Assembly (NCBI RefSeq): GCF_013408175.1 | Contig: NZ_JACBYW010000002.1 | Location: 496,001 to 560,000, forward strand | DNA: 64,000 nt | DNA from: Actinopolyspora biskrensis | GTDB lineage: Bacteria > Actinomycetota > Actinomycetes > Mycobacteriales > Pseudonocardiaceae | Reading direction: 5' to 3' | Shown: one piece after another, positions 1-64,000 of the stretch | Position numbering within the stretch: the first letter of the stretch is position 1 | Layout: each line of letters opens with the position of its first letter | The notes under the pieces: model-generated | The model's database searches: none | Told to the model about the DNA's origin: nothing | Seen by the model: the letters and a program-made list of their open reading frames with translations, nothing else | Program-made: the position numbers and the translations under genes

Positions 1-384
1 ACGACGCTGGACTCCTCCGCCTACACCATGGCCGCCGTCTCCTCCAGGGAATTGCCGAGGGGAACCGAGCCGGCACGCTGGCACCGAGTGTTCTGGGCCG
101 TGGTGCTGGCCGGAGTGTCGATCGTGCTGATGTACGTGGGCGGGCTCGAGGCGCTGCAGACCCTGTCGATCATCACCGCTTTCCCGCTCATCTTCGTGCT
201 GGCGCTCGTGCTCGAGTCGCTGCGGCGCTGGTTGGTCGCCGACCGACGGCAGCGGAACCGGTCCGACGAAGCGGAGACGGACACGGGCACGGACGCGGAC
301 ACCGCAACAGCGGACTCCACGGCAGCGGAGGGAACCGAGTCCGCGGAGCCACCGAGCGTGAGCGCGCTCCGGAACGGCGCGTAG
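1..384 (+). CDS. BCCT-family betaine/carnitine/choline transporter, C-terminal end (partial)
   Basis: The reading frame is open from the first base, so this is the 3' end of a larger gene. The first residues, TTLDSSAYTMA, followed by an ELPRGTEPARWHR-type loop and two hydrophobic segments, resemble the end of BCCT carriers, which import glycine betaine, choline or carnitine with sodium or protons. The last membrane helices lie at about residues 35-75. They are followed by a charged, threonine- and glutamate-rich cytoplasmic tail of about 45 residues. In osmoregulated BCCT carriers such tails sense salt, but no specific motif supports that here. The ATG at 28 would give a free-standing 118-aa protein, but the homology begins before it. 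The substrate cannot be told from this fragment. Confidence 0.75.
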   Translation, partial: TTLDSSAYTMAAVSSRELPRGTEPARWHRVFWAVVLAGVSIVLMYVGGLEALQTLSIITAFPLIFVLALVLESLRRWLVADRRQRNRSDEAETDTGTDADTATADSTAAEGTESAEPPSVSALRNGA

Positions 385-576
385 GCGCCGTCACACGGCG
401 TCGTGCGCAGCGCGGGGGCACGACATCCCGTTCAGCGCAGCGAGGTCCTTCCCGCGGCTCCCGCTTCCAGGCGGGCGGAATCGGACAGTCCGGACCCGCG
501 AACGACCCGACGGGCGGGGCCCGTTGCTCCGTGATGAGGTGGAACGGCCAGTCGATGTCCACTGATGGGGTGAGTA

Positions 577-2013
577 GTGAGTCGAGCTGAGACCGGACCG
601 TCCTCGACGGAGGGGGAGGAGGAGGGCCACGCCCACCGCTGGCGCATTCTCGCGTTGTGCCTGCTGGCCGGGTTCATGACCTTGCTGGACGTCAGCATCG
701 TCAACGTCGCTCTGCCCTCCATCCAACAGGGTCTCGGAGCTCCGCACACCGCACTGTCCTGGGTGGTGTCCGGATATGCCCTGACGTTCGGGCTGGTGCT
801 GGTCCCCATGGGCAAGCTCGGCGACGTCCACGGTCGAGGCAGGATGTTCTTGATCGCGCTGGCCGCGTTCACCGCGGCCAGCGCCCTGGCCGGGATGGCG
901 GTCAGTCCGCTGTGGCTCGTGATCGCCCGCCTGCTGCAGGGCGCCGCGGGAGGGATGCTCAATCCGCAGGTGATCGGACTCATCCAACAGCAGTTCCACG
1001 GCCGGGAGCGCGGAACGGCGTTCGGGATGTTCGGCGCGGTCGTGGGGTTGTCGACCGCCGTCGGCCCCCTGCTGGGGGGTTTGATCATCGAACTCGCCGG
1101 TGCGCAGCACGGTTGGCGGTGGGTGTTCTTCGTCAATCTGCCCATCGGTTTGGCCGCACTCGCGATGGCCTTCCGGATCATGCCCCGGGCGACCGGTTCT
1201 CGGGAGCTGCGCGGTGCCGACATACCCGGGGTGCTGCTGCTGGGAACCGGGGTGGTCTGTCTGCTGCTGCCCCTGGTCGACCGAGAGGGGGTCGGGGAGT
1301 GGAGCTGGCTGCTGTGGAGCGCAGCCCCGGTCCTGCTGCTGCTCTTCGTCGTGTGGGAGCACCGCTACACCAGGAAGGACGGCTCCCCGCTGATCGACCT
1401 GAGGTTGTTCCGGATCAGCAGCTTCACGTTCGGCTCGACCCTCGGGATGCTGTACTTCGCGGGCTTCACCGGCATTTTCTTCGTGCTGGCCGTGTACTTC
1501 CAGCGCGGATTGGAGTACTCCGCGCTGCAGGCAGGACTCGCCCTGACCCCGTTCGCGGTGGGATCGGCGCTTTCCTCGGCCCTCAGCGGGCGGGTCGTAC
1601 ACAAACTGGGGCGGAGCGTGGTGCTGCTCGGGTTGAGCGGGGCACTGCTCGGCCTGTTGGCCACGGAGCTGCTGTTGGCCCGTGATCCCGGGCGCTCCGC
1701 CGGGTTGATCACGGCGTTGCCGCTGCTGGTCGCCGGTGTGGGCAGCGGTATGGTCATCTCGCCGAACCAGACCGTTACTCTCAGTCAGGTGGAGGTGTCC
1801 CGCGGAGGGACCGCGGCGGGAGTGCAGCAGACCGGGCAGCGGATCGGTACCGCCATCGGTACCGCCACGGCTTCCGGGCTGTTCTTCGCGCAGTTGCCCG
1901 GCGACTACGATGCGGCGATCTCCCACGGCCTGGTGGCCTCGGTCTCCTTCGTCGGGGCCGCGCTGGCGGTCGGTGTGGTCGAGCTGGTACTGGGACCGCG
2001 GTCGAGGCGATGA
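577..2013 (+). CDS. MFS drug exporter, DHA2 (EmrB/QacA) type, 14 membrane segments
   Basis: A 478-aa membrane protein of the usual size for the proton-driven DHA2 exporters. After a short hydrophilic N-terminus the first helix carries the typical TLLDVSIVNVALPSIQ stretch. The loop after helix 2 has the MFS motif A (GKLGDVHGRGRM), and RLLQGAAGGML marks the helix 4 region. About 14 hydrophobic segments follow. The GTG at 577 is preceded by GGGG at 567-570, a suitable distance for a ribosome site. It converges on the PKS gene, with a perfect palindrome filling the gap. The family exports hydrophobic drugs or self-made antibiotics, so it could export the product of the neighbouring NRPS/PKS locus. 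That link rests on position only. Confidence 0.85.
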   Translation: MSRAETGPSSTEGEEEGHAHRWRILALCLLAGFMTLLDVSIVNVALPSIQQGLGAPHTALSWVVSGYALTFGLVLVPMGKLGDVHGRGRMFLIALAAFTAASALAGMAVSPLWLVIARLLQGAAGGMLNPQVIGLIQQQFHGRERGTAFGMFGAVVGLSTAVGPLLGGLIIELAGAQHGWRWVFFVNLPIGLAALAMAFRIMPRATGSRELRGADIPGVLLLGTGVVCLLLPLVDREGVGEWSWLLWSAAPVLLLLFVVWEHRYTRKDGSPLIDLRLFRISSFTFGSTLGMLYFAGFTGIFFVLAVYFQRGLEYSALQAGLALTPFAVGSALSSALSGRVVHKLGRSVVLLGLSGALLGLLATELLLARDPGRSAGLITALPLLVAGVGSGMVISPNQTVTLSQVEVSRGGTAAGVQQTGQRIGTAIGTATASGLFFAQLPGDYDAAISHGLVASVSFVGAALAVGVVELVLGPRSRR

Positions 2014-2057
2014 CCGGTGCGCGGGTACGGACACGCGTGTCCGTACCCGCGCACCGG
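2014..2057. terminator. 44-bp perfect palindrome, probable bidirectional terminator
   Basis: Two 22-nt arms meet with no loop at 2035/2036. The left arm begins CCGGTGCGCGGG and the right arm mirrors it exactly. The palindrome begins right after the exporter stop and ends three bases before the PKS stop on the other strand, so it serves both convergent genes. There is no T-tract, which is common for actinomycete terminators. Confidence 0.75.
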
Positions 2058-2060
2058 CGG

Positions 2061-5000
2061 TCACGTTTCGGTTCCGCGTGGCATGTGCTCGACGAGCAGC
2101 CGTGCCAGCTCCTCCACATGGGGGGAGCGCAACATCGAATAGTGATCTCCGGGGGAGTTCGCTATCCGCATGGTGGGAGCGACCGTCCGCCAGGAAAGCT
2201 CCGGTCGCTCGTGTTCCTTCGCCGCTTCTTCGGTGGCCCGTACGTACAGCAGTCGACCCTGGTGGGTGGGAGACTCCGATGGTTCGTACTCGTGTAGAGC
2301 CGTCGTGTGATGCCGATGAAGCCGGTACAGTCCTTCGCGGACTTCGGAGGGTGCCTCCTGCTCCCCGGGGAGTCCCGTGTGAGTGTCGGTTTCCTCCAGG
2401 GGGACGTCGGGCGGCCACGGAGAGTCGATCAGTACGGTGAGCGCTGGAGGGGTCCCGCCGCGTTCCAGCACACGAGCCATCTCGAAGGCCACCACTCCTC
2501 CGAAGGAGGACCCTCCGAGACAGAACTCGGAACCGGACAGTTCATCCACGAGTTCCTCGGCGTAGGCGTGCGCCATATCGACGATTCCACTCCGTGGGGT
2601 CGCGTCACTGCCGTGGAAGCCGCGTGCGGTGAAGCCACGTACGGAGCACGATGACCGGAGGCACTCGGACAGCTCGCGGTAGACCAATGTTCCTCCCCCG
2701 ATCGGATGCACGAGATAGAGCGGCGGACACGGCAGGGACCGCGGCTCCGGATGATCGTGCAGTGTTGTCAGATGTCCGGGGGAGGAACAGGGCTTTTCCC
2801 GGGGACTCTTCGCCATCTCCGCGGAGAGCCCCCGAGGGGTGGGGGTGCGTAGCATGTCCTGCGGCCGGATCTCGGTACCGAGTTCCTCGTTGACGGCGGA
2901 GGAGAGCTGAACGGCCATGAGGGAGTCGCCGCCGAGAGCGAAGAAATCGTCCTCAGGCGAGATCCCGGAAACGTCCAGTACCCGTTCCCAGATCCGAACC
3001 AGACGTGCTGGTGCGTCCTCGCTATCAGGTCGCGCGAGTTCGGCTTCCGTGCTTCGTGGAGGGGCGGTTCGTGCGGCGGCATGCTCGGATGACCGTCCGA
3101 CCCAGTGCACGGTGCGTTCGAATGGGTGAGGCGGTAGCGGGACTTTGCTGGCTCCGTGTTCCTGTTGTAGAGTCGCACGGTTCACGTTGACTCCGTGTTC
3201 CCAGAGCTTTCCCACACTCTCCAACAGCCGGCGATAGGGCGGAGTCGCTTCCTCCGCCCCTCCCAGGGTGGGAAGTACCCGGCTCGTAGAAGCGGTGGCG
3301 GGATGCCTGGACGCCCAGGAGCCCATCGTGCGGCCGGGGCCGACCTCCAGCAGCAACGAGTGATCCGTGCTCGCCAGCGCGGCGAGGTCCTCGTCGAGAC
3401 GAACCGTCATTCTCAGCTGCCGCACCCAGTGCTCCGGGTCGGTGGCTTCCTCCGCGGTGACCCAGGTTCCGGTGACGTTCGAGAGGTATGGAACACGGGG
3501 AGGGGAGAGGTCCAGCGTTCCCACGAAATCGCCGAACTCCTCCAGAATCGGATCGAGCTCGGCTGAGTGTCCCGCGTACCTCACGGGAACGATCTGGCAC
3601 CCCGTTCCCCCGGTCTCCAGTTCTTCCCGAAGCTCCCGAACATCGTCCTCCGGTCCGGAGACCAACGAGCGATCCGGGCCTATCTCGGCGGCGACCGTGG
3701 TGTTCCGGTTCAACCTGCCGTGAAGTTCCGCCCCGGACATCGCAACACTGAGCATGGCCCCCGGAGGCAGGGAGTCCAACAACGATCCTCTGCGGGCGGC
3801 CAACCGGAGGCCGTCCCGGAGGCCGAGCACTCCCGACACACAGGCGGCAACGCATTCTCCGAGGCTGTGACCGAGCAACGCGTCCGGAACCACCCCCCAA
3901 TGCGCCAGCAGCTCGGTGAGCGCGTATTCCACGGCGAAGACCGCGGGCATGGCCAGCGAAGTACGGCGCAGTTCCTCGTGGGAGCCCGCCGGAGCCCCGG
4001 GAACGGGATGTAACAGTTCACCGAGGTCCTTGCCAAGGACCGGTAGGAGAATCCGGCGGCATCGATCCAGCTCGGTCCGGAACACCGGCTCGTGAGCACA
4101 GAGCTCCGAGGTCATGCCTGCCCGAAGGGAGCCGGGCCCGGGAAGGAGGAAGGCCGTGCCCGGATTCGGTGTGGCCGAGCGCTGATTCCTGTCTTCGATC
4201 CTCCGCAACGCCCCGCGAGCTTCCGAAACATCGTCGGCCACCGTGGACCAGCGTTGCGTGAACTCACCACGTCCGGTGAGCAGAGTCCGTCCCGCCGAGG
4301 GCAGCGAAACGTCCGGGAGCACCTCGGCTGTGTGCGTTCCCAGGCGGGACAAGGAGGCCCGGTCCCGCGCGGACAGCAGTAACGGTTGGTGGGGACGGGA
4401 CCGTTCCTCGTCCTCGAGCTCGGGAGCCTGCTCCAGCACCACGTGCGCATTGGTTCCTCCGATCCCGAAGGAACTGACCGCCGCCCGTCTGGGATGTCCC
4501 GGAGAGGACCACTGTTCGGCGGTGCCGGGCAGCCGGAACGGGCCGTCGTCTTCGGACAACTCCTCGTTCGGCTCGGTGCACAGCGCCGGTGGAATCGTCC
4601 GGTGACGGAGGCTCAGCGCTGTTTTGATCAGCCCCGCGACGCCTGCGGCGACGTCGAGGTGGCCGATGTTGGCCTTCAAGGTTCCCAGGGGCCAGGTCTC
4701 CCCGGGGACGGATTCCGTCCGGAGGGCACGGCGAAGGGCCGCGAGTTCCATGGAGTCCCCGAGCGGCGTGGCCGTTCCGTGCGTTTCCACGTAGCCGACC
4801 CCGGTGGGCTCCACTCCGGCACGTTCGTGTGCGGCGGTGATCACCTTGACCTGTCCGTCGATCGCGGGGGCCGTGTAGGAGAGCTTCCCCCCGCCGTCGT
4901 TGTTCACGGCCGATCCCTTGATCACGGCGTGGATATGGTCGCGATCGGCCACTGCGTCCGAGACTCGTTTGAGCAGCACCACTCCGGCTCCGCTCGACGG

Positions 5001-5714
5001 CACCGTTCCGCTCGCCTCCGCGGAGAAAGGACGACAACGGCCGTCAGGAGAGAGAATCCCCCCGGGTTCGTGGAGATAGCCGACCCGATGCGGTACCCGG
5101 ACGGAAGCTCCTCCCGCGAGTACAGCGTCGCTGTCCCCGTGCAGCAGGCTCTGTACGGCCAAATGCACGTTCACGAGCGAGGTGGAGCAGGCGCTCTGGG
5201 CAGTTATCGCCGGTCCGCGCAGATTCAAGCGATGGGAGATCCTGGTGGCGGCGAAATCCTTGTCGGAGGTGATCAGCCTGAGCGTGTCCTCCGCCCTTCC
5301 GAGGTTGAACGGGGATTCGTTTCCCTCCAGCAGGAGGTAGGAGGAAGCCCCGACACCGACGAACACCCCGACGTCCCCGGGAAAGGAGTCCGGAGGACAG
5401 CCCCCGCTCTCCAGTGCTTCCCAGCAGCATTCCAGCAGGACTCGTTGCTGGGGGTCCAGCAGGTCGGCCTCTCGTTTGCCGATGCCGAAGAAACCGGAAT
5501 CGAACAACTCCACACCGTCCAGCACCCCGGCGCGGGGAACGTAGTTACGCAGGTCCGTAACCTCCGGCCCGACCCCCGCGGTGTGGGTCTCGTCCACGGT
5601 GAGCGCGGACAGCAGCTCTCTTCGTTGTTCCACGGCCGACCACAGCAGGTCGGGAGAAGAAGCTCCGGGGAAGCGTCCGGCCATGCCGACGATCGCTATG
5701 TCCTCGTGCATCAT
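2061..5714 (-). CDS. Type I polyketide synthase module: KS-AT-ACP-thioesterase, no reductive domains
   Basis: A 1217-aa single-module synthase. The KS domain (about 1-430) has the active Cys176 in QSACSTS, His312 in HGTATPLGD and His352 in KANIGHLD. The AT domain (about 515-810) has Ser617 in GHSLGE and His716 in YAGHS. GHSLG favours malonyl-CoA over methylmalonyl-CoA, but YAGHS matches neither the usual malonyl motif (HAFHS) nor the methylmalonyl motif (YASHS). The ACP (about 900-965) has Ser931 in LGGDSL. A type I thioesterase (about 995-1210) has Ser1070 in GSSFG, Asp1097 and His1191. With no KR, DH or ER, the added unit should stay a beta-keto group. The gene overlaps the upstream A-PCP gene by ATGA and has AAGGAG before its ATG, so the two are translationally coupled. 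The KS therefore probably takes a peptidyl chain from that carrier protein, and the TE releases or cyclises it. Confidence 0.9.
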   Translation of the reverse strand: MMHEDIAIVGMAGRFPGASSPDLLWSAVEQRRELLSALTVDETHTAGVGPEVTDLRNYVPRAGVLDGVELFDSGFFGIGKREADLLDPQQRVLLECCWEALESGGCPPDSFPGDVGVFVGVGASSYLLLEGNESPFNLGRAEDTLRLITSDKDFAATRISHRLNLRGPAITAQSACSTSLVNVHLAVQSLLHGDSDAVLAGGASVRVPHRVGYLHEPGGILSPDGRCRPFSAEASGTVPSSGAGVVLLKRVSDAVADRDHIHAVIKGSAVNNDGGGKLSYTAPAIDGQVKVITAAHERAGVEPTGVGYVETHGTATPLGDSMELAALRRALRTESVPGETWPLGTLKANIGHLDVAAGVAGLIKTALSLRHRTIPPALCTEPNEELSEDDGPFRLPGTAEQWSSPGHPRRAAVSSFGIGGTNAHVVLEQAPELEDEERSRPHQPLLLSARDRASLSRLGTHTAEVLPDVSLPSAGRTLLTGRGEFTQRWSTVADDVSEARGALRRIEDRNQRSATPNPGTAFLLPGPGSLRAGMTSELCAHEPVFRTELDRCRRILLPVLGKDLGELLHPVPGAPAGSHEELRRTSLAMPAVFAVEYALTELLAHWGVVPDALLGHSLGECVAACVSGVLGLRDGLRLAARRGSLLDSLPPGAMLSVAMSGAELHGRLNRNTTVAAEIGPDRSLVSGPEDDVRELREELETGGTGCQIVPVRYAGHSAELDPILEEFGDFVGTLDLSPPRVPYLSNVTGTWVTAEEATDPEHWVRQLRMTVRLDEDLAALASTDHSLLLEVGPGRTMGSWASRHPATASTSRVLPTLGGAEEATPPYRRLLESVGKLWEHGVNVNRATLQQEHGASKVPLPPHPFERTVHWVGRSSEHAAARTAPPRSTEAELARPDSEDAPARLVRIWERVLDVSGISPEDDFFALGGDSLMAVQLSSAVNEELGTEIRPQDMLRTPTPRGLSAEMAKSPREKPCSSPGHLTTLHDHPEPRSLPCPPLYLVHPIGGGTLVYRELSECLRSSCSVRGFTARGFHGSDATPRSGIVDMAHAYAEELVDELSGSEFCLGGSSFGGVVAFEMARVLERGGTPPALTVLIDSPWPPDVPLEETDTHTGLPGEQEAPSEVREGLYRLHRHHTTALHEYEPSESPTHQGRLLYVRATEEAAKEHERPELSWRTVAPTMRIANSPGDHYSMLRSPHVEELARLLVEHMPRGTET

Positions 5715-7576
5715 GACTCCTTCTCCGGAACGTGGTGGTGCAGCAGTGCTCCCAGAGCGCGGGGGGTCGGGTTCTCCAGCAGGTCCAGCAGGGTGATGCT
5801 CGTGTAGCCCTGGGTGTGGAGTTCGGCGCGTACCTTCAACAGCAGCATCGAGTTACCGCCCACTTCGAAGAAGCCGTCCTCGGGGCCGAACTCGTCGCTC
5901 CGGAGGACCTTCTCCCAGACCCGCAGCACCGCCCGTTCGTGAGGACTCGTCTCTTCCGCCGCGGCGACCGGTTCCGTGTGCTCGGGGAGCGGTTCGGGCA
6001 GTGCGCTGCGGTCGAGTTTCCCGTTGGGCAGCTCGGGGAATCCCTCCAGCACCGCGATGCGCCCGGGAATCATGTGGCGGGGAATCCGCTTCAGCAGCAG
6101 TTTCCGCACCAGCGGGGCCACAGAGTCGTCCGCGTCGTCCGTGGATATCCAGGCGACCAGGGACGGTGTTCCTTCGGAGGGGTCGGTCCGGACATCGGCC
6201 AGTGCGTCGTTGACGATCCGCAGCTCGCGCAATGCAGCCTCGACCTCACCGAGCTCGAGACGGTTCCCGTGAATCTTCACTTGGCGGTCCTGCCGACCGA
6301 GGAACTCGATCGCTCCGTCCGTTCTGCTTCGTGCGAGATCTCCGGTCCGGTAGAGCCGATCTCCGGGAGGGTCGGCGCGCGGATCGGGCAGGAAGCGTTC
6401 CGCCGTGGTCGCCGGGCGGTTGAGATAGCCGCGGGCGAGCTGCGGACCGCCGAGGAATAGCTCGCCCCGCTCTCCTCGCGGGACTTCGTCGAGTGTGTCC
6501 GGATCCAGCACGCGAGCACGTGTGTGTCCTAGGGCAGCTCCGATCGGTACCCGGGACCGTTCGGTGTCGGCCGGACCGCAACGGTGGGTGAGGGTTGCCA
6601 CTGCGGCCTCCGTCGGCCCGTATGCGTTGATCACTTCCGCCTTCGGCAGCCGCCTCCGGCACTCCCGCAGCAGTTCTACCGGGAGATCCTCGCCCACGGT
6701 GAACACACGTCTCAGTGAGCCACCCCGGAAGGTATCGAGTTCGCGCAGGAAATAGGGGAGCTGTGTCGGAACGAAGGTGATGTCCGTTACGCCCTGCTCC
6801 TCCACCGTCTCGGCAAGGTCGGCGGGGTCCTGGTGCCCCTCGGGATCGGCGAGCACCAAACGTGCTCCGGACAGCAGTGGCCAGAACATCTCCAGTACGG
6901 AGACGTCGAAACCGAACGGAGTTTTGACCAGAACCCTCGAATCCCCGCTCAACGGGAACTCGTATTCCATCCAGCGCAGCATTTCGACGACCGAACCGTG
7001 GGTGTTGACCACTCCCTTGGGTTTGCCGGTCGAGCCGGAGGTGTACATCGCGTACAGCGCGTTGTCGGTGGACAGCATGGGGAGTTCGGCTTCGCTCCCG
7101 GTGTCGGGAGCGGATGATTCGTTGATGTCGACCACCACCGGATTTCCGGGGTCCCGGCCACCGGAGAGCTCCGCCAGGGGAGTGGCCCGCGGGCCCCGCA
7201 CCACTCCGGACGGAGCGGAGTCCTCGTATATCTCCGCCAACCGGGGGGACGGATAAGCGGGGTCCAGTGGAACATAGACTCCTCCGGCCCCGACGATTCC
7301 CAGGGTTGCGATCACCAGCTCCGGACAACGACACATGTTGACGCCGACCAGCTGCTCCGGTCCGATACCCGCCGACAGCAGCCGCCGGCTCAACCGCGTG
7401 ATCCGCTCTGCCAGCTGTCCGTAGGTGAGTTCTTCCCGACGTGTCGCCACGGCGACTGCCTCCGGAGCGCTCGCCGCCCGGTTCAGCACCGCTTCGTGCA
7501 GCAATTCCGGAGCTCCTGATGTCCCTGGACGATTCGCTATGACATCGGTGGTTTTTCCGGTTTTCTTCGACTTCAT
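5711..7576 (-). CDS. Stand-alone NRPS module: adenylation domain plus peptidyl carrier protein
   Basis: A 621-aa protein with an A domain (about 15-515) showing YTSGSTGKPKG, the FDVSV core, NAYGPTE, YRTGD and NGKLDR, then a carrier domain with the phosphopantetheine Ser in VGGNSM, and a short tail. It has no condensation domain, so the upstream C domain must come from another protein; the A-PCP-C protein encoded at 8453 ends in one. Aligned to GrsA, the specificity residues read D-V-L-T-F-V-A-V-A-K. I cannot assign that code. Leu at the third position, where Trp is common, is unusual. An in-frame start exists at 7609, but the ATG at 7576 is chosen because GGGAGGAG lies eight bases upstream. 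It is the first gene of the leftward two-gene operon. Confidence 0.9.
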   Translation of the reverse strand: MKSKKTGKTTDVIANRPGTSGAPELLHEAVLNRAASAPEAVAVATRREELTYGQLAERITRLSRRLLSAGIGPEQLVGVNMCRCPELVIATLGIVGAGGVYVPLDPAYPSPRLAEIYEDSAPSGVVRGPRATPLAELSGGRDPGNPVVVDINESSAPDTGSEAELPMLSTDNALYAMYTSGSTGKPKGVVNTHGSVVEMLRWMEYEFPLSGDSRVLVKTPFGFDVSVLEMFWPLLSGARLVLADPEGHQDPADLAETVEEQGVTDITFVPTQLPYFLRELDTFRGGSLRRVFTVGEDLPVELLRECRRRLPKAEVINAYGPTEAAVATLTHRCGPADTERSRVPIGAALGHTRARVLDPDTLDEVPRGERGELFLGGPQLARGYLNRPATTAERFLPDPRADPPGDRLYRTGDLARSRTDGAIEFLGRQDRQVKIHGNRLELGEVEAALRELRIVNDALADVRTDPSEGTPSLVAWISTDDADDSVAPLVRKLLLKRIPRHMIPGRIAVLEGFPELPNGKLDRSALPEPLPEHTEPVAAAEETSPHERAVLRVWEKVLRSDEFGPEDGFFEVGGNSMLLLKVRAELHTQGYTSITLLDLLENPTPRALGALLHHHVPEKES

Positions 7577-7737
7577 GTGCCGTTCTCCTCCCAGCCGGTC
7601 CTCGACCACGGTGCGAGAGAGGGACTCGTGCGGAGAAGATCCCGTTCCGCTGTGCGGAACGAAAGCGTGAGAAGTGGCGAACCGCCGTATAGGTTGACGA
7701 ATGAACAGTTCTTCCGTGCTGGAAAGCGAGAACGAAG
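7577..7737. promoter_or_regulatory. Divergent promoter region of the NRPS/PKS locus
   Basis: This 161-bp gap separates the leftward A-PCP/PKS operon from the rightward orphan/A-PCP-C/MbtH operon, so both sets of promoters must lie here. A TTGACG hexamer at 7694-7699 could be a rightward -35 element, but no convincing -10 follows at the right distance. I see no clear operator. Confidence 0.5.
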
Positions 7738-8421
7738 ATGAACGGTCCCGATCACGAAAACCGGTTCTCCGATGGTTTCCCCCTGTGCCAGGAGGTTCTC
7801 GGCGAGCTGGACCCCCCGTTGAACGGTTACGACAACGAATTTGCTCGCTTGGTCGGTTCCGGTGACGTGGAAAACACGCACTATTCCAGGTTGGTCCGCT
7901 ATCTGGACCTGTCGTTGGACACGCAGGTGGCAGGATACGCCTCCGGGGTCGCTCGGTTTCCTCGCAAGACGGCGGCGGCTCCTTTTATGGAATTCGCAGA
8001 AATAAAGCTGAACGCGCGGGTCCTGATGCGCAGGGCTATTTCCGCGATCGGGGGTGAGGTGGAGCCCGAGGGGACTGTCGCCCTTCCCTTCGACGCCTAC
8101 AGTATGCCCTGGTACTTCCTCTGGCTGGGTACTATGGGGAACAGGGCTCAGTCCGGGTTGGGGGCCTATGCCGGAATGCTGGTTTGGCACCATGTCTGTG
8201 TTTCGCTCGTGGAGCGACTGTCGACCCTGGAAAACCCTCCACCGGAGGATTTCACCGTGATTTTCAGGAGATTCGAGGAGGCTCCGGAGCGGATGCTGCG
8301 AGTATGTCTGGAGGCGGCGGAAGAAGGGTTGCACGCGGGTGACGACCAGCGTGCTGCTCTGGTGTCCGCGCGGTTGGCCGAAATCAGTTTACTGCGCTTC
8401 ATGTCCGCCCCCGTGCAGTGA
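7738..8421 (+). CDS. Unrecognised 227-aa protein, first gene of the rightward NRPS operon
   Basis: I do not recognise this family. The protein is probably soluble and looks largely helical. Features that could matter are an acidic/aromatic N-terminal half, SMPWYFLWLG near residues 122-131, a His pair in VWHHVC near residue 150, and a charged C-terminal helix rich in Glu and Arg. There is no signal peptide, no nucleotide-binding loop and no known cofactor motif. It lies 31 bases upstream of the NRPS start and on the same strand, so it is very likely co-transcribed with it. Its position makes a tailoring, release or self-protection role possible. A compact helical enzyme of haem-oxygenase-like fold could be imagined, but the usual ligand pattern is not evident. 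Confidence 0.7.
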   Translation: MNGPDHENRFSDGFPLCQEVLGELDPPLNGYDNEFARLVGSGDVENTHYSRLVRYLDLSLDTQVAGYASGVARFPRKTAAAPFMEFAEIKLNARVLMRRAISAIGGEVEPEGTVALPFDAYSMPWYFLWLGTMGNRAQSGLGAYAGMLVWHHVCVSLVERLSTLENPPPEDFTVIFRRFEEAPERMLRVCLEAAEEGLHAGDDQRAALVSARLAEISLLRFMSAPVQ

Positions 8422-8452
8422 GCCGGACGATTCTGGCGGGAGGGAAGAGATC

Positions 8453-11400
8453 GTGTCGACGAGTTGGCGTCCGCTGCATTGTGAGTTCGAGCTTTGGGCG
8501 GCCGAGTACCCCGATCGCATCGCTGTCACCGAGGAGAGCGGATCCGTTTCCTACGGCGAGCTGAACCGGATGGCCAACAGGCTCGCCCACCGACTCTCAC
8601 GTGCGGGGGCGGGACCGGGACGCCTGGTTGGTGTCCTGGCCGAACGCGGTAGTGGTCTGATCACGGCACTGCTCGCCGTGCTCAAGACCGCGAGTGGTTA
8701 TGTCCCCCTCGATCCTGTCCACCCTCCGCAGCGGATCCGGTGGTTGATCGAGGAGTGCGGAACGGGTCTGGTGGTGGGGTCGAATCGATATCGGGACACG
8801 GTTCGGGAGGACCGGACGGAATTCGTGCCTCTGGACGATCGCGACCTTCTGGCGGAGGACGAGCACGATCCGAACACGGTTCCCGGTCCGGGCTCTTCCA
8901 TGTATGTGATCCACACTTCGGGGTCGACCGGAAAACCCAAGGGGGTGGACGTCCCGCACTCGAATCCGGTGCGGCTCTTCGCGCACACCCGGGACAAAAT
9001 GGGGATCACCTCCTCGGACGTCTGGACGGCTTTCCACTCGCACGCCTTCGATTTCTCGGTCTGGGAAATGTGGGGAGCACTCGCTCACGGGGGACGCCTG
9101 GTGATCGTGCCGCACGAATTAACCCGTGACCCGGAGCTTTTCTGGGCACAGCTGTTGCGCGAGCGGGTTACCGTGCTCAACCAGACCCCCACTGCCTTCG
9201 CACGTTTGATCGATGCGGCGCTTCGGGAGGGTTTTCCCCAGAACGCGCTGCGGCTGGTCGTTTTCGGAGGAGAAGAGCTCACTCCGGAGCTGCTGGGGCC
9301 CTGGTTCGAGGCTTATGGTGATGAGCGTCCGCGACTGGTGAACATGTACGGGATCACCGAAGCGACCGTTCACGTAACCTTCCGCCCGCTCGACGTGCAC
9401 GACGTCGAAGCCTCGGAGAGCCCCCTCGGGACTCCGCTCGATGACCTGGTACTGAGACTGCTCGACCAGGAACTCCGACCCGTGCAGTGCGGAGAGACCG
9501 GGGAGTTGTACGTGGGTGGAGAGGGAATCGCGCGCGGCTACTTGGGACGACCAGCGCTGACGGCGGAGCGGTTCCTTCCGGATCCCTACGGCTCCCCGGG
9601 AAGCCGGCTGTACAGAACGGGGGATCTGGCCCGGAGACGACCGGACGGCGACCTGGTGTTCCGGGGAAGAGCGGACCGGCAGGTCCAGTTGCGCGGGTTC
9701 CGGGTGGAACCCGGTGAGATCGAAACCGCTCTGAGGGAACTTCTCGAAGTTTCGAGGGCCGCGGTGGTGGCACGCGAGGATCCCCGTGGGGACCTCGCTC
9801 TGATCGGTTATGTGGTTCCGGCCGAAGGGGTCGGAATCGAACCGCGCGAAGTTCGGTCCCGTCTGTCCCGACGGCTGCCGTCCTACATGCTGCCCACCGC
9901 CGTGCTCACGGTCGACAGTCTTCCCATGACGGTTCAGCACAAGTTGGACGTGGACGCGCTGCCGTTGCCGTGGTCCGGCGCGGGAAAACCGCCGAGTTCG
10001 GGGGGTCTCGGTGACCACGACGCGTCCACAAGGGCTCTGGCCGAAGTGATGGCCGAGGTGCTGGACCTTTCCGCGGTGGACCCGGACGACGACTTCTTCG
10101 CTCTCGGTGGTGATTCCATTCGCGCGGCTCGATTGGTGGGGCTCGCGAGACAGCGAGGGGTGGAGTTGGGCGTCACAGATGTCTACACTCGCCCCACGGC
10201 CCGACGGTTGACAACGAGTGATCCCCTTCCCGCCCCAGGGGATGGCTCCCTCGCGGAGGAGAGCACGAAGACCCCCGCACTCTCCAGTGGTCAGCAGGGG
10301 ATTCTCTATGAGTGCGAGCTGATCGACGATCCGACCCTGTACAGGGTGCTCGTCGCGGTACAGCTGAGCGGACGTATGGATGTCGCCGCGCTGAAGAGGG
10401 CGTTGGCGGACATGGTGGAACGTCACGAGGTGCTCAACGGGTTCTTCGAGCTCGACGAACAGGGGACGTTCCGGTGGTGTGCTTCCCCGTGCCCCCGCAT
10501 CCCGGTGTCGGTTTCATTCGGTGTGGGGCGAGGAGAGGACTTCCGCGCGCGCCTGGTCCGGGAATGGGAGAGGAAGTGGTCCGGACACGTCACACGGGAT
10601 CGAGCCCCACCGTTGCACTGCCACGTACTTCCACGGTTCGACGGGGACTGGTATCTGGCACTGGTCGTGCACCACGCTTTGCTCGACGGATGGAGCACGG
10701 CCGTCCTGGGGACGGAACTGTTGCACAGCTACCGGGTGCACATCGGGGAGACGGAGGAACAGCTGCCAGAGGTGTTCTCACCGAGTCCCTGGGAACACGT
10801 CGAGAGAGAACGAAGAGCTGGGAAGGACGAGCGGACCCGTCATTTCTGGGAGCAACGTCTGCCCCGGCTCGATCCCGGCCCTCCGCCTCCGGGAGGCGGT
10901 GATGTCGGAACCGCTGGTTCCCCTGCGGAGGCGGCGATGGAACTGGACTCGGCCACTGACGGCACCGTGCGAAGCATAGCCGCCCGTCTCTCGGTTCCTC
11001 CGAAAACCGTTTACCTGGCTGCGGGGTTGTGGGTAACGGCGGCGTTGACGGGACATCCGAGCCCGGTGATCGGTACCGCCACCCACATGCGTCCGGAAAG
11101 TCGGGACGGCGACCGGCTTCTGGGGATGTTCCTCAACGTGCTCCCCGTTGGGGTGTCTCTCGCGGAGAGCACCAGATGGGAGGAATTGATCTGCGAGGTT
11201 TTCGAGCAGGAGGTGTCGTTGCTGCCCCACCGCTGGATGCCGCTGGCGGATCTGGTTTCCAGGAAGGGAAGCGATTTGTTCCACGTTGTGCTCAATTACA
11301 CTGACTTCCGCGTTCTGGGTGGTTCGGATGGGGTCGATCCTCGTGAGCGCGGTTGGACTTTCGTGAACAGGACCAACTTCCCCCTGTTTATCGAGGTGCA

Positions 11401-11572
11401 GCACGGCCCGATCGATGACTCCACCGTCGTGACCGCACGATCCGGTATGACCTCTTCCGTGTCGCTGTCCACTGTGCGAAAGGCGCAGAGGCTGATGCGT
11501 GAGGCGCTTTTTTCGATATTTTCGGATCCCGAGGGGGAGATTCCCGAGGTACCCAGCTCGGGCGAGCACTGA
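8453..11572 (+). CDS. NRPS module A-PCP-C, adenylation domain predicted threonine-specific
   Basis: A 1039-aa protein with three domains in the order adenylation (about 1-510), carrier (about 520-590, Ser in LGGDSI) and condensation (about 610-1030, HHALLDG matching HHxxxDG). The A domain has HTSGSTGKPKG, FDFSVWE, YGITE and YRTGD. Aligned to GrsA the code reads D-F-W-N-V-G-M-V-H-K, one conservative change from the known threonine code DFWNIGMVHK. No condensation or acyl-loading domain precedes it, so it looks like the starter module with a free amino group. Its C-terminal C domain would pass threonine to the A-PCP protein encoded on the other strand. The start is the GTG at 8453, preceded by GGGAGGGAAGAG. 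An upstream in-frame start at 8339 would lie inside the preceding gene and is rejected. Confidence 0.92.
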   Translation: MSTSWRPLHCEFELWAAEYPDRIAVTEESGSVSYGELNRMANRLAHRLSRAGAGPGRLVGVLAERGSGLITALLAVLKTASGYVPLDPVHPPQRIRWLIEECGTGLVVGSNRYRDTVREDRTEFVPLDDRDLLAEDEHDPNTVPGPGSSMYVIHTSGSTGKPKGVDVPHSNPVRLFAHTRDKMGITSSDVWTAFHSHAFDFSVWEMWGALAHGGRLVIVPHELTRDPELFWAQLLRERVTVLNQTPTAFARLIDAALREGFPQNALRLVVFGGEELTPELLGPWFEAYGDERPRLVNMYGITEATVHVTFRPLDVHDVEASESPLGTPLDDLVLRLLDQELRPVQCGETGELYVGGEGIARGYLGRPALTAERFLPDPYGSPGSRLYRTGDLARRRPDGDLVFRGRADRQVQLRGFRVEPGEIETALRELLEVSRAAVVAREDPRGDLALIGYVVPAEGVGIEPREVRSRLSRRLPSYMLPTAVLTVDSLPMTVQHKLDVDALPLPWSGAGKPPSSGGLGDHDASTRALAEVMAEVLDLSAVDPDDDFFALGGDSIRAARLVGLARQRGVELGVTDVYTRPTARRLTTSDPLPAPGDGSLAEESTKTPALSSGQQGILYECELIDDPTLYRVLVAVQLSGRMDVAALKRALADMVERHEVLNGFFELDEQGTFRWCASPCPRIPVSVSFGVGRGEDFRARLVREWERKWSGHVTRDRAPPLHCHVLPRFDGDWYLALVVHHALLDGWSTAVLGTELLHSYRVHIGETEEQLPEVFSPSPWEHVERERRAGKDERTRHFWEQRLPRLDPGPPPPGGGDVGTAGSPAEAAMELDSATDGTVRSIAARLSVPPKTVYLAAGLWVTAALTGHPSPVIGTATHMRPESRDGDRLLGMFLNVLPVGVSLAESTRWEELICEVFEQEVSLLPHRWMPLADLVSRKGSDLFHVVLNYTDFRVLGGSDGVDPRERGWTFVNRTNFPLFIEVQHGPIDDSTVVTARSGMTSSVSLSTVRKAQRLMREALFSIFSDPEGEIPEVPSSGEH

Positions 11573-11587
11573 TCGAGAGGATGAACC

Positions 11588-11776
11588 GTGTCGGATTATT
11601 CTGCCGGACAGCGTTATTTGGTGGTCGTCAACAACCGGGGCCAGCACTCCATCTGGAGATGCGATCGACGGGTTCCCCCGGGATGGATGTCCGCGAGTTT
11701 CGACGGAACCAGGGAAGAGTGTTTGGACTACATCGATCGTTCCTGGGCTGACATGAGGTCTCCCCGGTCTGCTTGA
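11588..11776 (+). CDS. MbtH-like NRPS accessory protein (short form)
   Basis: A 62-aa protein with the MbtH core: YLVVVNNRGQHSIW, then VPPGW, then ECLDYIDRSWADMR, keeping the conserved tryptophans. MbtH proteins bind adenylation domains and help them fold and activate amino acids, so its partners should be the two A domains here. It lacks the usual NPFDD-type N-terminus and begins SDYSAGQRY instead, which makes it shorter than most. The GTG at 11588 is preceded by GAGAGGA and lies 15 bases after the NRPS stop, so it is translated from the same mRNA. An ATG at 11581 is out of frame. Confidence 0.9.
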   Translation: MSDYSAGQRYLVVVNNRGQHSIWRCDRRVPPGWMSASFDGTREECLDYIDRSWADMRSPRSA

Positions 11777-11809
11777 GCGCGATCGTGCCGGTCGAAACAT
11801 TCCTGAAGA

Positions 11810-11853
11810 GCCCGGAGCGGTTCCGTACCCGCTCGCCGGAACCGTCTCCGGGC
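11810..11853. terminator. Hairpin terminator between MbtH-like gene and katE
   Basis: Arms GCCCGGAGCGGTTCC (11810-11824) and GGAACCGTCTCCGGGC (11838-11853) pair over about 15 bp with a one-base bulge and a 13-nt loop. It sits between convergent genes and marks the right edge of the NRPS locus. Confidence 0.65.
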
Positions 11854-11884
11854 CATAGGTGTGTACTTCTTCACCATCAGTCGT

Positions 11885-13999
11885 TCAGGCGGGAATGCCC
11901 GCGGTGTCCCTGCTCCACACCCGGTGGCCCGCGAGTGTCTCGGCGAAGTCGGAGAGGAAGCCCCAGGGCAGTGATCCGCCGGTCTCCGCGACCGTGACCA
12001 CTCCGCTGTCGGTGACCACGTCCTGCCCCTCGGCGTACCTCACGTCGATGCCCGCTTTGCGAAGCAGTGTCGTGCCCTCCCCGCTCGCGGCGACCGGTTT
12101 GGCGTGCTTGTAGGCCTCGGCCGCGAAGTGCACGGCATAGCCGTCCGCGTTCAGGGTCTCGACGCTCGCGGAGCCTCCCGGCACGACCACGGCGTCGTAG
12201 AGCACCGAAGCCACCGTGTTGACGGCCCTGTCCACGGGGACCTCGGTGGAGTTGGAGGACTGCAGCGTTCCCTCCCGCGGAGCCAGTATCTCCGCGACGG
12301 CGCTCCGCTCGGCGAGGTAGCGACGTATCTGGTCGACCTCTTCGGCGTGCACCCCGTCGGCAGCCAGCAGCGCCACTTTCCTGGTCGCGATGGAGTCGGT
12401 CGCCGAGTTCGCCTGACTCAGCGCGGGAGAGCTTCCTCCGTGGTTGGTGACCGCGGGGGAAGCGGGAGGGGTCACGCCGATTCCGGTGGCCACGCGGGTC
12501 GCCAGATCGTGGTCGACATGGTTCAGGTGGTCGACCGTGCGTTCCCGTATGTGCTTGTGCTCCACCTTGTTCAGCTCGAAGCGGAAAGCGGCGACGATGT
12601 GCTCCTGCTCCCAGACGGCCATGCTGTTCCAGAAAAGCGTCGCCTGGCTGTAGTGGTCCTGGAAGCTCTCGCTGCGTTTGCGGATCTTGGAGCCCTCGAC
12701 CTTTTCCTGGTAATGGGAGAAAGCGCCGTTGTCGGTTCCGGCCAGGGCGGGGCACCCCCCGGATATGCTGTTGTCGTAGTAGCTGGTTTGCCCCCGGTGG
12801 ATGCGCATCTGGTTGAAGCCGTCCCGCTGGTTGTTGCTCACTTCGGCGACCGGGCGGTTGATCGGTATTTGCGCGAAGTTCGGCCCACCGAGCCGGATGA
12901 GCTGCGTGTCCAGGTAGGAGAAATTGCGCGCCTGCAGCAGGGGATCGTTCGTGAAGTCGATTCCGGGGACCACGTTCGCCGTGTGGAAGGCGATCTGCTC
13001 CGTTTCGGCGAAGAAGTTGTCCGGATTCTTGTCCAGAGCCATCTTGCCGACCGGCTGCACGGGAACCTGCTCCTCCGGGATTATTTTGGTCGGGTCCAGC
13101 AGGTCGAAGTCGAAGTCGAACTCCTTCGACTCGTCGACGAGTTGCACACCGAGTTCCCACTCGGGGTAGTTGCCGGCCGCGATGGCCTCCCAGAGGTCTC
13201 CGCGGTTGAAATCGGGGTCCTTGCCCGCGGCCTTCTGGGCCTCGTCCCACACCAGCGAGTGCGTGCCCAGGACCGGTTTCCAGTGGAACTTGACGAAGGT
13301 TCCCCTGCCCGCCGAGTTGACCAGGCGGAAGGTGTGCACCCCGAAGCCCTGCATCATGCGGTAGCTGCGCGGAATGGCGCGGTCCGACATCAGCCACATC
13401 ATCATGTGCATGGTCTCGGGCTGCAGCGAGACGAAGTCCCACAGCGTGTCGTGGGCCGAGGCGCCCTGGGGGATCTCGTTGTGCGGTTCCGGCTTGACGG
13501 CGTGCACGAAGTCGGGGAATTTTATCCCGTCCTGGATGAAGAAGACGGGCATGTTGTTGCCGACCAGGTCGTAGTTCCCCCGGTCGGTGTAGAACTTCGT
13601 GGCGAATCCGCGTACGTCGCGCACGGTGTCGTTGGATCCCCTGGAGCCCTGAACCGTCGAGAAGCGGACGAAAACCGGTGTCCTCTTCTGCGGGTCGGTC
13701 AGGAAGTCGGCGGTGGTGTAGTCGGCCAGCCAGTCGTCGTACGGCCGGAAATGCCCGTACGCCCCGGAGCCCCTGGCGTGTACGACCCGCTCGGGAATTC
13801 GTTCGTGGTCGAAGTGAGTGATCTTCTCCCTGGCGTGGAAGTCCTCCAGCAGGGTCGGGCCACGTTCGCCGACCGTCACCGAGTCGTCGGTGTGGTCCAC
13901 CCGGACGCCCTGCTGAGTGGTCAGGTAGCTGTCGTGCGGATCCTCGCGGACGTGGTCGAGCTGGCTCTGCTTGTCGTCCTGTTGATCCTGTGACGCCAT
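11885..13999 (-). CDS. katE: Large-subunit catalase (HPII/KatE type) with C-terminal flavodoxin-like domain
   Basis: A 704-aa haem catalase of clade 2, which breaks hydrogen peroxide down to water and oxygen. The distal His74 lies in [11 protein letters not shown] and Asn148 in [10 protein letters not shown]. The haem-ligand Tyr lies in [13 protein letters not shown]. The long C-terminal part (from about residue 550) has the fold seen in class I glutaminases/PfpI proteins, with [10 protein letters not shown] and VVPGG segments; in HPII enzymes it stabilises the tetramer. The ATG at 13999 is preceded by GGAGGTAACC, a strong ribosome site. It is monocistronic, with no OxyR- or FurA-type neighbour. 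Confidence 0.95.
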
Positions 14000-14205
14000 G
14001 GTTACCTCCGAACGCGGACAGTCTGCGTCGGCAGGGTTCCCGGTTGGCTCACCGACTATGCGTGCTCGTTCGGATTCGTTCCGTTCGTTGCCCCGTTCGC
14101 GTTCCGCGCCAGCCGGTCGCGCGGGTCCGGGACGGAACGCGCCGTGCCCGGGAGAACCGGTAAGGACTTCGCCCGGTGCGAGGGCGACCGGTTCCCGACG
14201 AGGGG

Positions 14206-14239
14206 ACGGCGTGCCCCGGAGCGGACCGGGACACGCCGT
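14206..14239. terminator. Hairpin downstream of the GH20 gene
   Basis: Arms ACGGCGTGCCCCGG (14206-14219) and CCGGGACACGCCGT (14226-14239) pair over 14 bp with one mismatch and a 6-nt loop, 22 bases beyond the stop of the leftward gene. The rest of 14000-14260 carries only the katE leader. Confidence 0.6.
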
Positions 14240-14260
14240 GCGGGGGTCTTCGCCGCTCGA

Positions 14261-15907
14261 TCAGTCCTCGGGCCAGGGGATCTGTTCCGAACGGTAGAAA
14301 TCGATGCCCTGCTCCTGCCAGCTCGCCGCCTGACCGGCCAGGCGTTCCCGGAAGGAGGACCAGTCGTGCTTGGACTGCGGGGACCATCCCAGCTCGGCGA
14401 TCGCGGGCAGCCGGGGGAAGGCCATGAACTCGATCTCGTTCGACGTGGTCAGCGTTTCGCTCCACAGCGGAGCCTCGACTCCGGCGATCGCCTCTTCGGG
14501 AACCGAGTTCATATGTGAGCCCGGACGCCAGTCGTAGGACTCGCGGACCGTGGTCGGCCCGGCCCAGTCCAGACCGAGCTCGGTCTCCTCGTTGTACTTC
14601 TGGTCCAGGTAACTCCTGTTGGCGGGGGAGAGCAGGATCTCGTTCCCGCGCTCGGCGGCTTTCGAGACCTCTTCGTTGGAGTTCGAGGTGCCCCAGTACT
14701 GCACCATCGCGTCCGAGGAGGGTTCGGCCTTGGCGTACTCGTGCCAGCCCAGCGGGGTCTTGCCGTACTTCTCCACGATCGGCAGCACTCGGGACATGAA
14801 GTGCCGGTAGCCCTCCTCGGTGGTCGAGTCGGCCTCGTCACCGCCGATGTGCAGGTACCGGCCGGGAGTCATCGCGGCCACCTCGCGGATGACGTCGTCG
14901 ACGAACCGGTAGGTGACCTCCTTGTCCACGCACAGCGAGCTGAAACCGACCTCGATGCCGGTGTAGAGCGGCGGTGCCTGCCCGTCGCAGTTCAGCTCGG
15001 CGTAGGAGGACAGTGCCGCGTTCGTGTGCCCGGGCAGGTCGATTTCGGGGACGATGGTGATGTTGCGCGTGCTCGCGTAGTCGACGATTTCGGCGTATTC
15101 CCGTTTGGTGTAGTAGCCGCCGTCACCACCACCGACCTCGGTGCTGCCCCCGTGGGTGGTCAGCTTGGGCCAGTCGTCGATCTGGATGCGCCAGCCCTGG
15201 TCGTCGGTCAGGTGCAGATGCAAGTAATTGATCTTGTACTGCGCGATCTGGTCGATGTAGCTTTTGACCTGCTCGACCTCGAAGAAGTGCCGTGCGACGT
15301 CCAACATCGCCGAGCGGTGCTCGAAGCGGGGCTTGTCCACTATCTCACCGGCCGGCACTTTCCACGGTCCGTGCCGTGGGGAACCGCTCTCGGCCTCGGC
15401 GGGCAACAGCTGCCGCAGGGTCTGGACTCCGTGGAACAGCCCCTCCGAGGTGGTCGCGTGGATCGTCAGCCGCTCCTTGTCCACGTCCATCCGGTAGCCG
15501 GAGTCACCGAGGCGCTGCTCGGATCCGTCCAAGCTCAGCACCATGTCGCCCCGCCCGGGGCTGCCCCGGTTTATCAGCAGTCCGTACCCCGTGGAGGGGC
15601 GTAACTGCTGTTGGAGGTAACGGGCCACGCGATCCGCTTCCGCGTTGCCGCGGGGTGCGTGGATACCGGTGTTCCACTTTACGCGGAATTTCGCGCCGCG
15701 CTCCGGTTCCACCGAGGTGGGGGCCGGGATCACGTCGCTCAGTGCGGAGGCGGTCTTGTCGGCGCCGTGGTCCTCCGCCTGGGGAGCGGAGGGCTGGGAA
15801 GCGGCGGCGGAGACGGTGCCGCAGGCCAGCGTCACAGTGGTGGCCAGGGCGAGCGCCGCCGGGAGTCTGCTGTACGGGCTCCGGGTGCTTTCCCGAGTGC
15901 GTTTCAT
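14261..15907 (-). CDS. Secreted GH20 beta-N-acetylhexosaminidase
   Basis: A 548-aa exported glycoside hydrolase that removes terminal GlcNAc, most likely from chitin oligomers. The N-terminus has basic residues, then a hydrophobic stretch (ALALATTVTLACGTVSAAA), a Sec signal with probable cleavage near ASQ; a Cys in it makes a poor lipobox. A GH20b-like domain at about 60-180 leads into the catalytic barrel, with LHLHLTDDQGWRIQI and the diagnostic HIGGDEAD, whose Asp-Glu pair is the substrate-assisted catalytic centre. An upstream TTG at 15955 is in frame but lies inside the operator, so the ATG at 15907 is preferred, with GAGAGG upstream. A DasR-like operator in the leader suggests control by GlcNAc-6-phosphate. 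Confidence 0.93.
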   Translation of the reverse strand: MKRTRESTRSPYSRLPAALALATTVTLACGTVSAAASQPSAPQAEDHGADKTASALSDVIPAPTSVEPERGAKFRVKWNTGIHAPRGNAEADRVARYLQQQLRPSTGYGLLINRGSPGRGDMVLSLDGSEQRLGDSGYRMDVDKERLTIHATTSEGLFHGVQTLRQLLPAEAESGSPRHGPWKVPAGEIVDKPRFEHRSAMLDVARHFFEVEQVKSYIDQIAQYKINYLHLHLTDDQGWRIQIDDWPKLTTHGGSTEVGGGDGGYYTKREYAEIVDYASTRNITIVPEIDLPGHTNAALSSYAELNCDGQAPPLYTGIEVGFSSLCVDKEVTYRFVDDVIREVAAMTPGRYLHIGGDEADSTTEEGYRHFMSRVLPIVEKYGKTPLGWHEYAKAEPSSDAMVQYWGTSNSNEEVSKAAERGNEILLSPANRSYLDQKYNEETELGLDWAGPTTVRESYDWRPGSHMNSVPEEAIAGVEAPLWSETLTTSNEIEFMAFPRLPAIAELGWSPQSKHDWSSFRERLAGQAASWQEQGIDFYRSEQIPWPED

Positions 15908-15941
15908 GCTGGTCTGTACCTCTCGTCGGAAACGGTGGAAT

Positions 15942-15955
15942 AAGGTATAGACCAA
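15942..15955. promoter_or_regulatory. DasR-like (dre) operator upstream of the hexosaminidase gene
   Basis: The sequence AAGGTATAGACCAA, read on the gene strand as TTGGTCTATACCTT, is close to the DasR/NagR-type GntR operator AGTGGTCTAGACCACT. The GGTCTAnACC core is intact with one base off symmetry. It lies 35-48 bases before the start codon, where a repressor would block transcription. DasR controls chitin and GlcNAc genes in streptomycetes, and the target fits. Confidence 0.75.
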
Positions 15956-16142
15956 AATTGCGGGTGGGGTATATCACCTGTTCGGAGTATGCGTGTTCCC
16001 GCGAAAGCACTCGGCCCCCGTCGCTGCGGGCAGCGACGGGGGCCGAGTGCGGCTGCTCGAGGCCGGGCACCCGCTCGAGGGAGGGGCGGTTGCACCGAGG
16101 TCCCGCGGCGGAGCCTTGCTCGACAACCGAGTTGACGGGTTC

Positions 16143-17891
16143 CTACCGGGCCTGGGCGGCCGAGAGGGGCTCCTCCTGCTCCGGGGTCTCCTCGGTCAGG
16201 TCGTTGCCCCACCGCGTGCGTTCCGGAGTGTCCGGCTCCAGCGCGGCCATCGGAACCGGAGCGTTCTTGCGTCGCGTTATCGCGGACACCACCAGTATGG
16301 TCACGAGCGAAGCGACCATCGCCACCGTGCGGAACGGGAACTGCACCGCCCCGTCCTCGTACCAGGGCCAGGGCAGGAACGGTGCGAGCCCGAAGAGGTC
16401 CTCACCGGCCGAGAGCCGCAGGAACACCGCGACCACGAAGCCGGACACGGCACCGATGCGATTGGCCCACGGCACGAACAGGGCGCACACCAGCAGCGGG
16501 AAGAGCATCACGAAGATCAGGTCGCTGGCCAGGTACCACAGGTCGTAGACACTGCTGGCCTGCAGCGCCATCAGGGTCGCCGCGGCGCCGATGATCACGA
16601 TCAGCCTGCGGATCACCTTCTGCACCTGGTCGGCCCCCGCCCGCGGGCTCAGCAGACGTCGGTAGACGTTCCACCCGGTCAGGGAGGAGGCCGAGAGCAC
16701 GGAGGAATCGACGCTGGACATCACGGCGGCGGCGAGCACTCCGAGTCCGAGCGCCGCTACCCCCGTCGGCAGCAGGTAGCGCAGCACGTAGGGCAACACC
16801 ATGGAGGGGTTGTCCAGCGGAGGCGCTCCTTCGGCCTGGAAGTTGGCCGCCGTGGCGATGACGCCGATGAGCACCGGCGGAATGGCCGCGAGCACGCACA
16901 TCACGCTCGCGCCGACCGACAACCTGCGGGCGTTCTTCGGGCTGCTGGAGGAGAGCACCCGCTGGAAGTACACCTGCCACGGGATGCCACCCAGCACCAA
17001 CGCGAGCCCGGAGTCCCACCAGTTCCAGTAGGCGTGACCCCAGCCGGGGTCGTCCCAGCCGGTCAACGGCGGGAACAGCGAGGCGTAGGACTCGAAGTCG
17101 AAGTTGGCCGGGTACGAGCTCCACGCCTCTCCCAGGCCGCCTACGGCCGAAGCGGCGAACGGCACGGCGACGATCAGCCCGATGAAGATGAGCACGACCT
17201 GGACGACATCGGTGATGGCGACCGACCACATGCCGCCGACAACGGTGTAGGCGATCGCGATGATCGCGGACAGGACGATCGAGATCGTGAAGTCGAGACC
17301 GATGATGGTCCCGAACGTGGTGCCCAGAGCGGTGAGGATGGCGCCGGTCCAGAAGACCTCGCCCAGGATGGCCGGGATCGAGCCGAGTCCCGCGACGTGT
17401 TTGCCGAACCTGATGTCGATGGGGTCCAGCATCGTGGTGAACCGGCCGCGCCGCATCTTCTTCGCGAAGAACATGCCTCCGATGAGCAGGCTCAACGCGT
17501 ATCCCCACGGGGCCTGCGCCCAGGCCATGCCGGTGCTGAACGTGCTCTCGGCGGTGCCGCTGATGTAACCGCCGCCGACCCAGGTCGCCGTCATCGTGAA
17601 CACGCCGATCCACAGCGGCATGTTGCGGCCGGCGACCATCGTGTCGCCCAGCCCGCCTCCGCGTCGGGCGGCCACGAAAGCACCCAGCCAGTAGAACAAT
17701 GCGTAGAACACCAGCATGGCGATCAGCCCTGGCCAGGAAACATTCGGTTCCGCGATGGCCACGTAGCCGAGCGCGAAAGCCAGAACGACCGCGAAGATAC
17801 CGATCTTCAGCATGCCGCTTTTGCCGCGCCGGGCAGCGGATGGTCGGGTGCTGTCGTCACCGTTCGTACGTGTTTCGGCAGGCACGTTCAT
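16143..17891 (-). CDS. Sodium:solute symporter resembling high-affinity choline transporters (CHT/SLC5A7)
   Basis: A 582-aa membrane protein of the SSS family with about 13 helices. Several stretches follow the animal choline transporter closely from memory: GGGYISGTAE, AWAQAPWGYALSL, GGMFFAKKMR, TMLDPIDIRFGK, GGIPWQVYFQRVLSSSS and AAVMSSVDSSVLSASS. This predicts sodium-coupled uptake of choline or a related quaternary amine, probably as an osmolyte or precursor. The N-terminal 25 residues and the C-terminal tail are charged and cytoplasmic. The start is uncertain: GGAAGG abuts the ATG at 17891, so the GTG two codons later (17885) has the better spacing. An inverted repeat about 60 bases upstream may be its operator. 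No choline oxidation gene is adjacent. Confidence 0.85.
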   Translation of the reverse strand: MNVPAETRTNGDDSTRPSAARRGKSGMLKIGIFAVVLAFALGYVAIAEPNVSWPGLIAMLVFYALFYWLGAFVAARRGGGLGDTMVAGRNMPLWIGVFTMTATWVGGGYISGTAESTFSTGMAWAQAPWGYALSLLIGGMFFAKKMRRGRFTTMLDPIDIRFGKHVAGLGSIPAILGEVFWTGAILTALGTTFGTIIGLDFTISIVLSAIIAIAYTVVGGMWSVAITDVVQVVLIFIGLIVAVPFAASAVGGLGEAWSSYPANFDFESYASLFPPLTGWDDPGWGHAYWNWWDSGLALVLGGIPWQVYFQRVLSSSSPKNARRLSVGASVMCVLAAIPPVLIGVIATAANFQAEGAPPLDNPSMVLPYVLRYLLPTGVAALGLGVLAAAVMSSVDSSVLSASSLTGWNVYRRLLSPRAGADQVQKVIRRLIVIIGAAATLMALQASSVYDLWYLASDLIFVMLFPLLVCALFVPWANRIGAVSGFVVAVFLRLSAGEDLFGLAPFLPWPWYEDGAVQFPFRTVAMVASLVTILVVSAITRRKNAPVPMAALEPDTPERTRWGNDLTEETPEQEEPLSAAQAR

Positions 17892-17950
17892 CCTTCCGTG
17901 TCGCTGTCAGAACGATTCGGAACCATAGCCAGAAATCGCTGAGATGTACA

Positions 17951-17967
17951 GATGTACTAGTTACATC
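17951..17967. promoter_or_regulatory. Inverted repeat, candidate operator of the symporter gene
   Basis: GATGTA (17951-17956) and TACATC (17962-17967) are perfect arms around CTAGT, and a further AGATGTAC copy at 17942-17949 repeats the left arm directly. It lies 60-76 bases upstream of the symporter start. No regulator gene is nearby. Confidence 0.45.
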
Positions 17968-18728
17968 GGGATAACGAACCGTGGTCGCCGCTCAGTCCGG
18001 CCGGTGCGGCGACCAAGCGGTTCCGCGATCGGGCCCTACATACAAAATAGCAGGTCATAAAGCTTCTTGTTCGCATTCCGGGAGTGAGATCCTTCGCTGT
18101 TCCTGCGGCGGGATCCGGCGGACCTCTCCGGGGGAAGTGTTGGCGGACTCACTGCGTAATCGGGTTTGTGTTTTGCATCACCGAAGGGTGAAAAAAGTGT
18201 TTCGCGGGGGCCTGGCGGCATGGGTGAATCGGTTGTTTCGGCACGTGGCGTGTTTGTCCGATTACGTTGAGTTTTTTGATTTTCCGCTTTCGGAAGGGCG
18301 TGTTCAGGGGGGTGTGACCGGAGGGGGTGGCTCGTTTTGGTCGCCCGCGAATTCGTTGCCGCCGGTGGTTCGGAGATCGGAACGATCGAATCGTGCGAGG
18401 GCGAACAAAAATTCGCTCGGATTGTTGACAATTGATTGATGGGGAGATCCGCGTCCTTCTTTCCGCCCCCTGGGGTGGTGATGTGGGGAGCACCGCTCGG
18501 CGCTGCGCGCCGCCACGCCGAGCGGTGCGCGGTCCTCCGTGCGCCCATAGGCGCGGCGGATCGTCCGGGCGGTCGGCGGTGTCGACTCGGCGCGTCCCGG
18601 TGACCGCCCGGCGCAGCGCGCTCTTCGCGGCGGGACAGGTGGTCGAGCGGCGCGCACAATCGGCGGTGAAGGGAAGACCCCTCACATCGAAACGGTCGGG
18701 GACCGTCCCGGCGGAGGTGTTGACTCAG
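17968..18728. other. Long AT-richer gap without a convincing gene
   Basis: About 760 bp between the leftward symporter and the small gene at 18729. It holds several A/T runs unlike the rest of the window (for example near 18045-18062, 18190-18200 and 18265-18285). Open frames cross it, notably one at 17981-18439, but their composition is not protein-like and they lack ribosome sites. It may hold promoters, an uncharacterised RNA or decayed sequence; nothing can be assigned. Confidence 0.4.
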
Positions 18729-18956
18729 ATGCGCGGTGACACATCAGCGGAATCGGGGTCGGACAACGGTGCCGACCCGGGGGCCACGGCCCTTCCCACC
18801 GCTCCTTGCTCCGTCGTGTGGAGTGGTGGTCACCCGTTCGTCCTCGAGGGCGTCGGGGGGCGTTCGCGCTGGGTCGGTGTGGACGACAAGGGGCGTCCGC
18901 GCTTTCTCAGCGACTCCGAACTCCAACGCAGGGGGTGGAGACTGCCCGCACGTTGA
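18729..18956 (+). CDS. Small hypothetical protein, 75 aa
   Basis: I do not recognise this family. After a disordered, Gly/Ser/Asp-rich N-terminal third, the C-terminal half looks like a small beta-fold: VVWSGGHPFVLEGV, then RWVGVDDKGRPRFLSDSELQRRGW. The second half has normal protein composition, which supports a real gene. GGAGG at 18713-18717 lies 11 bases before the ATG. An in-frame GTG at 18717 is an alternative start. The frame stays open upstream to 18432, but that part is low-complexity arginine-rich and not protein-like. A hairpin follows the stop. Confidence 0.5.
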   Translation: MRGDTSAESGSDNGADPGATALPTAPCSVVWSGGHPFVLEGVGGRSRWVGVDDKGRPRFLSDSELQRRGWRLPAR

Positions 18957-18967
18957 GGAGGCCGATT

Positions 18968-18986
18968 GGCCGGGTGATGCCCGGCC
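18968..18986 (+). terminator. Short GC hairpin after the small gene
   Basis: GGCCGGG (18968-18974) and CCCGGCC (18980-18986) pair around a 5-nt loop, 12 bases past the stop at 18956. Confidence 0.5.
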
Positions 18987-19180
18987 TCGGCCGCGGGGTC
19001 GCTCCGAGCAGGCCGTCTCGCCCCCGCCCGCGGTGCCGTGGCGGAGGAGGCGGGGAGCGTATGGCACCCTGAGCAGGCAGGTAAGGTGGCACGTCCGGGC
19101 GTGACCGCGGAGGACGTCGTCACGGACGGTGGGACCGCTCCGCGAGGGTGCGGCCCGCCCGCTTACAGGGGGAGGATCTC

Positions 19181-19861
19181 GTGGTGCAAGACGCCGACGG
19201 CACCACTACGGGATCGGCTTCGAACCCTCGGGACGACCGACAACCCCCCGAGCAGGGGATGGAGCGTATCAAGGAGGTCGCCGCGGACGTCTGGAGCGAT
19301 CCGTGGTGGACCGCTCCCAACGCGCTGAGCGCGTTGCGCCTGGCTGGGGTCCCCGCTTTCCTGTGGTTGCTTCTCGGGCCGCAGTGGGACCTGTTCGCCC
19401 TGCTGGTCCTGGTGTTCAGTGGCGTCACCGACTGGTTGGACGGCAAGCTGGCCCGCTGGCTCGGCCAGTACAGCAGGGTGGGGCAACTGCTCGATCCCGC
19501 CGCCGACAGGTTGTACATAGTGGCGACGCTGGTGGCCTTCGTGCTCCGGGGGGTGGTTCCCTGGTGGGCCGCCGCCGCGTTGATCACGCGTGACCTGCTG
19601 CTGACGTTGTGCCTTCCGGTGCTGCGCTACCACGGATTCGAACCGCCCGATGTGCACTACCTGGGCAAAGCGGCCACCTTCTGTCTGATGTACGCCTTTC
19701 CGCTGCTGCTGCTGGTGCAGGGGGACTTCGCGCTGGACTGGATCGCCCAGCCACTGGCCTACGCGTTCACGTGCTGGGGAGGGGTGCTGTACCTGTGGGC
19801 GGGTGTGCTCTATCTGGGGCAGGTGATCAGCGCGGTACGATCGTCTCGGGCACGTAGTTGA
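19181..19861 (+). CDS. CDP-alcohol phosphatidyltransferase (PgsA2-like)
   Basis: A 226-aa integral membrane enzyme. The family signature DxxDGxxAR...GxxxDxxxD is complete in DWLDGKLAR and GQLLDPAADR (about residues 87-112); these aspartates bind the metal and the CDP-alcohol. About five or six hydrophobic helices surround it, and the first 35 residues are hydrophilic. The enzyme would move a phosphatidyl group to an alcohol such as glycerol-phosphate or phosphatidylglycerol; the acceptor cannot be told. Its place just before garA matches pgsA2 (Rv1822) of Mycobacterium tuberculosis. The start is the GTG at 19181, since GGGGGAGGA lies just upstream; an earlier in-frame start at 19148 has no such site. 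Confidence 0.88.
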   Translation: MVQDADGTTTGSASNPRDDRQPPEQGMERIKEVAADVWSDPWWTAPNALSALRLAGVPAFLWLLLGPQWDLFALLVLVFSGVTDWLDGKLARWLGQYSRVGQLLDPAADRLYIVATLVAFVLRGVVPWWAAAALITRDLLLTLCLPVLRYHGFEPPDVHYLGKAATFCLMYAFPLLLLVQGDFALDWIAQPLAYAFTCWGGVLYLWAGVLYLGQVISAVRSSRARS

Positions 19862-20114
19862 CCCGGGTGGCCCTGTTCCACGGGGGCGTCAACGTGATGT
19901 GCCGCCGGTTCGTCCCCGGTCCGGGTCCCGATCAGCGCCGGGGTCGTGGTGGCGAGCCGGCTCGCAGGTGTGATCTTCGTTGCGACTGCTGTGGGAATAG
20001 GGCGGTGATCTCGGTATGAACCGGTATGGAAATCGGGACAGGCCGTCTGGCACTCTGCGTGGCGCGGTACGTTTGATGGCACTGGTACGACCCATGCGCA
20101 GGAGGAGAGCTCAG

Positions 20115-20579
20115 GTGAGCACCAACGACGGGCCCGGCGACGTACCGCCGGAGCAGTCATCGGAGACCACGTCGGTCTTCAAACCCTTCCTCTCGGAGCA
20201 GGAGAACGCCGAGAGCGCGCCTTCGGAAGCCTCCGCGTCCGGCGTCGACGCGCTGCCGGCCGGATCCGCCCTCCTGGTGGTCAAGCGTGGGCCCAATGCC
20301 GGATCACGGTTTCTTCTCGACCGGGAGACGACCAGTTCCGGACGGCATCCCGACAGTGACATCTTCCTGGACGACGTCACCGTTTCGCGCAGGCACGCCG
20401 AGTTCCGGAGGGAAGGGGCCGAGTACGTCGTCGTCGACGTGGGAAGCCTCAACGGAACCTACGTCAACCGTGAGCCCGTGGACACCTCCGTGCTGGCCAA
20501 CGGGGACGAGGTGCAGATCGGAAAGTTCCGCCTGGTGTTTCTGACCGGCCCGGCGGAGGGGCAGCAGGCAACCCGGTGA
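20115..20579 (+). CDS. garA: FHA-domain metabolic regulator GarA
   Basis: A 154-aa protein almost identical in its core to mycobacterial GarA: SALLVVKRGPNAGSRFLLD, SSGRHPDSDIFLDDVTVSRR and VGSLNGTYVNREPVD form the FHA domain (about residues 55-140). The N-terminal ETTSVF motif is the known threonine phosphorylation site of PknB/PknG. Unphosphorylated GarA binds and inhibits 2-oxoglutarate decarboxylase and NAD-glutamate dehydrogenase and stimulates glutamate synthase; phosphorylation makes the FHA domain bind its own tail. It therefore tunes the split between the TCA cycle and glutamate. The GTG at 20115 is chosen because GGAGGAG precedes it and the protein then matches GarA in length. Confidence 0.95.
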   Translation: MSTNDGPGDVPPEQSSETTSVFKPFLSEQENAESAPSEASASGVDALPAGSALLVVKRGPNAGSRFLLDRETTSSGRHPDSDIFLDDVTVSRRHAEFRREGAEYVVVDVGSLNGTYVNREPVDTSVLANGDEVQIGKFRLVFLTGPAEGQQATR

Positions 20580-20593
20580 CCGGTCCGTTCCCC

Positions 20594-20618
20594 GGGGCGG
20601 CTCCAGCGGTGCCGCCCC
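20594..20618 (+). terminator. Hairpin terminator after garA
   Basis: GGGGCGGC (20594-20601) and GCCGCCCC (20611-20618) pair around a 9-nt loop, 15 bases past the garA stop. The remaining gap to 20916 (about 300 bp) holds no gene. In M. tuberculosis a MerR gene (Rv1828) sits here; I find no trace of it. Confidence 0.6.
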
Positions 20619-20916
20619 CGGAGGCGAGGGACCGCCGATACGGATGCCGGGCGTCGCGAACCGTCCCGGTCCGGGGGTTCGCGAGATGTGCTCCACCGGA
20701 GTTCCGTCGGTACCGTTCACCCGGTGTGCTCCGCTGTTGTCCGGACACCGTGGGACGATCGGACGCGGTCCCGTCGGGTGGTTCGGGAGTCGATGGAAGT
20801 AGTCGGCGCTCGTATGGGCGGCGTCCTCGCCGTATCGCGGGTAGCGTCGAAGGCGTCGGTGCGCGATCCTCGGAGGAGATGTCACGCTTCGGCGCGCTGG
20901 AGGAGGCGATTTGACG

Positions 20917-21393
20917 ATGAGCAGCGAGATGCGCGTCGTCGGCGTGCGAGTGGAACTGCCGGCCAACCAGCCGATCCTGTTGTTGCGCGAAACCGACGGC
21001 GAACGGTACTTGCCGATCTGGATCGGGTCGGTCGAAGCGACCGCGATCGCGTTGGAGCAGCAAGGGGTGCGACCAGCCAGGCCGTTGACCCACGACTTGC
21101 TCAAGGACGTGGTCGGAGCTCTCGGACGGGAGCTGGAGCAAGTGCGGGTCACCGATCTTCAGGAGGGAACGTTCTACGCGGAGCTGGTCTTCGACGGGGA
21201 CGTGCGGGTCTCGGCGCGGCCGAGTGACTCTGTCGCGCTGGCACTGCGTACGGGGGTTCCGATCCACGCCGAGCAGTCCGTGCTCGACGAGGCCGGACTG
21301 TTGATTCCCGACGAGCAGGAGGACGAGGTCGAGAAGTTCAAGGAGTTCCTGGACTCGGTCTCTCCCGAGGACTTCCGCGGGGCGGATACCTGA
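20917..21393 (+). CDS. Bifunctional nuclease family protein (DUF151)
   Basis: A 158-aa protein with the DUF151/BFN core: VVGVRVELPANQPILLLRE, LPIWIGSVEATAIALEQQG, PLTHDLL and the ARPSDSVALALRTGVPI segment (about 85-110). An acidic C-terminal tail follows. Plant and bacterial members are reported to have RNase and DNase activity, but the physiological role in actinomycetes is unclear. The M. tuberculosis counterpart is Rv1829, at the same place in the garA-gcvB neighbourhood. The ATG at 20917 has GGAGGAGG upstream; an in-frame TTG at 20911 sits closer to that site and cannot be excluded. Confidence 0.88.
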   Translation: MSSEMRVVGVRVELPANQPILLLRETDGERYLPIWIGSVEATAIALEQQGVRPARPLTHDLLKDVVGALGRELEQVRVTDLQEGTFYAELVFDGDVRVSARPSDSVALALRTGVPIHAEQSVLDEAGLLIPDEQEDEVEKFKEFLDSVSPEDFRGADT

Positions 21394-21535
21394 CGAGCAG
21401 GCTCGACGAGGTCGGACACGGCGGCGTTCGGTGGAACGAGTCGCCGTGTGACCGGCCGCACCGCGGGGGAGAGGTTCCGGTGCGGCTGTCGTGGAGGGCG
21501 CTCCTTCGAGCGCGGAACCGTCCCCGCGCGTCGCG

Positions 21536-21564
21536 TTGACCGTGCTCACCGGCGGGTCTACCGT
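21536..21564 (+). promoter_or_regulatory. Candidate housekeeping promoter of the MerR gene
   Basis: TTGACC (21536-21541), a 17-nt spacer and TACCGT (21559-21564) match the actinobacterial -35/-10 pattern for the main sigma factor. Transcription would begin near 21571, giving a leader of about 130 nt before the GTG at 21704. Confidence 0.5.
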
Positions 21565-21703
21565 CGAAGGACACGCGGTGGTCGTGCGCGCGGTGTTCAG
21601 AGCGGACGGGGGCTACGACAAGCCTGGTTCCGGGGCCGAGGGAGGTTGTTTCGCCTCCTCCTGATCGAGTAGCCGCCGGTGCAGCGGCCGAGGGGAGGCG
21701 CGC

Positions 21704-22276
21704 GTGGTCGAGAACGCATCATGGTTCGAGACGGACGAGGAACGAGACGAACTTTTTCCGGACGCCGCGTTGCCGGACGAGTTGGTCGGTTATCGCGGAC
21801 GTGCGGCGTGTCAGATCGCGGGCATCACTTACAGGCAGCTGGACTACTGGGCACGCACGGACCTCGTGGGGCCCTCGATCAGACTGGCCGAGGGGTCCGG
21901 ATCGCAGCGGCTCTATTCGTTCAAGGACATTCTCGTCCTCAAGATCGTCAAGCGACTGCTGGACGCGGGAGTGTCGCTGCACAACATCCGGATCGCCGTG
22001 GACCACCTGCGCAGCAGGGGAGTGCGCGATCTGGCCGGAGTCACGCTGTTCAGCGACGGCACCACCGTCTACGAGTGCACCTCGGCCGAGGACGTCGTCG
22101 ATCTGCTCCGTGGCGGGCAGGGCGTCTTCGGGATCGCGGTCAGCGGGGCCATGCGCGAGATAAGCGGCACGATAAGCGACTTCCCCGCGGAGCGGGCCGA
22201 CGGTTCCGACGAGTCCGCGGCGGACGAGGACGAGCTGTCACGTAGGCGGCGGACCCGCCAGCCGGAGAGCTCCTGA
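21704..22276 (+). CDS. MerR-family transcriptional regulator (Rv1830-like)
   Basis: A 190-aa DNA-binding protein. The MerR helix-turn-helix begins at YRGRAACQIAGITYRQLDYW (about residues 27-46) and continues through QRLYSFKDILVLKIVKRLLDAGVSLHNI, the family wing and dimer region. The C-terminal half, with a conserved GVTLFSDGTTVYE stretch, carries no cysteine cluster, so it is not a metal or redox sensor of the classical kind. It corresponds to Rv1830 (ResR/McdR), which influences cell growth and antibiotic recovery in mycobacteria. The GTG at 21704 has AGGGGAGG upstream, and a good promoter lies at 21536. It precedes the glycine-riboswitch-controlled gcvP, again as in M. tuberculosis. Confidence 0.9.
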   Translation: MVENASWFETDEERDELFPDAALPDELVGYRGRAACQIAGITYRQLDYWARTDLVGPSIRLAEGSGSQRLYSFKDILVLKIVKRLLDAGVSLHNIRIAVDHLRSRGVRDLAGVTLFSDGTTVYECTSAEDVVDLLRGGQGVFGIAVSGAMREISGTISDFPAERADGSDESAADEDELSRRRRTRQPESS

Positions 22277-22345
22277 CCGCTGCTTCGACCGTTCGGGGAT
22301 CCGACCGTATCGTGGGAAACGAGGGCCCCGCGCGTTCTCGGACAA

Positions 22346-22374
22346 TTCCTGAACGGCACGAGATGAGGTACGCT
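22346..22374 (+). promoter_or_regulatory. Weak candidate promoter of the riboswitch-gcvP transcript
   Basis: TTCCTG (22346-22351), 17 nt and TACGCT (22369-22374) would start transcription at about 22381, ten bases before the riboswitch. The -35 is poor, but the position is right. Confidence 0.35.
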
Positions 22375-22390
22375 CGCATCCGTCGCCGAC

Positions 22391-22607
22391 CCCGTACGGG
22401 AGAGACCACTCCGAAGCGATCTCGGGGTGGCGCCGAAGGAGCAAACCCTCCCCGACAACCTCTCAGGCCATTGGGACCGTACGGGCGAGATACCTCTGGA
22501 AAGAGGGCTTCGCCACAGTGTCGTGGTGAAACCCCGCCGACGGTGCAAGCCCGATTCGCAGGGCGAAGCTCTCAGGCGTCCGCTACGCGGGCATTGACAG
22601 AGGGGGA
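22391..22607 (+). ncRNA. Tandem glycine riboswitch
   Basis: Two glycine aptamers lie in series. The first (about 22395-22505) has GGGAGAGACC, GGCGCCGAAGGAGCAA, CCTCTCAGGCCA and CTCTGGAAAGAGGG. The second (about 22506-22607) has CGCCGACGGTGCAAGCC, GCTCTCAGGCGTC and ACAGAGGGGGAGG. These are the conserved glycine riboswitch blocks in their proper order. The RNA binds glycine and should turn on the downstream glycine decarboxylase gene when glycine is abundant. No T-run terminator is seen, so control probably acts on translation or through the hairpin that follows. Confidence 0.95.
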
Positions 22608-22610
22608 GGC

Positions 22611-22633
22611 CAGCACTTCCGCAGGGAGTGCTG
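22611..22633 (+). promoter_or_regulatory. Hairpin after the glycine aptamers, possible expression platform
   Basis: CAGCACTTCC (22611-22620), loop GCA, and GGGAGTGCTG (22624-22633) form a ten-pair stem with one G-T wobble. It sits between the aptamers and the start codon and buries the GTG at 22628. That argues that translation begins further downstream and that this stem is part of the switch. Confidence 0.5.
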
Positions 22634-22675
22634 TCTGCCCTGTCCGAGATGCCCGCGATGAGTGAGGTTTTGGCG

Positions 22676-25570
<2,895 letters not shown>

Positions 25571-25642
25571 TCGGGCGAGACGCGACTCCATCTAATACGG
25601 TGGGCTCTTTACGTGACCGACTCCGAGAGGGGTAAGAGCAGT

Positions 25643-25927
25643 ATGCTCACCATCAGTGAGAACGCGGCCGAGGTCATCAAGTTGATCTTGACCGGCGGAG
25701 AGTCCCCCGAGGGGGCCGGTCTGCGTATCAGCTCGCCTAACGGGCAGGCCGCGGCCGAAAGCCTGGAGGCGGCGGTCGCGACCGCTCCCGAGGACGACGA
25801 TGAGGTCATCGAGCAGGCCGGTGTGCGCGTCTTCCTGGACACGCAGGCCTCCACCGTGCTCGGGGACAAGACGCTGGACGCCGAGCGGGACGACAACGGG
25901 GAGTTGGGTCTGACGGTCAGCGGCTGA
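25643..25927 (+). CDS. HesB/A-type-fold protein without cysteines
   Basis: A 94-aa protein that follows the HesB/IscA fold: MLTISENAAEVIKLIL, then GAGLRIS, an acidic segment (EDDDEV) and a VRVFLDTQASTVLGDKTLD ending. True A-type carriers hold an iron-sulfur cluster with three cysteines (C-X-C near the end). This protein has no cysteine at all, so it cannot do that. Such cysteine-free paralogues occur in actinomycetes under the HesB name with unknown role. The ATG at 25643 has GAGAGGGG upstream; a GTG at 25613 would add ten residues. It follows gcvP by 72 bases. Confidence 0.8.
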   Translation: MLTISENAAEVIKLILTGGESPEGAGLRISSPNGQAAAESLEAAVATAPEDDDEVIEQAGVRVFLDTQASTVLGDKTLDAERDDNGELGLTVSG

Positions 25928-25945
25928 CCCGTACGCAGTATCGGG

Positions 25946-25975
25946 GCGGGGTGGCCACCTGCGTGGCCACCCCGC
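25946..25975. terminator. Strong bidirectional hairpin terminator
   Basis: GCGGGGTGGCCAC (25946-25958), loop CTGC, and GTGGCCACCCCGC (25963-25975) form a perfect 13-bp stem. It lies 18 bases past the HesB-like stop and ends at the base next to the stop of the opposing gene. Confidence 0.85.
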
Positions 25976-26851
25976 TCAGCGCTTCAGCAGCTCGGCACAG
26001 ACACCGATCAGACGCCCCCGGAGGCGGGAAGCCCGTTCGCCGAACGCGCGTTGCCGACGGACGTACTCGGCACGTCCGTGCGCCGTTTCGATCTCGATCG
26101 GCGAGTACCCCAGTTCGCTCAGGTCGTAGGGGCTGGCGCGCATGTCCATCTCACGGATGTCGGCGGCGAGTTCGAAGCAGTCGCCCATCAGTTCGGAGGG
26201 GACGAACGGGTCCAGCTTGTAGCACCACTTGAACACGTCCATGTTGTTGTGCAGGCAGCCCGGTTGCTCCATCCGAACCCGGTCCTGCTGCGTCGGCTGC
26301 AGCGAGTTGAGGGGGCGTGCCGCGGTGCTGAAGAAGCGGAACGCGTCGTAGTGACTGCAGCGGATCCGCATGGACTCGACGACCTCGTCGGTCCCACTTC
26401 GCCCGAGACGCAGCGGCCAGGAGGAGTGCCGCAGTTCGTCCTGGGAGATCCGGTAGACCATCGCCCATTCGTGAAGTCCGAAGCAGCCGAGCTGTGCAGT
26501 CCGCGATTCGGTCGCTCCGAGCAGCCGGTGGATGAACTCCACGGTCTCGCGTCGTTGCGGGGTGAGCTCCGCCGGATCGACCGCGACCCCCTGCGGGGTC
26601 TCGACGTACCCCCGGCGCTCGAGGAAGTCCCGTCCTCCCTCCAACGCCACCCCGAACCCGGGTTGCCAGCGTTCCAGGCGGGAGGGGCGCTGGGTGTAGT
26701 AGGTGAACAGGAAGTCCATCACCGGATGCTTCTCACCGCGCTCGCGGCGTCGGCGGTGCGGTTCCGTCCAGTGCAGCATGCGGTTCCGGTGCTGTTCGGC
26801 GCGCGCTCGCCACTGGGCTTCCGTCAGGACCTGCTCGACCACGTCCACCAC
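25976..26851 (-). CDS. Actinobacterial family annotated as 3-methyladenine DNA glycosylase
   Basis: A soluble 291-aa protein. It has the pattern of an actinobacterial family usually named 3-methyladenine DNA glycosylase: VLTEAQWRARAEQHRNR at the start, GEKHPVMDFLFTYYTQRP, GCFGLHEWAMVY, MRIRCSHYDAFRFF, and QPGCLHNNMDVFKWCYKLDPFV. I see no helix-hairpin-helix with catalytic aspartate as in AlkA, nor the AAG fold, so the enzymatic name is inherited rather than supported. The conserved His, Cys and Trp blocks suggest an enzyme. The start is set at the GTG near 26851 because the preceding 43 codons of the open frame are Arg/Pro-rich and not conserved-looking; no clear ribosome site decides it. Confidence 0.7.
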   Translation of the reverse strand: MVDVVEQVLTEAQWRARAEQHRNRMLHWTEPHRRRRERGEKHPVMDFLFTYYTQRPSRLERWQPGFGVALEGGRDFLERRGYVETPQGVAVDPAELTPQRRETVEFIHRLLGATESRTAQLGCFGLHEWAMVYRISQDELRHSSWPLRLGRSGTDEVVESMRIRCSHYDAFRFFSTAARPLNSLQPTQQDRVRMEQPGCLHNNMDVFKWCYKLDPFVPSELMGDCFELAADIREMDMRASPYDLSELGYSPIEIETAHGRAEYVRRQRAFGERASRLRGRLIGVCAELLKR

Positions 26852-26996
26852 GGTAGTCCAGCGCGTCCCGCCCGATTCGGGAGGAGCCCCACGGGCGGGT
26901 GACGTCGGTGCTCGAGGAGGCCGCGGGTGCGCCCCGGCCCGTCGGGCGGCCGGTGCTCGGACCGGTGGACGGGCGAGCACCGACCACCCCGCGGGA

Positions 26997-28037
26997 TCAC
27001 CTCACGTGCGTGGCGTCCCGGACGGTGCCGACGTACTCCTCGACGAGGTCCTCCAGCGCGACCACCCCCAACGGTTTGCCACCGTCGTCGATGGCGGTCG
27101 CGAGGTGGCTACCGGTGCGGCGCAGTGTCGTCAGGGCATCGTCGAGACGAGCCCGGCTCCGGACGTTCGGAAGCGCACGCACCCGCGAGGGCGCGACCGG
27201 AGTGCGTGACGAACTGCCCGCCTGGTCCAGCACGTCCTTGACGTGCAGGTACCCGAGCAGCCTGCCGTTGTCGGCGCGGACGGGGAACCGGGAGAACCCG
27301 GTGGATGAGACCGCGTGCTCCACATCGGCCAGCGTCGGGTCTCCCGGCAGCGTGGTGAGCTCGTGGAGCGGAACCAGCACGTCACCGACGGTGCTTTCCA
27401 CCGAGGAGAGCGTCTTGGCCAGCCTGCGGTGTTCGGACTGGTCCAGCAGGCCCTCCTTGCGCGACTCCACGAGCAGTTCGGCCAGTTCCGAAGAGGTGTA
27501 GGCGGTTTCCAGGTCCTCCTTGGGCTGGACCCGCAGCATCCGCAGCACCGCGTTGGCCAGCATGTTGAACAGCGCGATGAGCGGGCGGGCGATTTTGACG
27601 AACCCCACCAGAGCGGGGACCAGCCACAGCGCAAGCCTCTCCGGCTCCGCGATCGCGAGGTTCTTCGGAACCATCTCGCCGATCAGCACGTGCAGTACGA
27701 TCACCACGGCGAGTGCGATCGCGAAAGCCACCGCGTGCAGCAGCACGGACGGTGCGGGCACGGGACCGAGCAGCCGTTCCAGCTGGTGGGCGACAGCGGG
27801 CTCTCCGAGCCGCCCCAGCCCCAACGAGCACAGGGTGATTCCCAGCTGGGAGCTGGTCAGCATCAGCGAGCCCTCCTGGCTGGCCCTGATGACGGTCCTG
27901 GCCCGGTGCACCCCCTGCTCGCGCAGTGCTTCGAGGCGGTCGCGGCGGGAGGACAGCAGCGAGAACTCGGCACCGACGAACAACGCGTTCAGCAGCAGCA
28001 GGAGGACCGTCAGCCCGATGGCAGTGCCGTCGTTCAT
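26997..28037 (-). CDS. CNNM/CorC-family membrane protein with CBS pair (second of two)
   Basis: A 346-aa protein of the HlyC/CorC group. A DUF21 membrane domain (about 1-190, with ALFVGAEFSLLSSRRDRLE and the GEMVPKNLAIAEPERLAL loop) precedes two CBS motifs (about 210-335, for example VGDVLVPLHEL and GFSRFPVRADNGRLLGYLHVKDVL). It lacks the C-terminal CorC/HlyC domain present in its neighbour. Members transport magnesium or cobalt, or regulate such transport; CBS pairs bind adenine nucleotides. Its ATG overlaps the stop of the upstream paralogue by ATGA and has AGGAGGT seven bases before it, so the two are made together and may form a heteromer. The pair matches Rv1841c/Rv1842c. Confidence 0.88.
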   Translation of the reverse strand: MNDGTAIGLTVLLLLLNALFVGAEFSLLSSRRDRLEALREQGVHRARTVIRASQEGSLMLTSSQLGITLCSLGLGRLGEPAVAHQLERLLGPVPAPSVLLHAVAFAIALAVVIVLHVLIGEMVPKNLAIAEPERLALWLVPALVGFVKIARPLIALFNMLANAVLRMLRVQPKEDLETAYTSSELAELLVESRKEGLLDQSEHRRLAKTLSSVESTVGDVLVPLHELTTLPGDPTLADVEHAVSSTGFSRFPVRADNGRLLGYLHVKDVLDQAGSSSRTPVAPSRVRALPNVRSRARLDDALTTLRRTGSHLATAIDDGGKPLGVVALEDLVEEYVGTVRDATHVR

Positions 28038-29401
28038 CGGGACACCTCCTGCTCCCGGTGGGCCCACTCGGGTAACTCTCGGGCGTCGAGCTCCGCGGGC
28101 AGGTGCTGCAGCCGCAGCTCCGCGATCCGGTTCCGGTCCATGGCGGTGACGGTCAACATCCAGTCACCCTCCTGGATCCCGTCACCGGGGGCGGGGATCC
28201 GTCCCAGCCCGGACAGCACCAACCCGGCGACCGTTTCGTAGTCGCCTTCCGGCATGGCGAAGCCGGTGGCCTCCTCCAACTCGTCGGCGCGCAGCAGTCC
28301 CGAGATGGTCCAGCTGGACCCACCGGTGCGGCGGACCGCGGCCGCTTCGCGTCGGTCGTGCTCGTCCCGGACGTCACCGATGATCTCCTCGACGACGTCC
28401 TCGAGGCTGACGATGCCCGCCGTGCCTCCGTACTCGTCGACGACCAGGGCCATCTGCAGCCCGGAACCGCGCAGTCGTTCGAGCAGCGCGTCCCCCTCGA
28501 GGGACTCCGGCACCGTGGGGACCGGCTTGGTCAGCGGTCCGACCGCGGTGTCGGCTCGTGCTTCCAGCGGCACCCCGAACGCCTGCTTCACGTGCACCAC
28601 ACCGTTCACGTTGTCCAGATCCCCGCTGTGCACGGGAAAGCGGGAGAACCCGGTGCGGCGCGCGGTGTCGATCAGCTCGAGGACGTCGTCCGTGGCGTCG
28701 AGAGACTCGACGCGGACCCGTGGAGTCATCAGTTCCTGCGCCGTGCGTTCCCCGAAGCGCAGCGAGCGGTCCATCAGGGCGGCCGTGGCCTCGTCGAGAG
28801 TGCCGTGCTCGGCGCTGGAACGCACGATCGAACCGAGCTCGTCGGGGGAGCGGGCCGAGCGCAGCTCCTCCTGGGGTTCGATCCCCATCCTGCGCAGGAA
28901 CCAGTTCGCGCTGTTGTTCATTCCGTTGATCAGCGGGCTGAACAGCCGGGAGAACAGGGAGTGGTAGCCCGAAACCGTTCGCGCGGTCGGAAGGGGACGT
29001 GCGATGGCGAGGTTCTTGGGAACCATCTCGCCGAAGACCATCGACAGGGTGGTGGCCAGGAAGATGGCCAGCACCAGGGCGACCGGAACGGCCACTCCCA
29101 TCGGGGCCCCGAGGGTGCTGATCAACGGCCGGAGCAGGTCACCGATCAGCGGCTCGGCCACGTAACCGGTAACCAGCGTGGTCAGCGTGATCGCAACCTG
29201 CGCACCGGACAGCTGGAAGGACAGGGTGCTGTGCGCGCGACGCACCGCCTTGGACCGCCGGTCTCCGACCTCGGTGACGTGGGCGTCGATCGTGCTTCGC
29301 TCGAGGGTGGTGAGGGAGAACTCTGCCGCGACGGCCAGCGCGGTGCCGAAGGTCAACACCCCGACGAACAGCAGTCCGGCCACAGCGATAAGAACGTCCA
29401 T
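28034..29401 (-). CDS. CNNM/CorC-family membrane protein with CBS pair and CorC domain (first of two)
   Basis: A 455-aa protein with DUF21 membrane domain (about 1-195, including AAEFSLTTLERS and FGEMVPKNLAIARP), two CBS motifs (about 220-345, with MTPRVRVESL, GFSRFPVHSGDL and LVVDEYGGTAGIVSLEDVVEEI), and a C-terminal CorC/HlyC domain (about 365-440). It is the complete form of the divalent-cation transporter family. The ATG at 29401 (MDVLIAV) is preferred over an upstream in-frame start because it begins directly at the first helix. The 5' leader contains several nested stems and may be a regulatory RNA, which would fit a metal-responsive gene. Confidence 0.88.
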   Translation of the reverse strand: MDVLIAVAGLLFVGVLTFGTALAVAAEFSLTTLERSTIDAHVTEVGDRRSKAVRRAHSTLSFQLSGAQVAITLTTLVTGYVAEPLIGDLLRPLISTLGAPMGVAVPVALVLAIFLATTLSMVFGEMVPKNLAIARPLPTARTVSGYHSLFSRLFSPLINGMNNSANWFLRRMGIEPQEELRSARSPDELGSIVRSSAEHGTLDEATAALMDRSLRFGERTAQELMTPRVRVESLDATDDVLELIDTARRTGFSRFPVHSGDLDNVNGVVHVKQAFGVPLEARADTAVGPLTKPVPTVPESLEGDALLERLRGSGLQMALVVDEYGGTAGIVSLEDVVEEIIGDVRDEHDRREAAAVRRTGGSSWTISGLLRADELEEATGFAMPEGDYETVAGLVLSGLGRIPAPGDGIQEGDWMLTVTAMDRNRIAELRLQHLPAELDARELPEWAHREQEVSR

Positions 29402-29460
29402 CAGCGCCCGCCTCGCTCTCGGCGGGCCCGGCACCGTGGCCGGTGATCGTCAACAGAGGC

Positions 29461-29581
29461 GCCGGGTCTTCGACCCGGCCCGGTACTGTCGTCGGTCGAG
29501 TGTGCCTCGGGCACTGACGCTGTCCCTCCTTTGCGTCACTTCACGTGGCTGCACACGGCCTAACGGGAGTCGCCCTCGACC
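29461..29581 (-). ncRNA. Structured 5' leader of the CNNM operon, possible riboswitch
   Basis: Given on the plus strand: GGTCGA (29494-29499) pairs with TCGACC (29576-29581), and GTGTGC (29500-29505) with GCACAC (29551-29556), stacking into one stem with a bulge. Inside it TGACGC (29515-29520) pairs with GCGTCA (29533-29538). GTGCC/GGCAC (29502-29514) can form a competing hairpin. Downstream in the transcript, GCCGGGTC-TTC-GACCCGGC (29461-29479) is a terminator-like hairpin. I cannot match it to a known class. Confidence 0.4.
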
Positions 29582-29716
29582 GTGCGAGCTCGGTGGTCGT
29601 GTGTTCGGTATCGGTATTCTAGCGCGTCTCGGGGCGGTGAGGCCCGGATTGTGGCGCGGATATCTACGCGGGCCGCGCGCGGCGGCCGCTGATCGGGTCG
29701 CCCGCGACGTCGTCGA

Positions 29717-29737
29717 GGCGGCGCCGCACGCGCCGCC
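29717..29737 (-). terminator. Hairpin downstream of the DinB-family gene
   Basis: GGCGGCG (29717-29723) and CGCCGCC (29731-29737) pair around a 7-nt loop, about 40 bases past the leftward stop at 29776. Confidence 0.4.
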
Positions 29738-29775
29738 AACCGGCCCGGCCGAGCAAGCCGTCCGGACGAGACCCC

Positions 29776-30336
29776 TCAGGGCTGTCTGCCGAGCATGGCC
29801 AGCAGCTTGCTCTGCGGATCCGCCGATTCGGCAACCGGTTCGGGCGGCGCGAAGATTCCCGCCCCCCGGATCGCGTCCATCTGGGGTTCGAACACGGCGT
29901 GGACGGTCTCCACCAGTTCGGGGTCCAGCGTCGCGTCGGCCTGGATCCCTCTGGCCAGGTCCCACGCGTGCACGGCCAGGTCCATGGTCATCTGCCAGCC
30001 GTACTCCTCGGTCGGGACGGTGCCTCCTGTCACGTGCACACGTCCGTCGAGCGAAACGTTGTCCCAGGCGGAGCGCGCGATCCCGCTCGCCTCCTCCCAG
30101 GCCGCGCGGGGAGCCTCGCCGACCTGGTCGCCGTCGAAACGGTCGCCGACCTCCTCCAGGGAGTGCCCCTCCAGCAGCCAGGGCACCCACAGCTGTTCGC
30201 TGATCAGGTGGTTGAGCAGGTCGCGCACGCTCCACTCGCTGCACGGGGTGGGGTCGTCCAGCTGGTCGACGTCGGTGCGCTGGACGCGCTGGTCGAATTC
30301 GCGCATGGCGAGCCGGTGTGCCGGCAACAGTTCCAT
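29776..30336 (-). CDS. DinB/maleylpyruvate-isomerase-like protein (TIGR03086-type)
   Basis: A 186-aa protein of the mycothiol-dependent DinB-like group. It has LDDPTPCSEWSVRDLLNHLI near the N-terminus, where the His is a typical metal ligand, and WQMTMDLAVHAWDLARGI in the middle, supplying the second His region. Members fold as four-helix bundles, bind a divalent metal, and often use mycothiol; the substrate is unknown. The ATG at 30336 (MELLPAH) is chosen because GGAGGGACG lies directly upstream and the extra upstream residues of the open frame are Arg/Thr-rich. It is separated from the CNNM operon by a 374-bp gap that holds its hairpin and their leader. Confidence 0.82.
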   Translation of the reverse strand: MELLPAHRLAMREFDQRVQRTDVDQLDDPTPCSEWSVRDLLNHLISEQLWVPWLLEGHSLEEVGDRFDGDQVGEAPRAAWEEASGIARSAWDNVSLDGRVHVTGGTVPTEEYGWQMTMDLAVHAWDLARGIQADATLDPELVETVHAVFEPQMDAIRGAGIFAPPEPVAESADPQSKLLAMLGRQP

Positions 30337-30613
30337 CGTCCCTCCACGGCGTCGTGTTCTCGGGCGGGTGGAAGCTCTCGCGGAGAGGGTAGCCGATTCG
30401 CCAGGCGGGGGCGTGTCATCGGACACATTGAGTGTTCGGCTGTGCTACAAGCACAGTGAAGAGCAGTTCGACATTACTGTACGAAACATTTTTCATGCGA
30501 GAGGTCGCACATTCGAGGGACCTAGTGCTCGTTTCCAGTGACGGAGCGCGTATCCTCCCGCAAGTTGTTAGGTGGCTACAGCCGCCGTGCCATGCGTACG
30601 AGAGGACGTGATC

Positions 30614-32092
30614 GTGAACACCTCCACGGTTACGAACGAGCCACGCGGGAGAGGTTTCTTGGGCCAGCCTCCCGGGCTCTCCACGCTGTTCTTCACCGAG
30701 ATGTGGGAGCGCTTCTCCTACTACGGGATGCGGGCCATCCTGGCGCTGTATCTCTACACCGCGGTCGCCGACGGCGGTCTGGGGCTGGACGAGAACAGGA
30801 TCGCGGTGCCGCTGGTCCTGGCTTACGGCTCCTCGGTGTACCTGACCGGTGTCGCCGGTGGTTGGCTGGCCGATCGCGTGCTCGGGTCGCAACGCGCCAT
30901 CTTCTACGGCGGCGTGCTGATCATGTTCGGGCACATCGCCATGGCCGTCCCCGGTGGCCTCACCGCGCTGGGGGTGGGGCTCGGCCTCATCACGATCGGT
31001 ACCGGCCTGTTGAAGCCGAACGTGTCCAACGTGGTGGGCGGTCTCTACGACAAGGAGGACACGCGGCGCGACGCCGGCTTCTCGATCTTCTACACGGGCA
31101 TCAACCTCGGTGCCTTCATCAGCCAGATCCTGACTCCGGCCCTGCAGACCGGCATCGGTTTTCACTGGGGCTTCGGTGCGGCCGCCGTCGGGATGGCTCT
31201 CGGCCTGGTCCAGTACGTCCTCGGACGTGGTCGTCTCGGTGAGGCGGGGCGCCGGCCGGTCAACCCGCTGCCCGCCGACCGCAGGAACACGGTCCTGACG
31301 AGGGTCGCGCTCGTCGCCGTGCTGATCCTGGTCGCGCTCGGGGGCGCCGTCTTCCTGTGGGGCATCCCGGGGCTGATCAACAGCATCACCGGGATCTCGA
31401 TGGTGCTGCCGGTCGCGTACTTCGTGGTGATGTTCAGGAGCAACCAGATCACCAAGATGGAGCGGGACCGTCTGGTCGCCTACATCCCGCTCTTCCTCGC
31501 CACGGCCATCTTCTTCCTGCTGTTCGAACAGCAGGCCGCGACACTGGTGGTGGTCACCGACCAGCAGACCGACACCACCGTGTTCGGCTACGAGTTCCCG
31601 GTCGGCTGGTTCCAGTCGGTCAACCCCCTGGCCATCATCATCCTGGCTCCGCTGTTCGCCATCATGTGGACCAAGCTGGGGCGGCGTCAGCCGAGCACCC
31701 CGGGCAAGTTCGTGGGTGGTCTGGTCTTCGTGGGGCTCGCCTTCCTGTGGGTGGTGTTCTCCAGTCTGTTCACCAACGCCGAGGGGCTGCTGAACCCCTT
31801 CATGATCGGGTTCGTGTTCGTGCTGCTGACCATCGGCGAGCTCATGCTCTCCCCGGTGGGGCTCTCGGCCACCACGAAGTTGGCTCCGCAGGCGTTCTCC
31901 TCGCAGACGATGGGGCTGTACTTCCTGGCCCCCGCCCTGGGGCAGGGCGTGGCCGCGCAGGTCACGAAGTTGTACTCCGCCGACCACCAGAACCTGTACT
32001 TCGGTGGTGTCGGGCTCGTGACCGTCTTCCTGGGAATCGTGCTGGCGTTGCTGGTTCCGGTGATCAAGAAGTACATGCGCGGCGTGCTGTAG
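30614..32092 (+). CDS. Proton-dependent oligopeptide transporter (POT/PTR2 family)
   Basis: A 492-aa membrane protein with the POT signature FFTEMWERFSYYGMRA in the first helix, holding the ExxERFxYY proton/peptide motif. About 14 helices follow, with the GTGLLKPNVSNVVGGLY and FSIFYTGINLGAF segments that mark the second family signature, and EQQAATLVVV in the second half. It should import di- and tripeptides with protons. The start is the GTG at 30614, eight bases after GAGAGGAC; an in-frame GTG at 30608 lies too close to that site. It stands alone. The 277-bp gap before it holds promoter sequence with A/T-rich patches near 30475-30500. Confidence 0.93.
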   Translation: MNTSTVTNEPRGRGFLGQPPGLSTLFFTEMWERFSYYGMRAILALYLYTAVADGGLGLDENRIAVPLVLAYGSSVYLTGVAGGWLADRVLGSQRAIFYGGVLIMFGHIAMAVPGGLTALGVGLGLITIGTGLLKPNVSNVVGGLYDKEDTRRDAGFSIFYTGINLGAFISQILTPALQTGIGFHWGFGAAAVGMALGLVQYVLGRGRLGEAGRRPVNPLPADRRNTVLTRVALVAVLILVALGGAVFLWGIPGLINSITGISMVLPVAYFVVMFRSNQITKMERDRLVAYIPLFLATAIFFLLFEQQAATLVVVTDQQTDTTVFGYEFPVGWFQSVNPLAIIILAPLFAIMWTKLGRRQPSTPGKFVGGLVFVGLAFLWVVFSSLFTNAEGLLNPFMIGFVFVLLTIGELMLSPVGLSATTKLAPQAFSSQTMGLYFLAPALGQGVAAQVTKLYSADHQNLYFGGVGLVTVFLGIVLALLVPVIKKYMRGVL

Positions 32093-32195
32093 TTCGGTCT
32101 CCGCGGGGTGAGCCGAGGGAGAGTGCGGATCCGCTGCTGGTCGTGTGACCGCCGGAGGAGTGTGGACCCGGCTCGCTTCGTCGAGCCCTGACGCG

Positions 32196-32249
32196 AGCGG
32201 GCACGATCGTCGCCGAAGTGGTGATCGCGAGGCGGCGGTCGTGCCCGCT
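32196..32249. terminator. Long inverted repeat between convergent genes
   Basis: AGCGGGCACGATCG (32196-32209) and CGGTCGTGCCCGCT (32236-32249) pair over 14 bp with one G-T. The 26-nt interior can add a small TCGCC/GGCGG stem. It lies in the 292-bp gap between the peptide transporter and the DUF3616 gene, which otherwise holds nothing visible. Confidence 0.55.
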
Positions 32250-32384
32250 GCTCCCGGAGGCACGGATCGACCGTGGTGCTGGTTCCCCGCCGACGGGGTG
32301 CTCCGCGGCAGCGGCTGATGCCGCGGAATCGTCGGTTCTGCTCCTTTTCGAGCCGGCGGTGGTGCAGATCACGGTCAATGGCCG

Positions 32385-33545
32385 TCAGGGAAGCGCGAAG
32401 ATGTCACCGAGCACGGTGTCCTCGCCCCGCAGCCGGTGACCCGCCGGACTGTCGTGAACGACGAGCAGCTTGTCGCCATCGGGCTCGGAAACGACCGAGA
32501 TCCCCTCCGCGTGGTCGTCACCGGACCCGTGCGGCAGTTCGAGTTCCACCGGGAGCTGTTCGGCACGCAGCACTTCCGGATCCCGCGAACGGGCCGCGCC
32601 CTTCCAGCGGTGCACCCGCACGGGCCCGTCCAGCTCCATGGACGGACCGGCCAGGATCAGCAGGTCCTCACCGTGGGGACACAGATCCCGCACCCCCAGG
32701 CCGTCGAGGTCGAGGAAGTGCTTGCGGTAGCGCGATCCCCCGAAGCTGTCCAGCACGAGTTCGGCGGGGTTCCGGCCCTCGACGGGGGCGATCTCCAGCA
32801 GCACCGCCCACCCGCGCAGGACGGGGCCGCGCATTCCGAGGAAAAGGTGTTCGCCCTTGAGCGCCACCCCCTCGATGTCGAGACCGTTGTCCTTCGCCGG
32901 GATGCGGAGGAAGGGGCTTAGGTGCGCGTCCGCGGCCAGTGCCTCGGTGAGGCCGTCCTTGCGCCGCGCTCCGAGCACGGCCGAACGCCTCCCGTCGGCG
33001 GTCTCCCGCACCACTCGCGGCAGCCCGTCCTCGCCGCGTTCCACGGCCAGCCGGGCCACGATGTGCCGATTGGCCTCGTCACGTACTCTGGCCAGCCGTT
33101 TCGCGGCCTTGGCGTCGTCGTGCTTCGGCTTGATCTTCTTGCGTACCAGGCTGTGCGACCCGACGGCCCACAGGTGGTCCCCGTCCACCCCGAGTCCCTC
33201 GATGTCGGCCTCGGAGTCCCCGGCGCCGGGAAGCGGCACGAGATCGGCCAGCCGAAAGGTGCGCTGCGCACCGTAGGAATCCGGGCGATCCGTGCGCTCG
33301 GCGTTCAGCCGCTCCACGGTCGCCGTCTCGTCCCCGGCCAACCACAGGCAGCCGCTCGCGTCACCGCGTATCGCCGAGATGTTGACGTGCGTGTCCGCGG
33401 AGATCGATTCCTCGTGGAACCGCAACGCCACGCGCCGTTCGATATCGTGCATGTCCGCATTATGCTGCCCGCCGGGGGCGGAGTCGTCGATACGCCCGAC
33501 GTCCGTGCGGTCGCTCGCCGAAGCGGTCCGATTCCTCGCGCTCAT
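32385..33545 (-). CDS. DUF3616-domain protein
   Basis: A 386-aa soluble protein. Blocks such as HVNISAIRGDASGCLWLAGDE, DIEGLGVDGDHLWAVGSHS, LDIEGVALKGEHLFLGMRGP and GVRDLCPHGEDLLILAGPS recur at similar spacing, as expected of a beta-propeller with DxEG motifs resembling phytase-like or SMP-30-like propellers. No enzymatic activity is known for DUF3616. The ATG at 33545 overlaps the stop of the upstream membrane-protein gene by ATGA, which supports translational coupling. The first 31 residues are low-complexity, so an internal ATG at 33452 is a real alternative. No signal peptide is seen. Confidence 0.78.
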   Translation of the reverse strand: MSARNRTASASDRTDVGRIDDSAPGGQHNADMHDIERRVALRFHEESISADTHVNISAIRGDASGCLWLAGDETATVERLNAERTDRPDSYGAQRTFRLADLVPLPGAGDSEADIEGLGVDGDHLWAVGSHSLVRKKIKPKHDDAKAAKRLARVRDEANRHIVARLAVERGEDGLPRVVRETADGRRSAVLGARRKDGLTEALAADAHLSPFLRIPAKDNGLDIEGVALKGEHLFLGMRGPVLRGWAVLLEIAPVEGRNPAELVLDSFGGSRYRKHFLDLDGLGVRDLCPHGEDLLILAGPSMELDGPVRVHRWKGAARSRDPEVLRAEQLPVELELPHGSGDDHAEGISVVSEPDGDKLLVVHDSPAGHRLRGEDTVLGDIFALP

Positions 33546-35656
33546 CCCGCCGGTTCCGTTTCCCTCCTGTCCGCGACACCGAACTCACGACCGAGATCGT
33601 GGATCGTCTGCCCGATCCGGTCGAGCAGGTTGATGGTCCGGTGCAGCGAGGTCGGCCCCGAGGGCAGGGCTTCGGCTATGTCGTGCAGCTGTTCGGTGTA
33701 GCCGCGCAGGACGCGCAGCGTCTCGTCGAAGGCCCGGTCGCTTTCGTCGGTCAGCGCTTCGGCGGACTCGGCCATGGCCCACAGTGCCTCGGCGATCCTG
33801 CGACGCGTGTCCTCGTCGGTCATCTCCGCGGTGTGCCCGAGCGCGACCGCGAGGTTGCGCACGTAGTAGGCGCAGCCCTGCGCGACGGTCAGCTCCCGTT
33901 GCAGTCTGCTGTTCCGCGAGCGCAGCCGCAGCCCGGTCAACGGTCGTGCGCTGTCGCGCAACCGCTGCAGCTTCTCGTCCAGCTCGCGGGTGCTCTCGCG
34001 CAGCCCGGTGACGGTTCCGGCGGAACTGGTCTCGTTGCCCGCGTGTCGCAGCAGGTCGCGCAGCTGTAGCAGGAACTCGCGGGAACGCGAGCGCACCACG
34101 GTGCGGGTGCTCGTGGGCAGGATCAGCACCGCGGCCAGCACACCGGCCGCCGCTCCCACCGCGGTTTCGACGAGCCTGATTCCCAGCACCGACGCCGAGA
34201 AGGTGCCCAGGATGCCGTAGAGGATTCCCAGCGCGGTGGTGATGAAGAAGGTCAACGCCGAATAGGAGTATCCGAGGCAGTAGAAGGCCAGGAAGAGGCA
34301 GCACAGCACCAGCAGCAGCTCGGTGACGAGGTGTCCGGTCACCTGCGAGGCGACCAGTATGCCCGCCAGCACCCCGAACACGGTTCCCGCCGTCCGTTGC
34401 CAGGCGCGGACCAGCAGGTCGCCCCGGCTGTTGACGCTGATGAACACGACGAAGGCCGTGATCACCGCCCAGTACCAACGGTTCGGGGAGACGAACTGGC
34501 CACCGATGATGGCCAGCGCCGCCGCGCTGGTCACCTGCACGGCGATGCGCACCTCCGGGCGACGCAGCCCGGTCTCGGTTTCGGCGCCGTCCTCCGGGGA
34601 GGACTCCTCCAAGTCGGGATCGGACCCCTCCGCCGCTTCCCCCTCCACGGTGGGTTCGCTCTCGCCGCCGACCTCGGAGGTGGCCTCGGCCAGTTCCGCC
34701 ATGGCCGAACCGAGCCTGCGCACCGTCATCGCCAGCTCGACCGACCCCTGGTCCTCGAAGTTCTCGGCGACCCTCTTCCCGGCGGCGCGGAACTCGGCCG
34801 GATCGGTGCGCAGCACGTCCAGCAGCGGGGCCAGCGCGGGGACGGCCCTGGTGTCGTCGGGATCCTCGAAAGCTCGGGTCAGCGGTGTGAGCAGGTTCTC
34901 CGCCGCCAGTTCGACGTTGAGCAGCCGTTGCCGCAGCAGGAGCCTTCTGCGTTCGTCGAGTCCGGGGAGCTGCTCGAGCACGCCCTCGAGCATCAGCGCC
35001 GTCTCGTTCAACCGGGTGGAACGTATCCGCAGTTCGCGGTGCCGCTTCGGCGAGTCCGGATGTTCGGCGAGGTCCCGAACCGCGTGCAGCAGGGAGTGCA
35101 CGTGTGCGCGCAGGGTTCTGCGGCCTCGCTCGAGAACCCCTTGGGGATCGTCGCGGAGGAGCACGAAACGCAGCAGACAGGCCGCCAGGGCGCCGCACAC
35201 GGCGGAAAGGGCCATGTAGGGGATCTGCCCGAGGGTCGGGCGCAGGAACATCGCGAAGAAGTAGCCGAAGAACCCGACGAAGCCCAGCGCGAAGTAGCGC
35301 ACTCCGAACCGGCGGATGTAGGTGGCCAGGAAGATGACCACGAGGAACGCCCCCACCTTCAACAACGGCAGGGGCTGGGTCACGGTGGCCACGACCAGAC
35401 TCGCGGTCGCGGGCAGCGGCATCAGCAGGGTCGTCACGAGCCGTTGCCGCTGGCTCGTGTCGTTGACGGCCACCGAGGACTGGATGGCCACGATCGCGCC
35501 GATCAGAGCGCTGGACAGCGGCTGCCCCAGCAGGGTGAGGCTCGGCAACATCACCACGAGAGTCAGGGCGACGGAGCAGGTCACCCTTATGGCTGTGCGG
35601 AATCTGCGGAGCGCGGGATCCGAGGCGACGAAGCGGTTCCACCACTCGCCCCACAT
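33542..35656 (-). CDS. FUSC-family inner membrane protein (aromatic-acid-exporter-like)
   Basis: A 704-aa protein with two membrane blocks of about five or six helices each (about 15-165 and 365-520), each followed by a cytoplasmic region rich in Arg and Glu. This duplicated layout is that of FUSC/YccS/AaeB proteins, proposed to be efflux components. An acidic linker (about 320-355) joins the halves. The N-terminus begins MWGEWWNRF with GGAGGCGAGC before the ATG. It is the first gene of a two-gene unit with the DUF3616 protein. The nearest regulator, the divergently spaced TetR/AcnR gene upstream on the same strand, more likely serves aconitase. The exported substrate is unknown. Confidence 0.85.
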   Translation of the reverse strand: MWGEWWNRFVASDPALRRFRTAIRVTCSVALTLVVMLPSLTLLGQPLSSALIGAIVAIQSSVAVNDTSQRQRLVTTLLMPLPATASLVVATVTQPLPLLKVGAFLVVIFLATYIRRFGVRYFALGFVGFFGYFFAMFLRPTLGQIPYMALSAVCGALAACLLRFVLLRDDPQGVLERGRRTLRAHVHSLLHAVRDLAEHPDSPKRHRELRIRSTRLNETALMLEGVLEQLPGLDERRRLLLRQRLLNVELAAENLLTPLTRAFEDPDDTRAVPALAPLLDVLRTDPAEFRAAGKRVAENFEDQGSVELAMTVRRLGSAMAELAEATSEVGGESEPTVEGEAAEGSDPDLEESSPEDGAETETGLRRPEVRIAVQVTSAAALAIIGGQFVSPNRWYWAVITAFVVFISVNSRGDLLVRAWQRTAGTVFGVLAGILVASQVTGHLVTELLLVLCCLFLAFYCLGYSYSALTFFITTALGILYGILGTFSASVLGIRLVETAVGAAAGVLAAVLILPTSTRTVVRSRSREFLLQLRDLLRHAGNETSSAGTVTGLRESTRELDEKLQRLRDSARPLTGLRLRSRNSRLQRELTVAQGCAYYVRNLAVALGHTAEMTDEDTRRRIAEALWAMAESAEALTDESDRAFDETLRVLRGYTEQLHDIAEALPSGPTSLHRTINLLDRIGQTIHDLGREFGVADRRETEPAG

Positions 35657-35809
35657 GCTCGCCTCCGGCTGTCCTCACTCGGAAGGTCTTCCGACGGTGT
35701 TCGATGGGCCGGGGGCGAGATTACGCCGAGTGCTGCGCGCGGGCATCGCACACGCCGTGCGGGCGGGCGAATGCGCTGAAGCTCACTCGGGTTCGGGGAG
35801 CTGCCGGGG

Positions 35810-36403
35810 TCAACCGCTGCGGTGCCTGCGGACGCTCTCCTCCACGAGATCCAGTACCGGGTCCAGGTCGTCGGCGGGCAGTCCCATGGCCAGATGCGAA
35901 ACCAGCCCCTCGAGAACCAGCTCGAGGTAGGCGGTGAGCACGTCGACGTCCACGTCGTCCCGGAGGTTGCCGGAGCGGTGCTGGCGCTTGAGTCGTTCGC
36001 GGGTGGCCGCGGTGAGCTGCTCCGAACGCTGTGCCCACCGGCTGCGGAACTCGGCGTCGGTGCGCAGCCTGCGGGAGACCTCCAGCCGGGTGCCGAGCCA
36101 GTCCGCTCCGGGGGCGGCCCCCTCCCTGCCGTGGGGGTCGGAGAGCAAATCGCGCATGACCTGGACCAGCCCCTGCTGGGCGACCACATCGGCCATTCGC
36201 TCCGCATCGTCCTCGGCCAGGGCGAGGAACAGGGACTCCTTGTCCTTGAAGTGGTGGAAGATGGCACCGCGGGAGAGCCCGGTGGCTTCTTCGAGCCTGC
36301 GCACGGTAGCGCCTTCGTAGCCGTGCCGTGCGAAGCAGGCTCGCGAGCCGTCCAGGATCTGGCGGCGCCGGGCCTGCAAGTGGTCCGAGCTTACGCGAGG
36401 CAT
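35810..36403 (-). CDS. acnR: TetR-family repressor AcnR
   Basis: A 197-aa regulator. The N-terminal helix-turn-helix (about 10-57) reads MPRVSSDHLQARRRQILDG, GYEGATVRRLEEATGLSRG and AIFHHFKDKESLFLAL, closely following AcnR of Corynebacterium and Rv1474c of M. tuberculosis. AcnR represses the aconitase gene; the ligand pocket of the corynebacterial protein binds citrate with a metal. Here acn lies about 5.7 kb downstream on the map rather than next to it, and an AcnR-type operator sits on the acn promoter. The ATG at 36403 is preferred over one at 36439 because the conserved protein begins MPRVS; no strong ribosome site decides it. Confidence 0.9.
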   Translation of the reverse strand: MPRVSSDHLQARRRQILDGSRACFARHGYEGATVRRLEEATGLSRGAIFHHFKDKESLFLALAEDDAERMADVVAQQGLVQVMRDLLSDPHGREGAAPGADWLGTRLEVSRRLRTDAEFRSRWAQRSEQLTAATRERLKRQHRSGNLRDDVDVDVLTAYLELVLEGLVSHLAMGLPADDLDPVLDLVEESVRRHRSG

Positions 36404-36440
36404 GAGCTGATCGTCGCAGCTCGCGCGGGCGGATCGCAAT

Positions 36441-36455
36441 CCGTACGTACGTTTT
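36441..36455. promoter_or_regulatory. Palindromic CGTACGTACG site upstream of acnR
   Basis: CGTACGTACG (36442-36451) is self-complementary and lies 39 bases before the acnR start, in the gap shared with the divergent egtA gene. It could be an autoregulatory TetR site. It does not match the AcnR operator on acn well, so the assignment is weak. Confidence 0.35.
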
Positions 36456-36585
36456 GTGAGTTCTCCGCGGGGCGACTTCCGCCGGAGTGGCGCGTTTCCT
36501 ACCAGCCTCCGTGCACGCGGCGCAAGTGGTGCGTCACGGCGGGATCATCGGTAGCGTAAACGTACACGAACGGACACAGGCGGTG

Positions 36586-37833
36586 ATGAACGTGGCCGTG
36601 TCGATCGAGCGGGAGGACGACATACACCCGGATCCCCACGAGATGCCCACGTCGCGTCTGCGGACACGTGCCGAGGCGGAGGCCTACGTGGCCTCGGTGT
36701 GCTTCAAGCACGGGCCCCCGCGTTTGTCGGGCGTCGAACTCGAATGGACCGTGCACCATGCCGAAGATCCCCGAAAACCCCTCGAGACCGCGGTCCTGGG
36801 CAGGGCTCTCGGTCCCCACGCCCCGGACTCCCTGAATCCGGACGGCCCCCACCAGCCGCTGCCGAACGGATCGGTGCTCACCCTCGAACCGGGGGGACAG
36901 GTCGAGATCTCCAGCCCGCCGCACGAATCGATGAGCGGGCTGTTGGAGGCGGTGGCGGCCGACGCGGAATACCTGCGCGAATCGGTGGGACGAGCGGGGC
37001 TGGTCCTCGGGGACCGGGGCATCGACCCGTGGCGCCCTCCGCGAAGAGTGCTGTCGGTTCCGCGCTACGCAGCGATGGAACGCGCCTTCGACCGGATCGG
37101 CAGCGGTGGCAGACGCATGATGTGCAGCACTGCCGGCGTGCAGGTGTGCCTCGACATGGGCGAACGTGAGCGCCTGGGAGCCCGTTGGGCCGCCCTGCAC
37201 GCGCTCGGCCCCGTGTTCACGGCCACTTTCGCCAATTCGCCGGTGGCCCTCGGAACCGACACCGGCTGGGCCTCGGCGCGCGCACGCTCGTTGCTGCACA
37301 CCGACCCCCCGCGCACTCGGCCCGCTCCGATCTCCCCGGACCCGGCACACCGCTGGGCCGGCCACGTGCTCGACGTCCCGGTGGTGTGCCTTCGCAGGGA
37401 CAGCGGTGACTGGACGGCCCCGAGCGGCATCAGTTTCGCGGAGTGGATCGGGGGTTCGCTCGGGGAGGCACCGAACCGGGACGATCTCGATTACCACCTG
37501 AGCACGATGTTTCCCCCGGTGCGTCCACGCGGCTACTTCGAGGTGCGCTACGTCGACGCCCAGCCGGGGTCGGAGTGGATGCTGCCGGTGGCGGCCCTGA
37601 CGGCGCTGTTCCGCTCGGAAACCGTGGTGGACAAGGTGCTGGAGGAAACCGCTCCGATCGCGCACCGCTGGGTCTCCGCGGCGCGGGACGGCTTGAACGA
37701 CTCCGAGATCGCCCGCAGTGCGGGAGCGGTCTTCGACCTGGCCTGTCGTTGTCTGGAGGCGGCTCCGGACGCCCCGAGCGGGTTGGCCGAGAGGGTGGCC
37801 ACCTCGGTGGAACGGCGGCTCGGGAGGCGTTGA
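36586..37833 (+). CDS. egtA: Glutamate-cysteine ligase EgtA, ergothioneine biosynthesis
   Basis: A 415-aa enzyme of the GCS2-like ligase family that joins glutamate and cysteine with ATP, giving the gamma-glutamylcysteine used by EgtB. Family blocks include GVELEWTVH near residue 45, LTLEPGGQVEISSPP near 105-120, MMCSTAGVQVCLDMG near 180 and LDYHLSTMFPPVRPRGYFEVRYVD near 300. The start ATG at 36586 (MNVAVSIERED) is chosen from position and family length; a GTG directly before it and one at 36487 are also in frame. It is the first gene of a four-gene ergothioneine set, divergent from acnR, with a TAGCGT -10-like box at 36552. Confidence 0.92.
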   Translation: MNVAVSIEREDDIHPDPHEMPTSRLRTRAEAEAYVASVCFKHGPPRLSGVELEWTVHHAEDPRKPLETAVLGRALGPHAPDSLNPDGPHQPLPNGSVLTLEPGGQVEISSPPHESMSGLLEAVAADAEYLRESVGRAGLVLGDRGIDPWRPPRRVLSVPRYAAMERAFDRIGSGGRRMMCSTAGVQVCLDMGERERLGARWAALHALGPVFTATFANSPVALGTDTGWASARARSLLHTDPPRTRPAPISPDPAHRWAGHVLDVPVVCLRRDSGDWTAPSGISFAEWIGGSLGEAPNRDDLDYHLSTMFPPVRPRGYFEVRYVDAQPGSEWMLPVAALTALFRSETVVDKVLEETAPIAHRWVSAARDGLNDSEIARSAGAVFDLACRCLEAAPDAPSGLAERVATSVERRLGRR

Positions 37834-37972
37834 AGCGGTGATGGTGCTGCTGAGGCTCCCCTGCGGAGTGACGTAGGCGCCTCGAGGTACTCGCAACGTC
37901 CCGAGACACCCACCACGTGCCGGTACCCAGCCGGGCACACGAGTTCTGTCACGGATTCTAAGGAGGACACCG

Positions 37973-39319
37973 GTGAGCACGATCGGCCCGGAAGTCGCAG
38001 ATCTCTCCCCGGAGGAGCTTCGCGGTCGCGTCGCGGTCGAACTGGAACGCACCCGGCGCCGCAGCGCGGAGTTGACCGACGCCGTCGACGACGAGGAGCT
38101 GGTCAAACAACACTCCCCGCTGATGTCCCCACTGGTCTGGGATCTCGCGCACGTCGGAAGCCAGGAGGAGCAGTGGTTGGTGCGCGACGTCGGCGGGCGA
38201 CGTGCGCTGCGCCCGGACATCGACGACCTCTACGACGCCTTCCAGCACTCCCGTGCGAACCGCCCCGAACTCCCCCTTCTCGGGCCGGGCGAGTCCAGGG
38301 AGTACGTCGCGACCGTCAGGGACAAGGTTCACGACGTGCTCGGGAGGGTGCCGCTGGAGGGGAGGAGGCTGGTCGAGCACGCCTTCGCGTTCGGCATGAT
38401 CGTGCAACACGAACAGCAGCACGACGAGACCATGCTGGCCACCCACCAGCTGCGTCGCGGGGAACCCGTGCTGCACGCTCCGGACCCGCCCGGCCCCGAG
38501 CCCGGTGGGGCAAGGCGCGGGGAAGTGCTGGTTCCGGGGGGCCCCTTCACGATGGGCACGTCCGGGGAACCGTGGGCGTTGGACAACGAGCGTCCGGCCC
38601 ACCGGGTTCACGTGGACGACTTCCTCATCGACTCCCACCCGGTCACCAACGCCGACTTCTTCCGGTTCATCGACAGCGGCGGGTACCGGCAACCGTGCTG
38701 GTGGAGCGAGCAGGGCTGGCGGTACCTGGCGCACGCTGAGCTGAGCGCACCGCTGTTCTGGCAGCGCAGCGGCGATGTGTGGATGCGCCGCAGGTTCGGA
38801 CGCGTCGAGCCGGTGCCACCGGACGAACCGGTTGTGCACGTCAGCTTCCACGAGGCGCAGGCCTATGCGAACTGGGCGGGCAGGAGACTCCCGAGCGAAG
38901 CGGAATGGGAGAAGGCGGCGCGGTTCGACCCGAGCACGGGGAGATCGCTGCGCTACCCGTGGGGGGACGATCCCCCGGAGGAGCGGCACGCCAACCTCGG
39001 ACAGCGCCACCTCCGCCCCGCTCCGGTGGGGACCTACTCCGCGGGGAGGGCCCCTTCGGGAGCCTGGCAGCTTGTCGGCGACGTGTGGGAGTGGACGGCC
39101 TCGGACTTCGCCCCCTACCCGGGGTTCGAAGCCTTTCCGTACCGGGAGTACTCCGAGGTGTTCTTCGGACCCTCGTACAAGGTGTTGCGCGGTGGTTCCT
39201 TCGGAACCGACCCGGCCGCGTGCAGGGCGACGTTCCGGAACTGGGACCTCCCCGCCCGCCGTCAGATCTTCGCCGGATTCCGCTGCGCCCGCACGCCCGC
39301 GGCCGCCGAGCTCGACTGA
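37973..39319 (+). CDS. egtB: Iron-dependent sulfoxide synthase EgtB
   Basis: A 448-aa non-haem iron enzyme that couples trimethylhistidine (hercynine) to gamma-glutamylcysteine with oxygen. The N-terminal DinB-like bundle carries the three iron histidines: one in WDLAHVGSQEEQW (about residue 60) and two in VQHEQQHDETM (about 144 and 148). The C-terminal FGE-sulfatase domain (about 180-445) has VPGGPFTMGTS, GRRLPSEAEWEKAAR and GDVWEWTAS, ending GFRCAR. The GTG at 37973 follows AAGGAGG, an excellent ribosome site. A 139-bp gap separates it from egtA; egtC follows after 12 bases. Confidence 0.95.
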   Translation: MSTIGPEVADLSPEELRGRVAVELERTRRRSAELTDAVDDEELVKQHSPLMSPLVWDLAHVGSQEEQWLVRDVGGRRALRPDIDDLYDAFQHSRANRPELPLLGPGESREYVATVRDKVHDVLGRVPLEGRRLVEHAFAFGMIVQHEQQHDETMLATHQLRRGEPVLHAPDPPGPEPGGARRGEVLVPGGPFTMGTSGEPWALDNERPAHRVHVDDFLIDSHPVTNADFFRFIDSGGYRQPCWWSEQGWRYLAHAELSAPLFWQRSGDVWMRRRFGRVEPVPPDEPVVHVSFHEAQAYANWAGRRLPSEAEWEKAARFDPSTGRSLRYPWGDDPPEERHANLGQRHLRPAPVGTYSAGRAPSGAWQLVGDVWEWTASDFAPYPGFEAFPYREYSEVFFGPSYKVLRGGSFGTDPAACRATFRNWDLPARRQIFAGFRCARTPAAAELD

Positions 39320-39331
39320 TCGGACCCGGGA

Positions 39332-40138
39332 ATGTGCCGTCACGTCGGATATCTGGGCCCGCTGGTCGGGTTGGACGAACTGCTGCTGCACCCCGCCCAC
39401 TCATTGCTCGAACAAACCTGGGCGCCGAACGACATGCGCGCGGGGGGAACGGTCAACGTGGATGGTTTCGGGGTCGGCTGGTACGCGCGGGACGGCACGG
39501 TCCCGAAGCGCTACAGGGCGGAGGGGCCGATGTGGGCCGACGGGAACTTCGCGGAGCTCGCCGGTTGCGTCCGGTCCGGTGCCGTCGTCGGGGCCATCCG
39601 TTCCGCGACCGGATCCACTTCCGCGGTACGCACGGCTTGCGCGCCGTTCGGCTCAGGTCCCTGGCTGTTCAGCCACAACGGATCGGTGCCGGGATGGCCG
39701 GACACGCTGGCCGATCTCGCGGACAAGCTGGACCCCGCGGATCTGGTGACTCTGGACGCCCCGGTGGACTCGGCGCTGGTGTGGGCACTGCTGCGGCACC
39801 GGCTGGACGGTGGGCAACCTCCGGCGGACGCCGTGCGCGACACGCTGGCCGAAGTGGTCGCGGCGGCCCCGCGGGCACGGATGAACCTGCTGCTGTCCGA
39901 CGGGGAGACGCTGATCGCCACCACGTGGTCCCACTCCCTGGCAGTGTGCCGCACCGACGAGGCGGTGCTGCTGGCCTCGGAGCCGTTCGACCCCCCCGTC
40001 GAGGTGCTGGGCGGGACGGGTGCCTCCGGGAACGGGGGACCTGACTGGCATCCCGTCGCCGAGGGCTCTCTCGTGATCGCCGACCGCGTCTCCACCAGCT
40101 GCACACCGCTGTTCGAAACTTCTCCCGAGAGCAGGTAA
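39332..40138 (+). CDS. egtC: Gamma-glutamyl hercynylcysteine sulfoxide hydrolase EgtC
   Basis: A 268-aa class II glutamine amidotransferase-fold hydrolase that removes glutamate from the EgtB product. The nucleophile is Cys2 in MCRHVGYLG, exposed after Met removal, and VDGFGVGWYARDG and FSHNGSVPGW carry the other amidase residues. The ATG at 39332 is forced by the need for Cys at position 2. It lies 12 bases after egtB and 4 bases before egtD, so the three genes form one operon. Confidence 0.95.
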   Translation: MCRHVGYLGPLVGLDELLLHPAHSLLEQTWAPNDMRAGGTVNVDGFGVGWYARDGTVPKRYRAEGPMWADGNFAELAGCVRSGAVVGAIRSATGSTSAVRTACAPFGSGPWLFSHNGSVPGWPDTLADLADKLDPADLVTLDAPVDSALVWALLRHRLDGGQPPADAVRDTLAEVVAAAPRARMNLLLSDGETLIATTWSHSLAVCRTDEAVLLASEPFDPPVEVLGGTGASGNGGPDWHPVAEGSLVIADRVSTSCTPLFETSPESR

Positions 40139-40142
40139 CCGG

Positions 40143-41114
40143 ATGAACTCAGTGGAACCGCTGGACCACAGGTCGGAAAGCGACGTGACACGCGAACTGC
40201 TGGCCGACGCGCGGATCGGGCTCACCGATTCCCCAAAATGGTTGCCGCCGAAATGGTTCTACGACGCGCGTGGCAGTGAGCTGTTCGAACGCATCACCGA
40301 GCTGCCCGAGTACTACCAGACGAGGGCCGAGTACGAGATCCTGGAGCGGTACGCGCTGGACATCGTGGAAAGAACCGGAGTGGACACCCTGGTCGAACTC
40401 GGTTCGGGGTCCTCCTACAAGACCAGACTGCTGTTGGACGCGATGCGCAAGCACGGAGCCCCGAAGCGCTTCGTCCCCTCGGACGTCTCGCGCTCGGCCC
40501 TGCGCGGCGCGCTCTCGGCGCTCTCCGCGGACTACCCGGAGCTGGAGCTGCACGGGATCGTCGGCGACTTCGCCACGACTCTGGCGGTACTGCCCACGGG
40601 AGGCGAACGGATGATCGCGCTGCTCGGGGGAACCATCGGCAACATGCCTGTCGAGCAGCGGGGTGGTTTCCTCGGCGAAGTGCGGAGTTCCCTGGTGCGC
40701 GGGGAGTGGTTCCTGCTGGGGACCGACCTGGTCAAGGACCCTTCCAGGCTGTGTCGCGCCTACGACGACAGCGCCGGGGTGACCGCGGAGTTCAACAGGA
40801 ACGTGCTGCACGTGCTCAATCGCGAGCTCGGGGCGGACTTTCCGGTGGAGGAGTTCGAGCACCGTGCCCGTTACGAGCAGGGGCGGGAACGCATCGTGCT
40901 GGCGCTGCGCGCTCGCCGCGCGATGCGGGTGTGGCTGCGGGTCCCCGAACTGGCGGTCGAACTCGCCCGGGGAGAGGAGATCGAAACCGAGATGTCGGCG
41001 AAGTTCCGCCGAGGGGGAGTCGAAGCGGAACTGGAGGCGGCCGGGTTCGAGCTCGCCGGCTGGTACACCGACGAGGCCGGCGATTTCGCCGTTTCACTGG
41101 CCCGCGCCCGCTGA
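40143..41114 (+). CDS. egtD: Histidine N-alpha-methyltransferase EgtD
   Basis: A 323-aa SAM-dependent enzyme that trimethylates histidine to hercynine, the first committed step to ergothioneine. The N-terminus has PPKWFYDARGSELFERIT and LPEYYQTRAEYEIL, typical for the family. The SAM site has LVELGSGSSYKTRLLLDA (about 80-97) and LLGGTIGNMP (about 160). The C-terminal substrate domain begins near residue 205. It closes the egtABCD run. The PLP-dependent lyase EgtE, which completes the pathway, is not encoded next to it. Confidence 0.95.
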   Translation: MNSVEPLDHRSESDVTRELLADARIGLTDSPKWLPPKWFYDARGSELFERITELPEYYQTRAEYEILERYALDIVERTGVDTLVELGSGSSYKTRLLLDAMRKHGAPKRFVPSDVSRSALRGALSALSADYPELELHGIVGDFATTLAVLPTGGERMIALLGGTIGNMPVEQRGGFLGEVRSSLVRGEWFLLGTDLVKDPSRLCRAYDDSAGVTAEFNRNVLHVLNRELGADFPVEEFEHRARYEQGRERIVLALRARRAMRVWLRVPELAVELARGEEIETEMSAKFRRGGVEAELEAAGFELAGWYTDEAGDFAVSLARAR

Positions 41115-41133
41115 TTCCGGTGCCGCGTCCGGT

Positions 41134-41400
41134 TCAGTCGTTCCGCGCCGGGGAGTCGATCGTGGCGGCGGACTCCGTGGCCGCCTCCTGGAGGTCGGGA
41201 GAACGCATCAGGCAGGGCAGGCAGGGCATCCCCGCGGGAAGGTCCGAGACCTCGGCCTGCTCGGCGGGAATGCCGATACCGCAGTGGGTCCGCCACTCGT
41301 CCGGCGTCGTGCCGGAGTCGTCCGGGGTGCACAGATGTACTTGGCGTTGGGTCTCCCCCACGACCCCGGCCCGGTACCGGACGATGACCGTCCCGGTCAT
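41134..41400 (-). CDS. Small zinc-ribbon-like protein, 88 aa
   Basis: I do not recognise a named family. The protein has HLCTPDDSG, then WRTHCGIGI, then MPCLPCLMRSP: a Cys/His spacing that could hold one zinc. The last third is Ala/Glu-rich and probably disordered. Its ATG overlaps the stop of the upstream small gene by ATGA, so both are co-translated. It converges on egtD, with only 19 bases between stops. Such pairs occur in Pseudonocardiaceae; a role is unknown. Confidence 0.7.
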   Translation of the reverse strand: MTGTVIVRYRAGVVGETQRQVHLCTPDDSGTTPDEWRTHCGIGIPAEQAEVSDLPAGMPCLPCLMRSPDLQEAATESAATIDSPARND

Positions 41401-41618
41401 GTGGTGGCTCCGACGCGCTCCTTGGCGACCTCCATGCAGCTGTCGCAGGTGGGCCAGAGCCAGTTGAGCTCGTTGGACGCGGCCGCCACGACTCTGCGTC
41501 CGCAGAGGGTGTCGAGTCGTTCGCCCGCACCGTGCTGCTTCCCACCCGGCAGTGGTCCCGCGACGGCGTGGCGCTGCTGTTCGGCGGGCTGCCAGTGGTG
41601 TTTGAGTTCGCTCGTCAT
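41397..41618 (-). CDS. Small zinc-finger protein, 73 aa
   Basis: The protein has HHWQPAEQQRHAV near the start, a TLCGRRV segment and WPTCDSCMEVA near the end, giving Cys-X2-Cys plus a further Cys as zinc ligands. It resembles the short proteins labelled zinc finger protein in Pseudonocardiaceae genomes. The ATG at 41618 follows GGAGGT by six bases; a GTG two codons earlier is less well spaced. It leads the two-gene unit with the zinc-ribbon-like protein. Confidence 0.72.
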   Translation of the reverse strand: MTSELKHHWQPAEQQRHAVAGPLPGGKQHGAGERLDTLCGRRVVAAASNELNWLWPTCDSCMEVAKERVGATT

Positions 41619-42002
41619 GATCACACCTCCGTGAGGGGGACGCGCGGCTCGGGCAGAGGTGATGCGTGCGGACGGAATATGTGACCGTTTTCACCCATCC
41701 GAGTGAGCTAAGTTGTTAACAGAACCGAAGCCCACACCGATCCTAGTAGGAATTCCGTCAGCCGTGTTCGTTCGGTTGCCCGAGTCCGGGCCCTCGGCGC
41801 TGCCTGCGCCGGAATCCTCGTCCGAGCAGTCGGCACCGCCGGGTGCGCCGTGTCGTGTCCCGCGAGGACGTCCTCGACGTTGTTCGGGTCGTTACCCGGC
41901 CTCGGGACCCGGTCGCGAGACCGGGCGGGAGTTCCGCCGCCCGAGCACTCACGCGGACCGGGACGACGGAGTCCCGCTGTCCGCTCACGCCGCTCACGAG
42001 AA
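41619..42002. other. Gap between the small zinc proteins and the aconitase terminator
   Basis: About 380 bp. The right side of the small-protein unit must hold its promoter; an A/T-richer patch (TAAGTTGTTAACAG near 41708-41722) is the likely place. The rest is ordinary GC-rich sequence with no gene I can support. Confidence 0.4.
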
Positions 42003-42041
42003 ATGTGGCGCCGCGGCCGGAGAACGGCCGCGGCGCCACAT
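42003..42041. terminator. Perfect 17-bp hairpin after aconitase
   Basis: ATGTGGCGCCGCGGCCG (42003-42019), loop GAGAA, and the exact complement (42025-42041). It begins 19 bases beyond the aconitase stop. No U-tract follows. Confidence 0.85.
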
Positions 42042-42059
42042 CGGGGGAACGGTCCTCCG

Positions 42060-44867
<2,808 letters not shown>

Positions 44868-44976
44868 GTTTCACTCCATCTCGTGACGGGCGTGCGCAAG
44901 TTCGGGAACCACACGGGTCCGGTGGAGTCTCGCGCACACCGGTGGTTCGTGCGCGCGGACCCTTGCTTCAGCGTAA

Positions 44977-45006
44977 ACAGTACGCTTGTCCTATATTTGT
45001 CTTCAA
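44977..45006 (-). promoter_or_regulatory. acn promoter with AcnR-like operator
   Basis: On the gene strand, TTGAAG (45001-45006), 18 nt and TACTGT (44977-44982) form a -35/-10 pair. CAGTACGCTTGTCCTA (44978-44993, plus strand) overlaps the -10 and matches the Corynebacterium AcnR site CAGAACGCTTGTACTG, as I recall it, at 13 of 16 bases. A repressor bound there would block RNA polymerase. Confidence 0.7.
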
Positions 45007-45347
45007 GGCAGGGTCGGCCGAAACGAACCCCGGTCCGTGCACACTCGCGCAATTCTCGCGGTTTTTCCCCCGTCGGAATGAACGGACCCGTGCGGACACG
45101 GCAACGAAGGCCGAAGTCCGCGCGAACCCCCGCTCCGTCGAGCCGTCCTCCGCGGAGGACGGCCGTGCGGAAGGGATGCGGCGCACGAGCCGTGCCCGCC
45201 CCCGGCCGCGGTGCACGCTGCCGGTCCGCATGGGCTTACGGGGGGCAGCCCGCGGAGCTCCTCCTCGGCGTCGAGATCCGGCGGAGCGGGAGCCCGCGGG
45301 AGTCCCCGCCCGGCGACCACCTCGACGACCCGAGCGGGGAACTTCGG
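45007..45347. other. Gap between aconitase promoter and the ABC-F gene
   Basis: About 340 bp of GC-rich sequence downstream of the ABC-F stop. Frames cross it, but none has protein-like composition or a ribosome site. A CGTCCTCCGCGGAGGACGGC palindrome near 45147-45166 may terminate the ABC-F transcript. Confidence 0.45.
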
Positions 45348-46961
45348 TCAGAGCCGTTCCGGAGCGGTCTCGGTCAGTTCCCCGTCCAGCCACAGCCATC
45401 TGGTGATGCCGATCTCGCCGAGGAACGCGACATCGTGACTGGCCACGATCAGCGCCCCCCGGAACGCGGACAGCGCCGTGACCAGCTGCCGGACGCCGTG
45501 CATGTCGAGATCGTTGGTGGGTTCGTCCAGCAGCAGCAGCTGCGGAGCCGGTTCGGCCAGCATCAACGCGGCCAGACCTGCTCTGAAGCGTTCCCCGCCC
45601 GAGAGGGTGGACACGGTTCGGTCCGCGCGATCCTTCTTGAACAGAAAGCGGGCCAACCGTGCTCTCACCTCGTTGTCCCCGGCCCCGGGAGCCAGCCGCT
45701 TCGCGTTCTCGACCACCGAGAGGTGCTCCTCGAGCACATCGGCGTGCTGCGGCATGTAGCGCAGTGGAACCGGTGCCTCCACCGCTCCGCCGCCGACCGC
45801 GCTCCTGCCTGCCACGGTGTGCAGCAGGGTGGATTTGCCCGCTCCGTTGGGGCCGGTGAGCGCGATCCGCTCCGGCCCGCGGAGCTCGAGATCCCCGATC
45901 AGCTCCCCGCGGGGAGTCCGCGCTCCGCGCACCGCGAGCACGCGTCGACCCGAGGGCACCGCCGTGGCGGGAAGGTCGATCCGAACCAGTTCGTCGTCCC
46001 GTACGCGTTCTTCGGCCGACTCCAGTCTCGCCCGCGCGTCCTCCAGCGCCCCTTCCCGCATGACCCGCTGCTTGCCCGCCGAGTCCTGGGCGGTCCGCTT
46101 CCGCTCACCCAGCACGATTCGTGGAGCGCGGTTCTCGGCGCGCATCCGGAGGCCGTAACGCTTGCTCCTGGCCTGTTTCTCCTGCTGCTCGACCGACTTG
46201 CGTCGTTGACGCCGCAGTTCGGAGTCGGCGGAGCGAACCGCGCGTTCGGCGGCTTCGCGCTCCGCTTCGAGAGCTTGCTCGTAGTGTTCCAGGTTCCCGC
46301 CGTAGTCCGTGATCGCACCGTCGCGCAGCTCGGAGATCCGGTCCACCAGCCGGAGCAGTTCCCGGTCGTGGCTGATCGCGATCAGCGTTCCCTCGTAGTT
46401 CCGCACGGCGTCGTGGAACAGGTTCCTGGCTCGTCGGTCCAGATTGTTGGTCGGTTCGTCGAGCAGCAGCACCCCCGGGCGGCGAAGCAACTGTGCGGCC
46501 AGGTGCAGCAGAACGAGTTCCCCGCCGGAGATCCCGACCACCGGGCGGTCGAGTCCGATACCGCCCAGTCCGAGCCGGTCGAGCACGGCCAGCGAGCGTT
46601 CCTCGACGTCCCAGTCCTCGGCGAGGGCGGTGAACAGCTCCTCGTCGGTGTGCCCGCGTTCGATGGAGCGCAGTGCCGCTCTCCTGCGCGAGACGCCCAG
46701 CACGTCCTCGACCCGTTCCGTCGGATCGGTCGCGATGTGCTGCGGCAGCAGGCCCGTCTCGCCGGTGATGCGGACGGTTCCCTCCCGCGGGGCCAGTTCG
46801 CGGGTCAGCAGTTTCAGCAGGGTTGATTTGCCCGCTCCGTTGAGGCCGATCAGTCCGGTGCGTCCCGCCCCCGCGGTCCAGTCGAGGCGGTGGAGCACAC
46901 GCGTTCCGTCCGGCCAGGAGAAGGAGAGGTTCTCGCAGATGACGGAGCCGTTGTCGCGCAT
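45348..46961 (-). CDS. ABC-F family ATPase (ribosome-associated)
   Basis: A 537-aa protein with two ABC ATPase domains and no membrane segment. The first has GLNGAGKST, an SGGE signature and LLLDEPTNNLD; the second GPNGAGKST, LSGGERFRAG and LLLDEPTNDLD. Between them lies a charged helical linker (about 245-320, rich in Glu and Arg) of the P-site tRNA interaction motif type. ABC-F proteins act on the ribosome, either as translation factors or by displacing macrolide-, lincosamide- or pleuromutilin-type drugs. Which applies cannot be told. The ATG at 46961 has GGGAG eight bases upstream; an in-frame start seven codons earlier is less likely. Confidence 0.9.
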   Translation of the reverse strand: MRDNGSVICENLSFSWPDGTRVLHRLDWTAGAGRTGLIGLNGAGKSTLLKLLTRELAPREGTVRITGETGLLPQHIATDPTERVEDVLGVSRRRAALRSIERGHTDEELFTALAEDWDVEERSLAVLDRLGLGGIGLDRPVVGISGGELVLLHLAAQLLRRPGVLLLDEPTNNLDRRARNLFHDAVRNYEGTLIAISHDRELLRLVDRISELRDGAITDYGGNLEHYEQALEAEREAAERAVRSADSELRRQRRKSVEQQEKQARSKRYGLRMRAENRAPRIVLGERKRTAQDSAGKQRVMREGALEDARARLESAEERVRDDELVRIDLPATAVPSGRRVLAVRGARTPRGELIGDLELRGPERIALTGPNGAGKSTLLHTVAGRSAVGGGAVEAPVPLRYMPQHADVLEEHLSVVENAKRLAPGAGDNEVRARLARFLFKKDRADRTVSTLSGGERFRAGLAALMLAEPAPQLLLLDEPTNDLDMHGVRQLVTALSAFRGALIVASHDVAFLGEIGITRWLWLDGELTETAPERL

Positions 46962-47753
46962 GGACGCGTCTCCCGTGAACAAGTCGTGTCCGGTTGGTTC
47001 CGACGTGTGGAGACACCGCGCCCGCGCCGTACGCGTGAGAGCGATTCGAACGGCCGGGGCCGAAGCGAGGAGGCACTCGATCAGAGGTCACATCACCGGT
47101 ACGCGCCGGGAGGCACGCACGGCGTCTCGTCGACCTCAGCTGAGCACGTTCCCTCCCCGGGGCGGCGGCAAGTCGGGAACGACGCTAAGCGGGCGAGCAC
47201 TGTCGCGCAACCCGTTTTTCCGGCGGTGACCGCACCGGGAGCCGCCGGACTCGTTTCCCGGGAAACGAGTCCTGAGCGAGCTTTTCCGGAAGCGCGGTCG
47301 TTCTCGACATTTTCGGTTGTTCTGGTCGTGCGCGTACTCTTTTCTCCTCTCCGGGGGCACACGGCCACTGCTGCCCGTGCCGCCGCTGGCCGGAGCCGCG
47401 AGCGAGGAGGGACACGAAGTGGTCGTGGCCACGAGGAGAAACTGCCTCCCGCCGTGCGCGCGGCCGGGGCTCGTCCCGTCGCGGCGGGGGTTCCGAAGTG
47501 CTCCGTTCGCCGGATTCGGAAACGAGGGCAGAACCACCCCAGGAAAAGGTGGTGGAACGTTTCCCCGAACTCGTTCGTCGAGAACCCCGGTGCCGCGTGC
47601 GGAAGCGCGGGCGGACGGGGAGACGCTCGTGACGCAGACGGACTCCCGAACGCCGGAATGAGCAGCACAGACGAAAAAGGTGCGGCGGTCACCACCGGCG
47701 GTGGCCTCGTCCTCGGATCGCGTGCCGGTCCGGAGCGGGACTACGGTGTCGGC
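46962..47753. other. Divergent gap between ABC-F and aldo/keto reductase genes
   Basis: About 790 bp. Frames stay open through it on both strands because of GC bias, but their composition is Arg/Pro/Ser-rich and unlike a protein. It must hold promoters for both genes. The only clear structure is the 26-bp palindrome at 47247-47272. Confidence 0.45.
47247..47272. promoter_or_regulatory. 26-bp perfect palindrome with TTTCCCGGGAAA core
   Basis: GGACTCGTTTCCC and its exact complement GGGAAACGAGTCC meet without a loop. It lies near the middle of the divergent gap. The centre resembles ParB-family recognition sites; a terminator or operator is also possible. Confidence 0.5.
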
Positions 47754-48740
47754 ATGAGCAACCAGGCACTTCCGCGACGCAGGTTGAGCGAGTACGGCCC
47801 CACCGTGAGTGCCGTTGGGTACGGGGCGATGGGGTTGTCCGGCGTTTACGGGCAGGCCGATGACGCGGAATCGGAGCGGTTGCTGCGTCAGTTGCTCGAC
47901 CTCGGGGTGAATTTCGTCGACACCGCCGATGTATACGGCGACGGACACAACGAACAGCTGCTCTCGCGTGTGCTGGCCGACCGCCGGGACGAAGTCGTGC
48001 TGGCGACCAAGTTCGGAGCGGGGAGTGAGACCGGCCTGGGCAGGCCGGAGCACGTGCACACGGCCATCGACGCGAGCCTGCGGAGGTTGGGGACCGACTA
48101 CGTCGATCTCTACTACCTGCACAGGGTCGACCCGGAAACGCCGATCGAGGAAACGGTCGGGGCGCTCGGTGAACTCGTCAAGGCGGGAAAGATCGGCTAC
48201 ATCGGACTTTCCGAGGTCAGCGCGGACACCCTGCGCAGAGCCCACGCCACGCACCGGATCACCGCCGTGCAGCAGGAGTACTCCCTGTTCAGCCGCGAAC
48301 CGGAGCAAAGGCTGCTGCCGACCATGCGGGAGCTCGGCGTCGGTCTGGTTCCATACTCCCCGCTGGGCAGGGGGATGCTCGGCGGCGCCTTCCGGGGTGG
48401 TGACCAGGTGGAGAACCTCGAGCAACGCAGCAGGCGCTATCCGCGGTTCGCGGGGCAGAACCTGGACCGGAACCTGCAACTGGCCGGTGAGCTGCAACGG
48501 AAGGCCGAGGAAATCGGGCGTACCCCGGCGGAGCTCGCGCTCGGCTGGGTGCTGGCTCAGGGGGAGGACGTCGTTCCCATCCCCGGCAGCAGGAATCCGG
48601 ACAGGGTCGCGGCCAACGTGGAGGCGGCGCGACGTCCGCTCGACGAGGCGGTGGTCGCGGAGCTGAGCCGGTTGTTCCCCGCGGGGGTGGCCGCGGGGGA
48701 TCGCTACGCCCCCGAGTACTCGTCCCGGCTGGAGCTCTGA
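47754..48740 (+). CDS. Aldo/keto reductase
   Basis: A 328-aa NADPH-dependent oxidoreductase with the usual barrel. The catalytic tetrad is visible: Asp and Tyr in DTADVYGDGHNE (about 51-62), Lys in LATKFG (about 83) and His in YYLHRVDP (about 124). The cofactor-binding end has VPIPGSRNPDRVAANV. It resembles the YajO/AKR11-13 group that acts on aldehydes and quinones; the substrate is unknown. The ATG at 47754 begins the conserved protein (MSNQALPRRRLSEYGP). The frame stays open far upstream, but that part is not protein-like. It is followed by the Fpg/Nei gene 125 bases downstream. Confidence 0.9.
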   Translation: MSNQALPRRRLSEYGPTVSAVGYGAMGLSGVYGQADDAESERLLRQLLDLGVNFVDTADVYGDGHNEQLLSRVLADRRDEVVLATKFGAGSETGLGRPEHVHTAIDASLRRLGTDYVDLYYLHRVDPETPIEETVGALGELVKAGKIGYIGLSEVSADTLRRAHATHRITAVQQEYSLFSREPEQRLLPTMRELGVGLVPYSPLGRGMLGGAFRGGDQVENLEQRSRRYPRFAGQNLDRNLQLAGELQRKAEEIGRTPAELALGWVLAQGEDVVPIPGSRNPDRVAANVEAARRPLDEAVVAELSRLFPAGVAAGDRYAPEYSSRLEL

Positions 48741-48865
48741 GCGGAGCACGGGACCGGGGCTGACCGGCCTCGTGCCCTTCCCGGCGCGCACAGCGCCTCC
48801 CGTGCCCGTGGCGGGGCCCGGGGACCGGATGCTTGGTCCCGGTGCGTGCCGGGTAGTTCCACGGT

Positions 48866-49672
48866 GTGCCGGAGCTGCCGGATGTAGAGGGATTCCGCCG
48901 CCTGGTGGCCGCGAACGCGACGGGGCGGCGAATCGACTCGGTCGTCGTGGCCGATTCCGGGGTGCTGGAGCCGGGACTCGATGCGGACCGGTTCGCCCGC
49001 GCGGTGCGTGGACGCCGTCCGGGCCCCGCGCTTCGGCACGGGAAGTGGTTGCTCCTGCCGCTCGGGGACTCCTCGAGTGCCCACGGCGTTCCCTGCCTGC
49101 TGGTGCACTTCGGCATGACCGGCGGGTTCGTGTGGTGCACCGGGCATGCGGACGGGCATCGGCACGACAGGATCCTGCTGGGGTTCGAGAGCGGTTCGGA
49201 ACTTCGCTACCGGGACATGCGCAAATTGACCGGTGTGCGGATGGCGGAGGCCGACTCGGAGGTGGACGAGTTGTTGAACGCGCTCGGCCCCGACGCGGCC
49301 GAGGTGTCCGCGGCCGAGTTCGCCGCGAGACTGCGCGGTACCGGCAGTGGGATCAAGGCGGCTCTGCTCGATCAGTCGGTGGTGGCGGGGCTGGGCAATC
49401 TCTGCGTCGACGAAGCACTGTGGCGGGCCCGCACCCATCCGCGCCGGAAGTCCCGGGAGCTCACCGCGACGGAGCTCGGTGAGCTGCACCGGGCGATGGG
49501 GAGTGTGCTGCGTTCGTCCGTTCGGGAAGGGCGTGTTCCGGAGCGGCGCGGATGGTTGAACGGGATCCGGAACGAGCGGTCCCGCCGCTGCCCCCGCTGT
49601 TCGGCGGTACTGTGCCGCGCCGCTACCGCCGGGCGAACCACCGTCTGGTGCCCGAGCTGCCAGCCCGAGTAG
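48866..49672 (+). CDS. Fpg/Nei-family DNA glycosylase/AP lyase
   Basis: A 268-aa base-excision repair enzyme that removes oxidised bases. After loss of Met the N-terminus is PELPDVEGFRR: Pro is the Schiff-base nucleophile and Glu the proton donor. RHGKWLLL (about 52-59) carries the conserved Lys. QSVVAGLGNLCVDEAL is the helix-two-turn-helix, and CPRCSAV...WCPSCQ at the end is the C4 zinc finger. Whether it is Fpg (8-oxoguanine) or Nei-like cannot be settled; the Asp at the sixth position departs from the usual PELPEVE. The GTG at 48866 is forced by the need for Pro2. Confidence 0.92.
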   Translation: MPELPDVEGFRRLVAANATGRRIDSVVVADSGVLEPGLDADRFARAVRGRRPGPALRHGKWLLLPLGDSSSAHGVPCLLVHFGMTGGFVWCTGHADGHRHDRILLGFESGSELRYRDMRKLTGVRMAEADSEVDELLNALGPDAAEVSAAEFAARLRGTGSGIKAALLDQSVVAGLGNLCVDEALWRARTHPRRKSRELTATELGELHRAMGSVLRSSVREGRVPERRGWLNGIRNERSRRCPRCSAVLCRAATAGRTTVWCPSCQPE

Positions 49673-49730
49673 TTCGCGGACGTCCCGGTGAGCTCGCTGC
49701 TCGGGGGCGTCGCGGTGAGTCCCGGGGGCC

Positions 49731-50873
49731 TCACCGCTCCGGGAGCGCTCGCCTCTCGGTTTCCTCAATGGCGAGCCGGTAGCCACGTTTGATGACGGTC
49801 CGGACGAAGCGCTCGTTTCCGAGGGCCGTGCGCAGTCGTCCGATGGCCATCTCGACGGCGTGCTCCTCCCCGCCGTTCGGCAGGGCGTCGACGAGTTCAC
49901 GCCGGGACAGCACCTTGCCGGGATGCTCGGAGAGTTTGCGCAGCAGGGCCATGGGACTGGGCGGGACGGGGCGCAGTTCACCGTCCAACAGGACGCCCTG
50001 CCCGCGCAGTTCCACGTGGTTCCCACCGATGTTCAGCCGTCGGACACGTTCGGGCAGGGTCTCGTCGAGCGAACGCACCAGTGAGCCGAGTCTGGGGCGC
50101 TGCGGGAAAGTGACCGGGACCTCGAGCCCTTCCAGCGGAGCGGCGCAGACCGGACCCACGCAGGCGACCAGCACGTGGTGTCGAAGCGTGTCGAGCAGGG
50201 CCCGTTGACGACCGGTCCGCAGCGCGAGGTCGAGCGTGTTCGTCACCGCGGGGGCGCTCGTGAAGACCAGCGCATCGACCCGCCTGATGAGTACCTCGTC
50301 CAGCAGCCGGTCGAGCGGTGTTTCGTCGTGCGGTTCGGACCAGCGATACACGGGCAGCTCGATCACCTCGGCCCCGGCCGCGCGCAGCTCCGCCGTGAAC
50401 TCCGGCATTCGCTGTCCGTGCAACTGGACCGCCACGCGGCGTCCGGACAGGTCGTCCCCGCGCAGCCGGGAGAGTATCCCCGAGCTGCTCTCGGAATCCG
50501 GGGACCAGGACTCGCAGAGTCCGGCGGCGCGAACCGCTCCGGTCGCTTTCGGCCCTCTGGAGAGGATCCTCGCCGAGCCGAGCACCGTGGCCAGCTCCGC
50601 GCCGACCCCCCAGCCCTCGGCCGCCTCCAGCCAGCCGCGAAACCCGATTCCCGTGGTTACCACGACCACGTCGGGTGGATTCCTCAGCAGCGATTTGCTC
50701 ATCTCGAACAATTCGCCGTCGTCGGCGAGCGGCAGAATCCTTATGGCCGGGCCGTGGCGCACCTCGGCCCCACGTCGTCGCAGCATGGTCGTCAGCTCCT
50801 CGACCCGACGTGTCGCCGTCGTCCCCACGGTGAACCCGGTGAGCGTGCGTTGTTCCTCCCGCGTCGTCGTCAT
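49731..50873 (-). CDS. nnaR: HemD-like/winged-helix fusion regulator (NnaR type)
   Basis: A 380-aa fusion. Residues about 1-260 follow uroporphyrinogen-III synthase (GFTVGTTATRRVEELTTMLR, VVVVTTGIGFRGWLEA, DALVFTSAPAVTNTL). Residues about 290-375 form an OmpR/PhoB-type winged helix ending ERFVRTVIKRGYRLAI. The layout is that of NnaR (Rv0260c; also in Streptomyces), which acts with GlnR to switch on nitrate and nitrite assimilation. The HemD-like half may sense a tetrapyrrole or only serve as scaffold. The neighbour narK supports the nitrogen role. The ATG at 50873 (MTTTREEQ) begins the conserved part; 75 upstream codons of open frame are rejected as Arg/Pro-rich. Confidence 0.88.
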   Translation of the reverse strand: MTTTREEQRTLTGFTVGTTATRRVEELTTMLRRRGAEVRHGPAIRILPLADDGELFEMSKSLLRNPPDVVVVTTGIGFRGWLEAAEGWGVGAELATVLGSARILSRGPKATGAVRAAGLCESWSPDSESSSGILSRLRGDDLSGRRVAVQLHGQRMPEFTAELRAAGAEVIELPVYRWSEPHDETPLDRLLDEVLIRRVDALVFTSAPAVTNTLDLALRTGRQRALLDTLRHHVLVACVGPVCAAPLEGLEVPVTFPQRPRLGSLVRSLDETLPERVRRLNIGGNHVELRGQGVLLDGELRPVPPSPMALLRKLSEHPGKVLSRRELVDALPNGGEEHAVEMAIGRLRTALGNERFVRTVIKRGYRLAIEETERRALPER

Positions 50874-51034
50874 CGGTGCCGCAGCCCTCGGGCAGGACCC
50901 TGCTGCGCACCGGACGACGCTCTCGGCCGGGGAGCGGAATGGGACTCGGTCATCTCCTCCTCGCGTTCGCTGAACTCGGCGGCCATGTTCGTGGTGATCG
51001 ATGTCGTGGCGGATTCGGTGCGGTTTCCGCGCCG

Positions 51035-52420
51035 TTAAGCGTCCGCCGCGCGTGCCCGATCCGCCCGCGGGATGTCGGCGCGGAGATAGCACCACCACGT
51101 CGTCGCCGCGCAGAGCAGGAAGAGGAGGAGGACGGACATCAGAGCGGGGGTGAGTGTTCCCGTCGCCTGGAGGGAGAACTTGAAGATCAGGTTGATCAGC
51201 ACACCTCCGAAGGCGCCGACCGCACCGACCACCCCGATGACGGCGCCGGACCGGCGTTTGGCCGCTCTGTGCGCGGTTTCGAGGTCCTCACCGGTACGTG
51301 CCGCGCGTTGCTCGGCCTCCCGGACGAAGACCGGGGGGATCATGCGGTAGGTGGAGCCGTTCCCGACCCCGGTCAGCACGAAGAGCAGCACGAACGATCC
51401 GAAGAAGACGGCGAAGTTGTCGAGGCGGGTTCCCGCCAGCACACCGACGGTGCCCGCTGCCAGGCCGAGGAAGTTCCACATGGTGATCCGCGCGCCGCCG
51501 ATCCGGTCGGAGAACCAGCCTCCGAGAGGACGTGCCACCGAACCGATCAGTGCTCCGACGAAGGCGAGCCCCGTGAAGGAGGAGAAATCGCTGAACGCGA
51601 TCCCGATCAGGGAGGGGAAGGCGAAGGAGAACCCGATGAAAGAACCGAATGTTCCCACGTAGAGCAGCGCCATTACGGGGGTGTGCCCGCTGGTGAGGGC
51701 TTCCCGGTAGGATCCGTTGTCCGGTTTCGCCGCGGTGAGGCTGTTCATGAATCTCCACGAAAGCGCCGCGGTGAGGATGATAACCGGCATCCACATGAGC
51801 GCGGCGTAGGAGAGGCTGACCCCCGTTCCCAGGTGGACGACGAGCGGAACGAGCAGCTGGCTCACGGCTACCCCGATGTTTCCCCCCGCCGCGTTGAGGC
51901 CGAGGGCCAGGCCTTTCCGGTGTTCGGGGAAGAAGAAGGAGATGTTGGTCATCGAGGACGAGAAGTTGCCACCTCCCACCCCCATGGTGGCCGCTGTGAG
52001 CAGGAAGAACCAGTACGGGGTGTTCTCGGCCGCCACGGCCGCGGCGAGCATGGCGCACGGTACGAGGAGCAGGCAGACGCTGGTGGTGGTCCAGCCTCTG
52101 CCGCCGAAACGGGGGACGGCGAAAGTGTAGGGAACACGCAGCAGGGCCCCGAGCAGGTTGGGCAGGATCAGCAACCAGAATTTCTGGCCGACCCCGAAGG
52201 AGTGTCCGGCCTCGTCCAGTCCGACGACTACCGTGCTCATCAGGGTCCACACGTTGAAACCGAGATGTTCTGCCACGATCGATACGCCCAGATTTTTCCA
52301 GGCGATTTTCCTGCCCGTGCGGCGCCAGAAAGAGGGGTCCTCCGGACGCCAGTCCTCGATCCAGTTCCCCCGGTGCCGCGCGGGGGTTCGCTCCTCTTTT
52401 TCCGCGGTCGAAACGCTCAC
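51035..52420 (-). CDS. narK: Nitrate/nitrite transporter, NarK/NNP family
   Basis: A 461-aa MFS carrier with 12 helices. The nitrate signature is present in GGGNFSSSMTNISFFFPEHRKG (two glycine-rich nitrate motifs are typical; the second lies in GAVGAFGGVLINLIF). The NLGVSIVAEHLGFNVWTLMS start is characteristic, and a charged loop lies near residue 370. It imports nitrate or exports nitrite. The GTG at 52420 has GGGA upstream. It is transcribed toward nnaR, 161 bases away, and the two may share a transcript. Confidence 0.93.
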   Translation of the reverse strand: MSVSTAEKEERTPARHRGNWIEDWRPEDPSFWRRTGRKIAWKNLGVSIVAEHLGFNVWTLMSTVVVGLDEAGHSFGVGQKFWLLILPNLLGALLRVPYTFAVPRFGGRGWTTTSVCLLLVPCAMLAAAVAAENTPYWFFLLTAATMGVGGGNFSSSMTNISFFFPEHRKGLALGLNAAGGNIGVAVSQLLVPLVVHLGTGVSLSYAALMWMPVIILTAALSWRFMNSLTAAKPDNGSYREALTSGHTPVMALLYVGTFGSFIGFSFAFPSLIGIAFSDFSSFTGLAFVGALIGSVARPLGGWFSDRIGGARITMWNFLGLAAGTVGVLAGTRLDNFAVFFGSFVLLFVLTGVGNGSTYRMIPPVFVREAEQRAARTGEDLETAHRAAKRRSGAVIGVVGAVGAFGGVLINLIFKFSLQATGTLTPALMSVLLLFLLCAATTWWCYLRADIPRADRARAADA

Positions 52421-52484
52421 TGCTCATTCCCTTCCGTCCGGTTCGCTCCGGCGACCCTAAGGAGGGAATTTTGCGTGTTCGATG

Positions 52485-52497
52485 TGTTCCGTGAACA
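52485..52497. promoter_or_regulatory. Inverted repeat TGTTC-CGT-GAACA upstream of narK
   Basis: TGTTC (52485-52489) and GAACA (52493-52497) are perfect arms, and a GTGTTC copy at 52475-52480 adds a direct repeat. It lies 65-77 bases before the narK start, a fair place for an activator. No binding consensus known to me fits exactly. The rest of 52421-52787 holds nothing visible. Confidence 0.4.
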
Positions 52498-52787
52498 AGT
52501 CGTCAAGTTCGGCTCACCGGCCCCGCCCCGGTGCGTGAGGTGCTCTCCCGGTCGTGACGGGCTCGGGTTCGCGGGAAGGGTGAACGTCCGCCCGGCCCCG
52601 CTGGGACTCCGGCCGGCTCGGTTCGCGTGGCGGCACGCGGGCGTACCTGCCGCCGGATCCGGGGGGAGCGCCCCGACGTCCCGGGTGTTCACCACGCGGC
52701 GTCGGGGCCCTCCGCGCGAGAGCCGCACCGCGGGAGACCCCGCGGTGCGCGCCAACTGCTCGGGTGTGACGTTCCTGTGCTGTCGCT

Positions 52788-53984
52788 TCAGTTCCGCAGT
52801 GCCACGGCCGCGGCGGGAGCGAGGGGCAGCCGAGGGAACAGCGTTGCCTGGTAGGCGTGGTAGACGTCCGGTTTGCCGGACCAGACGGAGTGCGAAGGCC
52901 GCCCGTCCGGAGTGAGCTCGTGGTGCCAGCTACCCCGGGAGTGGTCGATGTGACGGGTGCGGGCGAAGTCCCAGAAGGTGGCGTACCACTGCTGGTAGTA
53001 GGTCTCGGCGGTGCGTTGGTACAGCGCTGCCGCACCCAGGATGGCCTCGGTGGTCACCCAGTGCATGCGCTCGCGAACCTGCGGGCGGTCCTGCCAGTCG
53101 AGCGTGTAGACGAAGCCCGGGTGCCCGTCGGCGTGCCAACCGTGCTGTATACCCGCTTCGAAGAGGTTTCGTGCGTCGGAGATCAGCCAGTTGGGGGCCG
53201 CGTCACCGAGCGAGGCCTCGAGGTGCAGCAGTAGCCGGGCCCACTCCAGCCAGTGGCCGACCGTCGTGCCGTGCGGGCGGAACGGGTCGTGGGGGAACTC
53301 GCGGTTGTACTCGGGGTCGGGCTCCCAGTCGGGGGTGAAGTGCTCCGGGAGGCGCCATGCGTGGGTGCGGGCGACCTCGTCGATCAGCGTTCCGGCTATC
53401 CGCAGCGCTCGCTGGTGCCAGATCCGCTCACCGGTGACGTCGCCCGCGGCGAGCATGGCCTCCACCATGTGCATGTTGCTGTTGGCTCCCCGGTACGGCT
53501 CGGTGGAGTGCCACTGCCGGTCCCAGCTTTCCAGGGAGAGTCCTGCCTGTTCGTCCCAGAACTCGGTGTCGACGATGTGCAGCGCCTCGTCCAGCAGCTC
53601 CCGCGCCCGGGGTCTCTCCGCCGCCGCGGCGCTGCTCGCCGCGAGTACGACGAAGGCGTGCTCGTAGGCTCCCTTGGCGGTGTCGGTCGTGCTGGTGAAC
53701 CAACCACCGTGCGCGTGGTCCCGGAGCGGACCGAGTAGGGCCTCCACGCCGTGGTCGGCGATCTCCGCCGTCGCCGGTACGCCGTCGAGATGAGCCAGGC
53801 TGAACACATGGGTCATCCGGGCCGTGATCCAGGTTTCCACCGGGCGCTCGGAGTCCGGGACTCCGGACTCGTCCAACCAGCCGAAGCCTCCTCGTGTCAC
53901 CCGGGCCGAGGAGGCGAAGTCGAGCAACCTGCGCCGTTCTGTGGTCAGCCAGTCGCCGTGTGCGGGGGAGTGCGGATCGGTCAC
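52788..53984 (-). CDS. AGE-family epimerase/isomerase
   Basis: A 398-aa enzyme of the N-acylglucosamine 2-epimerase (AGE) superfamily, an alpha/alpha-barrel. Catalytic and sugar-binding blocks include [63 protein letters not shown] and GHWLEWARLLLHLE; the His residues in the last two are the usual acid/base pair. The pattern is closer to the sulfoquinovose/mannose isomerase branch than to GlcNAc epimerases, but the substrate is not certain. The GTG at 53984 has GAGGAACA upstream; an earlier in-frame start at 54098 would add a basic, unconserved stretch. A DasR-like half-match lies 190 bases upstream. Confidence 0.85.
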   Translation of the reverse strand: MTDPHSPAHGDWLTTERRRLLDFASSARVTRGGFGWLDESGVPDSERPVETWITARMTHVFSLAHLDGVPATAEIADHGVEALLGPLRDHAHGGWFTSTTDTAKGAYEHAFVVLAASSAAAAERPRARELLDEALHIVDTEFWDEQAGLSLESWDRQWHSTEPYRGANSNMHMVEAMLAAGDVTGERIWHQRALRIAGTLIDEVARTHAWRLPEHFTPDWEPDPEYNREFPHDPFRPHGTTVGHWLEWARLLLHLEASLGDAAPNWLISDARNLFEAGIQHGWHADGHPGFVYTLDWQDRPQVRERMHWVTTEAILGAAALYQRTAETYYQQWYATFWDFARTRHIDHSRGSWHHELTPDGRPSHSVWSGKPDVYHAYQATLFPRLPLAPAAAVALRN

Positions 53985-54175
53985 TGCTGTTCCTCGCGGG
54001 TCGGATGATGTTCGGCTTCGTGGGAAGTTCCGGGCCCGCGCGTGCTGCTTCGAGGTGGTGCGGGTGCGGGAGCTGAATCGGTACTTCCACACGACCAACG
54101 GACGTTATCGACCTCCGTCCTTCGCCGGTGTGCTGGGGCGGGCGCGCCGCGGGGGCTTCGGGGCGCACGGAAGTG

Positions 54176-54191
54176 ATTCGTCTAGACCATT
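54176..54191. promoter_or_regulatory. DasR-like operator candidate in the AGE/fba divergent region
   Basis: ATTCGTCTAGACCATT holds the GTCTAGACCA part of the dre consensus AGTGGTCTAGACCACT, about 12 of 16 bases. It lies in the 467-bp gap between the AGE gene and the aldolase gene and could act on either. Confidence 0.4.
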
Positions 54192-54305
54192 GGGCGCGGC
54201 GCCCGCGTGAAAGTGAAATCTTTGTTCGCCGTGGGCGGGCATTCTGGACAGGGGCCGGTCGGGTGACACATGTTTACCTGTTCGGGTGAGATGAATATGA
54301 CGTTA

Positions 54306-54337
54306 CTGATTCGATTCCGAGTTTTCTGATTCGATTC
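54306..54337 (+). repeat. Two 12-bp direct repeats (CTGATTCGATTC), 20 bp apart
   Basis: Identical copies at 54306-54317 and 54326-54337 lie in an A/T-richer patch, about 115-145 bases before the aldolase start. Spacing of two helical turns suggests adjacent binding sites on one face of DNA. A third partial GATTGG follows. The rest of 53985-54451 shows nothing further. Confidence 0.5.
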
Positions 54338-54451
54338 AAGTTGATTGGGTTCGGAATCCTCGGACGATGTCTGTCACGCTTGATGGTGACTCCGGTCCGG
54401 GCGATCACCGGCCGAGAAGGACATGAAGATACACCCGAAGGAGAGCGCACC

Positions 54452-55468
54452 GTGTTCAGCGACGACATGCGGTTGATCGCACGAGAGATGGTTGCACCGG
54501 GCAAGGGTATTCTCGCGGCCGACGAGAGCACCGGGACGATGGAAAAACGTCTGCACGCCGTCGGCCTCGATTCCACGGAGGAAGTGCGACGGCAGTACCG
54601 CGAGCTGATCGTGTCCACTCCCGAGCTCGGCAAATCGATCAGCAGCGTGATCCTGTTCGACGAAACGGTCAGGCAGGACTCCTCCTCGGGTGTTCCGCTG
54701 CGCAAGGTGGCCGAGGACAACGGAGTGCTGCCGGGGATCAAGGTGGACAAGGGGGCCAAGCCCCTGGCGGGCAGCGACGGGGAGAAGATCACCGAAGGTC
54801 TGGACGGGCTGCGCGACCGGCTTTCCGAGTACGTCGAGCTCGGCATGAATTTCACCAAGTGGCGTGCCGTGCTGGACATCGCCGCCGATCGGCCGAGCGA
54901 CTACGCGATCCACGCCAACGCGCACGCGCTCGGGCGCTACGCCGCGCTTTCCCAGGAAGCCGGCCTGGTTCCGATGGTCGAGCCCGAGGTGCTGATGGAC
55001 GGTGACCACTCCCTGGAAGCCGCGGAGGAGGCGACCGTCCGGACGTTGCGCGAGGTCTTCGACGAGCTCGCGAGGCAGCGCGTCGAACTGGAATCCATGG
55101 TGCTCAAGCCGAACATGGTGGTCGCGGGCAAGGACCACCCGCGGCAGCCGAGTTCCGCGGACGTGGCCGAGGCGACGGTGCGCGCACTCAAACGCACGGT
55201 CCCCCCGGCCGTGCCCGGGATCGCCTTCCTGTCCGGCGGCCAGAGCGACGAGGAGGCCACCGTCAACCTCAACGCGATCAACCAGCTCGGGCCGCTGCCC
55301 TGGCAGGTGACGTTCTCGTTCGGACGTGGTCTGCTCGCCCCGGCGCTGCACGAGTGGGTCGGTCGCGCCGAGAAGTTCGACAGCGCCCAGCAAGTGCTGG
55401 CGCACCGGGCCAAACTCAACGGTGCCGCCCGCGAGGGGAACTACGAGTCCGTGCTGGAGCACGCCTGA
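54452..55468 (+). CDS. Fructose-bisphosphate aldolase class I
   Basis: A 338-aa metal-independent aldolase that splits fructose 1,6-bisphosphate into two triose phosphates. The Schiff-base lysine is in ESMVLKPNMVVAGK (about 212-225). GKGILAADESTGTMEKRL near the start, KWRAVLDI (about 138) and FLSGGQSDEEATVNLN (about 259) are family blocks. Class I enzymes are less common in actinomycetes than class II and may be used in gluconeogenesis or under particular carbon supply. The GTG at 54452 has AAGGAG nine bases upstream. Its long, A/T-richer leader carries direct repeats that suggest regulation. Confidence 0.95.
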   Translation: MFSDDMRLIAREMVAPGKGILAADESTGTMEKRLHAVGLDSTEEVRRQYRELIVSTPELGKSISSVILFDETVRQDSSSGVPLRKVAEDNGVLPGIKVDKGAKPLAGSDGEKITEGLDGLRDRLSEYVELGMNFTKWRAVLDIAADRPSDYAIHANAHALGRYAALSQEAGLVPMVEPEVLMDGDHSLEAAEEATVRTLREVFDELARQRVELESMVLKPNMVVAGKDHPRQPSSADVAEATVRALKRTVPPAVPGIAFLSGGQSDEEATVNLNAINQLGPLPWQVTFSFGRGLLAPALHEWVGRAEKFDSAQQVLAHRAKLNGAAREGNYESVLEHA

Positions 55469-55483
55469 GCGGACTCGCGCACG

Positions 55484-55509
55484 CCGCCGGAACGAGGCGG
55501 TTCCGGCGG
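55484..55509. terminator. Hairpin terminator between aldolase and gabT
   Basis: CCGCCGGAAC (55484-55493) and GTTCCGGCGG (55500-55509) pair around a 6-nt loop, 16 bases past the aldolase stop. A second GC-rich hairpin lies near 55540-55560. Confidence 0.65.
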
Positions 55510-55702
55510 GTGTCGCTCTCGTGACCCGGGAAGGCCGCTCCCGCGGTGCGGGAGCCGGCCCGGGCCGTCGACACCCGGTGTCGGCCGGACCGGGCCGGTT
55601 TCGCCGGGACGCCCCCGCGAGAAACCCCTGGAGTCCCGCCGCCGCCACGGAACGCTCGTCGTGACCGTGGCGGAGCGGCCGAACCCGTCGCCGGACCGGT
55701 TC

Positions 55703-57049
55703 TCAGTCCAACTGCTCCGCCAGGGACTCCTCGAGCACGTCGAGTCCCTCGTCCAGCAGCTCGGCCGATATCACCAGCGGAGGCAGCAGGCGAATCACGT
55801 TGCCGTAGGTGCCGCAGGTGAGCACGACGACACCGCGTTCGTGGCAGGTCTTGGCCACCCGTGCGGCCAGTTCGGGGTCGGGCTCGTCGCTTCCGGCACG
55901 GACGAACTCGACACCCAGCATCGCTCCCCGGCCGCGCACTTCGAGGATCCGCTCGGTACGCGCCGCCAGCTCACGCAGCCTGGGCATCGCGCGGTGCTGG
56001 ATGTCCCGTGCGGCCCCGGCGAGGTCCCGCTCGCGCATCGCCCGGATAGCTCCCAGGGCAGCGGCGCAGGACACCGGGTTGCCGCCGTAGGTGCCGCCCA
56101 GGCTCGCCGGGGGCAGTGAGTCCATCACCTCGGCACGTCCGGTCACCCCGGCCAGCGGCATCCCGCCCGCGATCCCCTTGGCCGTGGTGATCAAGTCGGG
56201 CACCACTCCCTCGTGCTCACAGGCGAACCAGTCCCCGGTCCGGCAGAACCCGGTCTGGATCTCGTCGGCGACGAAAAGCGCTCCGCTGTCGGTGCACCAC
56301 CGCGATATCTCCGGCAGGAAGCCCTCGGCCGGTTCGACGAACCCGCCCTCACCCTGTACGGGCTCGACGACCACGGCGGCCACGGAGTCGGCCCCCACCT
56401 GCTTCTCGATCCGGTCGATCACCCCACGGGCCGCTTCGGCCCCGTCCGCGCCGTCCCGAGCCGGACAGGACATCGGCATGCGGTAGATCTCGCTGGTGAA
56501 GGGGCCGAACCCGTGCTTGTAGGGCACCGATTTGGCGGTCATCGCCATCGTGAGGTTGGTGCGCCCGTGGTAGGCGTGGTCGAAGACCACCACGGCTTGC
56601 CTGCCGGTGGCCCTGCGAGCGACCTTGACCGCGTTCTCCACCGCCTCCGCCCCGGAGTTGAACAGCACGGTGCGCTTGTCGTGCTCCCCGGGAGTCACCG
56701 CGGCCAGTTCCTCGCAGACCTCGAGATAGTTCTCGTAGGGCGTCACCATGAAGCAGGTGTGCGTGAATTCGCCGGCCTGGTCGCGGATCGCATCGACCAC
56801 CTCGGGTGCAGCGTTGCCCACGTTGGTCACCGCGATGCCCGAGCCCAGATCGATCAGGACGTTGCCGTCCGCGTCGTGCAGCACGCCTTCCTCGGCTCCC
56901 GTGACGTAGACGGGCAGCGCACTGCCCACACCGGCCGCCACGGTCTTCGCGCGGCGTTGCTGCAACTCACGCGACTTCGGTCCGGGGATCTCGGTGCGCA
57001 GCAGTCGTTTCCGCGAGGCGCTCGTCTCCTCGTGCGTGAGCGTGGTCAT
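55703..57049 (-). CDS. gabT: 4-aminobutyrate--2-oxoglutarate transaminase
   Basis: A 448-aa class III PLP aminotransferase that turns GABA into succinate semialdehyde. PLP binding is seen in LFNSGAEAVENAVKVAR (about 133-149), the aromatic FDHAYHGRT, the Asp in LFVADEIQTGFCRTG, and the Schiff-base Lys in LITTAKGIAGGMPL (about 290). SLGGTYGGNPVSCAAAL is typical of GabT. It is divergent from a PucR-family regulator with a 119-bp gap, which argues for direct control by that regulator. With the downstream ureohydrolase and amine oxidase genes it points to GABA made from guanidinobutyrate or putrescine. No succinate-semialdehyde dehydrogenase is in the window. Confidence 0.93.
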   Translation of the reverse strand: MTTLTHEETSASRKRLLRTEIPGPKSRELQQRRAKTVAAGVGSALPVYVTGAEEGVLHDADGNVLIDLGSGIAVTNVGNAAPEVVDAIRDQAGEFTHTCFMVTPYENYLEVCEELAAVTPGEHDKRTVLFNSGAEAVENAVKVARRATGRQAVVVFDHAYHGRTNLTMAMTAKSVPYKHGFGPFTSEIYRMPMSCPARDGADGAEAARGVIDRIEKQVGADSVAAVVVEPVQGEGGFVEPAEGFLPEISRWCTDSGALFVADEIQTGFCRTGDWFACEHEGVVPDLITTAKGIAGGMPLAGVTGRAEVMDSLPPASLGGTYGGNPVSCAAALGAIRAMRERDLAGAARDIQHRAMPRLRELAARTERILEVRGRGAMLGVEFVRAGSDEPDPELAARVAKTCHERGVVVLTCGTYGNVIRLLPPLVISAELLDEGLDVLEESLAEQLD

Positions 57050-57111
57050 CGCCGTCTCCGATCCGTCGTGACGTGTTCGGGGACAGCTTCGGCCCTCCAG
57101 CGATGATATGC

Positions 57112-57130
57112 AGTAGACACAACGGCTACT
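57112..57130. promoter_or_regulatory. Inverted repeat AGTAG-n9-CTACT in the gabT/pucR gap
   Basis: AGTAG (57112-57116) and CTACT (57126-57130) lie next to a TATCAT -10-like box for gabT (57103-57108 on the minus strand). It is a candidate site for the adjacent PucR-type regulator. Confidence 0.35.
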
Positions 57131-57168
57131 AGCGCACGGTTCGATGGACGGTTTGGAGTTGTTGCCCG

Positions 57169-58638
57169 GTGCCGCTGACTGTGCGGGGGCTTCTCGCCGA
57201 CCCGGAACTGGAGCTGACGTCCCACGGGAGCCGGAGCTCCGCGGACCGGCCGATCTCCTGGGTGCACACCAGCGAACTGGCCGATCCCACCCCGTTCCTC
57301 GAGGGCGGGGAGCTGTTGCTGACCACGGGGCTGACGTTGCGCGGCCACGAGTGCGGCGAGTACGTGAGCAGGCTCGCCGCTGCCGGTGTGGCCGGGCTCG
57401 GCTTCGGCGTGGGACTCACCCACGGTGAGGTGCCGCGGGAACTGGTCGCGGCAGCCACCGAAGCGGGACTGCCGTTGGTGGCCGTGCCGCACCGGACACC
57501 GTTCATCGCGATCAGCAAAGCGGTTTCACGCGCGCTGGCCGAGGACGAGTACGAGGGAGTCCGACGGCTCAGCCGAGCGCAACAGGAACTGGCCCGCGCG
57601 GCGGGGAGCAGAGGAGGACTCGCCACGCTGGTTCGCAAGCTGGCCGGCCTCGTCGAGGGGTGGGTGCTGTTGCTGGACGGCGCGGGAACGGTGCTGCACG
57701 CCGCTCCGAGCACGGCCGGGATCTCGGCCCGCGTGCTCGCCCCCGAGGCCGAGCGGCTGCGCGGCAGGCAGGGGAGGGGGACAGTGGACTTCGAACTGTC
57801 CGGGCAGGAGGTCAGCATGCAGGACCTCGGAGCCGGGAACGGGGCAGTGCTCGTCGTCGGGCGCACGTGGTCGTTCGGCACGTCCGACCGACAAGTGATC
57901 AACTCGGCGGCCTCGCTGCTGACCCTGGCTCTGCGGCAGACCGAGACGTTGCGCGCGGCACGGAGGAAACTGCGCACCGGATTCCTGCGCACACTGTTGG
58001 CGGGCGAACCCGTCTGGGAGACGCTCGACGACCTGCGGACCGAGTTCCCCGCTCCGCCCCTCCGGGTGCTGGCCTTCGAAGGGGCCCGTGATTCGGGGGA
58101 GCTGCTGTACCTGCTCGAGACGGAGCACTTCGAGGAAGCGATTTACCCGGTCGAGTACGAAGGGGCCGTGATGGCGGTGGTTCCGGCGGGGGGTGGGAGT
58201 CTGGAGCAGCTGAGCCGACGGCGTGACGTGCTGCGGGTCGGAATTTCCGAGCCGTGCGACCTGAGCGGGATGTCGCGTGCCCTGCGCCAGGCCGAGCAGG
58301 CCGTGGCGGCCGCGCGTACCGGGGACAACACGGTGTGGTTCGCCGAGTTGGCGGGGTGGGGGCTGCTTGATCTGGTTCCCGCCGACCGGGTGACCGGATT
58401 CGCGGAGTCCCTGCTGGCTCCGCTCGAGGGCAGGAACGAGCTTATCGTCTCGCTGCGCGAGTGGTTGGCCCGGCACGGGCAGTGGGATCCGGCCGCGGGA
58501 GCGCTGGGGGTGCATCGGCACACGCTCCGCAACCGGATCCGCAAGGTCGAGTCGCTGCTCGGGCGTGATCTGGACCAGCCGGGGGTGCGTGCGGAACTGT
58601 GGTTGGCCCTGCGGGTGCTGAACGGGCCCGAGCGCTGA
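57169..58638 (+). CDS. PucR-family transcriptional regulator, divergent from gabT
   Basis: A 489-aa regulator with the PucR layout: an N-terminal sensory domain (about 1-125, with LTVRGLLADPELELTS and GELLLTTGL), a middle GGDEF-like region, and a C-terminal helix-turn-helix ending HRHTLRNRIRKVESLLGRDLDQP (about 445-470). PucR proteins activate purine, allantoin, GABA and other nitrogen-compound catabolic genes when they sense a pathway metabolite. Its divergent placement beside gabT suggests it senses GABA or a precursor. The GTG at 57169 begins MPLTVRGLL, the usual family start. Confidence 0.9.
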   Translation: MPLTVRGLLADPELELTSHGSRSSADRPISWVHTSELADPTPFLEGGELLLTTGLTLRGHECGEYVSRLAAAGVAGLGFGVGLTHGEVPRELVAAATEAGLPLVAVPHRTPFIAISKAVSRALAEDEYEGVRRLSRAQQELARAAGSRGGLATLVRKLAGLVEGWVLLLDGAGTVLHAAPSTAGISARVLAPEAERLRGRQGRGTVDFELSGQEVSMQDLGAGNGAVLVVGRTWSFGTSDRQVINSAASLLTLALRQTETLRAARRKLRTGFLRTLLAGEPVWETLDDLRTEFPAPPLRVLAFEGARDSGELLYLLETEHFEEAIYPVEYEGAVMAVVPAGGGSLEQLSRRRDVLRVGISEPCDLSGMSRALRQAEQAVAAARTGDNTVWFAELAGWGLLDLVPADRVTGFAESLLAPLEGRNELIVSLREWLARHGQWDPAAGALGVHRHTLRNRIRKVESLLGRDLDQPGVRAELWLALRVLNGPER

Positions 58639-58791
58639 TCGAAGTTCTCCGGTCGAGTTGTCGGTCGGACGGGGTTCTCCGGTGCGGCGGTACCGGAACA
58701 CTCTCCGAGGAGCCGGCATCGCCGCGGCGAGGTTCCGCCAACGAGCGCCCACGACCACCGAAACGGAAAAGCTCCAGGAGGAAGGAACTCC

Positions 58792-60237
58792 ATGCTGGTC
58801 GAAGACCTGCTCGCGGACCGGGAACTGTCCTTGGACGTCCGGGTGCGGGGTGACGTCACTCGTCCGATCCAGTGGGTCCACACGATCGAGATCAACGCTC
58901 CCGCGAACTTCCTGCGCGGTGGAGAGGTGGTGCTCACCGCGGGGGTCTGGCGTACCGCCGGGGTGCGGGCCGGTGACTTCGTGGCGGATCTGGCCTCCGC
59001 CGATGTGGCCGCCGTGGGGTTCGGACTGGTCCCTCCCGAGACCGAGGCTCCCGAGGAGTTCGTCGAAGCGGCGCGTGCGCACGGGTTGACCTGTTTCGTC
59101 GTCGGTGCGGAGGTCGCCTTCCTCCAGGTGGTCCAGGCTTTCGTCGGCAGCAAGCGAGTGGAGTGGGAGCGCCCGCTGCGCAGACACCTCGATCAGCACG
59201 ACGCCATAGTGACCGCGTTGCGGTTGCGTCGCGGGGTGGGCACGGTGCTCTCCGTGCTGGAGAGACAGCTCGCGGACCCGGTCGCGGTACGCGGTTCCGC
59301 GGGACTCATAGCGGGCCGCCCTCCCAGCCCGGGGCACCCGGTTCCGCTGGTGGGGGAAGGACTCGCCGACGCGGAGCTGCTGCTGCCCGTGCCGCTCGAG
59401 GAGCTCGACGTGGAACAGCACGCCGCGGTTATGCAGGCCATGCCGTTCATCGCGCTCGAGATCGAGCGGAGCAGAGCGGTGCGGGCCACGGAACTGCGCT
59501 ACGCCTGGGAACTGTTCGAATGGGTGCAGGCCGGCACCGTTGGGCTGGAGACGGTGCGGACGAGGCTGCACTCGTTCGGCCTGCCTCCCGAAGGCCCGTT
59601 GGCGGCCGTGGTGGTTCGCACGGGAGCTCCCGAAGCGGTGTCGGCACGCCTGGGTGAGGTGCTCGGCACGGACGGAGTGGCCGTGCGACGTGGTGACGAG
59701 GTAGTGGCTTTCGTGCGCAGCGTGGACAGCGTGCCGGAGCTGGCACGTGGGCTGCACCGGTCCGTGAGCGGCGTGTCCGGGGACGTACGGCTGGGGATGG
59801 GTGCCCCGGGAAGCGCGGCCGAGTTGCGGGTGAGCCTGCTGCAGGCCGCGCACGCGGCCGAGGCCGTCCCCGCGGGAGAGGGGGTACGTTCCGGTGCGGG
59901 GGGTTGGATGACCCACGACCAGCTGAGTTCCCCGACGCTGCTGCTGGCCGCGCAGGACCCGGAACTGCTGGCGGCCACCTCCCGGGCACTGCTGGGCTCC
60001 GTGCTGGAGCACGACCAGCGTCGGGGAACGGAACTGATTCCCTCCCTGCGGGTCTTCCTCGACGCCGGAGGACGCTGGCAGGAGGCGGCACGAACACTGC
60101 ACGTGCACATCAACACGCTGCGCCATCGCATGGGGCGCGTCGAGGAGCTGACCGGGAGGACGCTTTCACACACCCCGGACCGGGTGGATCTGTACCTGGC
60201 GTTGCGTGCGATACGGCAGACGCGCGATTCCCCGTGA
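58792..60237 (+). CDS. Second PucR-family transcriptional regulator
   Basis: A 481-aa paralogue of the preceding regulator with the same three-part layout: VEDLLADRELSLDVRV and GGEVVLTAGVW at the start, a middle domain, and LHVHINTLRHRMGRVEELTGRTL at the end. Overall identity between the two is low, so it is an old paralogue or a separately acquired one. The ATG at 58792 has AGGAGGAA upstream. It lies 153 bases after the first and 161 bases before the permease gene, all on one strand, so it probably controls the permease/oxidase/ureohydrolase genes. Confidence 0.9.
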   Translation: MLVEDLLADRELSLDVRVRGDVTRPIQWVHTIEINAPANFLRGGEVVLTAGVWRTAGVRAGDFVADLASADVAAVGFGLVPPETEAPEEFVEAARAHGLTCFVVGAEVAFLQVVQAFVGSKRVEWERPLRRHLDQHDAIVTALRLRRGVGTVLSVLERQLADPVAVRGSAGLIAGRPPSPGHPVPLVGEGLADAELLLPVPLEELDVEQHAAVMQAMPFIALEIERSRAVRATELRYAWELFEWVQAGTVGLETVRTRLHSFGLPPEGPLAAVVVRTGAPEAVSARLGEVLGTDGVAVRRGDEVVAFVRSVDSVPELARGLHRSVSGVSGDVRLGMGAPGSAAELRVSLLQAAHAAEAVPAGEGVRSGAGGWMTHDQLSSPTLLLAAQDPELLAATSRALLGSVLEHDQRRGTELIPSLRVFLDAGGRWQEAARTLHVHINTLRHRMGRVEELTGRTLSHTPDRVDLYLALRAIRQTRDSP

Positions 60238-60398
60238 CGACGGTCGTCGCGTTGTGCGATCGTCCAAAGCTTGTCGTGTACTTCGGAGAATCGATGACTC
60301 CCCCAGGCTCGTGATGGGGCCCACACTTGCCGGTGCCGCGCGGCTCGAACGTTGCCCTCGGCGCCGTTCGGCGCCCACCAGTCGCAAGGAGGTCACCG

Positions 60399-61865
60399 AT
60401 GACCGAGGAACCGTCGTCGCGCGATCGCGGCGTCGGCATCGAGGTGCACGGTGTCGACACGATCCCGGAGCCGGACAGAACCGGTAGGCCGCGTGACGTG
60501 ATCGGCATTCTGTTCGGGTCGAACATGTGCCTCGGCGTGATCATTTTCGGGTGGCTGCCCGCTTCGTTCGGGCTGGGTTTCTGGGCCAGCGTCACCTCGA
60601 TGATCACCGGCACCCTGCTCGGGACGGTGCTGGTCGCTCCGCTCGCGCTGGTGTCGTTCCGCACCGGGACCAACCTCTCCACGAGCAGTGGCGGTCACTT
60701 CGGCGTGCGCGGGCGGCTGATCGGTTCGGTCATCGGCCTGCTGCTGTCCCTCGGGTACGGGGCCCTGACGCTCTGGACCGGTGGAGCCGCCGTGGTCGGC
60801 CCGTTGCACAGGCTGTTCGGGTTTCCGAACGGAGCGTGGGGATACAGCCTCACCTACGCGGTCCTGTCCCTGCTGGCGGTGTTCACCGCGATATTCGGGT
60901 ACCAGTTGCTGACCGTGCTCAGTAAATGGGTCGCGGCGGGGACGACGGTGTTGATGATCGTCGGCCTGTTCGCCTACGCGGGGAAGTTCGACCCTTCCCC
61001 GGTGGTCGACGGCGGCCATTTGCTCGGTGACTTCTGGACCACGTGGTCGCTGTCCACGGTGGCCGCCGGGTTGAGCGGCCCGATGGCGTTCATAACCCTG
61101 CTCGGAGACTACAGCCGTTACGTCTCGCCGAACCGGTACTCGCCGACGCGGGTGTTCGGAGCTTCGGCCCTCGGGATGATCCTCGGTCTGCTGGTACCGC
61201 AACTGTTCGGGACGTTCACCGCGTTCGCCTCCCGAGCCGCGGAGGACTACGTGGGCCCGCTCGTCGCGGCGGCCCCGCTGTGGTTCCTCGTGCCGCTGCT
61301 GTTGAGCGGGGTGTTCGGCACCATCGGCAACGGGGGCATCCTCATCTACAGCATGGGGTTGGACCTGGACGCCATCGTGCCGAACCTGTCCCGGATACAG
61401 TCCACGACCCTGGTGTCGGCGCTCGCGACCGTGCTGGTCTTCCTCGGCTACTTCGTCTGGGACGCGCAGTCGGCCGTCACCGCTTTCGTCCTGCTGCTGA
61501 CCGCGGTCGGAACGCCGTGGGCGGTGATCACGTTGATCGGCTTCGCGCGCTGCGGAGGCAGCTACGACACCGAAGCCCTCCAAGTGTTCAACCGGAGGTC
61601 GCGCGGCGGGATCTACTGGTACACGGGCGGGTGGAACCTCAGGGCCACCGCAGCGTGGGCCATCGGTTCCACGGTCGGTCTGCTGTCCGTGGACACCGCG
61701 CTGTACACCGGACCGCTGATCAGCATCACCCACATAGACGTGAGTTTTCTGCTGGCGGCCGCCACGACGGCCGTGGCCTACCTGTCGCTGACCGCGACGG
61801 CCACGCGGCCCGGCCCGAACGGGGCCGACAGGGAAACGAGCGCGCCCCGGACAGCCGGGGTCTGA
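60399..61865 (+). CDS. NCS1-family permease (cytosine/purine type)
   Basis: A 488-aa membrane protein with about 12 helices. The first 45 residues are hydrophilic; FGSNMCLGVIIFGWLP and GHFGVRGRLIGSVIGLLLSLGYGA follow in the early helices, and LLGDYSRYVSP marks a conserved loop near residue 240. NCS1 carriers import nucleobases, hydantoins, allantoin or related compounds with protons or sodium. Given the neighbours, the substrate could be a guanidino compound or polyamine-related nitrogen source, which would be unusual for the family. The ATG at 60399 follows AAGGAGGT by six bases. Confidence 0.88.
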   Translation: MTEEPSSRDRGVGIEVHGVDTIPEPDRTGRPRDVIGILFGSNMCLGVIIFGWLPASFGLGFWASVTSMITGTLLGTVLVAPLALVSFRTGTNLSTSSGGHFGVRGRLIGSVIGLLLSLGYGALTLWTGGAAVVGPLHRLFGFPNGAWGYSLTYAVLSLLAVFTAIFGYQLLTVLSKWVAAGTTVLMIVGLFAYAGKFDPSPVVDGGHLLGDFWTTWSLSTVAAGLSGPMAFITLLGDYSRYVSPNRYSPTRVFGASALGMILGLLVPQLFGTFTAFASRAAEDYVGPLVAAAPLWFLVPLLLSGVFGTIGNGGILIYSMGLDLDAIVPNLSRIQSTTLVSALATVLVFLGYFVWDAQSAVTAFVLLLTAVGTPWAVITLIGFARCGGSYDTEALQVFNRRSRGGIYWYTGGWNLRATAAWAIGSTVGLLSVDTALYTGPLISITHIDVSFLLAAATTAVAYLSLTATATRPGPNGADRETSAPRTAGV

Positions 61866-61902
61866 ACGCGGGATTCGTATGAACAGGAAAGAGCGTACGA
61901 GT

Positions 61903-63213
61903 ATGGACACTTATGACGTCGTCGTCATCGGAGCGGGGTTCGCGGGGCTGACAGCGGCCAGGGACCTTCGTGAGGCGGGTGAGGACGTACTGGTCCTGGA
62001 GGCCAGGGATCGCATCGGTGGCTCCACCTGGTACCGGCCGGACGCCTTCGACGGGTTCGGCCTGGAGATGGGCGGTACCTGGATCGTGCCGCAGCAGCGG
62101 CACGTCTTCGCCGAAGTGCACCGCTACGGGATCCGGGTGGCCGACAGCGAGCTTCCCCCGCGCATGACTTGGTCCGATCACGGCCAGGTGCTGGACACGT
62201 TGCTGCCGGTCCCTCCGGAGGAGTACGAGCAGCTCGAACACGTGATGCGTTCGTTGATCGAGGCGGGGAGGAGGATCGATCCGGAACGACCACTTTCCGA
62301 GCAGGGTCTTTCCGATCTCGACGTGCCGATCCGGCAGTGGGCCGAGCAGCAGGGGCTGTCCGGGAACTCCGGGGAACTGTTGATCTCCTGGTTCTGCGGT
62401 TGTGCGAACGCGAGCGAGGAGACCGGATCGGCTCTGGACGTGATCCGTTGGCTGGCGGCGATGGACAACTCGCTGTGGGGGATGGTGCAGGCGAGCGTGC
62501 TCGGCTACACGTTCGTCGACGGCACCGTGTCGCTGGCCGAGGCGATAGCCGCTGACGCCGGTGCGGAGCTGCGGTTGTCCAGTCCCGTGCGCGAGGTGCT
62601 CGCCGACGGAAGGGGAGTGACCGTCGGCTACGACGGCGGTTCCGTTCGGGCTGAGCGGGTGTTGATGACCACTCCCGTGGGCGTGTGGCGCGACATCCGG
62701 TTCGAGCCGGAGCTGTCGGCGGCCAAACAGGCGATCTCCCGGGAGAACCACGCGGGGCAGGGACAGAAGATCTGGGCGCTGGCACGTGGGGTTCCCGAGG
62801 AGCTGAGCGGTTTCGGGTGGGGAACGGCCTTCGACTACGTCGGTGCGATGGCCACCACGGAAAACGGCGTGGTCCTCGTGTGCTTCGCGCCCGAGGACGG
62901 TCGGGTCGACGGGGCGGATCCGCACGACGTGCAGCGTGCCGTCCGCGAGTTCGCCCCGGAGGCGGAGATCGTCGACGTCGCCACCCACGACTGGGTGGGC
63001 GACGAGTTCTCCAAGGGGACCTGGGCGACCTTCCGGGCCGGGCAGTTCGCCGAGTACGAGATCAGCGTCGGCGAGCCCGAGGGGCGCGTCCACTTCGCGG
63101 GCTCGCACACGGCCGGACGCTGGCGCGCCTTCATCGACGGCGCCATCGAGTCCGGCAAACGCGCCGCGGCCGAGATCTCGGAGGCCGGGCGGCTTGATGG
63201 ACGGGGAACGTGA
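61903..63213 (+). CDS. FAD-dependent amine oxidase
   Basis: A 436-aa flavoprotein of the monoamine oxidase family. The dinucleotide-binding motif DVVVIGAGFAGLTAARDL begins at residue 4, followed by LVLEARDRIGG and EMGGTWIVPQQ. The C-terminal GRVHFAGSHTAGRWRAFIDGAIESGKRAA closes the FAD site. No covalent-flavin Cys is evident in that motif. Members oxidise putrescine, other polyamines or aromatic amines, releasing aldehyde, ammonia and peroxide. Between the permease and the ureohydrolase genes, a polyamine or agmatine-derived amine is likely. The ATG at 61903 (MDTYDVVV) suits the fold; one at 61879 would add eight residues and follows the permease stop by 13 bases. Confidence 0.88.
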   Translation: MDTYDVVVIGAGFAGLTAARDLREAGEDVLVLEARDRIGGSTWYRPDAFDGFGLEMGGTWIVPQQRHVFAEVHRYGIRVADSELPPRMTWSDHGQVLDTLLPVPPEEYEQLEHVMRSLIEAGRRIDPERPLSEQGLSDLDVPIRQWAEQQGLSGNSGELLISWFCGCANASEETGSALDVIRWLAAMDNSLWGMVQASVLGYTFVDGTVSLAEAIAADAGAELRLSSPVREVLADGRGVTVGYDGGSVRAERVLMTTPVGVWRDIRFEPELSAAKQAISRENHAGQGQKIWALARGVPEELSGFGWGTAFDYVGAMATTENGVVLVCFAPEDGRVDGADPHDVQRAVREFAPEAEIVDVATHDWVGDEFSKGTWATFRAGQFAEYEISVGEPEGRVHFAGSHTAGRWRAFIDGAIESGKRAAAEISEAGRLDGRGT

Positions 63214-63264
63214 CGGGGCTCGATTCTTCGACCCGTGCGCGAGTGGAATTGTGAGGAGCGGACA

Positions 63265-64000
63265 GTGTCAGAGCCCATGGACCGGGAACCGGTCGGTCCG
63301 GTCGACGCCACCAGGATTCCCCGGTACGGCGGTGATTCGACCTTCGCGCGACTGCCGAGGTACTCGGAGGTTTCCGATGCCGACGCGCTGCTGTGGGGAG
63401 TGCCCTTCGACACCGGGGTGAGCTACCGTCCCGGAGCGAGGTTCGGGCCCGGACACGTCCGGCAGAGCTCCAGACTGTTGCGGCCGTACAACCCGGCCGT
63501 CGGCGTCTCCCCGTTCGCGGCTCGGCAGGTCGCCGACGCCGGGGACGTGGGAGTGAATCCCTTCGACGTCGGCGAGGCCATTTCCACGGTGGAGTCGGCC
63601 GCCAGGGAAATGTCCGGGACCGGCCGCACCCTGATCACCATCGGCGGTGATCACACGATCGCGCTGCCGTTGCTGCGGGTGCAGCACGAGCGGCACGGTC
63701 CGCTCGCCGTCCTGCACTTCGACGCGCATCTGGACACCTGGGACACCTACTTCGGCGAGCCCTACACACACGGAACTCCGTTTCGCCGTGCGGCGGAGGA
63801 AGGGCTGATCGACCACGAGCACTCGATGCACGTGGGGCTCCGGGGCCCGCTGTATTCCGGGGTGGACCTGGCCGAGAGCGCGCGGATGGGGTTCGCCGCC
63901 GTGCACTGCCGGGACTTCGCACGTGCCTCGCTGGACACCATCACGGAGCGCGTCCGTGCTCGGCTCGGTTCACGCCCGGTCTACGCCTCGATCGACATCG
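63265..64000 (+). CDS. Ureohydrolase (agmatinase/guanidinobutyrase family), 3' end cut by window
   Basis: The first 245 residues of an arginase-superfamily enzyme, which cuts a guanidino group to give urea and an amine. The family blocks are present in order: [30 protein letters not shown] with a manganese-ligand His, and [14 protein letters not shown] with Asp and His ligands; the third ligand block (S-I-D-I) begins at the window edge. Members split agmatine to putrescine or 4-guanidinobutyrate to GABA. Both fit the neighbouring amine oxidase and gabT genes; guanidinobutyrate would feed gabT directly. The GTG at 63265 has GAGGAG seven bases upstream. It follows the amine oxidase gene by 51 bases in the same operon. 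Confidence 0.9.

Follow-up and report, generated by a model that had tools for sequence, protein, structure and literature searches.

Several bacteria use pyrazinones as signals (PMC10979472). Aureusimine AusA and the minimal A-T-R NRPSs, enzymes that yield pyrazines (PMC7586950), bring together a free amine and a C-terminal carbonyl formed by a reductase domain to give a pyrazinone or pyrazine. Another route was reported in 2024 for CorA of Corallococcus exiguus SDU70, a single protein of about 310 kDa whose dipeptidyl beta-keto acid undergoes decarboxylation, cyclisation and oxidation into a 5-methylpyrazinone (PMC10979478). According to the same paper, CorA makes 5-methylpyrazinones in E. 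coli and in vitro, its PKS also accepts methylmalonyl-CoA to give a 5-ethyl product, the route is proposed to begin with hydrolysis by the TE and loss of CO2, the ring closure and oxidation are said to proceed spontaneously, and a corB-like peptidase common near corA is dispensable for the product. It also terms enigmatic the enzymology of C-5-substituted pyrazinones such as butrepyrazinone (PMC10979478), a compound from a Verrucosispora (PMC12144821). The Streptomyces ichizinones and JBIR-56 are likewise trisubstituted pyrazinones from an actinobacterium, made by an NRPS route that builds a tetrapeptide and uses a beta-amino acid, their third ring substituent being carboxyl-derived (PMC12144821). 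Two further described systems end in comparable modules: antimycin AntC/AntD, taking Thr first and finishing with KS-AT-ACP-TE, and althiomycin Alb5/AlmB, in which an NRPS module precedes a non-reducing PKS module and a TE.

The locus described here lies in a 64,000-nucleotide stretch of Actinopolyspora biskrensis DNA, the whole of which is called the window. Its two strands carry A-PCP-C, A-PCP and KS-AT-ACP-TE genes together with genes for an orphan and an MbtH-like protein (Table 1), the end of the A2-PCP gene overlapping the start of the PKS gene by 4 bases. The inverted repeat between the divergent operons is a possible operator, and the palindrome at the left end of the block is perhaps a bidirectional terminator. 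The domains of the A1-PCP-C gene agree with those originally predicted, but its start is probably not the annotated one at 8339 but GTG 8453, which is preceded by the RBS-like sequence GGGAGGGAAG and agrees with the start of the corresponding gene in a second genome of the genus (G002).

Table 1. Features of the NRPS-PKS block, in window coordinates
Feature	Position	Strand	Description and basis
PKS module KS-AT-ACP-TE	2061..5714	-	1217 aa; Pfam and motifs
A2-PCP	5711..7609	-	632 aa; Pfam and pocket code
Orphan protein, distant TenA/THI-4/PqqC-like	7738..8421	+	227 aa
A1-PCP-C	8453..11572	+	Pfam; Thr code; start from RBS-like sequence and G002 gene
MbtH-like protein	11588..11776	+	62 aa, short N-terminus; Pfam MbtH
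Divergent intergenic region	7610..7737	.	Sequence
19-bp inverted repeat CGTTCCGC-TGT-GCGGAACG	7643-7661	.	Within divergent intergenic region
46-bp near-perfect palindrome	2013..2058	.	Between converging MFS and PKS genes, left end of inserted block
Inserted cassette	2014..11884	.	Boundaries approximate; missing from three sister species

Pfam searches recovered ketoacyl synthase (3.9e-66), acyltransferase (4e-44), carrier protein (1.8e-16) and thioesterase (1.2e-20) domains in the PKS gene, AMP-binding (1.3e-86) and carrier (7.1e-10) domains in A2-PCP, where the AMP-binding_C subdomain is weak (E 0.015, under the cut-off), and AMP-binding (1.5e-77), carrier (7.3e-13) and condensation (2.1e-34) domains in the 8339-11572 frame, the condensation match spanning profile positions 6-356 of 456. 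The MbtH-like protein matches PF03621 at 2.4e-18 (65.7 bits against a curated cut-off of 27). The KS (CSTS/THGT/NIGH), ACP and TE (GSSFG and GDH) motifs were checked by script; GHSLG of the AT, the carrier serines of both PCPs and the C motif HHALLDG were read from translations, and the AT also has YAGH, replaced by RAMH in the AT of the related locus in a different genus (G556). No KR, DH, ER, MT or E domain was detected in the five genes at E 0.1, and there is one C domain, standing after A1, and one TE. This domain set bears out the original prediction of three megasynthase genes forming one complete line only across both strands, with neither reductive nor tailoring domains.

That prediction also stated that no described pathway with this gene set was known to its author, which the CorA domain string reported in PMC10979478 does not support, since the combined A-T-C-A-T-KS-AT-ACP-TE order of the window is identical to it. 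Like CorA, the window line has no starter C and no reduction, and it combines two amino acids and one ketide in the order A1-C-A2-KS. The two also differ, as the window distributes these domains over three proteins in two divergent operons and takes Thr then X, in place of Leu/Met/Phe then Ile/Val; its block includes both a TenA-like and an MbtH partner, neither of which CorA needs, and the flanking genes examined include no corB-like peptidase. For sequence comparison, CorA was represented by a Corallococcus gene (L199) that is CorA-like by architecture only. The window KS adjoins the KS of this stand-in rather than that of AntD, weakly (80/55 support), and the window TE falls outside the clade of its TE.

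The pocket code of A1, DFWNVGMVHK (last residue, Lys517, assumed), is read as threonine and is identical in G002, in G556 and in the A1 of an antimycin-type synthetase (L134), the only antimycin-type cluster used for this code comparison since the second, L135, was misaligned. L134 was checked for the antimycin-type layout and has C-A-T-C-A-KR-T plus KS-AT-ACP-TE. Compared with two A1 domains of the antimycin type, the window A1 shares 50-52% identity. DFWNVGMVHK does not occur in the main text of PMC12283262; among Thr codes the paper lists DFWNIGMVHK, with variation at positions 278 and 299. The A2 code, DVLTFVAVAK, is hydrophobic and unfamiliar, and the A2 codes of the window, G002 and G556 are all different. 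A2 retains the Asp235 of amino-acid A domains, which the A2 of L134 lacks in the same alignment.

The domains, their order, the Thr code, the conservation and the insertion can be seen in the sequences; for X, the extender, the release mode, the ring and the role of the TenA-like protein we infer the following. A1-PCP-C would load Thr and A2-PCP a second amino acid X, probably non-polar, with MbtH assisting adenylation, and the C domain would join them into H2N-Thr-X-S-PCP. Pfam detected neither a starter C nor a FAAL or other acyl ligase in the block or in five flanking genes, so the N-terminal amine would stay free. The KS would accept the Thr-X chain, AT-ACP adding one malonyl or methylmalonyl unit left unreduced, and the TE would free a dipeptidyl beta-keto acid, giving an aminoacyl aminoketone upon loss of CO2. 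Condensation of the Thr amine with the ketone, followed by oxidation, would yield a 3-(1-hydroxyethyl)-5-methyl (or 5-ethyl)-6-alkyl pyrazin-2(1H)-one, and the TenA-like protein may help in closing or oxidising the ring, or its substrate may be the Thr-derived part. The carbonyl would thus come from a PKS module, unlike that of AusA and the A-T-R NRPSs, and the third ring substituent would be a PKS-derived alkyl, unlike that of the ichizinones. On the strength of the CorA precedent, we regard it as fairly probable that the locus works in this way and that its product is a 3-(1-hydroxyethyl)-5,6-dialkyl pyrazin-2(1H)-one. The earlier expectations of a single line with threonine first, one unreduced ketide and release by the TE as a beta-keto acid able to lose CO2 are supported; of the other products then listed, a pyrrolidine-2,4-dione is less probable, and the pyrazinone was absent from the list.

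All five genes are present in G002 with order and orientation kept, at 46-57% identity (PKS 55%, A2-PCP 56%, orphan 57%, MbtH 46% and also short), and in G556 the divergent arrangement recurs but MbtH is missing (KS 56%, AT 41%, TE 43%, A2-PCP 43%, orphan 37%). The KSs of the three genomes form one clade (100/99), as do their TEs (100/100). Three sister species have an empty site where the block sits, and its third-position GC (0.65-0.76) is below that of the flanks (0.87-0.88), which shows a foreign origin. The 79 loci related to the PKS alone presented only generic hybrid modules, and a tblastn search of these loci with the window domains found neither the orphan nor a second copy of the set. 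The nearest flanking genes encode BCCT, MFS, catalase, hexosaminidase and sodium symporter proteins (Pfam), and no further biosynthetic genes were found at the block. The MFS gene (577-2013, Pfam MFS_1) was considered as a cluster exporter and rejected: it has a counterpart in 10/10 genomes of the genus, making it a core gene, and in three species lacking the block it also stands next to the catalase gene. The five genes form one unit, read here as a self-contained, horizontally inserted cassette for one NRPS-PKS line. That the two strands serve unrelated pathways, or that the block has decayed and makes no product, could be suspected from its lower third-position GC; it is extremely improbable, because two other genomes arrange these genes on the two strands in the same way, at 37-57% identity, reading frames and motifs are intact in the window, and the insertion holds both operons.

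Other fates of the assembled chain have to be weighed against the pyrazinone. Attack of the X amide nitrogen on the beta-keto thioester, through the TE or spontaneously, would form a five-membered ring and give an N-threonyl pyrrolidine-2,4-dione (tetramate) comparable to the althiomycin-type methoxypyrrolinones. Althiomycin itself ends with a Gly NRPS module, a malonyl PKS module and a TE, its ring being closed, by assignment, either by that TE or by an accessory hydrolase (PMC3445576), and Streptomyces chalkophomycin comes from a methoxypyrrolinone line whose PKS has no TE (PMC11085572). However, the althiomycin line has six modules, an O-methyltransferase and an N-oxygenase, and methoxypyrrolinone clusters carry an O-methyltransferase, whereas no methyltransferase of any kind was detected in the block by Pfam. 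The exact domain string of the window moreover has its proven precedent, in PMC10979478, in a pyrazinone formed from a free-amine intermediate of the same kind, and we regard the tetramate as unlikely. A linear aminoketone or beta-keto acid, for example a peptidyl ketone acting as a protease inhibitor, would fit the hydrolysis and decarboxylation with which the CorA route is proposed to begin; yet a free amine would stand two residues from the ketone with no amine cap encoded in the block, and in the CorA route the ring is reported to close and oxidise on its own (PMC10979478), which makes a product without a ring rather improbable.

The antimycin line offers a third outcome, in which the Thr hydroxyl would attack the chain on the TE to form a nine-membered lactone-lactam in place of the dilactone. 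The module order Thr - X - KS-AT-ACP-TE is the same, the ring size would fit by atom count, and macrolactonisation by the AntD TE uses the hydroxyl of Thr as its nucleophile (PMC3869250, PMC6117356). AntC/AntD nevertheless use a starter C with aminosalicylate, a KR in module 2, a pyruvate A2 and a separate KR, whereas the block has no starter module, module-2 KR or separate ketoreductase (Pfam), and its A2, unlike that of L134, has Asp235. Matches between the window TE and TEs of the AntD type cover no more than 104-105 residues (36-38 bits), and both the TEs and the KSs of that type fall in other clades. Such a lactone is very improbable, and membership of the antimycin type was rejected, as the Thr A1 is present but the KR, an alpha-keto-acid A2, the starter C and 3-aminosalicylate genes are absent from the block. 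Release as a tetramate or lactone is thus less likely than the pyrazinone.

The pyrazinone reading leaves a part for the orphan protein, which has no match in Pfam (E 0.1), NCBIfam or PHROGs, nor in a plasmid search. Its kinship with TenA/THI-4/PqqC (PF03070) is seen only through its family profile, the protein itself being below Pfam detection: the profile matches a true TenA with 89% probability (E 2e-6, over 199 columns), and one family member matches PF03070 at 48.5 bits (cut-off 22). Seven aligned members share the invariant columns N33, R73, A93, W129, L141, C154, P169, L198 and G201, which do not include a metal-binding His/Glu/Asp set and so do not support a haem-oxygenase-like di-iron enzyme. 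Of 16 aligned rows, 15 keep Cys154 and one, the true TenA, does not; its Pro-Cys, presumably the position of the TenA catalytic Cys, is placed by the alignments several residues before Cys154. A structure model of the orphan predicted from its sequence alone had low confidence (mean pLDDT 43). In 6/15 neighbourhoods examined, an aldehyde-releasing A-PCP-R NRPS is encoded no more than about 5 kb from the orphan relative, another 6/15 being without any NRPS A domain, and one relative is fused to an A-PCP-R NRPS. This proximity and fusion suggest that the family may serve amino-carbonyl (pyrazine/pyrazinone) lines. We tentatively extend this, with low confidence, to an unnamed TenA-like enzyme family specific to NRPS lines whose released products are alpha-amino aldehydes or ketones; its members would act on the freed amino-carbonyl or on the dihydropyrazine/dihydropyrazinone through ring closure or PqqC-like O2-dependent aromatisation, and pyrazinone formation would then be enzyme-controlled here, whereas it is spontaneous in CorA. 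Literature on TenA together with NRPSs gave nothing useful.

If the CorA-like reading is correct, ketone-type pyrazinone assembly, so far described in myxobacteria, would reach actinobacteria, in a split, mobile and Thr-specific version of the line whose second residue varies between species, and the unnamed TenA-like family would receive its first functional context.

The NRPS/PKS locus described in the original prediction proved real and conserved, as its domains were recovered with Pfam and its layout recurs in a second genome of the genus (G002) and in a genome of another genus (G556). In the window, it consists of five genes in two divergent operons which, in biosynthetic order, form the line A1-PCP-C, A2-PCP, KS-AT-ACP-TE. 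Every named domain was matched at E <= 7.1e-10; the AMP-binding_C subdomain of A2 gave a weak match (0.015) and the C-domain match spans only profile positions 6-356 of 456. The KS, ACP and TE motifs of the PKS were verified by script, and the PCP serines and the motifs HHALLDG (C) and GHSLG (AT) were identified by eye in the translated sequences. Neither an exporter nor a regulator is encoded within the block (2061-11776). A 19-bp inverted repeat at 7643-7661, within the divergent promoter region, is possibly an operator whose regulator would be encoded outside the block.

Genes of the NRPS-PKS block in the window
Gene	Position	Strand	Operon	Remarks
KS-AT-ACP-TE	2061-5714	-	1	Pfam; downstream of A2-PCP
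A2-PCP	5711-7609	-	1	Pfam
Orphan	7738-8421	+	2	no Pfam family
A1-PCP-C	8453-11572	+	2	Pfam
MbtH-like, short	11588-11776	+	2	Pfam

Judged from sequence comparison, the block is an inserted cassette. The MFS and catalase matches lie 264, 255 and 279 bases apart in three sister species (G005, G001 and G006), against 9,877 bases in the window, and the DNA alignment with sister genomes stops at ~2000 and restarts at ~11,880. The cassette has a third-position GC of 0.65-0.76, against 0.87-0.88 for the flanking genes. The left flank carries genes for a BCCT and an MFS transporter, and the right flank those for a catalase, a hexosaminidase and a sodium symporter (Pfam), with no transposase, integrase or peptidase among them; a 46-bp near-perfect palindrome begins at the MFS stop codon. 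The six remaining genomes of the genus possess the MFS gene and no close catalase (best matches 43%). The catalase adjoining the insertion site (11885-13999) is of a long form with close counterparts (88-100%) in only 4 of the 10 genus genomes, namely the window's own and the three sister species. The assembly containing the window totals 4.95 Mb in 15 contigs. Its 16S gene shows 84% identity over 1,345 positions to the one from Streptomonospora nanhaiensis (Actinomycetota), the single match among eight named genomes; two whole myxobacterial genomes in that set gave none, and the remaining five records may contain no 16S gene. The host is accordingly taken to be an actinobacterium.

All five genes are found in G002 in the same order and orientation (identities: PKS 55%, A2-PCP 56%, orphan 57%, A1-PCP-C 52%, MbtH 46%), with MFS, catalase and hexosaminidase absent within 19 kb around the cassette. 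G556, from the same family, displays A1-PCP-C divergent from A2-PCP and KS-AT-ACP-TE (KS 56%, AT 41%, TE 43%, A1 53%, A2 43%), and no MbtH gene was found in the 54 kb examined. Its orphan copy immediately upstream of A1-PCP-C misses ~50 middle residues, and a second, intact orphan (37% identity) lies beside a stand-alone second A1-like domain. This duplicated orphan and A1 unit occupies 1866-2555 and 8394-10621 of the examined locus (L172), the stand-alone A domain having the code DFWCMGMVHK. On this conservation, the five genes on two strands are one unit.

Specificity codes were read in a register placed by hand using GrsA motifs, and the final Lys of the A1 codes is assumed. The A2 codes are DVLTFVAVAK in the window and DVWIFVAIVK and DVVFLITVVK in G002 and G556. 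Compared with the nearest frameworks considered, the serine-type DVWHxSLVDK, His278, Ser301, Leu322 and Asp331 are all replaced, so the pockets point to a second amino acid, X, that is probably non-polar and not the same in each species. The AT domains of the window and G002 carry the motif YAGH and that of G556 carries RAMH; since malonyl-specific AT domains usually have a motif other than YAGH, methylmalonyl is a possible extender. The A1 code DFWNVGMVHK is common to the three genomes and identical to that of an antimycin-type cluster (L134; C-A-T-C-A-KR-T + KS-AT-ACP-TE), a layout in which A1 activates threonine according to PMC3869250. A second antimycin-type cluster (L135) has an A1 52% identical to that of the window, and the threonine code is given as DFWNIGMVHK, with position 299 variable, in PMC12283262.

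The combined domain string of the window is identical to that of CorA from Corallococcus exiguus, which makes 5-methylpyrazinones by a proposed route from a dipeptidyl beta-keto acid through decarboxylation, cyclisation and oxidation; production was demonstrated both in E. coli and in vitro, and also when CorA-PKS was supplied with Leu-Val-SNAC (PMC10979478). Because the line has no starter domain, the dipeptide amine would be left free, and the single unreduced ketide would convert the second carboxyl into a ketone. By analogy with CorA, the most likely product is predicted to be a 3-(1-hydroxyethyl)-5-methyl/ethyl-6-alkyl pyrazin-2(1H)-one. A tetramate, a linear product and a nine-membered ring were considered as alternatives and judged less likely.

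Whether this resemblance reflects common descent was considered from a 55-row KS tree, built from ten selected proteins and the best matches with a length of 380 residues or more in PKS-related loci, and from a 16-row TE tree. In both, the sequences of the window, G002 and G556 group together (KS 100/99; TE 100/100). The KS clade adjoins the Corallococcus gene L199, CorA-like by architecture, and L132 with a support of only 80/55, antimycin-type KSs being placed elsewhere (96/93), and the window TE shares an open fork with two other TEs (82/83), outside L199/L132 and outside the antimycin-type TEs. A CorA-like mode of working is thus well supported by the architecture; the trees do not establish descent from a CorA-type line. 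L132:11986-19236, from a genome of the same class (G344), encodes a single protein A-PCP-C-PCP-KS-AT-ACP-TE whose second A is missing, with no other A domain within the 40 kb examined; in the trees it joins the CorA-like Corallococcus protein with both its KS (100/98) and its TE (100/99).

The orphan has no family match in Pfam, NCBIfam or PHROGs. A ten-row family profile matched a true TenA (89% probability, E 2e-6, 199 columns) and one family row scored 48.5 bits with TENA_THI-4, two matches that are not independent since this row sits in the profile; in a search of solved structures, TenA came up with E values no better than 0.27 and ranked below a chain of an unrelated protein (0.03). In overlapping search sets, the orphan matched 6 of 100 relatives and 4 of 10 genus genomes at E 0.001 (two, the window's own and G002, below 1e-100), 3 of 394 class genomes at 1e-5 (the only close match being the window's own) and 18 of 390 family genomes at 1e-6 (three, the cassette-bearing ones, below 1e-40), with no more than seven candidates per genome scored in the class and family searches. 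Fifteen neighbourhoods of 19-20 kb, covering 16 of the 32 distinct orphan places reported, were examined: the window, all nine places from the 100-relative search (L092-L100) and five picked from the class and family searches (L172-L176). The orphan accompanies the NRPS-PKS cassette in three (window, L092, L172) and, as a raw count, an A-PCP-R NRPS in six; this NRPS adjoins it in L099, L173 and L174 and lies within ~5 kb in L093, L094 and L097. The other six (L095, L096, L098, L100, L175, L176) contain no NRPS A domain within their 19-20 kb; of all the orphan matches, the one in L100 is the weakest (9.3e-4).

An A-PCP-R protein of genome G594 (L173:14110-17853) bears a TenA-like orphan domain at its C-terminus (residues ~1030-1247; E 1e-7 against the window orphan and 1e-23 against L175), and a further, separate copy of the orphan lies nearby together with another A-PCP-R gene; the tail of L174:10654-14526 resembles this domain by eye. 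A-T-R enzymes release amino aldehydes that lead to pyrazines (PMC7586950). As A-PCP-R and NRPS-PKS lines share alpha-amino carbonyl chemistry, we tentatively propose that the orphan might represent an unnamed TenA-like family serving NRPS lines that release alpha-amino aldehydes or ketones, and might act on the freed amino-carbonyl or its dihydropyrazine/dihydropyrazinone, through ring closure or O2-dependent aromatisation. Separately, L097 (G000:C1:1124501-1144000, in the window's own genome), L094 and L095 share the orphan, an amine-oxidase-like flavoenzyme and a HisA/HisF-like protein (Pfam), and L097 adds a zinc-binding dehydrogenase, a second flavoenzyme and an A-PCP-R NRPS, the latter also in L094 and lacking in L095; this neighbourhood looks like an undescribed biosynthetic cluster.

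The view that no described pathway corresponds to the locus has to be abandoned, CorA being a published precedent for its logic. The available text of PMC10979478 describes 110 cor-like clusters with varied gene splitting in myxobacteria and reports none in actinomycetes, and the coralinone literature, searched by that word only, holds no actinobacterial CorA-type line in the parts available (PMC12144821, PMC12283262). What is new in the locus is the host phylum, the split and mobile format, the putative threonine start, a second residue that probably varies, and the presence of a TenA-like partner.
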